Source: Polytrichum commune (Eukaryota; Streptophyta; Polytrichopsida; Polytrichales; Polytrichaceae). Taken from it: a stretch of 64,000 nt of DNA. Each line of letters opens with the position of its first letter. The stretch's first letter is position 1. The notes beneath the pieces were generated by a model, which saw only the letters and a program-made list of their open reading frames with translations, made no database searches and had not been told where the DNA came from. The stretch is taken from assembly GCA_950295325.1 (NCBI GenBank), contig OX485805.1:28261501-28325500 (forward strand), in the 5' to 3' direction. Positions 1-64,000 of this stretch are shown here, one piece after another. The translations under genes and the position numbers were made by a program.

Positions 1-323
1 GAGAAACATACTCAGAATCTCATATCCTTCACAACAACTTGTTGTCTCCTTCATCCTTTTATCTCGGGATTGTATATGCTTCCGAAGATACCGATCATAT
101 CTTCCAATCCTTCTTTCCATGTCGCGGTTTGAACTGGCTGCGGTGATGAGTGCCGTTTCCTTTCCTTTTTTCTTTTTTTTCTCCCTAAGTTGCACTTTCT
201 GACCTGGTCTTTAAGTTCATCCTTTCCACTGGTTTTTTCACCTTCACTAAAAAAATGGCACTCCGGTGACTCAAGCCACACACTGATCAATGATGAGGAT
301 TCATGAACTTGAAGCAGCTCCAA

Positions 324-990
324 TAGGACTCATCAACCATGCCAGCTAAGTAAGTTAAGTGAATTGAGATCCTAGTGTTTGCAATTTAAAAATCCAAGTG
401 AATGCATTCGCCCTTGGTGGGGTGTCCTCAAAAGAGTCTAATCATGTGATGTGGATGTGGGAGAGTTTGTAGTTGCTCATTGGCAAAATTATTAGATTAA
501 AGTTGTAGCTCACGGTACTGCTATGTCTGTCGAATACAACATAGTGTTTTCTGGACGAAATAAAGTACCCACTCCGCGAAGTTGCGAATGTGGTAACATA
601 TTTTGATTGAGTATTAGTGGTTTGATTGCATTATGCTTATATTCACATGTCATATATGACATAATGTAATTGATATTTGTACCATTTTTTTTTGAAAATT
701 TTTTAATTAAAAAATGTTATTTTTAGAACCCATCCAAAGTAAATTTGGCACGTCCCAAAACCGGTTCATTTTCTAAGAACCCGTCCACTGGAAATGTTTT
801 TTTTTTATGAACAAGAATCTCCCCATTGGCCCAGAAGGATGTAGACCCATTGGCTACACTAAGTGTACACACATTGAAGTTGTCGCCAAGCCATGATCCG
901 TTTTAGAAATGACACTTCACCATTATGACGGCGGTCTAGTGCACGGCTGGAGGGTGGTTAACGGGTTATGGTATTTCAACCTGTGTGTGT
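324..990. other. Intergenic, nothing recognised
   Basis: No gene-like open frame or known element was seen here. The stretch is AT-rich with T tracts near 685-693 and 797-806. The short frame just to its left (51-323, minus) is not recognisable and is treated as chance. Confidence 0.4.
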
Positions 991-1004
991 GTGTATTATT
1001 ATTC

Positions 1005-1500
1005 GGAGTTGTGCAGTGCAATAACGTCTTACTCGGGAGTTCAATGTTTAGGAACAAAAGTTGAGCAGGTTTGTTCGGGCATTATAGAACGTTGTTGCAT
1101 TGCATAACTCCGGATAGTAACATGCACTAAGTGGGATGGATCAGTGTACTATAGTTGTAAACCGCTTGGAAAGTGTCACCAACACTTAATGTACACCTAA
1201 CGTTATTTATCTTTCCTTGCAAAAACAACTACCAAACGTTATAGGTTCTCAATGTTGTACTTATCGTCGTTTCCTATGTGATTTCTCATCCAAATTTCAA
1301 TCACCCGTGACAATGTTTCGTTTTGGAGTTGTTAGGATGCATAGTGGACCAAGCTTTGTTTCAGCAATTGGCATGGGTTTCATCCAAATCTCAAGCATCC
1401 GTGACAATACTTCTAAACTTATTCACAAGAAGTGTCATTAGAGAAACTACCATCATGACATTAACTATCATATGACGTCAATTACAATGTTTAGTGTATC
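1005..1500 (-). mobile_element. Old non-autonomous DNA element, same family as 39410-39740 and 62841-63438
   Basis: The segment 1010-1130 carries inverted arms (a GGAGTTGTGCAGTGCAATAACG-like left side and a complementary TTGCATTGCATAACTCCGGA-like right side). The following 350 bases resemble, in reverse orientation, the interior of the copies at 39410-39740 and 62841-63438, for example AAGTGTCACCAACACTTAATG and GAAGTGTCATTAG. It is diverged and its ends are uncertain. No coding capacity is seen. Confidence 0.45.
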
Positions 1501-1651
1501 AAGGGGGAGGGCAAATCGGGGAGAGGAGGAGGGCGGGTGAAAACAAAGATTAGTATTGTAGCGTCTAGAAGTTGTTATTTTAACCCAAAATAACCCCTGA
1601 ATCGATACGAAAGATTCAAACATAGTCTATTGAACTTAAATCGGGATGAAA

Positions 1652-3648
1652 CAACAATCAACATATAGGAGGTAAGTGACGTAAATGTCTCATGAGAGGT
1701 GGGTTGGGGCGAACCAATCCATACACTGGTTCCTTGGAGGCAAGGGTTTAGGCATCCAACAAGCAATGGGTGTATGGGTTAATTCACCCAAGTATGAGAA
1801 GTGGGGTAGTTGGGAAAAGTAACCATTTAAGACCCATCAACCTTGAGGAATGGTAGCAGTTGGTAACAACACACACTCTGCCACACTGGAATTGTGTGAT
1901 AGGAAAGCCTCACAGTGGGACGGTTGTCTTCTTCTTCCTTATAATTAACAAGTTGTTGTTGACGGTAAACACAATAACAATCAACATATAGGTGGTAAGT
2001 GACGTAGATGTCCCATAAGAAGTGGGTTGAGGCGAACCAACCTGTACGCTGGTTCCTTGGAGGCAAGGGTTCATGCATCCAACAAGAAACGAGTGTATGG
2101 GTTAGTTCGCCCAAATCTGAGAAGTGGGATAGTTGGGAAAAGTAACCATTTAAGACCCACACATCGACCGTGAGGAGTGGCAGCAACTGGTAACAACACA
2201 CACTCTGCCACACTAGAATTGTGTGATAGGAAAGGCTCACAGTAGTGAGAGGGCCGCCTTCTTCTTCTTCCTTATAATTAACAAGTTGTTGTTGACGGTA
2301 TCCACAATAACAATCAACATATAGGTGGTAAGTGACGTAGATGTCCCATGAGAAGTGGGCTGAGGCAAACCAACCTGTACGCTGGTTCTTTGGAAGCGAG
2401 GGTTTAGGCATCCAACAAGAAACGAGTGTATGGGTTAGTTCGCCCAAATCTGAAAAGTGGGGTAGTTGAGAAAAATAGCCATTTAAGACCCACACATTGA
2501 CCGTGAGGAGTGGCAGCAGCTGGTAACAACACACACTCTGCCACACTGGAATTGTGTACTAGGAAAGCCTCACAGTAGTGGGAGGGCCGTCTTCTTCTTC
2601 TTCTTCCTTATAATTAACAAGTTGTAGTTGACGGTAACCACAATAACAATCAACATATAAGTGGTAAGTGACGTAGATGTCCCATGAGAAGTGGGTTGAG
2701 GCGAACTAACCTGTACGTTGGTTCCTTGGAGGCAAGGGTTTAGGCATCCAACAAGAAACGAGTGTATGGGTTAGTTCGCCCAAATATGAAAAGTGGGGTA
2801 GTTGAGAAAAGTAACCATTTAAGACCCACACATCGACCGTGAGGAGTGGCAGTAGCTGGTAACAACACACATTCTGCCACACTGGAATTGTGTGATAGGA
2901 AAGGCTCACAGTAGTGAGAGGGCCGCCTTCTTCTTCTTCCTTATAATTAACAAGTTGTTGTTGACGGTATCCACAATAACAATCAACATATAGGTGGTAA
3001 GTGACGTAGATGTCCCATGAGAAGTGGGTTGAGACGAACTAACCTGCACGCCGGTTCCTTGGAGGCAAGGGTTTAGGCATCCAACAAGCAACGAGTGTAT
3101 GGGTTAGTTCGCCCAAATATGAGAAGTGGGGTAGTTGGGAAAAGTAACCATTTAAGACCCACACATCGACCTTGAGGAGTGGTAGCAGCTGGTAACAACA
3201 CACACACTCTGCCACACTGGAATTGTGTGATAGGAAAGCCTCACAGTAGTGGGAGGGCCGTCTTCTTCTTCTTCCTTATAATTAACAAGTTGTTGTTGGC
3301 GGTAGCCACAATAACAATCAACATATAAGTGGTAAGTGACGTAGATGCCCCATGAGAAGTGGGTTGGGATGAACCAACATATACGCTGGTTCCTTGGAGG
3401 CAAGGGTTTAGGCATCCAACAAGAAAGGAGTGTATGGGTTAGTTCGCCCAAATCTAAGAAGTGGGGTAGTTGGGAAAAGTAACCATTTAAGACCCACACA
3501 TCGACCATGAGGAGTGGCAGCAGCTGGTAACAACACACACTCTGCCACACTGGAATTGTGTGATAGGAAAGGCTCACAGTAGTGGGAGGGCCGTCTTCTT
3601 CTTCCTCCTTATAATTAACAAGTTGTAGTTGACGGTAGCCACAATGAC
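1652..3648. repeat. Tandem array, six units of about 335 bases, each holding a 93-base mini-element
   Basis: The motif TAAGTGACGTA recurs at about 1673, 1996, 2329, 2665, 2998 and 3333, giving spacings of 323, 333, 336, 333 and 335 bases. Every unit contains one copy of the 93-base inverted-repeat element described at 3026-3118 (copies start at 1701, 2024, 2357, 2693, 3026 and 3361). About 240 bases of other DNA separate them, including a (CTT)n stretch. The array therefore looks like tandem amplification of a locus that already carried the insertion. Most periods are multiples of three or nearly so, which explains the long repeated minus-strand frames here. These are not treated as genes. 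The array breaks off at about 3648 into unrelated sequence with a short CTG run. Confidence 0.92.
3026..3118 (+). mobile_element. 93-base MULE-like mini-MITE, array copy with exact 9-base duplication
   Basis: This short element is bounded by imperfect terminal inverted repeats (GGGTTGAGACGAACTAACC at the left, GGTTAGTTCGCCCAAAT at the right). It is flanked by perfect 9-base direct repeats, ATGAGAAGT, at 3017-3025 and 3119-3127. The core contains TTCCTTGGAGGCAAGGG and AGGCATCCAACAAG. Its relatives are the other five array units and the independent insertions at 43082-43174 and 45606-45700. A 9-base duplication is typical of Mutator-like elements, but the transposase that moved it is not in the window. 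It has no coding capacity. Confidence 0.8.
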
Positions 3649-3649
3649 T

Positions 3650-5390
3650 TGCTCGGCTCTGCTGCTGCTGCTGCTCCTGCGCAAGCAAAATGCTTTTTCG
3701 AGTCTGGCAGTGGGGCCGGTGTCTGTCGAATCCACATAATTGAAGATCAGCCGGCATATCTCTCACCAACCCCTTTAATATTGCTGTGTTATGGAGGGAG
3801 GGAGGGAGAGAGAGAATTGTAAGGGATTCCCAGTTGTTGCCAAAAAAATCAAAGGAAAAAAAATGATCTATTGCCTAGCTACTATATGACACGCGTCAAT
3901 CGTTCGTCCCTTCAACAATCAAGGCCGGTTTTGTACTACCACGAGGGCCGGTTTACACCATGGAAGATGGCCTTTTCCCATGGTTTGATTTCTTACAAAA
4001 AGAAGTAATTTACAATGCCTTTGGGCCACTCACTCGTGTAAACTAAATGTGGACCAAGAGGAATGACCATGCATTCAAAATATGAAAATGGCGGTTTTTC
4101 AAAATATATGTCTAGGAAAGGAAGTTTTGATGTTTAAAACTTCATGTTTGGCCATTCTCGTGTTTTCTCTTGTCTTCATCTTCTCTTCCCCAAAAAAATC
4201 ATTGAAATTCAATTACAACAACATTTCTCTCCCATGGGCCCTTGCCCTTTTCTACTAGAGCACCTCTTTTGCCTCTCCCACTGCAGAACATGTTGGACCT
4301 TGTTAGTGGATAGGGTTTAGGGTTTGGGCCGTAAAATATGTCTTTTGGGGACCTCGAACATGATCACTATGACGTTTTCTTTTCCCTTGATGTAAACTGA
4401 AGTGGTCATGGGACAAGTTCAATGATTAACCACATATTTTACAGGACCTTGAGACAACTTCATGGTCCATGGTGTAAACAACCCCTAAAACACAATTTGT
4501 GGGCAACATCCCCACATACCATTAATGAGCTCTAAGACAATGTATTGTGGGTTCAAGTATCTACTAGGAATAGTGCTTAGAGGATGATCCGGGGACACCT
4601 TTGTATCTTATATTCAACCAACTCCGCATTGGTGTTACAAAAAAAAGTATATAACAAGACTGAAATGGAAACGAGTACATAGTCCCACAAGTGATCAGAC
4701 AAAAAAGAATCCACGATTCTAGTGAAGTGTTTATTCTACATGCTAACCCAAGTGCTCACTTAAATTACTCGTTAATCACTATAGGGATTGTGAGGTTCCA
4801 TCACTACATAGTTTTCTTCTAGAGGACGCTTCAATGATCTATTGCAATAGTGGAAGAGGACCGGTAGCAAGATCATCCCAATTTTCATAGTGAATCGTTG
4901 TCTTCCTGTTAATAAAATTGCGGTGGTCTTTCATGTTTATATTAATTTATACATTAGACATTGTCGTCACTGAAGACATGTAGGGTCTTTGGGGATGTTA
5001 AACTAACCAACTTGGTCCATTTACATGCTAATCTAATTGTTTACTTTAACGACTAATCATGGTCTATGCTTCAATGGAATGCAGTGGTCTTTCGTGTCTC
5101 TAGTTTACTACACTAGGTAGCCCTATTAGCGTGATTTACCATATGCATATTGTCACCACTTCATACTATTGTTTCTTGGACCCATACCCTGGTGTAAACT
5201 CCTTGGGTCAAAATAAATCCTCTTGACCAAAAGGCTCTCATGATTTTGTATTTAACATTTTTGGTCTTGGAACCTAACTTAAACACACCCTAAATAAAAA
5301 GAAAGAAAAGGGAACATCAATGTTTTTGTATATTGACATGTGATGTTTGTTCACCATCTCTTCTTCATGTATCTTTGAACTTGGAGTGGA
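3650..5390. other. Intergenic, nothing recognised
   Basis: No gene, tandem array or inverted-repeat element with clear ends was recognised. The DNA is AT-rich and all frames are short. A small (GAGG)n-like run lies near 3793-3812. Confidence 0.4.
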
Positions 5391-6637
5391 GGTGGTTTAA
5401 TGCCTACAGTTAGTATGTGGACCGGTAGTTAGTTGGATATTGTTATTAATTAACCAATTGTTAAATTTGGGTCGATGGTTCGTGTGTGTAAGGAAGCAAG
5501 ATTGGGGCTTGTTTCTTTTCCAATTTTCTTTTATTAAGGATGATGTGTGTGAGGCGTCTAATGGAGATTTGTGAGAGGGTTTCCATGAGTTTGTGGCCTT
5601 TCTTGGTAGGGATTTCAACCCTAACTTCCCATGTGACCCAAATCATGTCAATGGAAGTCTTGGGCAGGCTCCTACAACTAAGCATGTCGCCATTTTCATC
5701 TAGACATGTGGCCGTGGTATAGCACACGTGTTTTTGTACGGGGCTCACCAAGACAATTTCTTGTGTGGGGACCATAGTGTGCCCTACCGCAATACTACGT
5801 CCCTAGCTTTCTCGTCAAGGTCAATCGTAATAGGGTTGGGCATTTGGGGGTTAATGTCCATGAGGGTGGTGGTGGTGGTCGCTGCTTTATGTATGGTGCC
5901 TCTGATGCTTGTGGTAATGACTATTGGGGAAGAACTGTCTATCCTTGTTGTATAGGGTTGTTTGTAGGATGTCATGTTTTTCTAGTTTTTTTTGCGGTGG
6001 TTGCTTGGGGAAATTCGTCATTACAATATGTGAATTCAATGAATTGTACCTTCAAGTTGGGGTGGGTGTGTGAATGGGAGCTTATATGAGGGTGTTGTGC
6101 CATGAATGCAAAGTATACCCGGTTGTAGTTTGGCAAGGCATTTACATCTTGGGAGGGACCATGTGCATGGTGGAGCCATGATGGTATTGTATTCTTCAAT
6201 GTATGGTTTTGGGCTTTGCCAATGTTTACAAGTGTGAAGTTGTTCAGGTGATTATTTGGGCAAGTTGGTGTGTGGTTTAAGAGTAGATATATGTTGTTGG
6301 GAATGCCAATGGTTGTAGTTTGGATTTGTTTGGGCAACATGTGACTAAGCATTTGCTTATCCCAACTCCATATTCTAGGTCGTTGGCAAATGTTGTTGAG
6401 GTAATTGTGTGTGGGGATGTGTTGAAGTAGTTCATGTTATCTTATCCTCGCCATCTTAATAGTGGTTCGAGAAATATAATAAAGAACTATGGGCCCAAGG
6501 TGTCCCTTTGTATATTGCCACAGCTAATTTGGAAGGGGGGGGTCCGTCTAAAGGAGGTGAACATTTTTGGGTATATGTTTCCTATGAACTAATATGACTT
6601 TAAAGAATATACTAGGTCCTCCATAATGGCTAGTAGT
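5391..6637. other. Intergenic with T/G-rich plus strand, no gene recognised
   Basis: Several overlapping short frames exist on both strands (5397-5775 and 5972-6352 on minus, 5540-6089 on plus). None resembles a known family. They result from a G/T-rich plus strand with few stops, including a G-rich tract near 6533. Sequence upstream of the transposase relic may be its eroded N-terminal part, but this could not be read. Confidence 0.35.
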
Positions 6638-7375
6638 TGAGGGTGGGTACAATTTTCCACCCTTCATTTGCTCATGCAAGGGAGACCTATTACATGTCAT
6701 GAACAAATTTATGTCTTGTTTGAATTCCTCAAGCTAAAAAACAATCCCCATATCCATGGTTACATAGTAAGAGATTGGAAACGGATCCCTCTCCTCTTTA
6801 CTCCACAAAGAGTTGTTGAAGGAGGAACAACATATAACCTTATTGCTATCATTGTGAATGTTGCTCAAGCCTATGGTGGCTTATTTGACCAAAACATTGA
6901 GGAAAGGTTGATCACATTTGGGGCATATGGGTTGTCTACATTCCAAGGTGTGACATTATGTGTTATTGTGTAGTTGATCAACAGAAACACACCTTTCATG
7001 ATTGGTGGTGCTCCAAAGCTCCTTCAAAATCACCATGATATCGAACTCTCAAGCTGCGATATCTTTACCCATGACCAAAAACCCAATGTCTTGGCTTTGG
7101 CGCAAGCTTTCTAGCAATGCCCTCATCTCAACAAAGTTGTTGGAGTTCATGAAAGTTGCTAAGATTGCTCACGTCCAAGTGTTGGGTAGTGTGGAAGATG
7201 ATAGAACATTCAACTCTTTGTCGCTTTTGAAGAGCAAGTTGAGGGGATCGACTTACAACCCATCTAGACATGGTGGTCCGCATGTTTGCATAAGACTTTA
7301 ACACCTTGAACACATTCCCTTACCAAGTAGCAATATCAAATTGAAAAGCTCAAAGGGTTTGCTATGGAGGCGAAG
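6638..7375 (+). pseudogene. Decayed, internally deleted hAT-like transposase
   Basis: The first open stretch (to 6973) reads FSTLHLLMQGRPI, then a helix FEFLKLKNNPH, then WKRIPLL, QRVVEGG and FGAYGLSTFQG. These are landmarks I recognise from the hAT-type transposase-like proteins common in land plants. A second stretch (7002-7301) gives NALISTKLLEFMKVAKIAHV and QVLGSVEDDRTF, typical of the hAT C-terminal dimerisation region. A frameshift then continues this as HLDMVVRMFA, a stop, and FNTLNTFPYQ. Relative to full-length members, the part before WKRIPLL that would hold the first catalytic acidic residue and the several hundred residues before the C-terminal block are missing. There are stops and shifts, so it cannot be active. 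Family assignment is from memory of the motifs, not from a search. Confidence 0.6.
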
Positions 7376-8142
7376 AGTAGATGAATTCTTATGTATGTTG
7401 CTACTACTAGTTTCCTAATGCAATGCTAGTGGATGTATGCACAAGTAAGGGTTAATTGGAAACAACTAAGTAGTGGCTTGGAAAATGAAGGACTTAGTGC
7501 AATTTTAGTTCTATGAGAGGTACCCTAATAAAGTGAACGTGCACTCAATTTTTGGAACATGATGAGGGAGGCCACTATTTTATACCTCAAGAGTGTGGTG
7601 TTAAACTTTGAACCATATGTGGCATGGTTGAGTGTGCAAGTCCTTCATGACCGTTTGTGTAAGGCGCATTGGCTTTATTTGGATGAAGCCGTTGGAGGAA
7701 GATGTTAGCACATGTCAAGTCTTTAGATTATTATCTTGTTTGGGTGGTGGATGGATTGTACTAATGTGTGGTTTTGGAGGCCATTCCATACTGCAAAGGG
7801 CATGGTCAAAGACTGGGGTTCAATTCCCATGTGGAACAAATTTTTGAACTTGCTAATTCTTACATGTAGACAATTTTTTTTAAAAAATTGTTAATCATAT
7901 TTACATCAAAAATTTAGGATTTGGAGGCCACATCCTAGCTCCATGTTGCCATAATATAGCTATATACATGCTCCACAAAAAAAAATGTGAAGACACATAT
8001 GTATACCTAGTAGGACCTTTTGTCACATTTGCAATGTACTAAGGCATCCCACATCACCACGTGAGTCTCCTTTAACCTCACTCAAAGTGCTTTAAAAACT
8101 AGCCAATAGATGGGCCAAGAGCCAATAAATAGACTCATTTCT
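7376..8142. other. Intergenic, nothing recognised
   Basis: No gene or repeat with clear borders was recognised. A perfect tRNA-type B-box match (GGTTCAATTCC) lies near 7818-7828, but no cloverleaf or convincing A box was found with it. Confidence 0.35.
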
Positions 8143-9400
8143 TTATAAAAAATTATAAAAATTTGCATGAGTCTTGAGTGTCTGTGTTGATCCTCTGATT
8201 TGCATATCAATATTGAAATCTATGTTGTTGGCTAGCGTGGCTAGTTTCTCATCTACTGTGTTGACAAACTCCTTCAATGCTTTAGAAAGATGTTTCTCTG
8301 TGACTAGAGGGTCCGTGGTGGCGGTATTGTGTATTGCTTGTACCTTTTGTGTGATGGCCTCTCTTGCGGGTGCCATACGGATGGCAACCTTGTTAGATTC
8401 CCTCGCGTCTATACTACCTTTATGAGGGATGAAGTTGACTCATCTCCCTAGAATGTAAGTAAACTTGTGGAGCCACTCCGTATACACTGCCGCGTTGAGA
8501 CATTGTATATGACACCATCCCACTTGTCGATCCACGGGTAGATCACTCCATTGTCAAGTTGAACACCACGTGCGGCCAAAAAAAATCTTCTTTTGGTAAG
8601 TTGCACCACTAAAATGGGTAAAAATTTTATCAATTTTTTTTCATGAGTAGATATACACAATACCTATGACATAGTTAAAAATGGTAACTAAATTTGATGA
8701 TTTGTTTTTTTCATAAAACATACCATTTCTAACTAGAATGACACAGAATTGAACTAAAACAATTACTAAAAAAAGTAAAGATGACTAAAAATTTCAAAAA
8801 AGTATACAAAAGATACTATCAATGGTTATGTATATGTAGAAAAAATATCATAAATTTTAAAATGATATATGGCATGTAATATAGGGGTAGCAAACTTTGT
8901 CCACACATGGTGTCAACTTGACAATGAAGTGACCTCCCTGTGTGTCGATCATCTGAGGAATTAGCCGCATACCCAAAGTTGACTCCAACTATGTTCTCCG
9001 CCCCAAATATCCGCCTTAGAGTCTTGGTGATTGTAGAATGTGACTATCTTCAAGGTAGATTGTTGACTACTAGGGTTGTGCTTATCCTTAGCTCCATTGA
9101 GATGCTCAATTTGAGTTTTTTGGAGTGATAAGAGAGGTTGTTGTTGAGGAGGTCATCTCCAGCCTCCTTTGTGGTGAGGGTGATGAATGCAAAGTTCTTC
9201 TCGTCATCCGCCTTGGATGAGTGGGAGAATTTCGAGTTCATCTTTGTCATAGTAACAAACCCACATGAAGGACTTAAGTATAGTGGTGACCGTGTTGTTG
9301 TAGAGCGCTTCACCGTTGAGGTGTAGTTGCGTGTTTTGAGCTTGGCGACAAGCTCGAATTCTTTTTCGACCTTGTTGATGACTTGCTTCCCATCAGAGCC
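8143..9400 (-). pseudogene. Decayed tandem-RRM-like protein gene, split by a hAT MITE
   Basis: Read on the minus strand from about 9400, one frame is open to 9053. It gives NFAFITLTTKEAGDDLLNN and KKLKLSIS, which match strand 3, helix 2 and strand 4 of an RNA-recognition motif. Next comes TTLVVNNLP (RNP2-like), then in-frame TGA (9050-9052) and TAG (9044-9046). The same frame continues with ITKTLRRIFGAENIVGVNFG up to SSDD, where the element at 8533-8942 interrupts it. Beyond the element it resumes as GWCHIQCLNAAVYTEWL (strand 3 and helix 2 of a second RRM). After a third stop (TGA, 8440-8442) follow NFIPHKGSIDARE and a helical tail ending at 8143. The distance between stops, after subtracting element plus one duplication (418 bases), is 186 bases, exactly 62 codons. 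I do not know the protein. An ORF1 of a LINE-type retroelement is one possibility. The left end meets a minisatellite at 9405 and may be truncated there. Confidence 0.6.
8533..8942 (+). mobile_element. hAT-type MITE, 410 bases, 8-base target duplication
   Basis: The terminal inverted repeats are about 40 bases long and about 80 percent identical by eye. The left starts CACGGGTAGATCACTCCATT and the right, read inward, starts CACAGGGAGGTCACTTCATT. Both continue through GTCAAGTTGA to CACCA(C/T)GTG. The flanks carry TGTCGATC at 8525-8532 and 8943-8950. CA-G-rich ends and an 8-base duplication are the hAT signature. It holds no open frame of note and is AT-rich inside. It interrupts the RRM-like pseudogene in antisense, and its removal restores that frame, which independently confirms the borders. 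Confidence 0.85.
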
Positions 9401-9404
9401 CTAC

Positions 9405-9790
9405 ATTGGGTGCCCATACCCATGGGTTTTGGGTGGGCATGGGTGCAATATTATTGTTCATGGGTGGGCATGGGTGGGCATGGCTGCGATATTATTGTTC
9501 ATGGGTGGGCATGGGTGGGCATGACTGCGATATTATTGTTCATGGGTGGGCATGGGTTTGATATTATAATGGGTGGGCATGGGTGGGCATGGGTGGGACG
9601 CAATTACACAATCATACAAGACACATTACATAATTACACAATACACATTACACAATTTTTGAATACATGGGCGCAATTTGAATAGCATGGGTGGGCACAT
9701 GTCATGCTATGGGTGGGCATGGGTGCGCACATGTCATGCTATGGGTGGGCATGGGTGCGCATAGGTCACTGCTGATGGGCATGGTCTGGG
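9405..9790. repeat. Minisatellite of GGGTGGGCAT units
   Basis: The motif CATGGGTGGGCATGGG is repeated many times, interspersed with a TATTATTGTTCATGGG spacer (three times between 9440 and 9550) and a GCACATGTCATGCTAT spacer (9695-9750). It abuts the left end of the RRM-like pseudogene and may have truncated it. The frames seen through it are repeat artefacts. Confidence 0.85.
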
Positions 9791-12700
9791 TATGGGTGCA
9801 ATTGAAAAGGATAATGTTGGGCTCTGCTTCCCATCCCCCAACATTATAGTGAATGCCCATTCTACTCTAAGTAACGCTAGCCCATCTCATTGTAGAGGTA
9901 GATTTTGACAAATCCCACTCAGTTGTGTGAGATGGAATTGATGGCCATGTCAAGTGGGTTTGGGTATGAAGTACAAGCACATCCTAAACATCATATTTAT
10001 TGCAATTTCATTGCAATACATACAACTTATGCATAATGCATTTAAGGGTTTTGTTCCAACAATCGGATTGCCATTTTGAAGGGTTAATGTTGAAGTCACC
10101 TCCTCATGGTGAAGAGGGTCTCTCAACCTCATACGGTGTAACCCGTTGCTTGACCAAGTGCACAAATGTCATGCCTTAGATATTTAGGACTTTAAAACCT
10201 TGTCTTGAAATCGTACCAAATCATGGCTTGCTTCATAAAGGGTAGGGGTGAAAATCCTAACTCTAAGGGTGAGGAGAGGTATCTTCTTCCAGGTATACTT
10301 TGAATGCTTTTGGGTTCAAAGAGCACCTTTACGTAATCACAATAGGATTTCACATTTCAAATTCTAAGTGTATGGAATTCATGAATTATAGGCCAAAGAG
10401 TCCTTTGAAAAATCAAAGAGGTTAGATGCTCAAAAACTACAAGATTATGTTCCTCTAAAATTCTAATGTCACGATTAAGTATCTTAGAGTGAAATAAAGA
10501 TTAGGTGAAATAGACCTGAATTTCTCAATCATAAAGTTTTCTCATAGATATGGTGTCAAGTAGGTCCATAATTTCTTTAGGCTAAGTCCAAAAGTACAAC
10601 CATCCCAGCTCAAATTTTGAGATTCACTTGCTCATTACCTCTCTAATTCTCTTAATAATTCATTGATGATGATGAAAGGTTGTCCCCTCATTATTCAACA
10701 AAATCTATTTGTTGTAATTCTTCCTATCATGATGCGAAATCTTAGCCCATTTTCACGTGTGAGGGGACGGATGATGTGGCCCACTCGGTGGCCTCGATTA
10801 ATCTTCTTGTCACCTTCAAGTCCCCTTTCCAATCGATGGCCCTCCATCGATTTTATTTGATTTTCCCGCCTAATGCAAGTACGCCTTGTTGATGGTGTCT
10901 AAGGCTACTTGGATGTTGAAATTGGTGAATGGTTTCCATCTTAACTTACTGGTCTTGTTTCTTTGTAAACCCCTTTATTTTTTATTTTTTCTAAAAGGGC
11001 ATCTTTGAACATGTTTCTTGAGTCTTCATGGTTTCAAATTGCAAGTCTTCACACGGCCTCCTCCTTTTATACGGGTCCGGTAGTTTTCCAAGTCTTTATG
11101 TTGTAGCACCTTTGGTGAAAATTTCTAAGTATTGAGGCCAAATGCCTTGGTAGATTTCCAAGTCTTGAAGCTTTGGAAAACCTCTATGTCTTAAAGCCGA
11201 AACATGCCCGGTGAAACTCTTAGTATTTTGGTCTTTAAGGGTTACCAAGTCTTCGAGGGTCTACAGAAATGTGCTCTTGATGGTTCCACGACCCTCATGT
11301 GAGATGTGAGATGTGAGATGTCAAATGAGGTGTTTTAGGTGCTTGATGTGGGTTCCTTTATATAGTCTTCAAAATCCATGAATTATTGGAATTGGTGGTT
11401 ACTCTTCCTTCCCATGTTACTAAATGTTCAAATTGCCTATATCACTATATTCGTTAATTTGGGACTTTTTCGGCATTTTGAGACAGTTACAAATATAAGA
11501 ACATGGATAAAATCACACAGATATTGGAGAATGTTGTAAGATGCAAATACTTTGAAGCGGGTGTTCATATCAAGATGGTTTAGATAGGACGACCCAAACA
11601 TTAGACCATGTTGTTGTGGTCCATATATTAATTTGAGACAAGAGAAAGTCTCAAATTAACAAATATAGTGAATTCCATTGTAAAATCCCGTATGTTAATA
11701 TTTGCTAATTTTGTCCCATTATATATATTATATATATTTAGATTATTTGAGTTCTCGTATGTCTATGAGGTACATGGAACTCATCTTATGCGCATACATA
11801 GATGTGATCTTTATCCCATGAACTTCCATTCATCGCATTCATCCCATAAATGGTTAACGTAGTTATATCCATCCAAGGGATTGTCATCCAAAGACTTAGT
11901 TTCCCATCTATAGAACGTCATCCATAGTCTATTATAAACGGATCACTAAAGTTGCCAAGCTCCTATTGCTTGAGTTGTCACCGCCTACGTTTCCCAAACC
12001 TTGTTCCTTGTTCCCAAGCCTTTGTCGTTGGTCCCCGAACCTTTGGTGCCGTTCTCAAGCCTTCATTGGTTCCCCGTGAGGGGAACTATGTCTTCTCCCT
12101 TGGCTCTTAGTTGCCTCTATCCTCCAGTTTGTTGCTCCTTGTTAGTGTCCCCATTCTCTTGTTCGAATTGTCTTCGCTTTGTGACTCTACAATTAGACTT
12201 TACTTACTGATTCATAAAATAAAAAAGAACGTTGATGTTCTTGCATCGACGTGAATAGGACACGTTTTCCTTATTTTGATCATGATAAACAATGATGCCT
12301 AATAAGGTCTATTGTCATCCTTTCGAGAGGGGGGGGGGCTCATTATGGTGGGGGTGTTTGGGTGGAGGTGTAACTAGTGTATGTTGGTGGTCTAGTTTCC
12401 TTTTGTTTAATATTAGGTAAGTGGAATATTTTATGACAGCTGGGGTATGAATTTCATTAAGTTTTTGACAGTGGATTTGGGGTATGCAAGTTGTTCAGTA
12501 TCTCTTGGTGATTGTTCATGTATGGCCCCTTCCATATATTCAAATTAATGTCATTGGTGACATTCATCGTCACTCATGGTGTCACACTTGAATTGGAGTA
12601 ATCATCCTCATCTATGTTGCTGGGTCTTTTTTCAATTCCAAGTGGAAGGAGCATCAAAATTAGGTGAAGTGAAACAATATTTTTGTCACAAATCAAGTAA
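9791..12700. other. Intergenic, nothing recognised
   Basis: Long AT-rich stretch with only short frames. Small features are a (GAGATGT)3 run near 11300-11320, an AT-rich TATATA tract near 11722-11740 and a G tract near 12330. The segment just left of the minisatellite edge (9850-9950, minus) could be an eroded extension of the RRM-like pseudogene but has several stops. Confidence 0.4.
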
Positions 12701-13060
12701 CCATGCTCGGTTAAGGTACGTGGGCCTTATGTTGTTGGCCTTCTTAAGGCATGTGGATGTTTTTTCGGTTTGGTTTGATCACTTTCTCCAACTTCTACTG
12801 AATAGATTTACAACGAACCCGTATTGCATTAGCAAATTTTGTGATGAAGCATCAACAAAAATTGGAATGGAAAGTGGTCTCCTTTGATTTAGTTAAGGAC
12901 ATCAAGAATACACGTGTGTTGATTCGTAACATGATTACGTAAGTCCCCTCCACTTGTGTTGACTCTTGTGTCTAGAATGGTTGATATATTTTGAGCACGT
13001 AGTCCAACATGTCATAAGTGCATGTCTTAATTGACCTTGCTCGTAGTCCTAACCCAACCG
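12700..13060 (+). repeat. Dispersed repeat family A, copy 1
   Basis: Shares an ordered series of blocks with 16960-17370 and 26050-26440: TTCTCCAACTTCT, a GATTTACA block, GTATTGCATTAGCAAAT, a TGATTTAGTTA block and CCTCC(A/C)(A/C)TTGTGTT. The copies are diverged and without clear termini. They could be remnants of a retroelement, but no terminal repeats or coding were found. Confidence 0.55.
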
Positions 13061-13139
13061 TTCTCAATTCAAAAATGAAGATAATTGGAAGGGTCTACGA
13101 GTTCATAAACCTATGATGAAAATGGCCACATCACAACTT

Positions 13140-14320
13140 GCATTTACTAATCATCTTGCACTAACTTGATCGCCTGTTTCGTGGCCTACGCGTTCCATGC
13201 AGAGTGAAAGTGCCCATTTAAGGCCCACTCACCTTAAACTTGTGTTCAATATCCTAGGAGAGATGGACGAAGAGCTAAGATCATCCATTGAAGGCCCTCT
13301 CTTAATTGTATCTAGTTCATCTTAAACTAACTTAATTGTGTGTTCCGTGGCCTACGCATTCCATGTAGAGTGAAAGTGGCCGTTTAAGGCCCACTCACCT
13401 TAAACTTGTGTTCAATATCCTAAGAGAGGTGGATTGAAGAGCTAAGATCATCCATTGAAGGCCTTCTCTTAACCTTATCTAGTTCATTTTGCACTAACTT
13501 AATCGCGTGTTCGTGGCCTATGCGTTCCGTGCAGAGTGAAAGTGGCCGTTTAAGGCCCACCCACCTTAAACTTGTGTTCAATATCCTAGGAGAGGTGGAT
13601 TGAAGAGCTAAGATCATCCGTTGAAGGCCCTCTCTTAACCTTATCTAGTTCATCTTGCACTAACTTAATCGCGTGTTCGTGGCCTATGTGTTCCGTGCAG
13701 AGTGAAAGTGGACGTTTAAGGCCCAATCACCTTAAACTTGTGTTTAATATCCTAGGAGAGAGATGGACGAAGAGCTAAGATCATCCATTGAAGGCCCTCT
13801 CTTAACCTTATCTAGTTCATCTTGCACTAACTTAATCACGTGTTCGTGGCCTACGTGTTCCGTGCAAAGTGAAAGTGGCCATTTAAGGCCCAATCACCTT
13901 AAACTTGTGTTTAATATCCTAGGAGAGAGATGGACGAAGAGCTAAGATCATCCATTGAAGGCCCTCTCTTAACCTTATCTAGTTCATCTTGCACTAACTT
14001 AATCACGTGTTCCGTGCAGAGTGAAAGTGGCCGTTTAAGGCCCGCTCACCTTAAACTCGTGTTCAATATCCTAGAAGAGAGATGGACGAAGAGCTAAGAT
14101 CATCCGTCGAAGGCCCTCTCTTAACCTCATCTAGTTCGTCTTGCACTAACTCAATCGCGTGCTTCGTGGCCTACGTGTTCCGTGCAGAGTGAAAGTGGCC
14201 ATTCAAGGCGTTACCCTCGGAGAGGCGGGCACCTTACTTACGTGGTTCCTTACCCGAGGAGAGGTGGGTTAAAGAGCTAAAAACTGTCCGTTTAAGGTCC
14301 TCTCTTAACCAACCACAGCT
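13140..14320. repeat. Tandem array, about seven units of 167 bases
   Basis: AGAGCTAAGATCATCC recurs at about 13271, 13438, 13604, 13771, 13938 and 14090, with a diverged AGAGCTAAAAACTGTCC at about 14274. Spacings are 167, 166, 167, 167, 152 and 184 bases. The 152-base step lacks the GTGGCCTACG block. The unit includes GAGTGAAAGTGGCCGTTTAAG and TCTAGTTCATCTTGCAC. Single diverged relatives of the unit occur at the right ends of the dispersed repeats at 36110-36190 and 50790-50850. Confidence 0.9.
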
Positions 14321-14683
14321 TTTAGCTTGGCACCGGTCAATGGTCAAAGGCAACTTATTCACAGCAGCAGCAGCAGCTAGGTGCCAGCAGGATCGTTTCG
14401 GGTGACACGAGTTCCGGGTAGGCCATTAACTTGCTTACCTACGGCATTATGAAGGGACCACTTTCGTCGCCATTAATGAGCAACGGTGGGATAATGTCAC
14501 TCCTTTGACCCGAATATAATTGCAAGTGAAGTCCACGACATGTAGCTACCTAGCTACCTAGCTACAAAGCCTGCGTGGTGAGGGAGAATAGAATAGAATA
14601 GAATAGAATCCACACGACCTGCCTGCTGCTTGCTTTGCTGCACCAATCTTGTTTGTTGAACTTTGCATCTGATCGCTCGATCC

Positions 14684-14876
14684 AGTGATCAGGGAGATTG
14701 ATGGGCATAATCAACCGGTTACATGTTGATGACATCCTTCGGTTTTTGTATATGAATTTGAGGTACATTCCATGAATTCCTCTAAAGTGATCGGTAATTC
14801 TCCTGAAATCTTGAACATTCAACCGGTTATTTCTTAAACTCAACCGGTTCATCTGTAACTAACTGCCGGTTCACAG
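14684..14876 (+). mobile_element. AACCGGTT-rich MITE, 193 bases, short member
   Basis: Begins AGTGATCAGGGAGATTGATG, carries AACCGGTTACATGTTG, TTCAACCGGTTATTTC and CTCAACCGGTTCATCTG, and ends CCGGTTCACAG. Flanks are GCTCGATCC (14675-14683) and GCTCGATCG (14877-14885), eight of nine bases identical, consistent with a Mutator-type 9-base duplication. Adjacent DNA to the right (14885-14935) is a (CT)n tract, and a short (GAATA)n run lies at 14585-14608. Confidence 0.75.
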
Positions 14877-15319
14877 GCTCGATCGGACTCTCTCTCTTCT
14901 CTCTTCTCTCTTCTCTTCTCTCTCTGTCTAGCTCGCCTGCTCTCATCAGGCATGCATTCATGCTGTGAGGGAGCGAGTATATTGGGCATCGGGAAAGGAG
15001 ATCATAAAGGCGGGATGGAATATAGCAGGTGGTGGTGTCCCATGGGGTGAGTTGAGTCCAGTCCCCCAAAGATTGTGATCCACCACTACCCTAACTTTGA
15101 CTGCCCTTTTACCGTTTGACCGCGTTGCTCACTTGGGCCTTCATTTGTCAGCAAGGGGGGCTGCTAAAGTGGTCACTAATCAATGCTTAATTAATTCATT
15201 CACTGTGGCTACGTCGCCCTACCCCTCGCTCCCTTTCCTGCCACTTCCTGCCGCACCCAATTGATTGTTTAGGCTACGTTTTGTGCCATTAACTTCTACA
15301 TCCTTCCGAGCCACCTGCG

Positions 15320-15590
15320 TCGGGGGAGATTCTTGGGCATAACCGGTCCAGTTCCTAGTGTTTCCATAGTGCCTTCCTTTATTACCGTGAGGTATATTCC
15401 ATAGCTCGGTTATGAAGTGACCATTAGGCCCACTTCACACACGAGGCTGAGAGCCCGTGACCGCCACACTGCAAGCACTCTCGTGGGTGGACAAGTCGGA
15501 GCCAGTCCAAGTTCGCGTTGGCACACTACGCTGGAGGGACCGATGGAGGATGCGAATGCAAAACGGATTTAAAAGTCTACGTGGACGTAG
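15320..15590. mobile_element. Two fused MITE fragments
   Basis: Positions 15325-15410 match the left half of the AACCGGTT family (GGGGGAGATTCTTGGGCATA, CCTAGTGTTTCC, GAGGTATATTCCATAG). At about 15428 this is joined to the Tourist-like MITE terminus read from its 3' end (CCACTTCACACACGAG, GAGAGCCCGTGACCGCCACA). The inner sequence GGAGCCAGTCCAAGTTCGC then runs to about 15590. It looks like a truncated element with another inserted or joined at its break. Confidence 0.65.
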
Positions 15591-16959
15591 TATGTTTATG
15601 CTACGTTTGGTGCCATTAACGGAGTCAAGTGTTCATGTACTCATGAGGTAACTCATTTAGACGATGTTTCTGTATGGAAATGCGGGTTACCGTGTTCGGT
15701 GTAGGGAGAATGTAGTGAACGAGTAGGGGGTTTGGACAACTTTCCACTTTGAAAAATTGTAGCATCTTTTGTATAGGCCAGAAAAAAAAAAAAAAAATGA
15801 AACAACTTGCATTCCTCATGCAATCCTTCTCCATCTATCTTGGAAGATTAAGTATCTCATGATTGTCAGACCCGATCTTCAATGCGAATCACCTTATTTT
15901 CACGGGTTATGGTATTGCTACCTTAGTTGGGAAAATCAGTGTACTGAGGAAGACAAAATAAAACGGGTGACGCTAAGTGTAGGTGTTGTGAACATTCACG
16001 TGACCAGAGCTCCGTAACATACAGTAAAGCAAAGTGAAAGGGAAGAATATAAGCAGCATGGAAGGTTTGCATTGGATCGAGAATACTGTGTGTGTATTGT
16101 ATATACATAGATACATACATTCATTCATTCATGCATACATAGATACATATATGTATATATATATATGTGTGTTTGGGGCAGCAGGCAGGGTAGCTAGGAC
16201 AGCCAGTCAACAAAAGGGCTGTCAGAAGCGTGAGATGGGTCAATGATGGGCGCGAATGAATGATTGGGGCACTTTAATGCTGTAGGGAAATGCTCTACGA
16301 CTGTTTTATAAATAAGTAAGTAAGTAAGTACACCGTTTACAAATAGTATTATTTAGTTGCGTCGCTTGTTATTTGGAGTTACGTACACAACGCTATGACT
16401 AATTACTGTAGGTCTCATGTTTCACCCAACAAAAGTCCAATTGGTTGTTCGGACGTTCCCGGCCGTATAGACAATGAAACCATCTTTTACTTGGTCAAAA
16501 CTTACATGGATATATAGGACAACGTTATTGGGTAACTCCAAAGAGTGAGTGAGTGACACTAAACACCATGAAACGGTGTATCTCTTCAACCTCCGTACAT
16601 GGTCTCCTTATATCTACGCATACAATATGCATATATATATATAGACCCTTCTCTCTCTCTCTTCAACTCTTCGATCCATGAGCCGCTTCGGGTGGTGTTT
16701 CGAGGCGGTGGAGCCGCAAATCATTTATGGATGATGCGGCCTCATAAAGCCATGTGCCTTGTCCCCCTCCCTCCACACCCACCCGGCAATGCCCATGCAG
16801 CTAGCCCCCGTCTCCCAACAACAACGTCCAACGACCATGGACTTTTGTTACGTGATATGTTTCCTTTTGGTTTTATGGTTTTATGGTTTTCTTTTCCCTT
16901 TCCAATTTCAAGTTTTGGGTGCACATGACTTGCGTAACATGTTGTCGAAAAGGATTGGA
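15591..16959. other. Intergenic with simple repeats
   Basis: Holds an A16 run (15782-15797), a CATACATT/TATATA microsatellite (about 16100-16168), a short (TAAG)n run (about 16315-16330) and a CT tract near 16651-16664. The frames at 16599-16968 on both strands are not recognisable. No gene is called. Confidence 0.4.
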
Positions 16960-17370
16960 ACTACCTAAGGTGTGTGTGGGTGGGTGGGTGCTAATTTGGT
17001 TCCTTTTTCATGTTCTCCAACTACTTTTGATTGAATTTACATAATAAAACTCGTATTGCATTAGTAAATCTATGATGAAACCATATGCAAGAACCGGATT
17101 GAAATTCAGACCTCCTTTGGTTTAGTTATGGTTGTTAGAAGTGGGTGTTTGTTGGTTTCTTAACTGGATATACACAAGTCCTCCCAATTTGTGTTCACTA
17201 TCGAGTGTAGAGTAGTTATTTATGTTTGAAGATGAAGTTTAGTCTCTTTAAGACATGTGCCTTTTATGATGTTTGCTCTTTGATCCTCACCGAACCATGT
17301 ACCAAGCAAATACAAGTATTTAATTAAGAAAACGAGCCGTTTAAGACCCGTCTACCTTAAGAGTATCATT
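16960..17370 (+). repeat. Dispersed repeat family A, copy 2
   Basis: Block-for-block similar to 26050-26440: GTTCTCCAACTACTTTTGAT, AAACTCGTATTGCATTAG, CTCCCAATTTGTGTTCACTA, ATGTTTGCTCTTTGATCC and, at the right end, GAGCCGTTTAAGACCCGTCT. No inverted or direct termini were found, so the element class is unknown. Confidence 0.65.
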
Positions 17371-18109
17371 TCAAGGATGTGTATTCATTTGATGGGCATT
17401 TTTCTTAATGTGTTCTAAATGTATAGATAAATTTTAATCAAATTTGGGATATTGTTCGGTTTAAGTCATCTGACGTATTTAAGTAAATCTCGACATATTT
17501 TCAAAATACTTGGACTTTTTGGTAGCTTCAATTCTATTGGCTAATCCGTTGATGCACTTTTGATATACCAAAATTTTATGGGAGATATGTGGATCCTTAG
17601 TGAGATTACTTGAACATTCTACTATTAAGATATGATGGATAAAATCAAATAAATGTTCCGTGTCCTAAGTCTATGTAAATAAATGTTGAATAGTGAAGAT
17701 ACTATCCAAACAACTATTGTAGTATTATCATAATCAACTATGCATATTCTATTGGAGGATCATATCATGCAATCCTATTGTAGGATCATATCATGCAATC
17801 CTATTGTAGGATCCTATGATAGAACCCATCTTCTTATAATTTTGGACTTGGACTCGGTCCAATTTTTACTTGAATATCAATTTCATGTATAAGTTGCCAG
17901 ATATCTTCTATAAAAACAAACTGACAACTGTTGTTGTTTGAAAAGTGAAATTAGGACATGGGCACATGGGGTCTTCGTTCTTGGATTTTGTGAATTCTTT
18001 GCATTTAACTATTGAAAAATGGTAAACAAATGCACACCAATTTTCATCATATTTGTGATGGAGAGTAGAACAAAAGTGATAGTTTCTATGGGATTTTTCT
18101 CTCACCCAT
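17371..18109. other. AT-rich intergenic with a short tandem repeat
   Basis: No gene is seen. A 27-base unit containing AGGATCATATCATGCAATCC is repeated about 2.5 times at 17755-17815. Confidence 0.5.
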
Positions 18110-20215
18110 TTTTTTCACATGTATTGTGTGAGCCAAATTTTTGGTCTCTTAGTTCAACTATGAGCAAAGAGACAGTAAGTAGATGAAGTTCATCCAACCG
18201 GATGAAGATAGTTGAACTATAGACTAGGGAGTAGTTAGAACTATAGGCACGGGCTTAGGTGCCCTTAGGTAGTTAAGATAACTATCGTCTTCCTCGCCTC
18301 TGTAAGAGGGCAGGCGAGGGAGAGCAAGGCAGACATTTCCAGAAAATTGTTGAGCGCATTGTAGAACTATAGGCGTGTCTCCCTCAGCGCCGTGAACGAG
18401 CGAGGTTCATTGTCAAACTATCTTCTGAGTAAAACCTAGCGATCACCGCAGTGATTGTGGGACGCTGGCTTCTGTTGAAGAATATTGTTATTTTGGATTT
18501 TGAGTATATTGAATGGCCGAAGTAGGTCGAACTAATTTCTGTTTCAAAAGAGTAATGTGAATCGTGAAACTATTGGTCACTGTCGAAGTGGCAACTGTCT
18601 GTGTGAGTATGCGAGCAGAGTCGAGTGAGATCGAGTAAACCTGTGTGTAAAGCAAAATTGATAGGAGGAGTGTAAGAAACTATTATCAATGGTGGTGTGT
18701 GAAATCTGTTGAGACTAAAGTGAAGAGCAGAGTTGTATGAGTTCAAAATGTGAGGAGCATTGCGAGAAGAACCGAAAAGCAATTGATCCCAGAAAGGAAG
18801 AGGATACGATTGAAACAGAGGGAAGAACAATAAGCGAGAGAGCAAGTGTGAGGAATTTGAGAGGAGTGATGATTCAGAGAAATAAATTCGAAGTGATAAC
18901 TATTGGTAGAGAGGAAGCGAACATTGTGTAACTATGGTTGGAATGAAGAACTTGGAACATAGTTGAGCAAATTGATATTGCAAACCTGGAGGGAGTACAG
19001 ATTGACTGTATGAATGAACTACTGTCTGGTTGAGAAATGTGTCCGAGCAGAGAGGTAAATTGAGTAAGTATGGCACCAAGGAAGAGAGAGGGAGTTGAAC
19101 TATCGTCTAAGGGAATACAGGACGTCACCGAGTAACCTTCCGACTACCTGTGAGAGGGGGAAACCGGTTGAGTCGAGAGCTAGCTTGAGTACAGTGTAAC
19201 TATGGACTATAGTTGAAATCCACAATAGGCTGGGAGAAGCCGAAAGGCCATGCGTTAGGCCTAGGATTAAACTGTAGACTATTGTTGAGGCCTGTGATAG
19301 GCATTGTGAGGAACTGAGAGGCCCAAAGTCAGGCTATTGTGTGGGCGAAGTGAAAATTGTTGAAGCCTGAGAGAGGCAGAGCAAGGAAAAGCTAATAGTT
19401 TAGCCAACCGAGATTATAGTTGAATCCTGAAATTAGGCTGATAAATTTACAATTAAGAAAAATGGAATTTAAGAGAGATAGTCCTAATCAACTGAAGTGA
19501 TGAGAAATCACTTCTGATCGGTTGATTAGAGAAATTAGTAAGGATTGTAAGAGGGATAGAATTAACTTTGGTTCATAAATGTTACCTAGGCATAAGTTAA
19601 TCTAATCTTAATTAAGTTTTAATTGATCATTAGTCACAAGGAGAGATCTTTGAGTATGGAATGCGATTTAATCCTTTCAACCATTGTCTTGTGTGTTACC
19701 CTGGTTGTTGTTGTTGCAGGTTGTGCAGGGCGACCAAGACTATAGCTTGACTGATAATGGTTAATTGCATAAGTTGTGAGTAATGATTAAATCTGGAGTT
19801 AATGAATGAACAATTGTTTTGTATTGGAATTGACATTGACCAAGTAATAAAGGAATTGCCTTGAATTGAAGATGCATTGGCCAATGGTTACCAAAGACAA
19901 TTGTGATACTCAAAGACTATTGTTCTCGAAAGACTATTGTTATACAAAATCTCATGACAAGATGGTTACTACTGAGACTGACACACATACCCCACTGAAT
20001 GAGCCACAATGAGAGGAAACCAAGAGAGAAAGAGAGTGAAAGACAGACCAATCATGTTTTAGAGTGAAGATAGCAACCCTTTGGTCTAATTAATGAACTA
20101 TGAAGTGACAAATGCCTGTAATAGACACCAGTTAAGTCTTCCTTGAGAGTCTGTACCCTGGGTTTTTGGGTTATTTCAGTGAGAGCAAAAACTAACTACA
20201 TATTGTCACAAAGCA
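18110..20215 (+). other. 2-kb purine-rich segment of unknown origin, possibly LTR-derived
   Basis: Composition changes sharply here. The plus strand is G/A-rich and saturated with variants of GAACTATAG, GACTATAGTTGAA and paired AGGCC-type words (AGGCCTGTGATAGGC, GAAGCCTGAGAGAGGC). No long open frame and no protein domain was seen. It resembles the leader or LTR of a retrotransposon, but TG...CA ends with a 5-base duplication and a primer-binding site were looked for and not found. A TTGTTGTTGTTGCAG acceptor-like sequence occurs near 19705-19719. Confidence 0.3.
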
Positions 20216-22171
20216 TTTGAGAAAAAAATGATGTCATTTGCATCCCCATCCACCTTTTGAAAACTTATCATTTGGGCTAAAATGTCCTCATGGGACATTA
20301 GGGGTTAAGATTCTTAATAACCTTTTCATTTATAGACACTAAAGAAAAAGAAAAAGAGAACATGTTATGTGTGTCATGTACGCTAATGCCTCGAATAATA
20401 CCCCTTTTTATACAGCCACATCAATTGTATATCGATGAAGAGTGGTCCTTGGGTGTCAAATTGAGAACAATTGGAAAACCAAGAAATCTAAGACCTCCAC
20501 AAAGAGATTTACAATTTGAAATCCTTATACACGAGATATGAGCAAATGGTAGGAGATTTGTTCAAGTAGTGTAGGAGGTTTTTTTTAAAAAGAGAGTAAA
20601 TGTACGATGAATAGTATTTTTGGAGCTCAATTGAGCAAGGAATATAACTTCACATCTTAGTTAAAAATTAAAAGAAAAGTAAAGTGAGACAATCAAGTGA
20701 TATGGCACCTCCAAAAATAATTTTGCATTAATCATGTACAAATACATACAAGTAGGCTACATGTTGCTAGGTAAAGCTTTCACCTCAAATGTACATATCC
20801 CACATGCATTGTGATGGTGGACGCAAACTATTGCACTTCACTTGCATAGACTCGGATAGGCTAAGTACCTAACAAAATTACTATGCAATATTGTTGAATC
20901 GTATAAAAGTACTGTTAATTGGTATTTGAAATACAAGCTGAAAAAAACCAAATTTAAATTTAAATTTAATAATAGTACTGAGAATTATATTAAACTGGCA
21001 AATTTAGATTGTTCACTTTGAGTAATTATCTTCGGATTTTGAAATAATAATTTTTTTGGGTGTAATAGTGATATTATATATTTTGAGCCCAAAACCAATT
21101 CCATATTCTTATGTTTGAACACATGATTTCGTGTGTAAAAATGGTGCAGGTCAAGGAATGTTACATTGACCAAAGTTATCTCAGTTTGTCGACATTATAA
21201 CGGGCCACAATAATAGGTGAAATGTGTAGTAGACATTAAATAGAGCGACCTTTAATGTACTCAAAATGTTAACTTATCTGCGGTAAGATGAAGGGCATGC
21301 AAGCAATTAAGATAGATGTGTGTTATTCAAACATTTTTATTTTCTTTGCACCCACTTCTCATACATTATACAACACACACATTTTTGCAATATTGTTAGC
21401 AAATCCAAATCATGCTCATATAGTCATTTGCCTCATGAATTATGGAGCTTGTATGAATATCTTACTCCTTATCAAAGTGAAGACTATTGTGCTTATTAAG
21501 TGCTCATATAGCTCTTCCCCCCCCCCCCCCCCCAATGATATATGTTAAATAGTGAACCTAGAATGCTTAGCATATTTTGAGCATGTAGTTCAATCTCATT
21601 CAACACATGTAGCTTTGTTCTCCTTAGATCCACATGTGACCCCATACCACTCAATTTAGGTGTCCAATCAAGTCATCTAAACAATTAAACTAGCAAAGCC
21701 GAAGCAAACTCACCCCAAAATTGCCTATAACAGTTCAATCCTATCCAAAAGCTCACTAAAAAAACGGCACCTCTTATGATAGATGTGATTGTATGGATGG
21801 AAGCTTTGTAAAGTAAATAATGTACACACAAATGTTCAGTTGTCCTCATGCCCAAAACTAGAAGATTTTAACCACATAAACAAAACTGTCAATCCCAACC
21901 CTCAAGAATCAAAGCATGTCTACCTTAAGCCCTAGCCGCGGCGCCAATCAAGGTCCGCTAGCATAAACTAAAGATAACATAATTGACCTCGTCTTCTAGC
22001 TCTCTCTCTCTCTCTCCCTAATGATACATGGGAGGAGGATTTCAACTTAACAAGACTTCACATTGGGGAGGGGTCAAATATTTGCTAATTCTACCTACTA
22101 TTGTTTATAAGAACATAAATATGCAATCAAATTGACTTGAAGTAGATGAGATCAATGCCTTGCAACTAATA
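20216..22171. other. AT-rich intergenic, nothing recognised
   Basis: Only short frames. Contains a C17 tract (21517-21533) and a (CT)n run near 22002-22016. No gene or bounded repeat was recognised. Confidence 0.4.
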
Positions 22172-22320
22172 GCCCACCCATGCTTACTGGTGCGGGCCAC
22201 CAATGAACGGTTCCTACCAACAGTGGTTACATCTAGTGGCTCTCACTAGCTAAATCAAATCTAAAAGTGGCCCCTACTGGTAGGTGTTGTTCGCTGCTTG
22301 TCGAACCTGTAAGTGTGGGC
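22172..22320 (+). mobile_element. Foldback MITE family B, copy 1
   Basis: The ends are inverted repeats of about 45 bases: GCCCACCCATGCTTACTGG at the left, and on the right the complement of GCCCACACTTACAGG. Both arms continue through GAACGGTTCCTACCA / GAACAACACCTACCA. A second copy lies at 32112-32260. No convincing target duplication was found, so the superfamily is left open. Confidence 0.65.
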
Positions 22321-23139
22321 ATGCTATAAGAGGAGCCATGACAAAAGGGATACATTCCATGGCTCATAATGAATTGTGATACCATTTTTTATTTATTTAT
22401 GTAGTTGAAAAAGTGCCCATCCGTATTCCAATAGCATCTTCTAGACTCCATGGAGAGGAAGACGTTGTTTGAATTTCATAAGATCTTAATTTGAATCAAA
22501 AGTATTAAAAAGTAATCTAATGCACAAGATAAAAGACTATTATTATATTTACTTATTCCATATGCGTGAGTGGGAATCGGATTATTTTTCCAAAGTAGAG
22601 CAAAAAACCTAAAGATGTCGTTAAAAATTTACTTGGAGATAAAAAATTTACATCATATAATTAATATCTAATAAGTAATCAATCATTAAATAATGAAAGA
22701 AAAATATTGAACTAAAAGAGGTTGGAAAAACTACAATTTAAATAATATACTGAATGTATTACAAAAGAGGAAGATTCAACTTCTTCACAATTACTTGAGC
22801 TGCATGCTGCTTAAAATGTTGGACTCAGAAATCAACATAAATTGGGGTGCATGAAAGGAAGAGAGGGTTCGAGCGATTCACCAAGTACTTGAAAGATAGG
22901 ATTCGGACAACTCATGCAGAAGACTTTTAGGGGAATGGAGCAATTGGATTGGATACGAAATGGGTTCTTCACTAGCGGGGGTTTACACTACGGAGAAGAC
23001 TTCTCCAGTATTAGAGAACTTCAAGCATGAATGACATAATGACATGCCTGTCAACATGACATCGCTTTTTGCTAGAAGGATTCTCCGGAGGTCAAGCTTC
23101 TTGGGTAATCTCAAACCCTCAAACAACAAACTTATCCTT
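22321..23139. other. AT-rich intergenic, nothing recognised
   Basis: No gene or bounded element seen. Confidence 0.4.
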
Positions 23140-24230
23140 TGGACAACTCCAACTTGAAACCCTCTTTCAATCTTTTTAATGTTATTTCTCATATTATCTG
23201 CCATACCAACCGTTGCCTCAAATAACCTCGTCTTGGCCTGAGATTCTTGATTGGTGCACCACTTCTCTAATGTAATCTAAACCGACCCTTAGAGGTTCAT
23301 GTCGGCCCACATAGTACATCAATATGGCATGTCCGTGGTGGCCGACCAGCTGGCTATTTGATGACAAAGAGAGGACAATTTGAAATACGGTCCGGCAAGG
23401 GGGCCGGACAACTCCAACTTGAAACCTTCTTTCTTTCTTTTTGATGCTTCTTCCCATATTATTTGCCATACCAACTATTGCCTCAAATAACCTCGTCTTG
23501 GCTGTGATTCTCGACCTGTGATTCTCTACCGACATGTGCACCACTTCTTCAGCGTAGTCTAACCCGGCCCTTAGAGGTTCATGTCGGCCCATGTAACACA
23601 GTAGTATGGCCTATCAGGGGTGGCCGGCCAGTTGGGTATTTGATGACAAAGAGAGGACAATTTGAAATACGGTCCGGCGGGGGGCCATACAACTCCAACT
23701 TGAAACTTTTTTTTTTTGATGTTTCTTCCCATATTATATGCCATACCAACCATTGCCTCAAATAACCTCGTCTTGGCCTAGGATTCTTGACCGACTGGTG
23801 CACTTCTTCACCACCGTAGTCTAAACCGGCCTTTAAAGGTTCACGCATGTCGGCCCGTGTAACACAATAGTATGGTCTGTCAAGAGTGGCCGGGCGGCTA
23901 ACTGTTTGACGACAAAAAAAGGGACAATTTGAAATACGGGGGGGGAGGGGGGTGGTGGGATACAACCCCGACTTGAAACTCCCTTTCTTTCTTTTTGATG
24001 TTTCTTCCCATATTATCTACCATACCAACCGTTGCGTCAAATAACCTCATCTTGGCCTGAGATTCTTGACCGACCGATGCACTTCTTCTTCACCGTAGTC
24101 TAACCCCGGCCCTTAGAAGTTCATGTCTTCATGTCGGCCCGTGTAACACTACTGTATGGCCTGTCGGGGGTGGCCGGCTGTTTGATGACAAAGAGAGGAC
24201 AATTTGAAATATGGTCCGGCCGCGCGGGGG
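23140..24230. repeat. Tandem array, about four units of 267-282 bases
   Basis: GGACAATTTGAAAT recurs at about 23373, 23655, 23922 and 24197. Each unit has CATACCAACCATTGCCTCAA, TAACCTCGTCTTGGCC, TTCATGTCGGCCC, a GGTGGCCGG block and a polypyrimidine TTTCTTTCTTTTTGATG. Units differ by several small indels and by G-tract length after GGTCCGGC. The minus-strand frames across it are repeat artefacts. Confidence 0.88.
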
Positions 24231-24275
24231 GTGTTGAGCTTATGATGATGCGCTTTACCTTACCCTCCCTTCCCT

Positions 24276-24384
24276 TCATTTCATTTCATTTCATTTCCTT
24301 TCCGGCTCCACCAGGGAGCCTATAAGTCGCTTGTCCATCATGTTGGCTGCATATATCCATCCATCCATCCATCCATCCATCCTT
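24276..24384. repeat. Microsatellites (CATTT)n and (ATCC)n
   Basis: TCATTTCATTTCATTTC near 24277-24300 and seven ATCC repeats near 24356-24383. Simple repeats without apparent function. Confidence 0.8.
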
Positions 24385-24544
24385 GCCTGCGTGCTTTCTT
24401 TGTCTCCCTTGTAAGCAGGCAGGCCGCTTGTCCCCCTCCATTACGACCCCGTATCTTTGCCGATCTCCGGCCAGGCCTCGTGTAAGGGAATGCAAGCTGC
24501 ACCTCTCCACTCGCCCATGCCCTTGCCATCGCGGCCGACTCGGG

Positions 24545-24812
24545 ACTCGAGGGACATTTCTGGGCCTACCCCCACCCGCCCAAACCCTCAGTGTTTCCAA
24601 CTCCAACCACTTGCATGTTGACACCCTTCGGTCTTACTCTTCTACTTTAAAAAAACACAAAAAAAAAAAGAGGAGGAGGAAGGGGGGGGGGTGTATTGCA
24701 TAGATTCCTCTCAAACGATGGGGTAATTTCCCTCAAATCTTGAACTTCCACAGGTGTTTCTCAAACTCAATTGGTTCATCTATAACTAGGAGCCGGTTCT
24801 CCCCGTTCATTG
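24545..24812 (+). mobile_element. AACCGGTT-family MITE, diverged copy
   Basis: Recognised by AGTGTTTCCAACTCCAACC, TTGCATGTTGACACCCTTCG, a middle expanded by A and G tracts (24659-24691), TCTCAAACTCAATTGGTTCA and the right end GCCGGTTCTCCCCGTTCAT. The left terminus is eroded. Confidence 0.65.
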
Positions 24813-24876
24813 ATTGCAGCTCATGAGTTTGCTTTCCGTGCTCCCTCCTCTCTTTTTACATCAAGTATACATGAGC

Positions 24877-24878
<2 letters not shown>

Positions 24879-24926
<48 letters not shown>
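24879..24926. repeat. (GA)n microsatellite, about 24 repeats
   Basis: Uninterrupted GA dinucleotides directly after ATGAGCAT. Confidence 0.95.
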
Positions 24927-24928
<2 letters not shown>

Positions 24929-24929
24929 A

Positions 24930-26045
24930 TTGTATAGAAGTGTAACTCCCGTCTATTCAACATAAAAGCTTGACCTCCTTGTTGATGGTTTTTATCTTAA
25001 ATTAAGTTCAAGGTTTATAACCCCAGTTGAAGGGTTCAATATGCTAGAAATAAGATCTCTCCAGGCTCCACAATAGTTATCGATGTTTTTAGTCCCCTCG
25101 TGTGGTGGGTGTCTTGAACATTCACCTCTATTGTGTGGTTGTAGATCATGCCCCGGACATGTTGAGCATAGACTAGTGGCAACAAGTGGTGGCTATCGGT
25201 AGTTGCACATGAACGGTGTTTTGACAAGGCGACGTGCTTGACATATGCTTGACTTGTGACTTGATTGGGAGTTTAGTGCAACTGCAATGATGTATCTAAA
25301 ACAAAAACAAAAAAAATTGGAAAAAAAAATTACCTCTTTGAGTATGAAGTGAATTGTTGGCATCACATGCAATGTGAATACACAAGTATTGGGGCACTCT
25401 CACCGCATCTTCCTCTAGCAATTTTTAGAAGGATCAGAGGCATAATGATAACCATTGCATTCTACATGTCTTCTTTCACACTTGTCCATGTAGACTCAAA
25501 GAGACCAAAATGAAGAGGACACTCAATTTTGATATTTGAATATATATATGATCATATGTTTCCACATGACTATTGCCCTCAAATTGGTATCAATTTTTTC
25601 CCACTCACCTCCTCCTCCCCCCCCCCCACCCCACAAAATTATATAACAATTTGCACGTTGTGATAGATTTACAAAAAAATATTTATAATAATGGTGCATG
25701 ACAATTTTCCAATGACACATGTTAGTGGCCCAGGATACATATGCTTGTAGTGCTACCTTCCGATAGCTGGATTTGATTAGCAATACTCACCAATTACCCT
25801 CAAGTTTGATAACATCTCCCCACCACCACCAAACCAAGTACAAAACACAAAACATAAATACATTCACGACCACAACCCCCCCCCCCCCCCTTCCCAAGTT
25901 GAAAAAAACTTGTATTTGCAAGCAATTGACATATTGGTTTGTGGGAAACACTGGATTAAGTATAGTGGGTGAAAAACAACGGTGCTTCATGGTGCTCAAA
26001 GATTAATCTTGAGAGAGGCACACACACAGAATCATACACACAAAC
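24930..26045. other. Intergenic with C tracts, no gene
   Basis: Poly-C runs at 25617-25627 and 25876-25890 generate overlapping low-complexity frames on both strands (25523-26006), which are not genes. Nothing else recognised. Confidence 0.45.
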
Positions 26046-26049
26046 ACAC

Positions 26050-26440
26050 CTAAGGTATGTACATGGGTGTTGTTTGGTTCATTCTTCACGTTCTCCGACT
26101 TCTGATGATTAGATTTACACAACAAAACTCGTGTTGCATTAGCAAATCTATGAAGAAACATTTGTAAAAATAAACGGGATTGAACACCAGACTTCCCCTT
26201 ATCTAGTTACGGTGATCGGAAAGTGCATGTTTGTTGATTCTTTCATTGGGTACCAAAATCCTCCCAATTGTGTTTACTATTGAGTGTAAAGCAATTAATT
26301 ACATACAAACACATAGTTGAATTTCTTTTAACACGTGTCTTTACGACGTTTGCTCTTTGATCCGCACCGAACCGCATATCAATCAAATGTGAGGTCCGAT
26401 TAAGCAACCGAGCCACTTAAGACCCGTCTACAATGCTTCA
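26050..26440 (+). repeat. Dispersed repeat family A, copy 3
   Basis: Aligns by eye over about 390 bases with 16960-17370, ending in GAGCCACTTAAGACCCGTCT. See that entry for shared blocks. Confidence 0.65.
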
Positions 26441-26444
26441 AATG

Positions 26445-28690
26445 TGTGTGGTTGAAGGAGTACCTCAAAATAAAAGGAGTCATCATAAAGCCGGTCTTCG
26501 GTAGGTAGGGAATCACACTCCGACTGATGGGGCAAGCGGGGAGGGGGAGGACACTACGTACCCTTTAAGTAAAGTAAGCATGCTTGCCTCCTCCCTCTCT
26601 CCAACTTATACGACAACTAGTGAAGATAGTAGAGGGCGGGGGTGGGTCAAAATGTAAGGAACGTACCTTATATCTACCCTTAACTTAATTAGTATACGAT
26701 TGTCACGCATCATGCTCTATGGACGACACCACATGCAAAGGGCAAAGGCTACTTATGTGTGTGATAATGATTGGGATTGCATTGGTACCCACCTATCCAC
26801 ATCCGATACTAAGCTCGGGATGGGATGGGAACGGGAGGTTAAATTATTGTTGTTGTTGTAATGCACATATGTTGAAGATTGCACGGCCATAGTCATTGCA
26901 TTGACCACCATCATGACAATATGTGTGAAACTCGTGTTTCTTGGATTGGCCACATCTTTATTTCTTTCTTCTTCTCCTTTGTTGTTGTAATTTTGCTTTA
27001 GATGAACGTTGGGTGGAGAGCGTATCATTTGCAACGGGAGAAGGCCGTGGCTACACTACTTTGTCTAACTAGTGTGGAGTACCATTTGAAGTTACATGTT
27101 GTTATAACTTATCAACATTATCATTTTTTGTACCAACTAAGTTATATATTTTTTTCGGTGTGCATACTACCCACTTATATTATTTGGGTAAAAAAATGAT
27201 ACTTTGGGTGAAATGTTATAGCAATGCATAATTCCATATGATAACCCGCACTAATTACACAAAACAATGTAAATGGGTTGTGGGTTGTGGGTTGTTCTTT
27301 ACCCACATAATGTAGTCTAGGAGTTGAGTTACGTTATGGAACTCACCACTTGTCAAGAGGGAGTTACAAAATACCCTTCACATTGTTCATGGGATGTTAT
27401 ATCACTTAATGTTTATAATTGTTGTATGCGACAATAGGACTATGGTAATTAACGTCACTTTCTATTTGGAAAATTGCAATGCCACATATTTTTAACTACA
27501 CGTAGAATGTTTTTGTCAACAAGAAAAAAATGAAAAGGTCGTTTGGACATTAGAGCTATCCATTAATACAAGAAATCAAGGTACGAACACGGGCAGTTGG
27601 AGGAGACACAGGGTGAAGCAGTGACAAAGGTGTGGTTGGCCCCCCCTCAACTCTAGGCTTGGGCAAAAACTACACTAATTATCCCATTCAATGAAGAGGC
27701 GGCGGCCGGGGGGGGGGGGTAATAGTGCATGTGGAAAATGAGTGAAGGTGAATATTGAATTTCTTTACGCTATGAAATTAGTGCCACCAAAAGATCTAGG
27801 GTTTTGGGAGCCTACTGGAGTGGTACAGTGCCGGAAACTTCCAATGCAAGCTCTTTTCAATTTCTTCTTGTTAGGGAGATGCCTCAAGAGTGAGTAGCGT
27901 CGACTAAAAAGGTGAAGAAGCCTCTTTGAGCCCACCAAAACAATTATGCACTTTACAAACACCTTAGAGTGCACACTCATTTTTTTGAAATGTATGGTAT
28001 ATGAGCACGTATTCATAAACTTAGTATCACTCAGTAAAAAACCCAGCCCTCACTAATGTTGAGATTTGGCAAAGTAGTGAGTGTCTGAGGAATTAGTCCC
28101 ACATGCACTAAATGGGATAATTAGTGTGGTTCGAGGCCGTCACTCTACTCAAAAACATGTTTCATCCCTTACCTTCTCTTTTCACATGGATGCAAAAAAA
28201 ATTTACTTAGTAAAACTTGCAACCTCAGTAAAAAATGTTGTAACATTGCATAACTCCCAATATTGTTCTCCCTCTATATTAACACGCATTTGGTCACGCA
28301 AGAAAGTGTCATACTATCCAAATGTCCTATTCTTGATTATACGACATTATGGCCTCAAATGTCGTACTCTTGAGATTTTTCAAGAAAATGACCTATTTTA
28401 ATGTAAAATGTCAGTTTGGATACATAATGAAGATACATAAGTATGAAAAAATTACATGTATTGAATAACTATGTTCACAACATTCCCCATGATTCCTTTG
28501 CATATTCCAAAATACGAATCGCATAAAAATCTTGAAATACATATGAGTCCCACCACTCACGTACATTGATTGCCTCTATCGTATGACAAACCAGGCTTTA
28601 AAATGTCGTATCACGAGTGTCACAGTCATGGTATGGCGGTCCATTGACACTATAAAGTTTGGTCAATGTGTTGTATAAATGAGTGTCATG
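26445..28690. other. Intergenic, only fragments of old elements
   Basis: No gene recognised. Near 27205-27255 a short piece (GTTATAGCAATGCATAATTCC, AACCCGCACTAATTAC) matches the inverted terminus of the family seen at 37262-37492 and 62841-63438. A G12 tract lies at 27708-27719. The frames at 27765-28016 and 28081-28401 have no recognisable homology. Confidence 0.4.
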
Positions 28691-28704
28691 ATATACGGAG
28701 GTTA

Positions 28705-29262
28705 TACTGTAGCAATGTCTTGGGAGATTTTTGAGCATAACCAGTCAAAATCCCAATGATTCCAAGTCCAACCGGTTACGTATTAGGTAATCGTTTTATT
28801 GGAAAGGTTATCGGTGCAGAATCGGTTCTGCACTGATGACCGGTTCCAATAAAACGATTACCGGACGTAACCGGTTGGCCGCTTTGTTGAGCCGCGCAGG
28901 TGACCTAAACAGTGGGTCACCTGTCGTCTTCTTCAACGATGTCGTCTTCCTCCAGCATTTGAGATTTGGGCGCCGATGTATATCCGATTTAGATGATCAT
29001 AACCGGCTGGGATGTCGAGGTTATCGTCTGCAAACCTGTGTGCTCAGAGCCAATCGTGTAGTGCCACCTCGGCGAAACAAAGCGGCCAACCGGTTACGGT
29101 GTTGTGATCTTTCAATTTTCTTCAGTAATTTGAAGTATATTTCATAAATTCCTCTAAAATGATGGGCAATTCTTCATGAAGTCTTGAACTTCAATCGGTT
29201 ATATGTCAAACTCAACCGGTTCATTTGTAACTAGCGGTCAGTCCTCCCCATCCATTGATGTA
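28705..29262 (+). mobile_element. AACCGGTT-family MITE interrupted by a palindromic module
   Basis: The left part (GGGAGATTTTTGAGCATAACC, TCCAAGTCCAACCGGTTACG) and the right part (TGTTGTGATCTTTC, AACTTCAATCGGTTATATG, CTCAACCGGTTCATTTG, CCTCCCCATCCATTGATG) together match one element. They are separated by the 28786-29098 module. CCGGTTACG is present on both sides of the module. It could be a 9-base duplication, or it could be part of the module, since the other module copy at 46814-47076 also ends with it. Confidence 0.7.
28786..29098 (+). mobile_element. Bipartite palindromic module, copy 1
   Basis: Two adjacent foldbacks. The first, 28786-28862, has near-perfect arms GGTAATCGTTTTATTGGAA and TTCCAATAAAACGATTACC around an inner GGTGCAGAA / TTCTGCACT pair. 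The second, 28866-29098, has 23-base exact inverted ends (CGTAACCGGTTGGCCGCTTT... with its complement) around about 187 bases that include GGTGACCTAAACAGTGGGTC. An inverted, shorter copy lies at 46814-47076. A frame through it (28836-29147) is shared by the other copy, but there is no recognisable domain. Confidence 0.75.
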
Positions 29263-29279
29263 GTGAGATGACACACTAA

Positions 29280-30001
29280 AGGCCACCTCACACACGAGCC
29301 AAGAGCCGTGACCATGAAATTGTGAGAGCCCAAAAGAAAGTGCCCCGAGGTCGTCCCAAGACACCTCCAAAATCATGTATTGTTGCCACGGATCCTCAAG
29401 TGTAGTGTGAAGCCATATGTGACTGGGCCCTCAACCAAATGCTATTTCAATGAATATCTATTCATGCAGGTCCTCACACATGATAAAATAGAATAAATCA
29501 ATGGTTGTGAGCATTCGGAGTGCCATGGTCTCCCGGTTTTGCGTTAGACCTACCTCCAAGAAGTGGTTTTTGAAAATAGTCCAAGTGACCATGAAACATG
29601 ATCCATTCGATGTTAGGTAGGATCCATGTAGACTTTTACATCCTTCTTGCATTCACATACTCGGTTGGTCCCTCAAGCGTGGTGTGAAGCGAACTTGGAC
29701 CAACTCCGCCTTTTCCACCAATGAGAGTGCTTGAAGTGTGATGGTCACATGCTCTCATTCTCATGTGTGGCCTACCTCCAAGAGGTGGTTTTTGAAAATA
29801 ATCCAAGTGATCATGAAACATGATTCATTCAATGCCATGTAGAAGTCCACATAGACTTTAACATCCATCTTGCATTCACATACTCCGTTGGCCCCTCCAA
29901 CGTAGTGAGAAGCAAACTTGGACCGCCTCCGCCTTTACCACCAATGAGAGTGCTTGAAGTGTAGCGGTCACGGGCTCTCAGCCTCATGTGTGAAGTGGCC
30001 C
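29280..30001 (+). mobile_element. Tourist/PIF-Harbinger-like MITE with internal duplication
   Basis: The left end GGCCACCTCACACACGAG and right end CTCATGTGTGAAGTGGCCC are flanked by TAA (29277-29279 and 30002-30004). The interior follows 43628-44138 (GAGAGCCCAAAAGAAAGTG, TTGTGAGCATTCGGAGTG, GGTTTTTGAAAATAGTCC, CTTGGACC...CCGCC). The section from CCTACCTCCAAGA through CACCAATGAGAGTGCTTGAA is present twice (about 29545-29720 and 29768-29960), making this copy longer than the 511-base form. TWA duplications with GGSCC ends are the PIF-Harbinger signature. Confidence 0.8.
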
Positions 30002-30908
30002 TAAATACCATAAGGAGAGCAGTAGCAACAGCCCCAACAACAACACAACGGTGGTCCCTCGAGCGTAGTGGGAAGCGAACTTGGACCGGCTCTGCCTTTT
30101 CCACCAATGAGAGTGCTCGAAGTGTAGTGGTCCCGGGCTCTCAGCCTCAGGTGTGAAGTGGCCCTAAATACCATAAGGAGAGCAGTAGCAACAGCCACAA
30201 CAACAAAACAACGGTGGTCCCTCAAGTGTAGTGGGAAGCAAACTTGGACTGGCTCTACCTTTACCACCAATACCACAACAACAAAACAATGGTGGCCCCT
30301 CAAACATGGTGGGAAGCGAACTTAGACCGGCTCCGCCTTTCCACTAATGAGAGTGCTTGAAGTGTAGCAGTCACGGGCTCTCAGTCTCATGTGTGAAGTG
30401 GCCCTAAATACCATAAGGAGAGCAGTAGCAACAACCACAACAACAACACAACGGTGGTCCCTCAAGCATAGTGGGAAGCGTACTTGGACCCGGCTCCGCC
30501 TTTTCCACCAATGAGAGTGCTTGAAGTGTAGCGGTCACGGGCTCTCAGCCTCATGTGTGAAGTGGCCCTAAATACCATAAGGAGAGCAGTAGCAACAACC
30601 ACAACAACAAAAGAACGGTGGTCCCTCAAGCGTAGTGGAAAGCGAACTTGGACCGGCTCCGCCTTTTCCACCAATGAGAGTGCTTGAAGTGTAGCGGTCA
30701 CGGGCTCTCAGCCTCATGTGTGAAGTGGCCCTAAATACCATAAGGAGAGCAGTAGCAACAGCCACAACAACAAAAGAATGGTGGTCCCTCAAGCGTAGTG
30801 GAAAGCGAACTTGGACCGGCTCCGCCTTTTCCACCAATGAGAGTGCTTGAAGTGTAGTGGTCACGGGCTCTCAGCCACATGTGTGAAGTGGCCCTAAATA
30901 CCATAAGG
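30002..30908. repeat. Tandem array of 163-base units made of MITE end plus flank
   Basis: CCCTAAATACCATAAGGAGA starts at about 29999, 30162, 30402, 30566, 30729 and 30892. Spacings are 163, 240, 164, 163 and 163 bases, the 240-base step containing a partial extra copy. Each unit joins about 50 bases of flank (AGCAGTAGCAACA...CAACAACA) to the last 110-115 bases of the MITE (GTGGTCCCTCAAGCGTAGTG to CTCATGTGTGAAGTGGCCC). The minus-strand frames at 29829-30864 are artefacts of this repeat. Confidence 0.92.
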
Positions 30909-30918
30909 AGACCAGTAA

Positions 30919-31313
30919 GAGCATCCTCAGTCGGTCTAGGTAAAGCTCACTGCAAACCAAGACCTATCTTGCTTAAAATTGCTCAAAATTTAGAGGGAGT
31001 GCACCAAATCTTGCTTAAAAATGGACAGATCCTCCCACACTCCCTCTAAATGTCAAAAATTTGGAGGGAGTGTGGGAGGATCTTTCCATTTTTAAGCAAG
31101 ATTTGGTGCACTCCCTCTAAATTTTGAAAATGTGGTGTTTTCAATGAGGGATTTCACCTATGTCAAATTTTTACGATTCTTTTTTCTTGAGAAATATCTC
31201 ACGTTTATTTAGGTGTGCTTCTAATGATGGTAATTTCAGTTTCTAATTTTAGGTCAGTCAAAAGATAGGTTTTGGTTTGCAGTGAGCTTTACCTAGACCG
31301 ACTGAGGATGCTC
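30919..31313 (+). mobile_element. MITE with 43-base terminal inverted repeats, 395 bases
   Basis: Ends GAGCATCCTCAGTCGGTCTA (left) and its exact complement at the right. The inverted match extends 41-43 bases to CTGCAAACCAA. TAA flanks both sides (30916-30918 and 31314-31316), fitting PIF-Harbinger. A second, nested inverted repeat (about 30997-31048 against 31075-31127; AATCTTGCTTAAAAATGGA, TCCTCCCACACTCCCTC) makes the left half a long hairpin. No coding. Confidence 0.88.
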
Positions 31314-31316
31314 TAA

Positions 31317-32111
31317 CAACAACAACAACAACAACGGACGCATATCCCAAAGACATGCGATGAGGCTGCCTGCCGAAGTTGGTATCGGGGGTTTTCCCTG
31401 TTTTGGAAGAATGGCTGCCCAGGCTTCGAAGTGGCAACTAGCAGCAGCCGGCCCGCAATTTGGCAGTAATTAATAATCTCATGGGCAGTGGGCACCTCGT
31501 ATTCAAACTTAAGTATCATTTTATTTGATACCAAGTGTTTGGATTCAGGTTCGTGGAGGGGATATTGGATCATGGGGAATGGCCCGGTCACTAAGTATAG
31601 GTTATAGAGAGAGAGAGGGGAGGGGGGGGCTCATAGAGCACACTAAATTAAGCCACAAAGGAAGATCAAGGGGGCCCTCTCATTGGTGGAGAGAAATGCC
31701 CAATTGTAAGGCTTGGCGGCCTCTTTAATTCCCCAACATCATAATTATAACATCATATATTATGGTATTATGATTCTCCCAGTCTTTTTAGTATAAATGA
31801 TGGAATATTGAATTCTCTCATAATAACCTTATCAGCAAGGAGTCATGGAATCTGTACTTATTATGTATAATGCCGACTCCCTACTTATAAGCTGCAGAAG
31901 ACCCCTGCACCGGTTGAGCCTTGAAGGTGGTTAATATTTATTATTAGTACTTGGACCCCACGGTGTTAGGGCTAGACACCCACTTCTTTCTTTCAGCTGG
32001 GGCTTATCAACAATACCCAGGGTGAAAACGCAGTCAATTATATCATGGCTTGAAAATCTTTCCGTTTTGAGACGATGTAGTCCTATAATTAGAATTGGTG
32101 ATCTTGACATA
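31317..32111. other. Intergenic, nothing recognised
   Basis: Begins with a short (CAA)n run, then unrecognised AT-rich sequence with a GA-rich tract near 31607-31630. No gene called. Confidence 0.4.
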
Positions 32112-32260
32112 GTCCACCCACATTTACCAGTGTGGTCACCAGTGAACGGTTTCTACCAGTCTTGTTTACATCCAGTGATTCTCATTGACGAAATTGGAGC
32201 TAAAAACGACCCCTGCTGGTAGGCGTCGTTCGCTAGAGACACACACTAGTAAGTGTGGGT
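32112..32260 (+). mobile_element. Foldback MITE family B, copy 2
   Basis: Same order of blocks as 22172-22320: CCACCCACATTTACCAGTGTG, GTGAACGGTTTCTACCAG, CCCCTGCTGGTAGGCGTCGTTCG, AGTAAGTGTGGGT. Arms pair over about 45 bases. No target duplication was recognised. Confidence 0.65.
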
Positions 32261-35200
32261 CGGTTATTAAGCATGATCCCATGGGGATCAAGGTTTCACT
32301 AGACCTCCTTTACATGGGTAATATTGTTGGGGATCTAGCACCCCACTCCCTCTTTTCTAAGGAAAGAAGAAGTCAAATGGCGTAGAGAATGTTTGCCCTA
32401 AATCATTCCTTGTCGGCTTCACTAACTTGACCCTTGATTGTCTTAGGCATAAATTTTTATATATATATTTATTGTTATTTGAAACATGAATTCATGAAAC
32501 CAAAATGAGGGGGGACAAGTTGTTCCTTGGTTCATACCATGGGAGGGAAATTTGTATATTAGGTCATCATCTTCTATTGCAATTCACTACAATTTGCATC
32601 TCCTCGCATTTGGTGCTTGATTCAACCTCTTGGTTTGCATGTTCTTTGGGCATTGGAGTTGCTTGAGCTCCAAGATTGCTTGATACATTTGGGATCGCTT
32701 GCCACATATGGATAGTATGACTTTTGACATTGTGTAGCTATGGGGGACAAGGAGCACCAATTAATCAGGGACCACAAGGTTGCAAAGGGTTTTAATGTAA
32801 TGTCAAAGGCAATAGAGGTGAAGAGGAAGACCGCCAAACACATATTCGGTAGGGGAAAGCCACAACCGCAAAAGTCAAGCACACATGCCAATGTGAAAAC
32901 CCTTATGGTTTGTATGTGGTTCCATGTCTATGCCTTTGGCCAATGGATTTTGAACTGGAAGTGCGTGTAGTGGGCAATCTTTATCATTCAACACTTGCTC
33001 ACATATGAGTCTGCCCAATTCTCCTCTCCCAACCATGCCCTTTGTAGAGTTTGAGCATTTTGTGTGCCAAAGCTTCCCCACACCTTGTTGTTGGGGTTAG
33101 CAATTGATTGACCAAGGTCATCATTTCGAGCTTTGAATTTGTGGGGGGCATGTCTAGCACCCATGGTAGGTGTTATGAACACAAATTCCATAGTGACCTC
33201 CCCTAGCATGTGGGGCCATCAAAATTTGCATATCATGTTGAATCTTTTCAAAAGAGATATTGTGTGATGATGAGCTCTATGTTGCCACATGCATTGCGTA
33301 CACAACCTCCAGTCCATGGTATTTTAGTCCCCAAGTGTGGTTGTAGTTGCATGCAATCCATTAGGTTGGGTGTCAATTGCCTCTTGTTAAGTGTGGGTCC
33401 AATAGAGGATGCCACCAAGAAACCCTAGACAAAGGGTGGGCTTGAGGACATGCAAAAACAAAATGTGTATCCTTAGGAATCCACCATGCAACACTTTCTT
33501 CAATCTTCATCTCATGATTGGTCACTACTTTCGATAAGGTAGTGTGTTAGGGAATCTCAACACTAAAGTCCCTAGGTGCACGGGTGCATGTACCTTACGT
33601 ACAATGTTTCGACCCTTTTTTCTAGCTCTTTTCTCTTTTGTATGTGGAAAGAGTCGAAGGAATTCATTAATCAAAAGAGTAACAACCACTATTTAATCCC
33701 TAAAGGTCTAATGGGCTCAATGTACGGCATGTGCACAAGATATTTACAAGTCCTACCAAGTTGAAAATCATTATTTCGGAATTTAAGGAATATTGATGTC
33801 TTTTGTGAAGGAGAAAATAAATGAATAAACACCGACATATGTGATATTGATGATCAATACATCAAGTATACAATTACATCAATGGCATCTATGTCGTGTT
33901 TTAAATTCTATTTTATTAATTGCATACATGTTGTCATCCTATTTTTCAAATGCACTTAAAGAACACGATGATATCATTTTATTTTATTTTTTGGTTACCT
34001 AAATTGGACATATGTAGCTCATTCACATGTTTTGATGCATGTTGACATTTGAATAGGGTGCTCCTCAACAATTATTGAATGCTTAAGGGTTAAGCATTTG
34101 CCCGTGGAAGAGAACCTTACAAGGCATTAGCAAAAGAAGGGGTCAACTTCCATTGAATTTGAGAGAAGTTGTTCCAAACAAAGCACCTTGCCAACAATGA
34201 TTTATGACAAACTCATGTCATAAGAAAGATTGAACTTTATGCATCCCTAAGTTCAACATACTTCACGATTTGGCTCCTTTGAACCACTCCAAGCTCTCTT
34301 GACAAACATATTCTACAATACTGGCTATTATGCATGACATAATTGCGTTAAGGTATGTAGACCTTACATGGGTACTCTTCTTAATCAAACACCTATATAC
34401 GAACTTGGGTGATTCAACCACAAACATATAAGAGTCCTAGTTTTTTTTTTTTTTTTTTTTTTTTGGCTTCATGAATTCCCTTATATGCATGCCCCAAATT
34501 CTAAATTGCACATTACCTAGAGTTATTTCATACTATACATTGTTGCACATAACCATACTTTCACTTCACTTCCCCTGTGTAACAAGTTGTGTGATATATA
34601 GCTTCATGGACACGTGACAAAGGACTTTGATGCTTGTTAAGGGCTTGGCACCTAGACAATACAATGTTAACTTGAAACCTAGGGTACATAGCTAAGGGTA
34701 CAAGCTTAAGGGTTAAGGGTGTTGGTGTCAAATACACCACATATAACGGTGTGACCAAACCATGAGAGACAATAACAGGAACGAGTAAAAGTGACAAGTA
34801 GACTTATGCCCCCTTCCCACTTGACTTTAGTTAAGACCCAAAGTATTTCCTAAAAACCGGGTAAAGCTCCCTCGGTTATAGCGGAGGCATCCGACTATCC
34901 CAATGCACCTACAAGAACTTGCTCCGGAGATTTTCAAGTAGGTTTTAGTTAAGTAGCTTTCACACATGTTCATAGTTTTATCTACCAAGCAATGAATGTT
35001 GGGTAGTTTTTGTCCCATCCCCAAATGCCTTTTACTACTCACCTATCTTACCATCGGTTTTTGTTAATGAAGCTCCTCGTGCCCTCATAGCTAAGACTAA
35101 AAAGCAACCAATCACAAGGGTGGGAGGCGACACTTTTAAAGTTCCTATATTCTTGCCTTATGTTTAGGTACCGATGGGAGGGTCGGTGGTTGAGGCTTAA

Positions 35201-35869
35201 AACCTCCACTTTTAAGCCATGCCACGTCATTTGCCACCTAGGCTCGGCACTAAAAAGAGCCGTATGTGTGAACCCTAGATAACTAAAACCGCTTTTAGAC
35301 TAAAACTACTTCTAACTAATGTCAGGTGGGAATGCCCCATTAGAGTGGAAGGGCCTTCTCCCTTGCCCTTAACATCTACATTCGAATACCTATCCTCCTT
35401 CCCCACTCCTTTCTTGAACTTCTAAAAAATGAAGCAGTTAGGATGAGTTTACATTAGGGTACATGTCCAAGAAAACTTGGGGTCAAAACAATCTTTTAAT
35501 GGATTTTTTTTCTTCTGAATCCAAGCTTGAAGATTGGTTTCTCAAACTAAAAGGAGTATTCTTTTCAGTGGGAACTATAAAAATTTGGTAGTAAAGTGAT
35601 GCCACATACTGTAGTGCCACTTCAATTTGGAATATCTTAAACCCATACCCCAATATAAACTCCTTGGGTCTAGAATCTTGCTCTCAACCGAGATTTTGCT
35701 CACACTCATTATTGGAGTTTCTTTGGTCTTTGAACCTTGGTGTAGACCCGCCCTAAGATCTAGTGAGTGTTTAGGCCATGACCTTTTTAGTCAACATGGA
35801 TGCAAGAGGGTGGTAATTAAAGTAGACGTGTTTGAATCAAACATAACAATAATCTAGACACCTTTAGTT
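32261..35869. other. Long intergenic stretch, no gene recognised
   Basis: Short unrelated frames on both strands. The cluster at 32622-33428 on both strands could be an eroded gene, but no family was recognised. A T24 run at 34441-34464 and an ATATATAT tract near 32458 are the only simple repeats noted. Confidence 0.35.
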
Positions 35870-36190
35870 TAAGTAGTGTGTGGTTAGGTATGGATTTAAG
35901 AACGGACACCACACAAACGTGTATTTAAAAGAGATTGGACTACGTGCTCAAAACAAGCTAACTATCCAAAGTCTAATAGTCAACATGATCGAAGGGGACC
36001 TTTTATGACCATCTAATGTGCACGAGAATCTTCGCTTTGGTAATGAATAGCCTTGTGATATAAGCCCCGGATTTCATAAGGCAAAACGGCTACGGCACAA
36101 TTTGGATTTGCTAATCATCTCGCACTAATTGCATGTTTCATAACCTACGAGAAGTGGGTGCAAAGAGTGAAAAGTATCCAAGTGACACAT
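35870..36190 (+). repeat. Dispersed repeat family C, copy 1
   Basis: Matches 50520-50850 in order: AGAGATTGGACTACGTGCTC, AGTCAACA, GGGGACCTTTTATGA-like block, AATGAATAG, ATTTGGATTTGCTAATCA, CGCACTAATT, CATGTTTCA and CTACGAGAAGTGGGTGCA. The right end resembles the unit of the 13140-14320 array. Class unknown. Confidence 0.6.
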
Positions 36191-37082
36191 GTCTACATTA
36201 AGGTAAGCACAAGTGAGATGATAACGGAGCATGGGTAACTAAGTGAGTGGCCGCGGGTAACATAATCATTTGGAGGACTAGACTTGCTTTCATGCAAACA
36301 AGTACGTGACTAAGATGTGGTTGCGTTTTGCAATCCGGGATTGATTCATCAATATACATGACTCCAACACACAAGTGGCACACGTGGAAGATGAGACATG
36401 ATCAAGTGAGCATATATATATATACACATATGTATACACTTATAACATATATGAAGTGAGTGAGTCCCCCACACATATTAGTACTGTTGGTACAAACCGT
36501 GCGGGGGCTTCAACTTGAGCCGAAAGATCCACGGCAAACGTGAGAATGATAATATCATCATGTCTTTATGGTAGACGGGGTCTTACGTGGTTCGTTTTCT
36601 TAATCACACCCGGCCCCTATGTTTGATTGGCACATGGTTTGGTGAGGATCGGAGAGGATTCCCGAATATCGGTTGAACTCAAGCAAGATAGTCTCTATCA
36701 TTATCAAATTGGTCTTGATGAGTCTCAATGGCCTTTGTCAAATGCCTTCACCATGCATGTGCCCTCGTCCCAAACGAGTTACTTGGTTTTCATACCATGG
36801 CACTACTTATCGTTAAACACCCCCAATCATTTCTCTCGATCCAAATGGTCACGAGGGTGATCCAACGGAGGATGTGCCAAATAGGGTCTCAAATGCTTGA
36901 ACAACCTTCTAATGCATTCCCCAAAGACGCCTTGGTCCCAAGCGGATGCCTTATCATATCCGATCTGCCACGGTACGGCCTTAAGATGATTTTCAAGGGC
37001 CTTTAGATTTTGCATGGTCATTGCTCTTGGTCTGTGTGTAAAGCGGCCTATAGGTCACTCGGAACTACCCCTTCAAGCAACG
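36191..37082. other. Intergenic, nothing recognised
   Basis: TATATATA/CATATA tract near 36411-36455. The overlapping plus and minus frames at 36627-37021 have no recognisable domain and no gene is called. Confidence 0.35.
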
Positions 37083-37492
37083 TCCAGGGAGGTTTTTGGG
37101 CATAACCAGTCCATTTCCTAGTGTTTCCAGGTCCAACCGGTTACATGTTGCGATATTTCAGTTTTCTTTTTATCAATTTGAGGTCCTCTATACGATCGGT
37201 AATTTTCCTAAAGTCTTGAACTCCAACGAGTTATTTCTCAAACTCAATCAGTTCATCCATAACTGCACTGAGTTATCATATTAGCGTGGGTTACCATTTG
37301 GAGTTATGTACCGCTACAACTTTACACCAAACACATGAATTTTTTCCACTCAAGATACATAAATAATTAGGATGCACATCAAAGAACACGTTACGGCTTA
37401 CTTATAAAAAAGAGAAAAGATAGTGTCGGTGAATAGCTATAGCAACACGTAACTCCAAACGCTAACCCATGCTAATAACAGGACAATTCAGT
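37083..37492 (+). mobile_element. Composite element: AACCGGTT module joined to a long-inverted-repeat module
   Basis: 37083-37262 is an AACCGGTT-family left module (GGGCATAACCAGTCC, TCCAACCGGTTACATG, TCTCAAACTCAATCAGTTCA). At CATAACTG it passes directly into a second module, 37262-37492. That module's ends pair as GCACTGAGTTATCATATTAG and the complement of GACACTGAATTGTCC, followed by TGGGTTACCATTTGGAGTTA against its partner TAACTCCAAACGCTAACCCA. The same junction recurs at about 62840. Confidence 0.65.
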
Positions 37493-37499
37493 GTCGCTC

Positions 37500-38620
37500 A
37501 TTCATCGCCTCCAAGGCCTCTTGTATGAATACATCCAAAACCCAAACCCATATTTGGTTTCCAAGGAAGAAGATGAAAGGAAAAGAAAAGAAAAAGAAAG
37601 GGATGGAAACCTCATGAAGTAGTAAGGAAGGGGCATAATAAGATACATGTAGAGAGAGAGGGGGGGGGGAAGAGAGAGAGATGATGATGAGAGTGGGTTG
37701 TGGATAGGGCTCATCATGGGCAGCGGAATCTGGCGATCCAAGGAGGGGCTTACTTAGAAAAAGAAAGGGAGGTAGCGAGGGAGGTAGGGAGGAGAGGAAA
37801 GGAAAAGGAAGGGGGGCGCCGGGGCTGTATTTGGGACATAAATTCTGGCTCTCCGTGGTCGTGCTAGGAGGTGGGAGCCAATAATGAGGGAAGTCCACTT
37901 GGCAATGCCTCCAAGCCCAGCTAATGTTGGGATTGGGGGCCTGCTGCTTGGCAGCATGCGTGGCTGGGTGCAGGCCCGGGCCGGGAAAGGGAAGGGGAAG
38001 GGGCGCCAGTGCCTTTTGGGAGCCCCCCTGCCCTCCCGTCCCTCGCTCTATATATAACACCACAACATGGCTCCCCTCATGATCATGCCTTGCCTGGGAG
38101 GGGGCCCGCCCTCATCCCTCCTAATTAGGTATATAAGCACTGCCAATGATATGATATATCACAACATGCACCACTCCTCCATCCAACTTCCCTTCCCTAA
38201 TAAGCTTGTCAAAATAAGACAAAAAGGCCCCACATCATCAGGACACCCCCTGCCCTGGTAGTGTACTTCTAATCTGAAGGACAAGCAACTGATTACCCAA
38301 GGGAATGTTGGGGGTGGGTTGTTGTTGTTATGCGCTGCGGCTCCATTTAGCCTAGCCAAGCCCCCCCCCCCCCACTCCCGCTAACAATAGAGGGACCACT
38401 ATCCTGATGGGCCACTCATGCCGCCCCTCCCATTGGCCCCCCATTTTAGCCTCTCCGCCACCTGGTCCCTGCCATCCATCCATCCATTCATCCATCCATT
38501 TAAAATCCTTTTTACCCCCCCCCTCTCTTCTTCTTCTTCCCGTGTCCGGAGAGATTGTTTGAGAGAAATTGGTGAGATCCTAGTGCTCCCCAGTATCGGG
38601 TTTTTCTTTACACCTTGACA
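37500..38620. other. Low-complexity intergenic, no gene
   Basis: The purine-rich plus strand (37560-37830) gives a long proline/serine-rich minus frame (37488-38063), judged spurious. Also a C13 tract (38361-38373) and a (ATCC)n run (38472-38502). Confidence 0.5.
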
Positions 38621-38623
38621 CTC

Positions 38624-38853
38624 AGTGTTCGGGGAGATTTTGGGGCATAATTGGTTGAGATCCTAGTGTTTGCAAGTCTAACCGGTTACATGTTGTTGAC
38701 ATCCTTCGGTTTTCCTTTATTAAATTGGGGTATATTCTATAAATTCCCTTAAAATGATTGGTATTTTTCCCTGCAATTTTGAATTCGAACTAGTTATTTC
38801 TCAAACTCGACCGGTTCATATGTAACTAAATGCCGGTTCTCCCCGGTCATAGC
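38624..38853 (+). mobile_element. AACCGGTT-family MITE, 230 bases, perfect 9-base duplication
   Basis: Best-preserved copy. TTGACACTC flanks it exactly at 38615-38623 and 38854-38862. Left end AGTGTTCGGGGAGATTTTGG; right end GCCGGTTCTCCCCGGTCAT, so GGGGAGA pairs with TCTCCCC. Internal landmarks are CTAACCGGTTACATGTTG, CATCCTTCGGTTTTCC, TTCTCAAACTCGACCGGTTC. A 9-base duplication points to a Mutator-type transposase acting in trans. Confidence 0.85.
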
Positions 38854-38861
38854 TTGACACT

Positions 38862-39060
38862 CTGTAATGTCACTCCCTCTCTTATATGCCAAAACCCTAA
38901 CCCTAGGGAATGGATGTGCTCGGTTTAAGCACCCCCTCCTTGTTGTCACATTTCCCTCTCATATGTCACAAGTTTTTGACATTGAAGTCAAAGAATTGAA
39001 ACTACACACTCGCATGCATCACGTTGTCATGATAGTGATGTCGTGTCACCATCGTGTGCT
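38862..39060 (+). repeat. Dispersed repeat family D, copy 1
   Basis: Matches 42405-42600: TAATGTCACTCCCTCTCTTATA, AGGGAATGGATGTGC, CTCCTTGTTGTCACATTTCC, TATGTCACAAGTTTTTGA. Class unknown. Confidence 0.55.
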
Positions 39061-39409
39061 CTGTGTGATAATGGCACTTGATGGTCAACTTGATGGTCCA
39101 AATGGAAGAAGGACTTGAGACTACCTAAGAGTGAGTTTCCATGTAGGTTGCTCGCCCCCTATGTTCTAGATAATATTGGGTCAAAAGTGTTTGAATGTAC
39201 TTAAGCACAAACCGCCATCCAACTGCATTTTGGTGGTCCCCTAGAATGTGGAGGGCTATGGACACGGACCACGAGACTTCCATGTGCCCACTGAAGAATC
39301 TCAAACCTACAAGTGCTAGTCACCGAAGGATTGAAGATTGGTTTTAGGAGGAGGAGGTTTTAACCTAGAGAAGGAGGTTAGTAATTGGACCCAAATTTGA
39401 GAAGATGGG

Positions 39410-39740
39410 AGTAGCTACACTAACTATGATATTTAGCATCACATGGTATTTAATGTCACTATGGTAACTTTTCATATGACACTTCTTATGAATAAGTGAA
39501 CACATATTGTTATGGATGATGGATGGTTGAAATTTGGATGAAAAATCAACTTGTTAAGTGATAGTAATTGCAACATTGTAAAGCTATAATCCCCCAAAAT
39601 TTTCACAACGAATGACAAATAAAGTTGTGTTAACATTTAGTGTTGGTGACATTGTACCGCATTGTACAATTAGTATTGAGCAAGGCAATTAGATTTAGTG
39701 ACACTAACTATCATATTTAGCATAGTTGGCACATACAAAG
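39410..39740 (+). mobile_element. Old non-autonomous DNA element, related to 62841-63438
   Basis: CTACACTAACTATGATATTTAGC, GACACTTCTTATGAATA, AAGTGATAGTAATTGCAAC, TTAACATTTAGTGTTGGTG and CACTAACTATCATATTTAGC match the interior of the right-hand composite element in order. No clear terminal duplication was found. Confidence 0.6.
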
Positions 39741-41860
39741 GCTACCCCCACCATATTACCTCTACATGGTAAGTTGGGTGGGTTTATCCTTATTCACACT
39801 AGAATCTAGTGGGAGAGCGGCCTACATGGAACTCACCCTAATTCTCAAATAAGGAAAGAATTCATACGCAATAGAGTTATAGAGGGGGGACACACCATTA
39901 AGAAACTTTGCCTCAACTTGAAGTACATCATGAAAGTAAAAATGGCATAGCCCATGATTGCGGATTGTAAGTGCATCTATTTTCCTCCTTTCTTTCACTT
40001 TACTATACATTAACCCTTATGTTTTGTATTTTAGTTGGTTACACGTTTCCACTTTAGATGCTATTGATGGGGCCCATCTCAAAGATTAAGAAACTAGTTG
40101 CTAGACACGTGGCACCACCATGGGATGGGCTTTGGGTAGTTACTTAACCCTCCTCCGCCAATGACTTACCACTTATTAAGATGGGGAAGCCAACAATAGG
40201 CTAGCAACCACCCGCCATGCATGGGAGAAACAACACTGGGCCAATCATGTGTAGCCTAACCCCCCACAAAATTAGTGAAGGATTAAACTTAATCATGGGC
40301 GCCAAGTGTGCAATAGGGAGGAGTAGGCCCTAGGTTTAGAAAGTCCAACTAGGATGCAAATATAACCCAACTTCCACATTCAAATTAGGTGGCAATTCAA
40401 CAACATTGCCAATATGATAGCACTCTTTATAATAAAGGCATCAGATTGCCATCCCCTCCCCTCCCCTCCTTTACTGGGTCTTTCTCTTTCCCTTTCCTCC
40501 CCTTTCTTTCCCTTTCCTTTTCTTTCCCTCCTCTTTTTGTCTAGGCCTTACTAACTTAGCTCGCTAGGGCCAAAAGGTTTTCTTGTACTCCTCCTTCCCT
40601 TTGTTTTTGGCACGTGGACTTCCATCATGCGTTCATGATTTCTCTTGACCTTTATTTGACCATCGGCCCCGCCCCATACCTTTCCGAGCTTGAATCCGGT
40701 GCCTCAAGGGCCACTTGGTCACATGTGTGGGAGATCATGTGATTTGTAATCCCGCACATGTTGTTTTTGTATGCCTCAAAGACCAACCGATTAAACTATC
40801 GTTTGAACCTTGGATTCCTTCCAACTCATTACTTCGTGAAGTTGCACAAACTTTCTTCCCGATCGATGGAAGGGTGTGACTGATGGGCAACTTGCAAAGA
40901 CATGATGGCAACACTACTCACACTAACTAATATAGGTATCTAATTTAGTGTGGCATGTTTAATAGGAGCCGATGTGTCAAATTGAGTCAGATCCTAGGCC
41001 ACCAAACATGCTCAACTAGTTTGAAGAAGGTTATGCATGTCCTCCCCCATTTTCCAACATATTCATACTACTGTCCTAATTAAAAATAACTCATTAATAG
41101 AGTGCGATGAAGTGGTCATCAAGTATACATATCACTTCAAAAACATCGCATGAAACATCATTGTCAAATAAAAACCATTTAAAAGCGTTTAACGAGACAA
41201 CATCATCTCAATATATTGTACTTTAACAAGGAGTGTGCTCGTCAACTTGCAGAATACTATTCCAACGCTAGGTTAAATTGGACTCTTTTGTGATATACAT
41301 ATCTTCCAATTCTCGACGTTTTGCTCATGGATTCTAGTAACGAGTCAACTTGAAAGATGTAAATATATGACTTGGATATGTACATACATGTTCTACATAC
41401 TTAAGGTCAATTCACATATGATTTTTATGTACCTTGTGAAGTTTGTGGTTGCATACTAAATAGAGATACTTTGGATGTTGATTTACGTACCACAAACGCA
41501 ACCCCTTGCATCAACGAAGAAAAATCAACCACTTGATACTTGCTCACAAATCCATTCCTTGTACATGATCCATACAATAGTTTAAGAGCATTGAGCAACT
41601 AGATTTTCATGATTCATATCATACACAACTCGTACAAGAAAATGGACTCCACTATGTAGACGTCGTGATGGATTGACTAATCACTATGTTTTTGCATTTG
41701 TTTCCTATGCCATATAAGCAAGTGAACTGGTGGAGTATCCTTCCCCTCTACAATAGTAGACTGCGGTGGTGGTCATTTGGCCACACTCCTCACTTGTCCA
41801 CAAAGGACACATCCACCTTGACATGTGTAATGGCATGTGGGTGAAGGTGCTCTATGTAGC
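39741..41860. other. Intergenic, nothing recognised
   Basis: Only short frames. A pyrimidine-rich stretch (CCCTTTCC/CCCTCC words) occupies about 40455-40535. Confidence 0.4.
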
Positions 41861-43081
41861 ATTACTTGATTTAACACCTCTTTATGTTAGTGTTTGATAT
41901 ACATCGCATGACCATGCTTTTAACACTTTCGTTGGATTTTTGGTGGTGCTCTTTATACATTTGGCCCCTCTAAAACGGTGTAGTAGAAGGTTCTCCAAAA
42001 TAGGTGAATTGACCAAAATGTTGTTGAGTGCTAAGCCTTATTATTATGCTCCTCCATGCCTCCTCAAAAATATACTTGCAACTCCTTCTCTTTGTGGACA
42101 TTAAAGGTGTGTATCCCCATGGATGTGTGAACATGTAGAGAGACTACTTTCCTCTAAGTTGAAGTTATCATATTTAACACCCTCTCATGTTGGTTATTGG
42201 TGTACAATGTGTGGTCATGCCCTTATCATGTTTTATTTATACTTCTTGGTAATGTTTTATACCCACGGTCCATCCGATATGGTCCCATTGGAGATTCTCC
42301 AAATCGAGTGGATCAATCAAAATGATGTAGACTCGTAAGCCTTAAGGTATTTGGCTCCTTTGACCCCTTCACATGGATACACCCTCACTTCCAAAATGGC
42401 AACCTCCATAATGCCACTCCCTCTCTTATATCCCAACACCATAGGGAACGAATGTGCACAGTTGAAATCTCCGTCCTTGTTGTTACATTTCCTTTCCATA
42501 TATCACAACTTTTGATACAAAAATCATGTGCTCACACGCATTGCATTGTCATCATTGTCATTATTGCAATGTTGATTTTTTGTTATTTCATTATGTCACA
42601 TGCTACACTAATCATCTATTATCTTTCATCCATGTTAACACTACAAATCTCTTTAATATCACATGCACTTTGGTTGCCATAGGCATGATATTAGGGAGGT
42701 TAGAGTGTACTTAGGGCATCTCTCGGGGTTCTCGTATATATCCCATACATGGTTAATACAACGGTTGCTTGCACGTACATGGTCGGATACATTGTTCTTT
42801 ACCCCACTTGGCGGCGCCATGAAAACATTGCATGTTGGGAGCATTACACAAATGTATAGGGAGGACAAACCATTCACTCAAAACACATGTAGATTTGTGC
42901 AGGGCTGCAAAGGAGGTCCTCAGTACTGGGTATGTGTATTATGTGTAGTTTGCCCACGACACAAATGTCGTTTAGGGAGATGCGTGGGACCAAAAATAGA
43001 CACTCTTTTCAATCCCGCCTTTCCCTGGTCCATTGCTACAACAATTGTTAGTGCATGCGCATGGAAATGCCCTTCTAACAC

Positions 43082-43174
43082 GGCTGAGGCGAAACAACCC
43101 GCACATTGGTTCCTTGGAGGCAAGGGTCTAGGCATCCAACAAGGAACGAGTATATGGGTTGGTTCGCCCAATCC
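43082..43174 (+). mobile_element. 93-base MULE-like mini-MITE, solo copy
   Basis: Starts GGCTGAGGCGAAACAACCC and ends GGGTTGGTTCGCCCAATCC, which pair as imperfect inverted repeats. The core TTCCTTGGAGGCAAGGG...AGGCATCCAACAAG is the same as in the array at 1652-3648. The flanks are TTCTAACAC (43073-43081) and TCCTAACAC (43175-43183), eight of nine identical. Confidence 0.8.
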
Positions 43175-43393
43175 TCCTAACACCTCCCTAATACACCGAA
43201 CGTAAAAGACATGCAACCCTCTCATGTGTGAAACATATACAATATCTACACTTTTAAAATGAAAGTTCCCCAAACCAATTCAATACCCCTTTGTGTAATT
43301 CATGCATGGTGGACAACGTGTGGTCATTCATGCCACCCTAATAATGTTTTCCTCAGTTTTCTGGTGGCCTCCACTACACACCTCTTTGTTGTT

Positions 43394-43406
43394 GGGGGGG
43401 GGGGGG
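43394..43406. repeat. G13 homopolymer
   Basis: One of about a dozen G or C tracts of ten or more bases in the window. Confidence 0.95.
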
Positions 43407-43562
43407 TGTTTCTTTCCGAATCAAGTGGATCTATCAGACGAGATGCTGCTGACTCCTGATTAGGCTTATTATTCCGGGCCTTTTCACAGGCCCATAACAC
43501 TTAACTTACTTACAATTCCTTCTCTCTGCCGGCACTGAAGGCAGGCAGGCCCAGGCAGGCCC

Positions 43563-43603
43563 ATGATGATGATGATGATGATCATCATCATCATCATCAT
43601 CAG
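43563..43603. repeat. Self-complementary (ATG)n/(ATC)n microsatellite
   Basis: Six ATG repeats run directly into ATC repeats so that GAT units pair with ATC units: a perfect 40-base palindrome flanked by CAGGCAGGCC words. Confidence 0.95.
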
Positions 43604-43627
43604 TAGGCCAGGCTTCTTCAACACTTA

Positions 43628-44138
43628 GGGCCACTTCACACACGAGCCAAGAGCCGTGACCATGAAGTTGGGAGAGCCCAAAAGAAAGTGTCCAAAGGCC
43701 ATCCAACACACCTCCACAACCATGTAGGTGTGGTCACAGACCCTCAAGTGTAGTGCGAAGTCATATGTGACCGGACCCTCAACCAAATGCTATTTCAATG
43801 AATTCCTATTCATGCGGGTCCTCACACATGATAAAAATGGAATAAATCAACGGTTGTGAGCGTTTGGAGTGTCATGGTCTCCCGATGGTTTTGGGTTAGA
43901 CCTACCTCCAAGAGCTGGTTTTTGAAAATAGTCCAAGTGACAATGAAACATGATCCGTTCGATCCTGGATAGGAATCCATGTAGACTTTTACATCCATCT
44001 TGCATTCACACACTCCGTTGGTCCCTCGAGCGTAGTGTGAAGCGAACTTGGACCGGCTCCGATGTTTCCACCCACCAACGAGAGTGCTTCAAGTGGTGTA
44101 ATGGTCACGGGCTCTCAGTCTCGTGTGTGAAGTGGCCC
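43628..44138 (+). mobile_element. Tourist/PIF-Harbinger-like MITE, 511 bases, reference copy
   Basis: Terminal inverted repeats GGGCCACTTCACACACGAG and its exact complement (CTCGTGTGTGAAGTGGCCC) are flanked by TTA at 43625-43627 and 44139-44141. Subterminal arms also pair (AGAGCCGTGACCAT against ATGGTCACGGGCTCT). There is no transposase and the short frames are chance. It is the least rearranged of four family members (29280-30001, 47788-48505 and the fragment at 15428-15590 are the others). Confidence 0.92.
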
Positions 44139-44504
44139 TTACAACGTCAGCTTTTAATGGTGGTGGTGATTACCCATCATTCGTCAATTCATCATCAGTG
44201 CCGTGCCGTGGACGGCTGGCCACAGGCCCAGCCGGTGAGAATAGTTTGAGAGATTCCACTTCTAACTTATTATGTATATCATTACCATACAACCCCCACC
44301 GCTACTACTCCTACTACAACATACTACCACTCCTACTTGCCCTCCTTCAATTTACACTCCTCCACCCTTCCGTCTGGGTTATTATTATTATTATGATTTG
44401 TCATTATAACCTGCACCCAGGATGACCTATGATGCCCATCCATCATGGATACCCATCTACCACCCTATCAAATTCTAGTTCTCGCTCTTTCACTCATGCC
44501 TCGA

Positions 44505-44640
44505 TCACACCAAACTTGCCGTCCGGTTCCAACCATGAAATTGTTGGGGATTATGTTCAAAATTAGATGTTGGCCTACCACTTTCCACACTATTACAGCC
44601 GGGGATGCTAACAAACAGTGTTTGAATTGGTTGGTGTGAT
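44505..44640 (+). mobile_element. Small foldback MITE family E, copy 1
   Basis: Ends GATCACACCAAAC and its complement TTGGTGTGATC, about 135 bases apart. Interior GTCCGGTTCCAACCATG, TTGTTGGGGATTATGTTCA, ACTATTACAGCCG. A second copy, in the opposite orientation, interrupts the AACCGGTT element at 60791-61150. No target duplication identified. Confidence 0.6.
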
Positions 44641-44649
44641 CAATCCCTC

Positions 44650-45335
44650 ACACACACACAATTGTTAGTACCTATCGTATGCGTGTAGGTGACTGATTCA
44701 CCTAGCCCCTCCCTCGCGAACTCAAACCATCAAACACCTTCATATGATGTGAGTATGTGGGCCTTATGTAATCACACTTCTTTATCATGCACATGTATTT
44801 GAGTGGTATATGGCTAAAGTTTGTAGTGAGGAAATGACACTAAAAAGAACACGTGTCTCAAAATGCTTGGGGTTCATGGCGTCTATGTAGACTCTTCCAT
44901 AGTGGTTGAAGGGGCTTTAGAAAGAAACGAGCCCCTACATGTCGAGGGCATCTTTATTCTATTTATGTCCTTCAAATTGAATTGGGGTCTTTGCTACTAT
45001 TTTTGTATGTGAATAGTCTACAAGTAGAAAATCCCATGCTATAGAATATCTCACTGGTTTTGACCGATGTATATAGGTGAATGCATGGTATCGGAAACGA
45101 ATATCAATAAAGGATATCAAAGAACCTACTCATGGCTGTTCAAACCAATCAAATATTGATATTCGGTGGGTATCTCAAGAAGAGAGAATGTTTGTATACC
45201 TTTTTATTATTATTTGGGGTCAACACCGTTCTAAACCATAGTGATACTACGAGGGATTTCATCAAGGCGCGAAGGTTCTTTCATGACATATAGATACGAT
45301 TGGTGTAAAAAACACAAACAAAAAGATCATCGAAA
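44650..45335. other. Intergenic, nothing recognised
   Basis: No gene or bounded repeat seen. Confidence 0.4.
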
Positions 45336-45339
45336 ACCC

Positions 45340-45840
45340 ATGCTTTGCTTGAATCATAAAATAAACAAGAAACCTTCATTATAGAAACACGAACGGTAAC
45401 CCCCCAAAAAAGGATGATGTTAGTCAACACTAGCATTTACCTCCTCGATACATGGGTTACATAGACATCATAAACCCCAAGCCCATTATATGAGACCCTC
45501 ATCACGAAAACATGAACAACACCCCCCCCCCCAAAAAAAATGTGATACTAGTTCAACACTCGCATTTACCTCCCCAATGAATGAGCCTACATAGACATCA
45601 TGAACGGGTTGGGGCGAAACAACCCGTACGCTGATTCCTTGGAGGCAAGAGTTTAGGCATCCAACAAGAAACGAGTGTATGGGTTGGTTCGCCTGAACCC
45701 ATCATGAACCCGAAGCCCATTATATGATATCCTCATTATAGATACACGAATGATATCAGGCAAAAAAAACGACACCCATCCAACGTCGCCTTTTACCTTC
45801 CCCGTCCCGTGGATGGGTTTACATTGACACCGTGAACCCC
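45340..45840. repeat. Tandem array, three diverged units of about 130 bases
   Basis: GACATCATAAACC, GACATCATGAAC and GACACCGTGAACCC begin at 45464, 45594 and 45826. The second interval is 232 bases, but 128 after removing the 104 bases contributed by the mini-element and its duplication, against 130 for the first. Units share CAACACTAGCATTTACCTCC, CCCATTATATGA and CTCAT(T/C)A blocks. C tracts lie in unit 2 and at 45837-45851. Confidence 0.8.
45606..45700 (+). mobile_element. 95-base MULE-like mini-MITE, solo copy with empty-site comparison
   Basis: Inverted ends GGGTTGGGGCGAAACAACCC and GGGTTGGTTCGCCTGAACCC, flanked by exact ATCATGAAC at 45597-45605 and 45701-45709. The neighbouring array unit at 45464 lacks the insertion and reads ATCATAAAC once, followed by the same CC(C/G)AAGCCCATTATATGA, so it acts as an unoccupied site. 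This is the clearest evidence that the family is a real mobile element. Confidence 0.88.
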
Positions 45841-45851
45841 CCCCCCCCCCC

Positions 45852-46530
45852 TCCCCTCATCATATACCCTTCATATACACAATATCTTGCAGCTCATAAG
45901 TTAATCAGTAAGCCTGGCACAGACAAGGCTTTATGGGAGGAAGATGGTGTGTCTGGAAGGTATGTCTCCCTCTGCTGCTCAGTGGCAGCTCCAGTGCCTC
46001 TGCCAAACCTGCAATTGAGAGTCATGATCATGAGGCCCCAAAGCCCGCCCTCTGAGTGAGTGAGTGAGTGAGTGAGTGACATAGATGTTACTTTCTCTCT
46101 TACTCCGGCTGCCACTTTTCATACCCCCGTACGTACTCTCCCCCAGCGCTCTCGCTCTCTATCCCCCTCATCATGGGCATGACACTCACTCAGCTTTTAA
46201 CTATCATATCCCTAACTTATACCCCAGCGGCTCTGATCCCTGTATAAGTTGCCTGCCTGCCTGCCTGCCACAGCGGAAGAGGAGAGGTGAGCTCATGACC
46301 CTGCCACTCGACCTAATTAATTAACTTACCCCCCCCCCCGCCGAGTCGCGTCACCCCTTAATTAGTTACTCATCACTGCTTTGCCTCCGTTGCGGAATAT
46401 GAGTGAAACCGGGAACAATAACACCGCGCATTCAATAAACGGTGGTGGTGGTGGTTTGAAGTAGCAGCCGGGCCGGGCTGCCTTCTTTCCTCTTTGTCTT
46501 CCTCGTCTGCAACGACACTGATGGTCCCAA
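45852..46530. other. Intergenic with simple repeats
   Basis: (GAGT)6 at about 46053-46077, (GCCT)n near 46250-46268 and C11 at 46329-46339. Short frames here are low complexity. No gene. Confidence 0.45.
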
Positions 46531-46534
46531 TTAG

Positions 46535-47180
46535 TGTTTGGAGTTTGCACAGTGCCATAAACGTCGTACCCAGGAGTTTCATTTTTACCAACAGAAGTTC
46601 ACTAGGTTGTTCGGATATTATAGAACATAAGTGGCTTCGCTTGGTGAAACATGACATTCCTCAATAAATGGTTATAAGCACTAGGTGCCTGCTACTCTAC
46701 TCACCCACATCAGAATTACTTCTACGGAACGTTGGGGCCTAAACCGATTGTTATTACGTCATAAATTTTTAAGCCAACCAACATAAAGTTTGTACGCACA
46801 TGGAAGACTAAGACGTAACCGGTTGGCCGCTTTGTTTCGCCGAGGTGGCACTACACGATTGGCTCTGAGCACACAGGTTTGCAGACGATAACCTCGACAT
46901 CCCAGCCGGTTATGATCATCTAAATCGGTTATGATGACAGATGACCCACTGTTTAGGTCACCTGCACGGCTCAACAAAGCGGCCAACCGGTTACGTCCGG
47001 TAATCGTTTTATTGGAACCGGTTATCGGTGTAGAACCGGTTCTGCACCGATAACCGATTCCAATAAAACGATTACCTAATACATAGTTTACCTGGTAAGG
47101 TTAATGACCATGTTGGGTAAAAAAAAGGTCATGGAAACATGTAACTCCGAACGGTAACTCACGCTAATTAAACAAAAAAC
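46535..47180 (-). mobile_element. Old long-inverted-repeat element holding palindromic module copy 2
   Basis: The left end (AATTAGTGTTTGGAGTTTGC, GTGCCATAAACGTCGTACCC) resembles 1005-1130. The right end (ATGTAACTCCGAACGGTAACTC, ACGCTAATTAAAC) matches the terminal family of 37262-37492. Between them sits the 46814-47076 module. Borders are uncertain and no target duplication was identified. Confidence 0.5.
46814..47076 (-). mobile_element. Bipartite palindromic module, copy 2 (inverted)
   Basis: Inverted relative to 28786-29098. The foldback with CGTAACCGGTTGGCCGCTTT ends spans 46814-46995, and the GGTAATCGTTTTATTGG hairpin spans 46999-47076. It is nearly identical to copy 1 apart from a net 51-base deletion in the first foldback (182 against 233 bases). 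Here the hairpin arms read GGTTATCGGTGTAGAACC and pair almost perfectly. Confidence 0.75.
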
Positions 47181-47726
47181 AGTCACGCACTGACTCTGGT
47201 TTTTTTTTGGGGGCCCGGCCTCGACTTCACTTCACTTCACTTCACTTACTCCCTGAGGCGTCCGCGTCACATCGTGTCTTAATTAGTTACTCATCACGTT
47301 GCCTCCATTTGCAGGCTAGTAGGAACAATAATTCAGGGCCCCATTAAATGGGTTCCATCGACTCCCCTCTCCTTTCCTTGTTTGTTACTACTCACTCACT
47401 CACCCCCGTCATGATCATGTTTCTGAGAAAAGGGTTGGGGGCCTGAACCGACTCTCGAGTAATCCGAGGCTTATTACCCCCAACACCAGCAGCAGGCACC
47501 CTTTGGTTGTGTATGTTAGTTCTTAAAACTCTGTTTTCGCTGCTGCCCTCTCCCTGCCACCAAAAGGCTGCACGGTCATCACCACCGTCGTCGCTCTCAT
47601 CACGGGCCTCCAAGGGCCTTTTCCCTTCCAATAATTACACCTATGTATCTCTCCACAGTCTACGTGACCACCATATCCACATATATATATATATATACAT
47701 ACATTCACTTCATTGTTCCTCCTGTT
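47181..47726. other. Intergenic, nothing recognised
   Basis: (CACTT)n near 47228-47246 and a TATATA/CATA tract near 47679-47705. No gene called. Confidence 0.4.
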
Positions 47727-48505
47727 TCTGGAGGCGAGATGCTCCTTACTGTTACATACTAATGATGACAATAAGCTGAAGTACTCAGGGCCACTTCACA
47801 CACGAGCCAAGAGCCGTGGCCATAAAGTTGTGAGAGCCCAACAGAAAGTGTCCAAAGGCCGTCCCAACACACTTCCAAAACCATGTAATGTGGTCACGGA
47901 CCCTCAAGTGTAGTGTGAAGCCATATGTGGTCATATCTGGAGGCGAGATGCTCCTTGCTTTCCTACTTACATTGTTACCTACTAAATGATGACAATAAGC
48001 TGGAGTACTCAGGACCACTTCACACACGAGCCACGCGCCGTGGCCATGAAGTTGTGAGAGCCCAACAGAAAGTGTCCAAAGGCTGTCCCAACGCACTTCC
48101 AAAACCATGTAATGTGGTCACAGACCCTTGTGAAACCATATGTGACCGGGCCCTCAATCAAATGCTATTTGCATGAATCTCCATTCATGCGGGTCCTCGT
48201 GCATGATGAAATAGAATAAACCAACGGTTGTGAGCCTTCCGAGTGCCGTGATCTCCTGGTTTTGTGTTAGGCTTACTTCCAAAAAATTGGTTTTTAAAAA
48301 TACTTCAAGTGACCGTGAAACATGATCCATTGGATGCCAGGTAGGAATCCACGTAGGCTTTTACATCCATCTTGCATTCACACATTCTCTGTTGATCCCT
48401 GGAGCGTAGTGGGAAGCGAACTTGGACCGGCTCCACCTTTTCCACCAATGAGAGTGCTTGAAGTCTAATGGTCACGGGCTCTCAGTCCCGTGTGTGAAGT
48501 GGCCC
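47727..48505 (+). mobile_element. Tourist-like MITE whose 5' end and flank are tandemly duplicated
   Basis: The element starts at 47788 (GGGCCACTTCACACACGAG) after TCA and ends at 48505 (CGTGTGTGAAGTGGCCC) before TCA (48506-48508). A 209-base segment beginning with flank sequence TCTGGAGGCGAGATGCTCC at 47727 is repeated from 47936. So about 61 bases of left flank and 148 bases of MITE head occur twice. The second copy has a small insertion (CTTTCCTACTTACATT) and a GGACC variant of the end. Confidence 0.85.
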
Positions 48506-48509
48506 TCAG

Positions 48510-49095
48510 TGACCTCCCGAAGCTTCAAACTTACTTACATTTTAGCATCAAGCCATCTACTCGAAGATTTGGGGTACAGCGCAATCCACAACATAGGTAG
48601 GTACTTGGAAATAAAGCATGGAGTCCATACATTCGCATGAGGTAACTGGGCCCAAGGTAGATGCTGCTAAAACCATCACTTTAAGAGCTCGGTAGATCTA
48701 CTACTACTACTCCTACTGCTATTATTATCATCATATTATTTTTATATAGATGTTTCACATTAGCAACTGAAAGGGGATTCCAAAGCACTAGTGTATGTCT
48801 TATTTGAATTTTGTATGCAAAATGTATAAGAGTTCAAAGTTTTCTTAATAGATCACTTCAAACCAACACGCGGACATGATGTAAGGTGGTGTGAACAATC
48901 TTGAGGATCATATGTGTCTTTAAAATGCGAGATTATGAGATGTTGCTTTTTAGTGGGGTGTTGGCTTTACTTCTTAGATAATATGTAGGTTTGCAAGCGC
49001 CACACCTCGAAGACAAGCAAATACGGTCGTTCTCAAAAACCATGAATAGATTCACGATATTGCAATGAGATTGCACATCATGTGTTGAGCTAGAC
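48510..49095. other. Intergenic, nothing recognised
   Basis: Short (CTA)n/(ATT)n-like stretch near 48700-48740. No gene. Confidence 0.4.
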
Positions 49096-49099
49096 CTTG

Positions 49100-49185
49100 T
49101 GGGCTTTGAGGGTGATGGTCTAGTAGTACAACCCAACCTTTGGTGCCACAAGGGTCACGGGTTCAAACTTGCTCATCGACCAATG
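49100..49185 (+). repeat. Possible tRNA-derived SINE head
   Basis: TGGTCTAGTAG (about 49117) fits the pol III A box. GGTTCAAAC follows about 40 bases later (about 49159), close to the B box, with CAAGGGTCACGG before it. The surrounding bases do not fold as an intact tRNA. No second copy, poly-A tail or duplication was identified in the window, so this is only a candidate. Confidence 0.3.
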
Positions 49186-49724
49186 AAAGTTATGCATGCC
49201 CTCTTTCCTCTTTAGACCTATCTTGGAGGGCATATCGCCAACACGGAAGTCTAGTGGCCTTAAAAGCAATTGTGCGCCAACAAAAACAAAACAAACCATA
49301 AACAAACATGATCACGTCAACCTTTCCCTTGTCGCGCCAAGCCAAATTCGAGGGAATGTAACGACCTTATCACCCGATCAATGATTTGAAGATTCAACGG
49401 GATAGATCCTTTGGTACACAAGCCTTGCAAAAGCACCCTTCAAAGAAGCTCCCCCAACTAGACTTTTGGGCACACACGCATGCACGCACGCAGGGCCGAC
49501 CCCGGTGTTGTTGTTATCGTTCATGCAGCCCTTTTATGAATGAATGTCCCTCACCCTAACGTAAAAAGGCTAAGACATCGCATAAAAAGTACTAGGCTTG
49601 GCACTTGCGGCCTTTTAGTCTTTCCCGTGAAATCATCATCTATCTGGGACAAAATAGTTTTTGCCAACGCTAGTATTGTATATGATCCTTGAAGCAAGCC
49701 CCATGTATGTATCTATACCCCAAT

Positions 49725-49795
49725 ATATCCTCCTCCTCCTCCTCCACCACCACCACCATCATCATCACCATCATCACCATCATCATTATCACCCT
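49725..49795. repeat. Compound microsatellite (CCT)n(CAC)n(CAT)n
   Basis: Trinucleotide runs in succession. They give a poly-His frame on plus and a poly-Met/Val/Glu frame on minus, neither of which is a gene. Confidence 0.92.
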
Positions 49796-49799
49796 ATGA

Positions 49800-50519
49800 C
49801 TTGTTGCCCCGGCTTTACAAAGAGACAAAGGTGTCCCATGCCCATCTTTGGATAGTCTCTCCATCTAGTGTCCATGATGACGATCCTAAGCAAGATGGAC
49901 CCCTCGGTTGTTTCACCACAAGCATATGAGTCTTGGGGTAATCGACCCGCACACTACTCGACTTTGTCCCCATTTCATTGGAAAATTTTGCACACGCATC
50001 TATCGGTGTGGTAGATTCGCGGGTTTGCTTACGTGATGCGTGATGGTTTGTCGATCATCGTGGGGACAATATGTGCATGTTGTATGTTGTCGTGTGTGTG
50101 TTTTCGGAAAGAGAACACGTGACCCGGACCAAGAGAGAGAGAGAGAGAGATGTTTTGCAACCGCAACGTAATTGTATAGTTGTTGTTCAACTAGACTTGT
50201 TTGGGTTTAGGGATTGTCTCATCCCAAGATGCACACCGTTGGCACACCTCCTCAATTAAGGACAGGCCCTAGGGAATGGTGTAAGTTATTAGATTAGATG
50301 GCATGAGCATCGAGCCCAATGAAACCCCGTCTCTCCCTCATGACAAAGCACAAAGTCTTTCCCCAATGATCATGCCTGCAGACATACTAGATTATATAGA
50401 TTCCCGAGCTACAATGTTGTCTAAGGAACCACCATGGATCCTCGTAAGGTAGATGGGTGTGCCTAATTATTCGGTTACGGTCTTTAAACACACACCTAGT
50501 AGGTAGGCATAGTATACGA
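49800..50519. other. Intergenic, nothing recognised
   Basis: A GA run at about 50130-50150. Short frames only. Confidence 0.4.
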
Positions 50520-50850
50520 GTGGTGTATGGTTGGGTGTGAATCTACGAACATATATTGAAACAACATGCATTGGGAAAGAGATTGGATGCCGTGTTCAAA
50601 AGTTGTTAAACCATTCTCAACGTAACAGTCAACAAAATTGGGGGTGGGTGGTGGTGGTGGTGGGGGGACATGTATGATCATTTGTTGATAAAGGGGATCT
50701 TTAGTGTGACAATGAATAGGATATTTGTACACGCTCGGAAATTAATGAGGAAAATGGCTACATGCATGATTTGGATACGCTAATCACCCCGCACTAAATA
50801 CATGTTTCAGATCCTACCCTACGAGAAGTGGGTGCATAATGGTAAATGTT
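50520..50850 (+). repeat. Dispersed repeat family C, copy 2
   Basis: Counterpart of 35870-36190 (AGAGATTGGATGCCGTGTTC, ATTTGGATACGCTAATCACC, CTACGAGAAGTGGGTGCA), with a (GGT)n/G tract at 50641-50668. Confidence 0.6.
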
Positions 50851-50902
50851 CGTTTACCCGCATACCATAAAATTACCGAATTCCTTAGATGTGTGTCTAT
50901 GG

Positions 50903-52110
50903 GACCATGTTTCGAAGAAGAATAACCCTCCTTTGATTATGAGATTCCCCATTTTTGGGGAGCACTCAGGCTATGTACCGTGGAGTTTTTGACAAAGCAA
51001 TTATGAATGCAAAGTTTTCTTTTCTTTTTTAACACAACCTCTTTCTTTGGAAAAAAATCATCATCTAGTTGCTTAGTAATGTTATGACTGTAAATCATAT
51101 CTTCTCGCAACCCTTAGTCACATGTGTAAGAAGTAGCTCTAAACAACACACTTACATGGTGTGATAAGTTAGTGTAGTATGACTTTGTGTGTGTGTGAGA
51201 GAGGGACCATGTTTCAGACAAGAATAACTCTCCTTCAATCAAGGGATTCCATGGTTATGGAGAACACTTAGGGTGTGTACTGTGGAGTTTTTGACAAACA
51301 ATTATAAATTCATATATTCAAAATTTCAGTTTCACGCAACCTTTTTCTTATTCGGAAAAAGACCATTGTCTAGCTGCTTAGTAATGTTATGACCGTAAAT
51401 CATATCTTCTCACGGCCCTTGGTCACGTGTGTAAAAACGTCTCTAAACACTACACTTACACAATGTGTAATAAGTTAGTATAGTTTGTGTTTGTGTTTGT
51501 GTTTGTGTGTGTGTGTGGGGGGGGGGGAGGGGGAGACCATGTTTCGATCAAGAATAACCCTCCTTTAATTAAGGGATTCCATGTTAATGGGGAGCACTTA
51601 GGTTGTGTACTGTAAAGTTTTAGAATTGGAATTTAACGCAACCTCTTTCTTAATGGGAAAGAGACCATCGTGTAACTGCTTAATTAGTGATGTTATGACC
51701 ATAAACCCTATCTTTCTCACGGCCCTTGGTCCTATGTGTAAAAATGGCTCTAAGCACTACACTTACACAATGTGTAATAAATTAGTATAATATGACTTTG
51801 TGTTTTTGTTTATGTTTGTGTGTGTGTGTGTGTGTGTGTGTGGGGAGACCATGTTTCGATCAAGAATAACCCTCCTTTAATTAAGGGATTCCATGTTAAT
51901 GGGGAGCACTCAAACTGTGTACTGTAAAGTTTTAGAATTGGAGTTGAACACAACCTCTTTCTTAATGGGAAAGAGACCATCGTGTAGCTGCTTAATTAGT
52001 GATGTTATGACCGTAAACCCTATGTTTCTCACGGCATTTGGTCCCGTGGTGTAAAAGCGGCGCTAAACACTACACTTACATGGGGTGTAATAAGTTAGTG
52101 GAGTGTGACT
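50903..52110. repeat. Tandem array, four units of 302-330 bases
   Basis: GACCATGTTTCG(A) begins units at about 50903, 51205, 51535 and 51847. Each has AGAATAACCCTCCTTTAATT, GGGATTCCATGTTAATGGGG, CAACCTCTTTCTTAATGGG, TGTTATGACC and CACTACACTTACA. The joint between units carries a (TG)n/G tract that differs each time (G11 at 51517-51527; (TG)n at about 51817-51841), which accounts for the length differences. The array ends about 800 bases upstream of the HD-Zip start codon. Confidence 0.9.
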
Positions 52111-52189
52111 TTGTGTGGTGTCAACCGAGTAGTTGGGAGGGACATATAGTGGTAGTGTAGGCATGAGTAAAGTAGCAGCCTACCTACCG

Positions 52190-52730
52190 GCCAGGGACAG
52201 CCCTGTTTGGGACTAGTCAAGTCACAGCCCATCATCATAATGCTTCTGGCCTACGACCGCCGTGCCAGCCTTCCCCACCCACCCTTGTCCCCCACCCGAC
52301 CCGTCCCCCCACCCGTCCCCGCCTGAGCATGGGCATGGGTATGGGCATGCGCGATGATCCCTCCCCACTCATGGCATGGCCATGGGGACCGCCATGGCGT
52401 CATGGCAGACAAGGCCCTGACACGCAGCAGGCAGCGCCGTCAAAGCAATCATGGGAGCAGTCATGGCGGTCCCCGCCTTGCCGCGTGGCGTTGTCGGAGA
52501 CTGGGGAACATTGGCACGTGAGTCCCGCGCTGTGATTGGCCGGCCTGGGCGATTCCAAAGGCCACCTGCCACGTTGGCAGGAGCTGTCTGCCCCCCGCCC
52601 GACCGCCTGAATGATGGCTCCCAGGGACGCAATCATGGAGGCCGCATGATCGTATGGTGACCCCCTCTTTCGCCGGGTCACCCCCTCCTCCCCCCTCCTC
52701 CCCCCTGTTTAACCCCCCCGAACCCCCCCT
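52190..52730 (+). promoter_or_regulatory. GC-rich upstream region of the HD-Zip gene, with G-box and CCAAT element
   Basis: GC content and CpG density rise clearly compared with surrounding DNA, with repeated CATGGC words (52371-52410, 52451-52470). A G-box CACGTG lies at 52515-52520 inside TTGGCACGTGAG, an inverted CCAAT box GATTGG at 52534-52539, and CCACGTTGGC near 52568. G-boxes in Arabidopsis HD-Zip II promoters are targets of PIF factors in shade responses, so light regulation is a plausible inference. No TATA box is obvious. The frames on both strands here (52329-52751) are GC-rich shadows. Confidence 0.45.
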
Positions 52731-52734
52731 CTCT

Positions 52735-53061
52735 TCTCTATCACATCCCACCTCCTCGCTAACTTTCCTCTATTACATGTGACCTATCTCTCTATCTCTC
52801 TCTCCACCTCTATCTCTCTCTCTCTCCCTCACCCTCCCTACACCCACCACGCACACACCCTCGCAGCGCTCATCGCAAGAACTTGAGCAAGTATCTTCGC
52901 ATTTCGTAACTCTAGAGTTCTTCTTGCTCGCTTTCCTGCTCACTTCCTTGGTCTATGTGCTTCGCCGTTTCTGGTGTGGCTTCTGCCTTCGCTGCGAAAT
53001 CAGGAGATCAGGTTGGGAGTTGTGTCATAGGTTAGAGGACGGACAGGCAGGAAGGGAAGCG
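52735..53061 (+). promoter_or_regulatory. Pyrimidine-rich presumed 5' leader of the HD-Zip gene
   Basis: TCTCTATCTCTCTCTCC-type sequence (52783-52830) is typical of plant core promoters and leaders. The start of transcription cannot be placed. The reading frame of the gene stays open upstream to at least 52924 without an ATG, so a leader intron or an additional upstream exon cannot be excluded. Confidence 0.45.
52955..53035 (+). CDS. Possible upstream ORF, 26 codons
   Basis: ATG at 52955, stop TAG at 53033-53035, out of frame with the HD-Zip coding region and ending 27 bases before its first ATG. If the transcript starts upstream of 52955, it could reduce translation of the main frame. Conservation is unknown and the peptide matches nothing I recognise, so it is reported only as a candidate regulatory feature. 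Confidence 0.3.
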
Positions 53062-54184
53062 ATGATGATAGCTGAGGAAGGGAAAGAGAGACTACGGGAA
53101 GATATGCAGCGGATGAGAGCCATGGCGAACTCGGGCGCTAGCCTGGGCTTGGGTGTGGAGTTAGGGATGATGGTGCAAAGAGGAGGCGGAGGGGAGGAGC
53201 CACGGCCATGTCCGGTGCAGCTCGACCTGTTGCCGTTGAGGCCGTTGTCGCACTCGACCTCGAGTTCCCAAGTTCCTTCCTCCTCTAACAATCACTTCAC
53301 GTGGCAACCGTTGATGGCATCAAGAACAAACTCCGGGAGTGCAAATGGCGATTGCGAGGTGGAGACGTACACTTCGGGTGGCCGTGGAGCCTCCCCAAGA
53401 GGCATTGATGTGAACCAGATACCTTCCACCACTGATTGTGATGAGGCTGTTGTGTCGTCGCCTAGCAGCATAGGTATGAAGAGGGAGAGAGCGAAAATTC
53501 ATGAGTTCGACCTGGAGAGGACATGTGATCTGAGCTCACGTGGAGGCAGTGATGAGGAAGATGGCGGCACTACTCGCAAGAAGCTTCGGTTGTCTAAAGA
53601 GCAGTCCGCTTTGCTTGAGGAGAGCTTCAAGGAACATAGCACTCTAAACCCAAAGCAGAAGAACGCTCTTGCTAAGCAGTTGAACTTGAGGCCTCGCCAA
53701 GTAGAAGTATGGTTCCAGAACAGAAGAGCAAGGTCAGTATTCGGTACCGAAAACCGAGAAGTTCTGCCTTATTTGCTCGCTCATTTGTCACTGTTTGCAT
53801 CTTGATGATGTTGCTCAACCACATGATGGTGCCCGTTAATGATGATGGTGATGTTGCGAGAGAAATGAACTGTACTGACGTTACATTTGTGTGTGTTGCT
53901 ACAGAACAAAGCTGAAACAAACGGAAGTGGACTGTGAGTTATTAAAGCGGTGTTGCGAAACTTTAACCGAAGAAAATAGGAGATTACAGAAGGAGCTTCA
54001 AGAACTCAGGGCTATTAAAGTTCCCCCTCCTTGCGTGATCGGACGTGACTTCTATATGCCTGTACCGGCCGCGACTCTGACGATGTGTCCGTCATGTGAG
54101 AGAGTAGCGACCGTGGACAACAGGTCATTGACGTTCGCGAGGCCAGGGTTTTCACACTTCTCTCAATCCTCGGCAGCTTGCTAG
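53062..54184 (+). CDS. Class II homeodomain-leucine zipper (HD-Zip II) transcription factor
   Basis: Nuclear DNA-binding protein. HD-Zip II factors bind CAAT(C/G)ATTG-type palindromes as dimers and mostly repress, in shade, auxin and organ-polarity pathways. Exons are 53062-53732 and 53905-54184 (316 residues). Landmarks: leucine-rich N-terminal segment (LGLGVEL 28-34, [10 protein letters not shown] 53-62); DVNQIP at 116-121, resembling the DLNxxP repression motif; homeodomain about 170-227 with [18 protein letters not shown] and recognition helix [12 protein letters not shown] (213-224); leucine zipper heptads at L237, L244, L251, L258; and CPSCE at 285-289, the redox-sensing motif diagnostic of class II. 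The protein stops at 54182-54184. Start choice: 53062 is the first in-frame ATG. ATG 53122 (residue 21, GCCATGGCG) has better context and would give 296 residues, and residues 36-37 (MMVQ) resemble the start of some relatives. The frame is intact throughout. Which HD-Zip II subgroup it belongs to cannot be decided here. Confidence 0.95.
53733..53904 (+). other. HD-Zip gene intron, 172 bases
   Basis: Donor AAG|GTCAGT after 53732 and acceptor TTGCTACAG| before 53905. Phase 2: the split codon AG|A encodes Arg224, giving the conserved [16 protein letters not shown] sequence across the joint. An intron at this point of homeodomain helix 3 is known in HD-Zip II genes. Reading through it would add an unrelated tail ending at 53805. 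Confidence 0.93.
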
Positions 54185-55600
54185 TTAGCTAGCTAGGCCT
54201 GCTGCGGGCATCTTTGTAGATTAGTTTTTCCCGGTTGGACCTCCCTCAATGAGGTCTTTCTTGCGGCTGTACCAATATCATCAACGTAGGTTTAGTTTAG
54301 GTAGATACTGATGCGCGAAATAGACACACATGGCTCTGTCAGCGCAAACTACCACTGTCGCCTGTACAGATGCTTGCTTCACGCGGTAGCCAGGACTTCG
54401 ATATTGTGTCTCGTGTCACTGTGGGGCTTAGGGTGCCCCTTCTTGATGGTGGCACACTCGTTGAGGCATGCGATTCATTGTAGCTAGATTAGTTAGCCTA
54501 TGTGAGTGTCTGTGACATCTCATCACATTTTTGAAAACACTGCTACTGAAGCACGACTTCCAGTGGGAGAAGAGTTCCTCCATTTATAAACACCATTCTC
54601 TACATCTACAAGCGGGCCTCCTTGATCATGAGTATTACCTTGTTGCATGTCTCGAGTGCTCTGCATGCCCAGGTTATGTGTTTCGAGCTGACGCACTTCA
54701 GTTTTCGCACTGCACTCGGTGAGGCATCCGCATCTCGTTTACAGGTTCTATCATATCCACCTCTAGGTGCATGTTACGGTCCAGTCCGCATGAGAGTGGT
54801 TCGTCCTCCACTCTCATTACTGTGCTTGTTACATTGTTTGCACTTGTGTAATGTTACACAGGGATTGCGCAGGTAGCGTAGTGATTGTTTCGGCCAGTGA
54901 TGTTGTGTTTGCTATGTAACTTGGATCCGTTATCCTATTGAGCGACTTGCTGTCACTCCTAAGCTTGTGGTGCAGTCTTCTTGTCGCATGGTCTTCTCGC
55001 CCCGATAACAGAGGCTTCGACAGTACTATCGTCGTTCAGGTTGGGTCGTCGACGGCCCTCTGGTTTTGAATTCCTTAAAAGACACTAGCAACAAATCCTT
55101 TGAGATCGACGATGGTGTACTTCATTTGATGCTATCTACTCTGCTGTTCCCTGTAATCGTGTGAAGTGAGATCTATTAAACGGCCGCAAGTGATCTATCA
55201 AATCCCCTCTTTCTAGCATCAGATCTCACCTGGACCGCAATTCTTGATGCTTAGTAAGGTGACGTCAATGTATAACATAGGGTTCTGTTACAAGGATCAA
55301 AGACATGAGAAAGCGAGCATCCAGTTTGGCGATGACATGCATAGCGAAGACAATCTCAATGTGTTGGTTTGATGCAATTGACTTTGAGTAGACCTTAGTG
55401 TTTGATACCTGATTAATCTCATATAAACAATGAAGAATATCCGCTGCTACATTCTGTGTATTTATTTGTGACGAAAGCCTCTTGACTGATTCAGTTCTCC
55501 ATTCTTTGGTATGCATGGAAAGTTGGAACACAGGTCCTTGATTGCATCCAGACATACATGTATCACGCGTAAATGAGCCATGATGGGGCATCTAAAGCCT
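54185..55600 (+). other. 3' flank of the HD-Zip gene, presumed to include the 3' UTR
   Basis: Unlike most of the window, this stretch shows no recognised repeat family. No canonical AATAAA was seen by eye in the first kilobase, so the transcript end cannot be placed. The plus frames at 54531-54876 and the minus frame at 55265-55591 have no recognisable domain. Confidence 0.4.
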
Positions 55601-56127
55601 TCAGACAGCCTTGTTAAAAAAGGGGTATATTTGAGGGAGCTTTAGAGATTCTTTTAAATTATACTACTCTGTGCACTACAAATTTCATTTGTGAGAGCCG
55701 AATTCGCAGTAGTAAAAATTGGCCATCTTCAGGTTTACGAGAAGTTGTTTTCATGTTACCATGACTTATTAGTACTCCTGCAAGCTGCTGTGCTCCATGT
55801 TGCCAATACTTGTCGTGTCAGAAGACAGTCAGCTTCCAGATATCACAACCCAACAATTATTTTCTTGAAATTAATGATGTTACGTGGTCCAGCGGTTGGG
55901 TCGGGTCGGGTTGCATAATGAGTGTAACTTTTAAAGACTCCCCCTAGGTTGGAGACGAAGAGGATTTGTGAGGTGGGCCAGAGAGGGAGTGTCCTAGCTG
56001 CAGTACTCCTTGGATCACAGCAGGTACAAAGTAAACTTGCAAGAAGATTGAAGGATATTTGAGACTTGGCATAAATTCAAACGAGGCTCTTCTTGTCATC
56101 AGGTACACAAGTATCATGAATACTCAT

Positions 56128-56225
56128 GTTGTTATTGCAGAAGTTTACCTTCAAAAAGTTTCATGTTGTTATTGCAGAAGTTTACCTTCAAAAGGTTTCA
56201 TGTTGTTATTGCAGAAGTTTAACTT
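56128..56225 (+). repeat. 37-base repeat, three copies
   Basis: GTTGTTATTGCAGAAGTTTA begins at 56128, 56165 and 56202. The unit reads like a splice acceptor (TTGTTATTGCAG) three times over. No gene was identified that would use it. Confidence 0.85.
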
Positions 56226-56229
56226 CAAA

Positions 56230-57890
56230 AGGCTGGGAGCAACCATCCAGCGTTTGGAGGTGCATCTTGTCTTTGGTGTGTTAGCCAGAGCCTCTCCTGG
56301 CTCCAACAAATACTCTGTACGAAGACATGCTAGGCCTACCAACATCATGTCTCCCTGTGGCTCCTGATAGTTCCCACGTTCAGTTTACATGTTCCCAAGA
56401 GAGAAAAAAATAAAATAAAACTTGGCACCAAATTCCGACAAGGCCGTGAACAGGAGGAAGAACTTTTTGACCCTGTATTTATTTCATTGGTCTTAACGCG
56501 GGAGGGGCGAGCTCTACAAGAAAAGGAACTGCTTGCGATTCACCCTCTACCTGACCTTTTTAAGGAAAACTCTATTATGCGGGGGATGTAACTTATTATG
56601 CAGGTGTGTGTCCACATCAAATACAGATGCAAAGGATGGAGACAAATCATGTTGGATAAGGAGACACTGGGGATAGATGGATGCATGTAGTAGCCGACCA
56701 CGGCTGAGTGGGCACACCTTTCCTTGGAAGTTAACCTAGTCGTACTCCAGATATAACAGGTCGGGGATATATATGTAGTGGTAGTAGTATTGGTAATGTA
56801 GGCGTGTATCCCTTCTTCAGAAACCCATGAACAATATTCGGCCATTTGGCTCTGTTATTTATGACCACGTCGGTGCACCGCACTCGGGAATCATGGTCAG
56901 GATGGTTAATTATAATAGTTTGTTTGTTGTTTTCTTTCCTTCTCTTCTCTTTTCTCGTGTGTGGGTATAAGTATATATCCCCTTCCATCACATGATCACA
57001 CTCATGATGATATGATATCAAGTGAGATCATGAGGGGAGTGTTGTCGTGCTCCCCAAAAGTGGGATTGGGATGCGCAAAAACCCACGTCTCTTCAACCCT
57101 AGCTATGTGGACTTTCCTGTGGGAAGCCTCAATAAAGGTTGATTAAGTTATGTGAGAGTCAACAATGCGATGCTCGAGATTGGCGCGCCACCCAATCCAG
57201 GAATCGACTCGTTCAAGAAAGTTCTCAATAAGTTAAGTAGGCTTGGGTGGACGCAGGCCCTAGTTCAAGTGATGCCCAGATTCCAGTTTGAAGTTTGCTC
57301 CCTTCAAGATACATCTATCTACTTAAGCTTACTTACTGTAGCCCACCTAAGAAGAAGTGCGCTCGACACTTTGGGAGATGATGATGAATAGGTACGATAC
57401 TACAATGGTCATGGCCGTGTGCGAAAAAAGGACAATGGTTCGTTTGTGGCCCTTTAGTCCTCTCCTCTCCTAGCCATGAAATGAAATTGATTTTAAAGTC
57501 AAGGAAGCCAAAAGACTTATGGGACCGGAAGTACATTCATCATCAAGGTGGGGTCAAAATGGTTAACTCTCTACAATGAAAAGGAGTTACATTGGTGGTT
57601 CTCTCTGTGAGATGACGACTAAGAAATCAACACGATGATCTAGTTGGTAGAAAGACTTCAGACCCACCTAATGCTACATTCTGAAATTGGGAAAAGAAAC
57701 CTCTTTCTAACAGAGTTGTAAAGGGAACGTTATATTTTTCCAACACAACAGCAGCGTGCCTCAACTACGTTTGTAAGAGCATAAGTCGCTGTGGTTACCC
57801 CAAGCAACCTTTGATGAGTAAAAGTGGCCAATGCAAATGCAAGGGAGGGGTGGATGTGTCATTACATGTGAGTCCTACGCAACCATCTTG
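56230..57890. other. Intergenic, nothing recognised
   Basis: Short frames only (for example 57152-57391 plus, 56731-57021 minus), none recognisable. No bounded repeat seen. Confidence 0.4.
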
Positions 57891-57944
57891 CGTCGGTGAG
57901 AGGAACATACAAATGTAACACTCTACATGTGATTTGGCAGATTT

Positions 57945-58690
57945 ACAAATGTACCATTCTCATAGATTTTGCAGATTTTTCAACGAAGTTCGACAATTTT
58001 CTCAAAGACAAAGGTGAACAGTCCATGACTTGTATGCTTGTAGTGGATGGATGGAAGGTCTTTGGTGAGAGAAATATACAAATGTACCACTTTGATAGAT
58101 CTCGCAAAATTTTCAATGACGTAGGACAATTTCTCAAATATGAAGGTCAATTGCTCATGACTCGTATGCTTGTAATGGATGGAGGGATGGAGAGAAATAT
58201 ACAAATGTACCACTTTGATAGATCTCGCAAATTTTTCAATGACGTAGGACAATTTCTCAAATACGAAGGTCAATTGCTCATGACTCGTATGCTTGTAATG
58301 GATGGAGGGATGGAGAGAAATATACAAATGTACCACTTTGATAGATCTCGCAAATTTTTCAATGACGTAGGACAATTTCTCAAATACGAAGGTCAATTGC
58401 TCATGACTCGTATGCTTGTAATGGATGGAGGGATGGAGAGAAATACACAAATGTACCACTTTGATAGATCTCGCATGATTTTCAATGCCGTAGGACAATT
58501 TCTCAAAGATGAAGGTCGATTGCCCAAGACTCATATGCTTGTAGTGGATGGATGGAAGGTCATCGGTGAGAGAGATATACAAATGTACCATGTTGATAGA
58601 TCTCGCAGGATTTTCAATGACGTAGGACAATTTATCAAAGACGAAGGTCGATTGCCCAAGACTCATATGCTTGTGGTGGATGGATGGAAG
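57945..58690. repeat. In-phase minisatellite, six units of 123 or 132 bases
   Basis: AATGTACCACTTTGATAGAT-type starts lie at 57949, 58081, 58204, 58327, 58450 and 58582, spacings 132, 123, 123, 123 and 132. All are multiples of three, so frames stay open on both strands (about 960 bases plus, 765 minus). Units 2-4 are almost identical. Variation is by 9-base steps and scattered substitutions. The plus frame has no ATG at its left end and no known domain, so it is treated as a repeat. A (CT)n(TA)n tract follows at 58711-58745, and a (GATA)n run at about 58877-58893. Confidence 0.88.
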
Positions 58691-59002
58691 GAAGGAAACA
58701 AGGCACACCTCTCTCTCTCTCTTTATATATATATATATATACACATATCACTATTCCATCTCTTCTACGTACGGTTCATGGGCAAGTGGGTTTCTTCACG
58801 AAGGCTTCATAGGAACCTTCCCTCGACCACCTTTTCGTGTTTCCGTAAATGTTGATGCATCTATCTATATATATACATAGATAGATAGATAGATGTAGTG
58901 GTGGGAATGTGTCTGTCTACCTGCCTGCCTCCCTGCCCATGTTGCAATGATTGAGCAAATGATTTGGCCATTCCCATACGAATAGTCGCCCCACCGAACA
59001 GT

Positions 59003-59234
59003 GCCCGGGTAGATTTTTGGCCATAGCCGGTCGAGATCCTAGCTAGCTAGAGTTCCTAAATCAAACCACTTACATGGTGACATCTTCCGGCTTCCTTTGT
59101 TACATGGGGAATATTCCATAGATTCCTCCAAAATTCATTGGTAGTTCTCGTGGTGTCTTTGCTTTTGAACCGGCTATTTCCTCAAGCTCAACCGGTTCAT
59201 CCGTGTATCTAGTGGTCGGTTCTCCCTGTTCGTC
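59003..59234 (+). mobile_element. AACCGGTT-family MITE, diverged copy
   Basis: AGTGCCCGGGTAGATTTTTGG at the left, TATTCCATAGATTCCTCCA and CTCAACCGGTTCATCCG inside, GGTCGGTTCTCCCTGTTCG at the right. No matching duplication was found at the flanks. Confidence 0.7.
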
Positions 59235-59495
59235 GCAGTAGGAAAAGAAAAAGAAAAAGAGCGCATGTGTATAAGCCAAGGACTCTCTCGTTTCCATGAA
59301 TATTTGTTTCACCATGCAACCTTTAAATACAGACTCCACCTCGAAGATTCTTTCATTTCCTGTCCCAGCCTGCTGCTGGCTCTGAAACCCAGAAATAGAG
59401 TCTTGGAATTAACCAATTGACAATTCAACGTACCGTAGGTAATAAGATTTTTTTGTGGGGAGTTTCCAATTTATGGAAAAACAACTTGTGGCACA

Positions 59496-59652
59496 CATAA
59501 CATAATTCAGATCCATAACAGTGTCTTGTGGGACTGACAATATTCCACATAATATTTCCGGATATTTCCCACATTCAGACTGAATGTGGGAATATTCCGA
59601 GGAATAATGTAGGTCCCACAAAGACAATGTTATGGATCTGAATTATGTTATG
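59496..59652. mobile_element. 157-base near-perfect palindrome (foldback MITE)
   Basis: Arms CATAACATAATTCAGATCC and its complement, continuing through CATAACA(G/T)TGTCTT(G)TGGGAC and TATTCC to a centre at about 59578-59580 (CCCACATTCA-GAC-TGAATGTGGG). A transcript of either strand would form a long hairpin. No target duplication was identified. Confidence 0.8.
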
Positions 59653-59659
59653 CATGCTC

Positions 59660-60785
59660 GTAGTTTGAATTAATTTGTGTTGAGCCTGCTTGACACTTAT
59701 GGTAAAGGGGAAAGAAAAAAGGGCAAAGAAAGAAAGAAATGTTGGTGTTATAGCACCGGCGTGAATATGAGCCCATTCATTCTATACTAGTTATGGCTAA
59801 CCATGGTGTAGTACATGATTTAGTGATTTCCTCTAAGAAGGTGGGCTCCATGGTTTGCCTAGGTTTATGGCATAGTCCTTTAGTTCTATGGTGTCGTGGT
59901 TTCCAAGTAATTTAGTTCTATGGGATTGTTGTATTTGTCATAGGAGGGGGGCGATGAGGGTCCGTTTGCAATCTAATTTCCTTTTGTTTGATATGAGGTA
60001 TGTGATGGTGTTTTGGGGTAAGGATTTTATTATATATTTTTTCTTTTTTTATTCTTTGGGGGGGGATGTTGAGGGTTGTCTGTAAGTTGTGTGTCATTGG
60101 GTGCTCGTGGATGGCACCTTTGACTCCTACAGTGATGATTATGAGGGGGGTTGACTTTCCATTATCACTTATGATACTTACATGTCAAACATTGCCAACA
60201 CAAACATCTAAATTTCACACATACAAATATATGTATTTTCTAAGCAATTGACATTACAATAGAAATCTATGTAAAGCACAAAGGTTTGCGACATACTATT
60301 TTTGTTTCCTCCTTGAACCTTAGAGGTTCAACTTGAAAGTTCATGATGTTGAGAATATTCTTTGATTGATACTTGGCTTTTGTTATATAGAATGTTCTCT
60401 ACCATAGAGAAAATCTTGTTTGAGGAACACAAATTTGGTGGGCTGAGGTGAGGTAATCTTGGCCTTGACATGTGGCCGACCTTGGGGGAGTTGGTTCTAA
60501 GGTTAGTCCCTTGTTTTGTTAGTAGAAATTGTAGTTCTCAACTCCAATCCAAGATGGAAGTTTTTTCTTAAAGCTTGGAACCGCCCTTCATGATTGCAGT
60601 ATAAAATAAACATTCATTCTTACAACAAAATAGAGAGGCCAACCATGCCACCAAGTCCCCCCCCCCCCCCAAACAAAACAAAGGCTAAACACATGTTAGG
60701 GCCAACATTCTTTCCCTTGGCCTCCTGAATTCTATTTTAAAAGACGTTTTTTGAGCGTGCGTGACTCTTATTACACAATCAAGGG
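59660..60785. other. Intergenic, nothing recognised
   Basis: C14 tract at 60657-60670 and (GAAA)n near 59715-59740. No gene. Confidence 0.4.
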
Positions 60786-60790
60786 CACTA

Positions 60791-61150
60791 CCTTACAATG
60801 AACGGGGAGAACCAACCACTCATTACAAATGAACCAGTTGAGGGGCCGGTCACACCAACCAATTCTGGCACCATCCGCTAGCATCTCACGGCCGTAACAG
60901 TGCGAAAAGTTGATGGACCAACACCTATTTCTGAACACAACCCCCAACAATTCCACGGCTGGAACCAGACGGAACGTTTGGTGCAATCGGGGCACGAGTG
61001 TGAGAAACAACCACTTGAAGTTCCAAGACCTCATGGAAAATCACCCATCATTTTAAAAGAAATCCTACAAAACACACCTCATCAGATGAACAAAGCACAA
61101 CCGAAAGACCACAACACGTAACCGGTTGGACTTGGACGCCACTAGGCTTT
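60791..61150 (-). mobile_element. AACCGGTT-family MITE on the minus strand, split by a family E element
   Basis: On plus, ATGAACGGGGAGAACCAACC (60797) and CGTAACCGGTTGGACTTGG (about 61118) are the complements of the family's right and left parts. The element is interrupted at 60850-60995 by a family E foldback (CCGGTCACACCAACCAATT ... TTTGGTGCAATCGG), whose other copy is 44505-44640. The minus frame at 60771-61034 spans both and is not a gene. Confidence 0.65.
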
Positions 61151-61159
61151 TGACCTATA

Positions 61160-62630
61160 AGGTAGAGGGTGCTAAATCCAACACCCCATCCAAAACCATC
61201 ACCTATAAACGCCTCCCAATTGCCAACACTCTACAACCTTGAACCGTACCCGGCGGTGTAGGAGTGTCTGGGCCCATGAAGTGACGGTTTTAGGTGCCAT
61301 TAGTGGTGCCACCTCATAGCGGCCTCCATGACCTTCATGTAGGGTATGTAACGGGCTCCACTCTATCTCGGGTTGGTTCAAGGTGGGATTAGGGTGGCTT
61401 GTCAATGCCTATTCTAGTCATTCTATTCACAACGCCAAGGAGGTAGGCCCACAAAGCACAAAAGGGTCATTTCCCGGGATGCAAACGGGGTCGGTTCCCG
61501 GGATGCAAGGTGATGGTTTTGCAAGCGAACCGGGAGGGATCATGGAGGTAGCCGTGTGGCTTTGCATACCATTACTACTTGGGCTTTGATGTAGTTTGGG
61601 TCTAATACCCAGCTATGTTGTGTTGGTCCTAGGCAATGAAGGTGGGGGTCCTCATCATATGCGAGGTTGCCATACACGGGGCCTATGGATTGGTATAAGG
61701 AAGCTAGTAGTTTTGACTTTGAATATTCATCAAATATTCAATTGAGACTAAAAATGTTTTTTCTTTCTTGATACCTATGTTTAGCCCAAAGGCTAATATG
61801 AATATATTATATATATATCAACCACATAGCCATATGTATGTGCAATAGCTTAAAGTGTTGGTTTAAGCACCCTCTACCTTATATCATGCCCCAAAAGCCT
61901 CCTCCCACGCTGTCTTATTAGACGGTGTAGGAGGCCACATTGAGGAGCGGCACTATAGCACCTGGTAACTTAGCACGGAGCCGGGAATCCCAATGATTCC
62001 CCCCCCCCCTTTTGAAACCGCACGTTGCATGTATGTTGTTGTAGCTAGTTAACACAGATGGGCCTCGGGTGGTTTTAAAGAGGAATTTTGTATCTGGCTC
62101 GAGCGGAATATTCCCCCGGCCTCGGGGCCGGAGCCACAACCTCCTCCTCATCATTTGAGGGGCTCCAATAATGTGAGGGAAGCCATGAAAGCCTCATCCC
62201 TTGTTCCCCCACCCGCCCCCTTCTCCGCTAGCCGTTGATTTCATGGCTTTTGATGAATGAAAGCGTGCATGGGGCCCGCCCTAGATGAAAAAAAGATGTA
62301 TATATATATAAAAAGATAAACATATATACGAATATATCTGTCAGTACAGCGCCGTAGAATCATCACCTCCCACTCAAAACAAACCATTTATGTGTGAGAT
62401 CCTTTCTCAAGCATCCAGTGTAATGAGGGGCCGGGTAGGGGGGGGGGGGGGGGGGGCACAATTCTCATTCTTTCTCGCTTCTTTAATTGCGCCTTCATGA
62501 GCACTCTATATGGGAGGCTGGCCAATGCATGATGCCCTCGCCCATGTTCATGGCAAACTCCTACCGTGGACTACGTGTTGAATTTTACTCACACGGATTC
62601 CGTCGGCTTCAATTAAAGCCGGCCTCACAG
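61160..62630. other. Intergenic, nothing recognised
   Basis: Contains a G19 tract (62438-62456) and TATATATA tracts near 61807-61819 and 62299-62310. Frames at 61199-62154 are not recognisable. Confidence 0.4.
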
Positions 62631-62631
62631 T

Positions 62632-63465
62632 TTCCGGGGAGGTTTTCGGGCACAAATCGGTCGATTATATCCCGCTTTGGTTGCTTGGTTGGTTGGTTAC
62701 ATGTTGCCATCTTTTAGGGTTGGTTTTTTTTTCTTTATTGAGTCGGGGGCCGTGTTGTATAAATTCCTCTAAGTTTCCGGAAGCCTCGGACGTCAACGGG
62801 TCGTTTCCCGGACTTCTCGAACCGGGTTCATCTATAACCGACTACACTAAATTTGATTGTCCGACTAGTGTGGGTTACCATTTGGAGTTACGCATCGCTA
62901 TGACATTTTACCGAGAGTATATCACTTTTGACCCGAAGGAAAATAAGCTACACTAAATATGATGTTTAGTGTCATATGGTATTTGGATGTCACTCTGGTG
63001 ACGTTCCGGATGACACTTCTTATGAATACTGTCGTGGATGATGGATGCGCTCATCCGTTGGCCAAAACCCTACCTTCTCTTGTCAGCAGCTTGTGATGAA
63101 ATAGTGTCATGGATGAGTGAAATTTGGATGGAAAAATCACTTGGTAAGTGATAGTAATGGCAATGCTGTAAATCGATAATCCTTCAAATTTTGCTTACAA
63201 GGAATGGCAAATAAGGTTGGGTTAACAATTAGTGTTGGTGTCACTATACCACGGTTTACAATTAGTGTTGAGCAAGACAATGATAAACTGGTGACATTAA
63301 ATATCATATTTATTGTAGTTCATGTGCACATTGAAGAATATGATATAACCTAGCTGGTAAAAAAATGATAATAAGTCAGTGAAGAGTTATAGCAACACAT
63401 AACTCTGAATGGTAACCTACACTTCGAGGGCAATTTAGTGTAGCAGCTGGTTCTCCCTGTTCATT
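62632..63465 (+). mobile_element. Composite element: AACCGGTT module, long-inverted-repeat module, AACCGGTT right end
   Basis: 62632-62840 is a diverged AACCGGTT left module (GTTTCCGGGGAGGTTTTCGG to GGGTTCATCTATAACC). 62841-63438 is a second module with about 60-base inverted ends (CTACACTAAATTTGATTG, GTGGGTTACCATTTGGAG against GAATGGTAACCTACAC, CAATTTAGTGTAG). 63439-63465 (GCTGGTTCTCCCTGTTCATTGG) is the family's right end. The junction is the same as at 37262, suggesting one larger element type whose short 190-230-base members are deletion derivatives, or two insertions at a preferred site. Confidence 0.65.
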
Positions 63466-63469
63466 GGGG

Positions 63470-64000
63470 CCTTGGCATGAACGTTTGACCATGTGTAAGT
63501 ATTTGGCACATGTAGGCTATTAGGTCCTTATCAAAATGGACCCAACCCTATTTTTCCAAAGGTGAAGAAGGCCTTAAGATTGTGAAAAATCTTAAGATAG
63601 AAGTCGAATACGCTCTCGTCATATCTCATAGATGAAATCGCTAGAAACACTCTCAGAAATCATCAGAATTGGATGAAATCATCATTTTGGGATGATTGTG
63701 TTAATGTTTGGATGGAACTTTGTAATATCATCCATATGTGGTTTCATATCTACAATGATTGTCACCATTTCCGTGTTCTTGAAAATTTGAAGAAAAAGAA
63801 GCTGCTAGGATATGTCAAAAAGAACACATTTCGTGTCCAAATGGGTGATTGGACACAAAACATGATTTTTTGATGACTTATATAGAAATGGTATGTGTCA
63901 AATGCATTGTGTCAAAGAAATTTTCTTTTCCTTCTAGTGTGATTAGGGGGGTCATGATATCCATGTTGGTGGGTCCATCTCCAAATTATATGTTCCACCT
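63470..64000. other. Intergenic, nothing recognised
   Basis: A frame at 63673-63873 (plus) has no recognisable domain. No repeat was identified. Confidence 0.35.

What the first reader, a model, noticed from the sequence alone, without database searches (positions are those of the whole stretch)
45606..45700. A 93-95-base mobile element family with 9-base target duplications
Seen: three independent genomic contexts carry the same short core between imperfect inverted ends, each flanked by a different 9-base direct repeat: ATGAGAAGT (3017/3119), TTCTAACAC/TCCTAACAC (43073/43175) and ATCATGAAC (45597/45701). At 45340-45840 the adjacent array unit provides an empty site with one copy of the target. 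Known: 9-base duplications are typical of Mutator-like elements. Inference: at under 100 bases this is unusually small for a cut-and-paste element, leaving little beyond the two transposase-binding ends and a roughly 50-base conserved core. The core is as conserved as the ends, which hints that it may matter.
Basis: partly seen in the sequence, partly recalled or inferred. Interest (0 to 1): 0.75.

Follow-up and report, generated by a model that had tools for sequence, protein, structure and literature searches.

The report
Tiny 93-base plant transposon family
This is a real, short, non-coding jumping-DNA family with over a thousand copies in what is probably a plant genome; it looks like a Mutator-type miniature transposon, unusually small but of a known kind.

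Summary
The window lies in a 407.8-Mb genome, probably a land plant. It carries eight copies of a 93-bp element: two singletons (43082-43174, 45607-45699) and six in a 333-bp tandem array, counted as one insertion. Genome-wide, the 34-nt centre with up to 2 mismatches occurs 1242 times; the reversed control gives 0. Of 68 independent copies, 51 show a target duplication, nearly always 9 bp (23) or 10 bp (25); shuffled flanks average 0.8. Related repeats give empty sites, and one copy sits inside another. The ends are 35-bp inverted repeats, 30/35 identical.

Best reading: a Mutator-type MITE. Mutator membership rests on duplication length and inverted ends only; no longer element with the same ends was found. 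The 413-478-bp versions are 93-mers interrupted by another transposon.

The hint that the core "may matter" fails: in copies chosen by their ends, the core diverges 4.3% at non-CpG sites, against 5.5% and 3.7% in the inner arms.

Verdict: real, small for its group, ordinary in kind.

The parts
45607..45699 (+). 93-bp element (the copy in the finding)
   Evidence: alignment to family consensus, 9 mismatches
45607..45641 (+). left inverted arm, 35 bp
   Evidence: read from the consensus: 30 of 35 positions match the right arm inverted (sequence)
45642..45664 (+). 23-bp centre
   Evidence: not more conserved than the inner arms in end-selected copies
45665..45699 (+). right inverted arm, 35 bp
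   Evidence: as for the left arm
45596..45605 (.). target duplication CATCATGAAC, left copy
45700..45709 (.). target duplication CATCATGAAC, right copy
45400..45502 (.). neighbouring array unit without the insert (empty site)
   Evidence: aligns across the joined flanks
43082..43174 (+). second singleton copy
   Evidence: 8 mismatches to consensus, 8 of 9 duplication bases match
43073..43081 (.). target duplication TTCTAACAC, left copy
43175..43183 (.). target duplication TCCTAACAC, right copy
1702..1794 (+). copy in tandem array, unit 1
2025..2117 (+). copy in tandem array, unit 2
2358..2450 (+). copy in tandem array, unit 3
2694..2786 (+). copy in tandem array, unit 4
3027..3119 (+). copy in tandem array, unit 5, with TGAGAAGTG at 3018-3026 and 3120-3128
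3362..3454 (+). copy in tandem array, unit 6
1653..3645 (.). 333-bp tandem array, 6.0 units, each with one copy of the element

Best explanation
It is a non-autonomous cut-and-paste DNA transposon, a miniature inverted-repeat element (MITE) of Mutator type. Shown: a unit of nearly constant size (93 bp in 69 of 80 aligned copies), 35-bp inverted ends around a 23-bp centre, 9-10-bp target duplications, empty sites, insertion into another copy of itself, and over a thousand dispersed matches. Inferred: a Mutator-family transposase made elsewhere binds the two arms, excises the unit and inserts it at a 9-10-bp staggered cut, which repair turns into the direct repeats. The element is too short to encode a transposase; it leaves room for two binding arms and a short spacer. 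Four exact consensus copies and 37 within 2 mismatches, beside many more diverged ones, suggest one main wave that tailed off fairly recently. Its transposase source has not been identified.
For: 1242 core matches on both strands about equally, control 0. 51 of 68 independent copies with duplications against 0.8 by shuffling; flank agreement above background only at offsets 9 and 10 (50 copies, tandem ones included). Empty sites: neighbouring array unit; related repeats for L066 and L036, and with small gaps L027. Insertion into itself in L005 with duplication CCTAAACCC. Size: 69 of 80 copies are 93 bp; one place only with a 75-105-base gap between the ends. Mutator MITEs of plants are described as having 9-10-bp duplications (PMC3991616, passage). 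The genome has at least 142 MULE-domain matches.
Against: No longer element with the same ends was found, so no transposase is tied to it. The MULE-bearing element that was read has no similar ends. 17 of 68 copies lack a clear duplication, though some of these are only 1-2 mismatches from consensus. 10-bp duplications are as frequent as 9-bp ones, and in 5 of 26 of the 10-offset class the base next to the element does not match, so one boundary is uncertain by a base. Relatedness to known Mutator ends was not tested.
Confidence: 0.83

Rival explanations
1. A miniature transposon mobilised by a superfamily other than Mutator, including an undescribed one, that makes 9-10-bp duplications.
For: No Mutator element with these ends was found; duplication length alone does not name the enzyme.
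Against: Of the plant MITE superfamilies listed in PMC3991616 (passage), only Mutator is given 9-10 bp; hAT has 5, 6 or 8, Stowaway and Tourist 2-3.
Confidence: 0.12
2. The unit is only a segment of a larger repeat spread by segmental or tandem duplication.
For: Six window copies and the six copies in L035 lie in tandem arrays.
Against: Flanks differ between the dispersed copies and form their own duplications in 51 of 68; empty sites exist.
Confidence: 0.02
3. A structured RNA or retroposed small RNA gene.
For: Copies fold well on both strands, z from -2.0 to -7.8 with flanks included.
Against: The fold follows from the inverted arms. No Rfam match at gathering score in the window, and one chance-like match (E 0.22) on the element. 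No A-rich tail, nearly constant duplication length, centre not specially conserved.
Confidence: 0.02

Closest known systems
Mutator-like MITEs of plants (carrot set, PMC8227079; MDM-1, MDM-2 and Imcrop of rice known here only from reference lists)
   Same: Inverted ends, 9-10-bp duplications, no coding sequence, hundreds to thousands of dispersed copies.
   Different: Carrot Mutator MITEs average 429 bp and their largest family has 542 copies (passages); this unit is 93 bp with 1242 core matches. No autonomous partner found.
Foldback element Tetris of Drosophila virilis (PMC4079207, abstract and outline seen)
   Same: Mostly inverted repeat, apparently non-autonomous, linked with tandem arrays.
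   Different: Tetris has ~220-bp internal tandem repeats; this element has none, and its arrays hold one element per unit.
Other plant MITE superfamilies (Stowaway, Tourist, hAT-like)
   Same: Short inverted-repeat, non-coding elements.
   Different: Their duplications are given as TA, TAA and 5/6/8 bp (passage), not 9-10 bp.

Membership tests
MITE (non-autonomous inverted-repeat DNA transposon) | short unit with terminal inverted repeats and no coding capacity | tested here: met
   93 bp in 69 of 80 aligned copies; arms 30/35 identical, read from the consensus
MITE (non-autonomous inverted-repeat DNA transposon) | target duplications of consistent length and empty sites | tested here: met
   51 of 68 with duplications, 48 of them 9 or 10 bp; empty sites
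MITE (non-autonomous inverted-repeat DNA transposon) | high copy number of near-uniform size | tested here: met
   1242 core matches; one place with a 75-105-base gap between the ends
Mutator (MULE) superfamily | 9-10-bp target duplication | tested here: met
   23 of 9 bp, 25 of 10 bp among 51
Mutator (MULE) superfamily | ends shared with a transposase-bearing Mutator element | tested here: inconclusive
   exact subterminal patterns found none; only one MULE-bearing element was read, of 142 matches listed; diverged ends would be missed
Mutator (MULE) superfamily | mobilised by a Mutator transposase | not testable with these tools
   needs a transposition assay
Structured RNA family | match to a curated covariance model | tested here: not met
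   0 matches at gathering score in the window; one sub-threshold match, E 0.22

The most novel reading that the evidence does not exclude
A family held at 93 bp, with two 35-bp arms almost touching and no larger relative in its genome, nevertheless reached over a thousand copies. It would be an orphan at or near the minimum length that a Mutator-type (or undescribed) transposase can mobilise, moved in trans by an enzyme whose own ends no longer look alike.
Probability: 0.3. Interest if true: 0.45.

Novelty: new member of a known kind. Interest (0 to 1): 0.27.

Why it matters
It adds a very compact, high-copy Mutator-type MITE that is easy to recognise and genotype. Its near-constant 93-bp length and nearly abutting arms bear on how close two transposase-binding ends can lie. 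Its copies also record later events: tandem amplification after insertion, and repeated hits by another transposon at one site.

Tried and rejected
Known structured RNA: rejected. Rfam gave nothing at gathering score over the window and one match at E 0.22 on the element.

Cargo-bearing long form: rejected. The 413-478-bp versions (L071, L073, L075, L076, L078) first looked like longer relatives (my note says so). The extra DNA has its own inverted ends and, as I read it, a TA duplication, and sits at the same TA in both orientations, so these are independent later insertions. L072 is a 93-mer split by a piece with an 8-bp duplication and a transposase-like stretch (hAT-like by my reading; no family search run). 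L074 is split by an element with a 3-bp duplication.

Autonomous partner: not found; 8 hits, control 0; five are the nested cases above, the other three are L072, L074 and L077 (rearranged); 14 hits against 3 in the control; about ten read as indel variants of the family, four do not; none lies within 100 kb of a MULE match listed, by my reading of the coordinates; 3 hits against 4 in the control. Two copies of one MULE-bearing element were compared: 99.6-99.7% identical over about 9.7 kb, no long inverted ends seen, and no match to the 93-mer longer than 11 exact bases in L079. The other MULE places were not examined.

Conserved core: rejected. That count used 52 of the 61 elements visible's truncated list; 9 with length differences were left out. 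The 1.0% core divergence is biased by choice of copies.

Copies dropped before the count of 68, from 80 aligned: 5 of 6 units of the window array, 5 of 6 copies of L035, L072 (misaligned) and L077 (rearranged). In one search, 15 further hits were partial and 7 were places fetched twice.

Literature: six searches of the held library. No title or abstract start listed describes this element or a sub-100-bp Mutator MITE. The library lacks most subscription papers, so this does not show absence. Species not identified.

Full report
What is there. The window is part of contig C3 (28261501-28325500) of a 407.8-Mb genome in 64 contigs; contigs C1-C7 are 42-78 Mb long. An open frame at 52.8 kb reads like a plant HD-Zip protein (my reading of the translation; no family search run), so the host is probably a land plant; no tool named the species. 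The window holds eight copies of a 93-bp element: two singletons (43082-43174, 45607-45699) and six in the units of a 333-bp tandem array (1653-3645).

Family. A search with the window copy gave 54 matches, with 40 of 1664 first-look candidates scored. The 34-nt centre with up to 2 mismatches occurs 623 times on one strand and 619 on the other; the reversed control gives 0. The full 93-base consensus occurs 4 times exactly and 37 times within 2 mismatches, control 0. The mean mismatch to consensus in 68 fetched copies is 4.2%, median 4 bases; that sample favours good copies.

Anatomy. The consensus begins GGYTGGGGCGAAMCAACCCGTACACTGGTTCCTTG and ends CAAGGAACGAGTGTATGGGTTGGTTCGCCCAAATC. The two 35-base arms match at 30 of 35 positions as inverted repeats (read directly), leaving a 23-base centre. 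Three copies folded with their flanks form hairpins on both strands, z from -2.0 to -7.8, as such arms must. Rfam has no match at gathering score.

Target duplications. Pooled over 50 copies, tandem ones included, left and right flanks agree above background only at offsets of 9 and 10 bases. After collapsing tandem copies, 51 of 68 insertions reach a duplication score that 500 shuffles of the right flanks reach in a mean of 0.8 and at most 5 of 68. Lengths: 23 of 9, 25 of 10, 2 of 11, 1 of 12; 26 perfect ones (12 of 9, 14 of 10). 17 have none that is clear. In the 10-offset class, the base next to the element matched in 21 and not in 5 of 26, so the left boundary is uncertain by one base in some copies.

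Empty sites. For the named copy, the neighbouring array unit lacks the insert and has one target copy. Repeats related to the flanks of L066 and L036 run cleanly across the junction; for L027 there are small gaps at the junction; L064 and L048 align less well. L005 is an insertion into another copy of the same family with duplication CCTAAACCC; uninterrupted copies of the family serve as the empty site.

Size and longer relatives. 69 of 80 aligned copies are exactly 93 bp; the rest are 89-96 bp, or 100 in the misaligned L072. Copies with both outer ends intact and a 42-72-base gap: 155 matches on each strand, many of them one element read both ways because the pattern is nearly symmetrical. 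With a 75-105-base gap there is one place, apparently rearranged. Ends followed by different sequence gave 8 places. Five are 93-mers interrupted at one TA by another inverted-repeat transposon; some of these inserts lie in opposite orientation (L071 against L076, L073 against L075), which shows independent insertion. Two other copies of that transposon with readable ends lie at other TA-GT sites (L074, L009). The remaining three are L072 and L074 (93-mers split by other elements) and L077 (rearranged). Shorter terminal patterns gave mainly family variants (four of 14 not obviously so, control 3) or chance-level hits (3 against 4 in the control). The genome has at least 142 MULE-domain matches. 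One element, in two near-identical copies, was read and has no related ends. The partner is unknown.

Core. In copies selected by their outer ends, non-CpG divergence is 43/780 in the inner left arm, 51/1196 in the core and 29/780 in the inner right arm (52 of 61 visible elements). The core is not specially constrained.

Mechanism. Inferred from general knowledge of MITEs: a transposase made elsewhere recognises the arms and inserts the unit by cut and paste with a 9-10-bp stagger. A paper on Brassica MITEs lists 9-10-bp duplications for Mutator MITEs (PMC3991616, passage).

Comparison. Carrot Mutator MITEs average 429 bp (PMC8227079, passages). In a survey of 207 plant genomes, average MITE length by plant group is 156.3-251.2 bp, and Mutator types make up 41.5% of MITEs (PMC12550479, passages). 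This element is therefore at the small end of a well-known kind.

Verdict. A real, very short Mutator-type MITE with some nearly identical copies; new member of a known kind.

Noticed in passing
L071, L073, L075, L076, L078 (about 1500-1930 or 1050-1530 in each): Another inverted-repeat transposon (ends ACACTAAATA or ACACAAAATA) is inserted at the same TA of the 93-mer in five copies, in both orientations; other copies lie at similar TA-GT sites.
   Followed up: partly
L035, 996-1670; window 1653-3645: The element is locked into tandem arrays (about 113-bp and 333-bp units), so insertions have been amplified with their flanks.
   Followed up: partly
L072, about 379-1530: A 93-mer split by about 1 kb with an 8-bp duplication and a stretch that reads like a hAT transposase end (my reading).
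   Followed up: no
window 13151-14209, 23143-24233, 29549-30917, 51330-52116, 57944-58692: Several other tandem arrays with long units (78-404 bp) in one 64-kb window.
   Followed up: no
L079+L081 and L080+L082: Two copies, 99.6-99.7% identical over about 9.7 kb, of a MULE-domain-bearing element without evident long inverted ends.
   Followed up: partly
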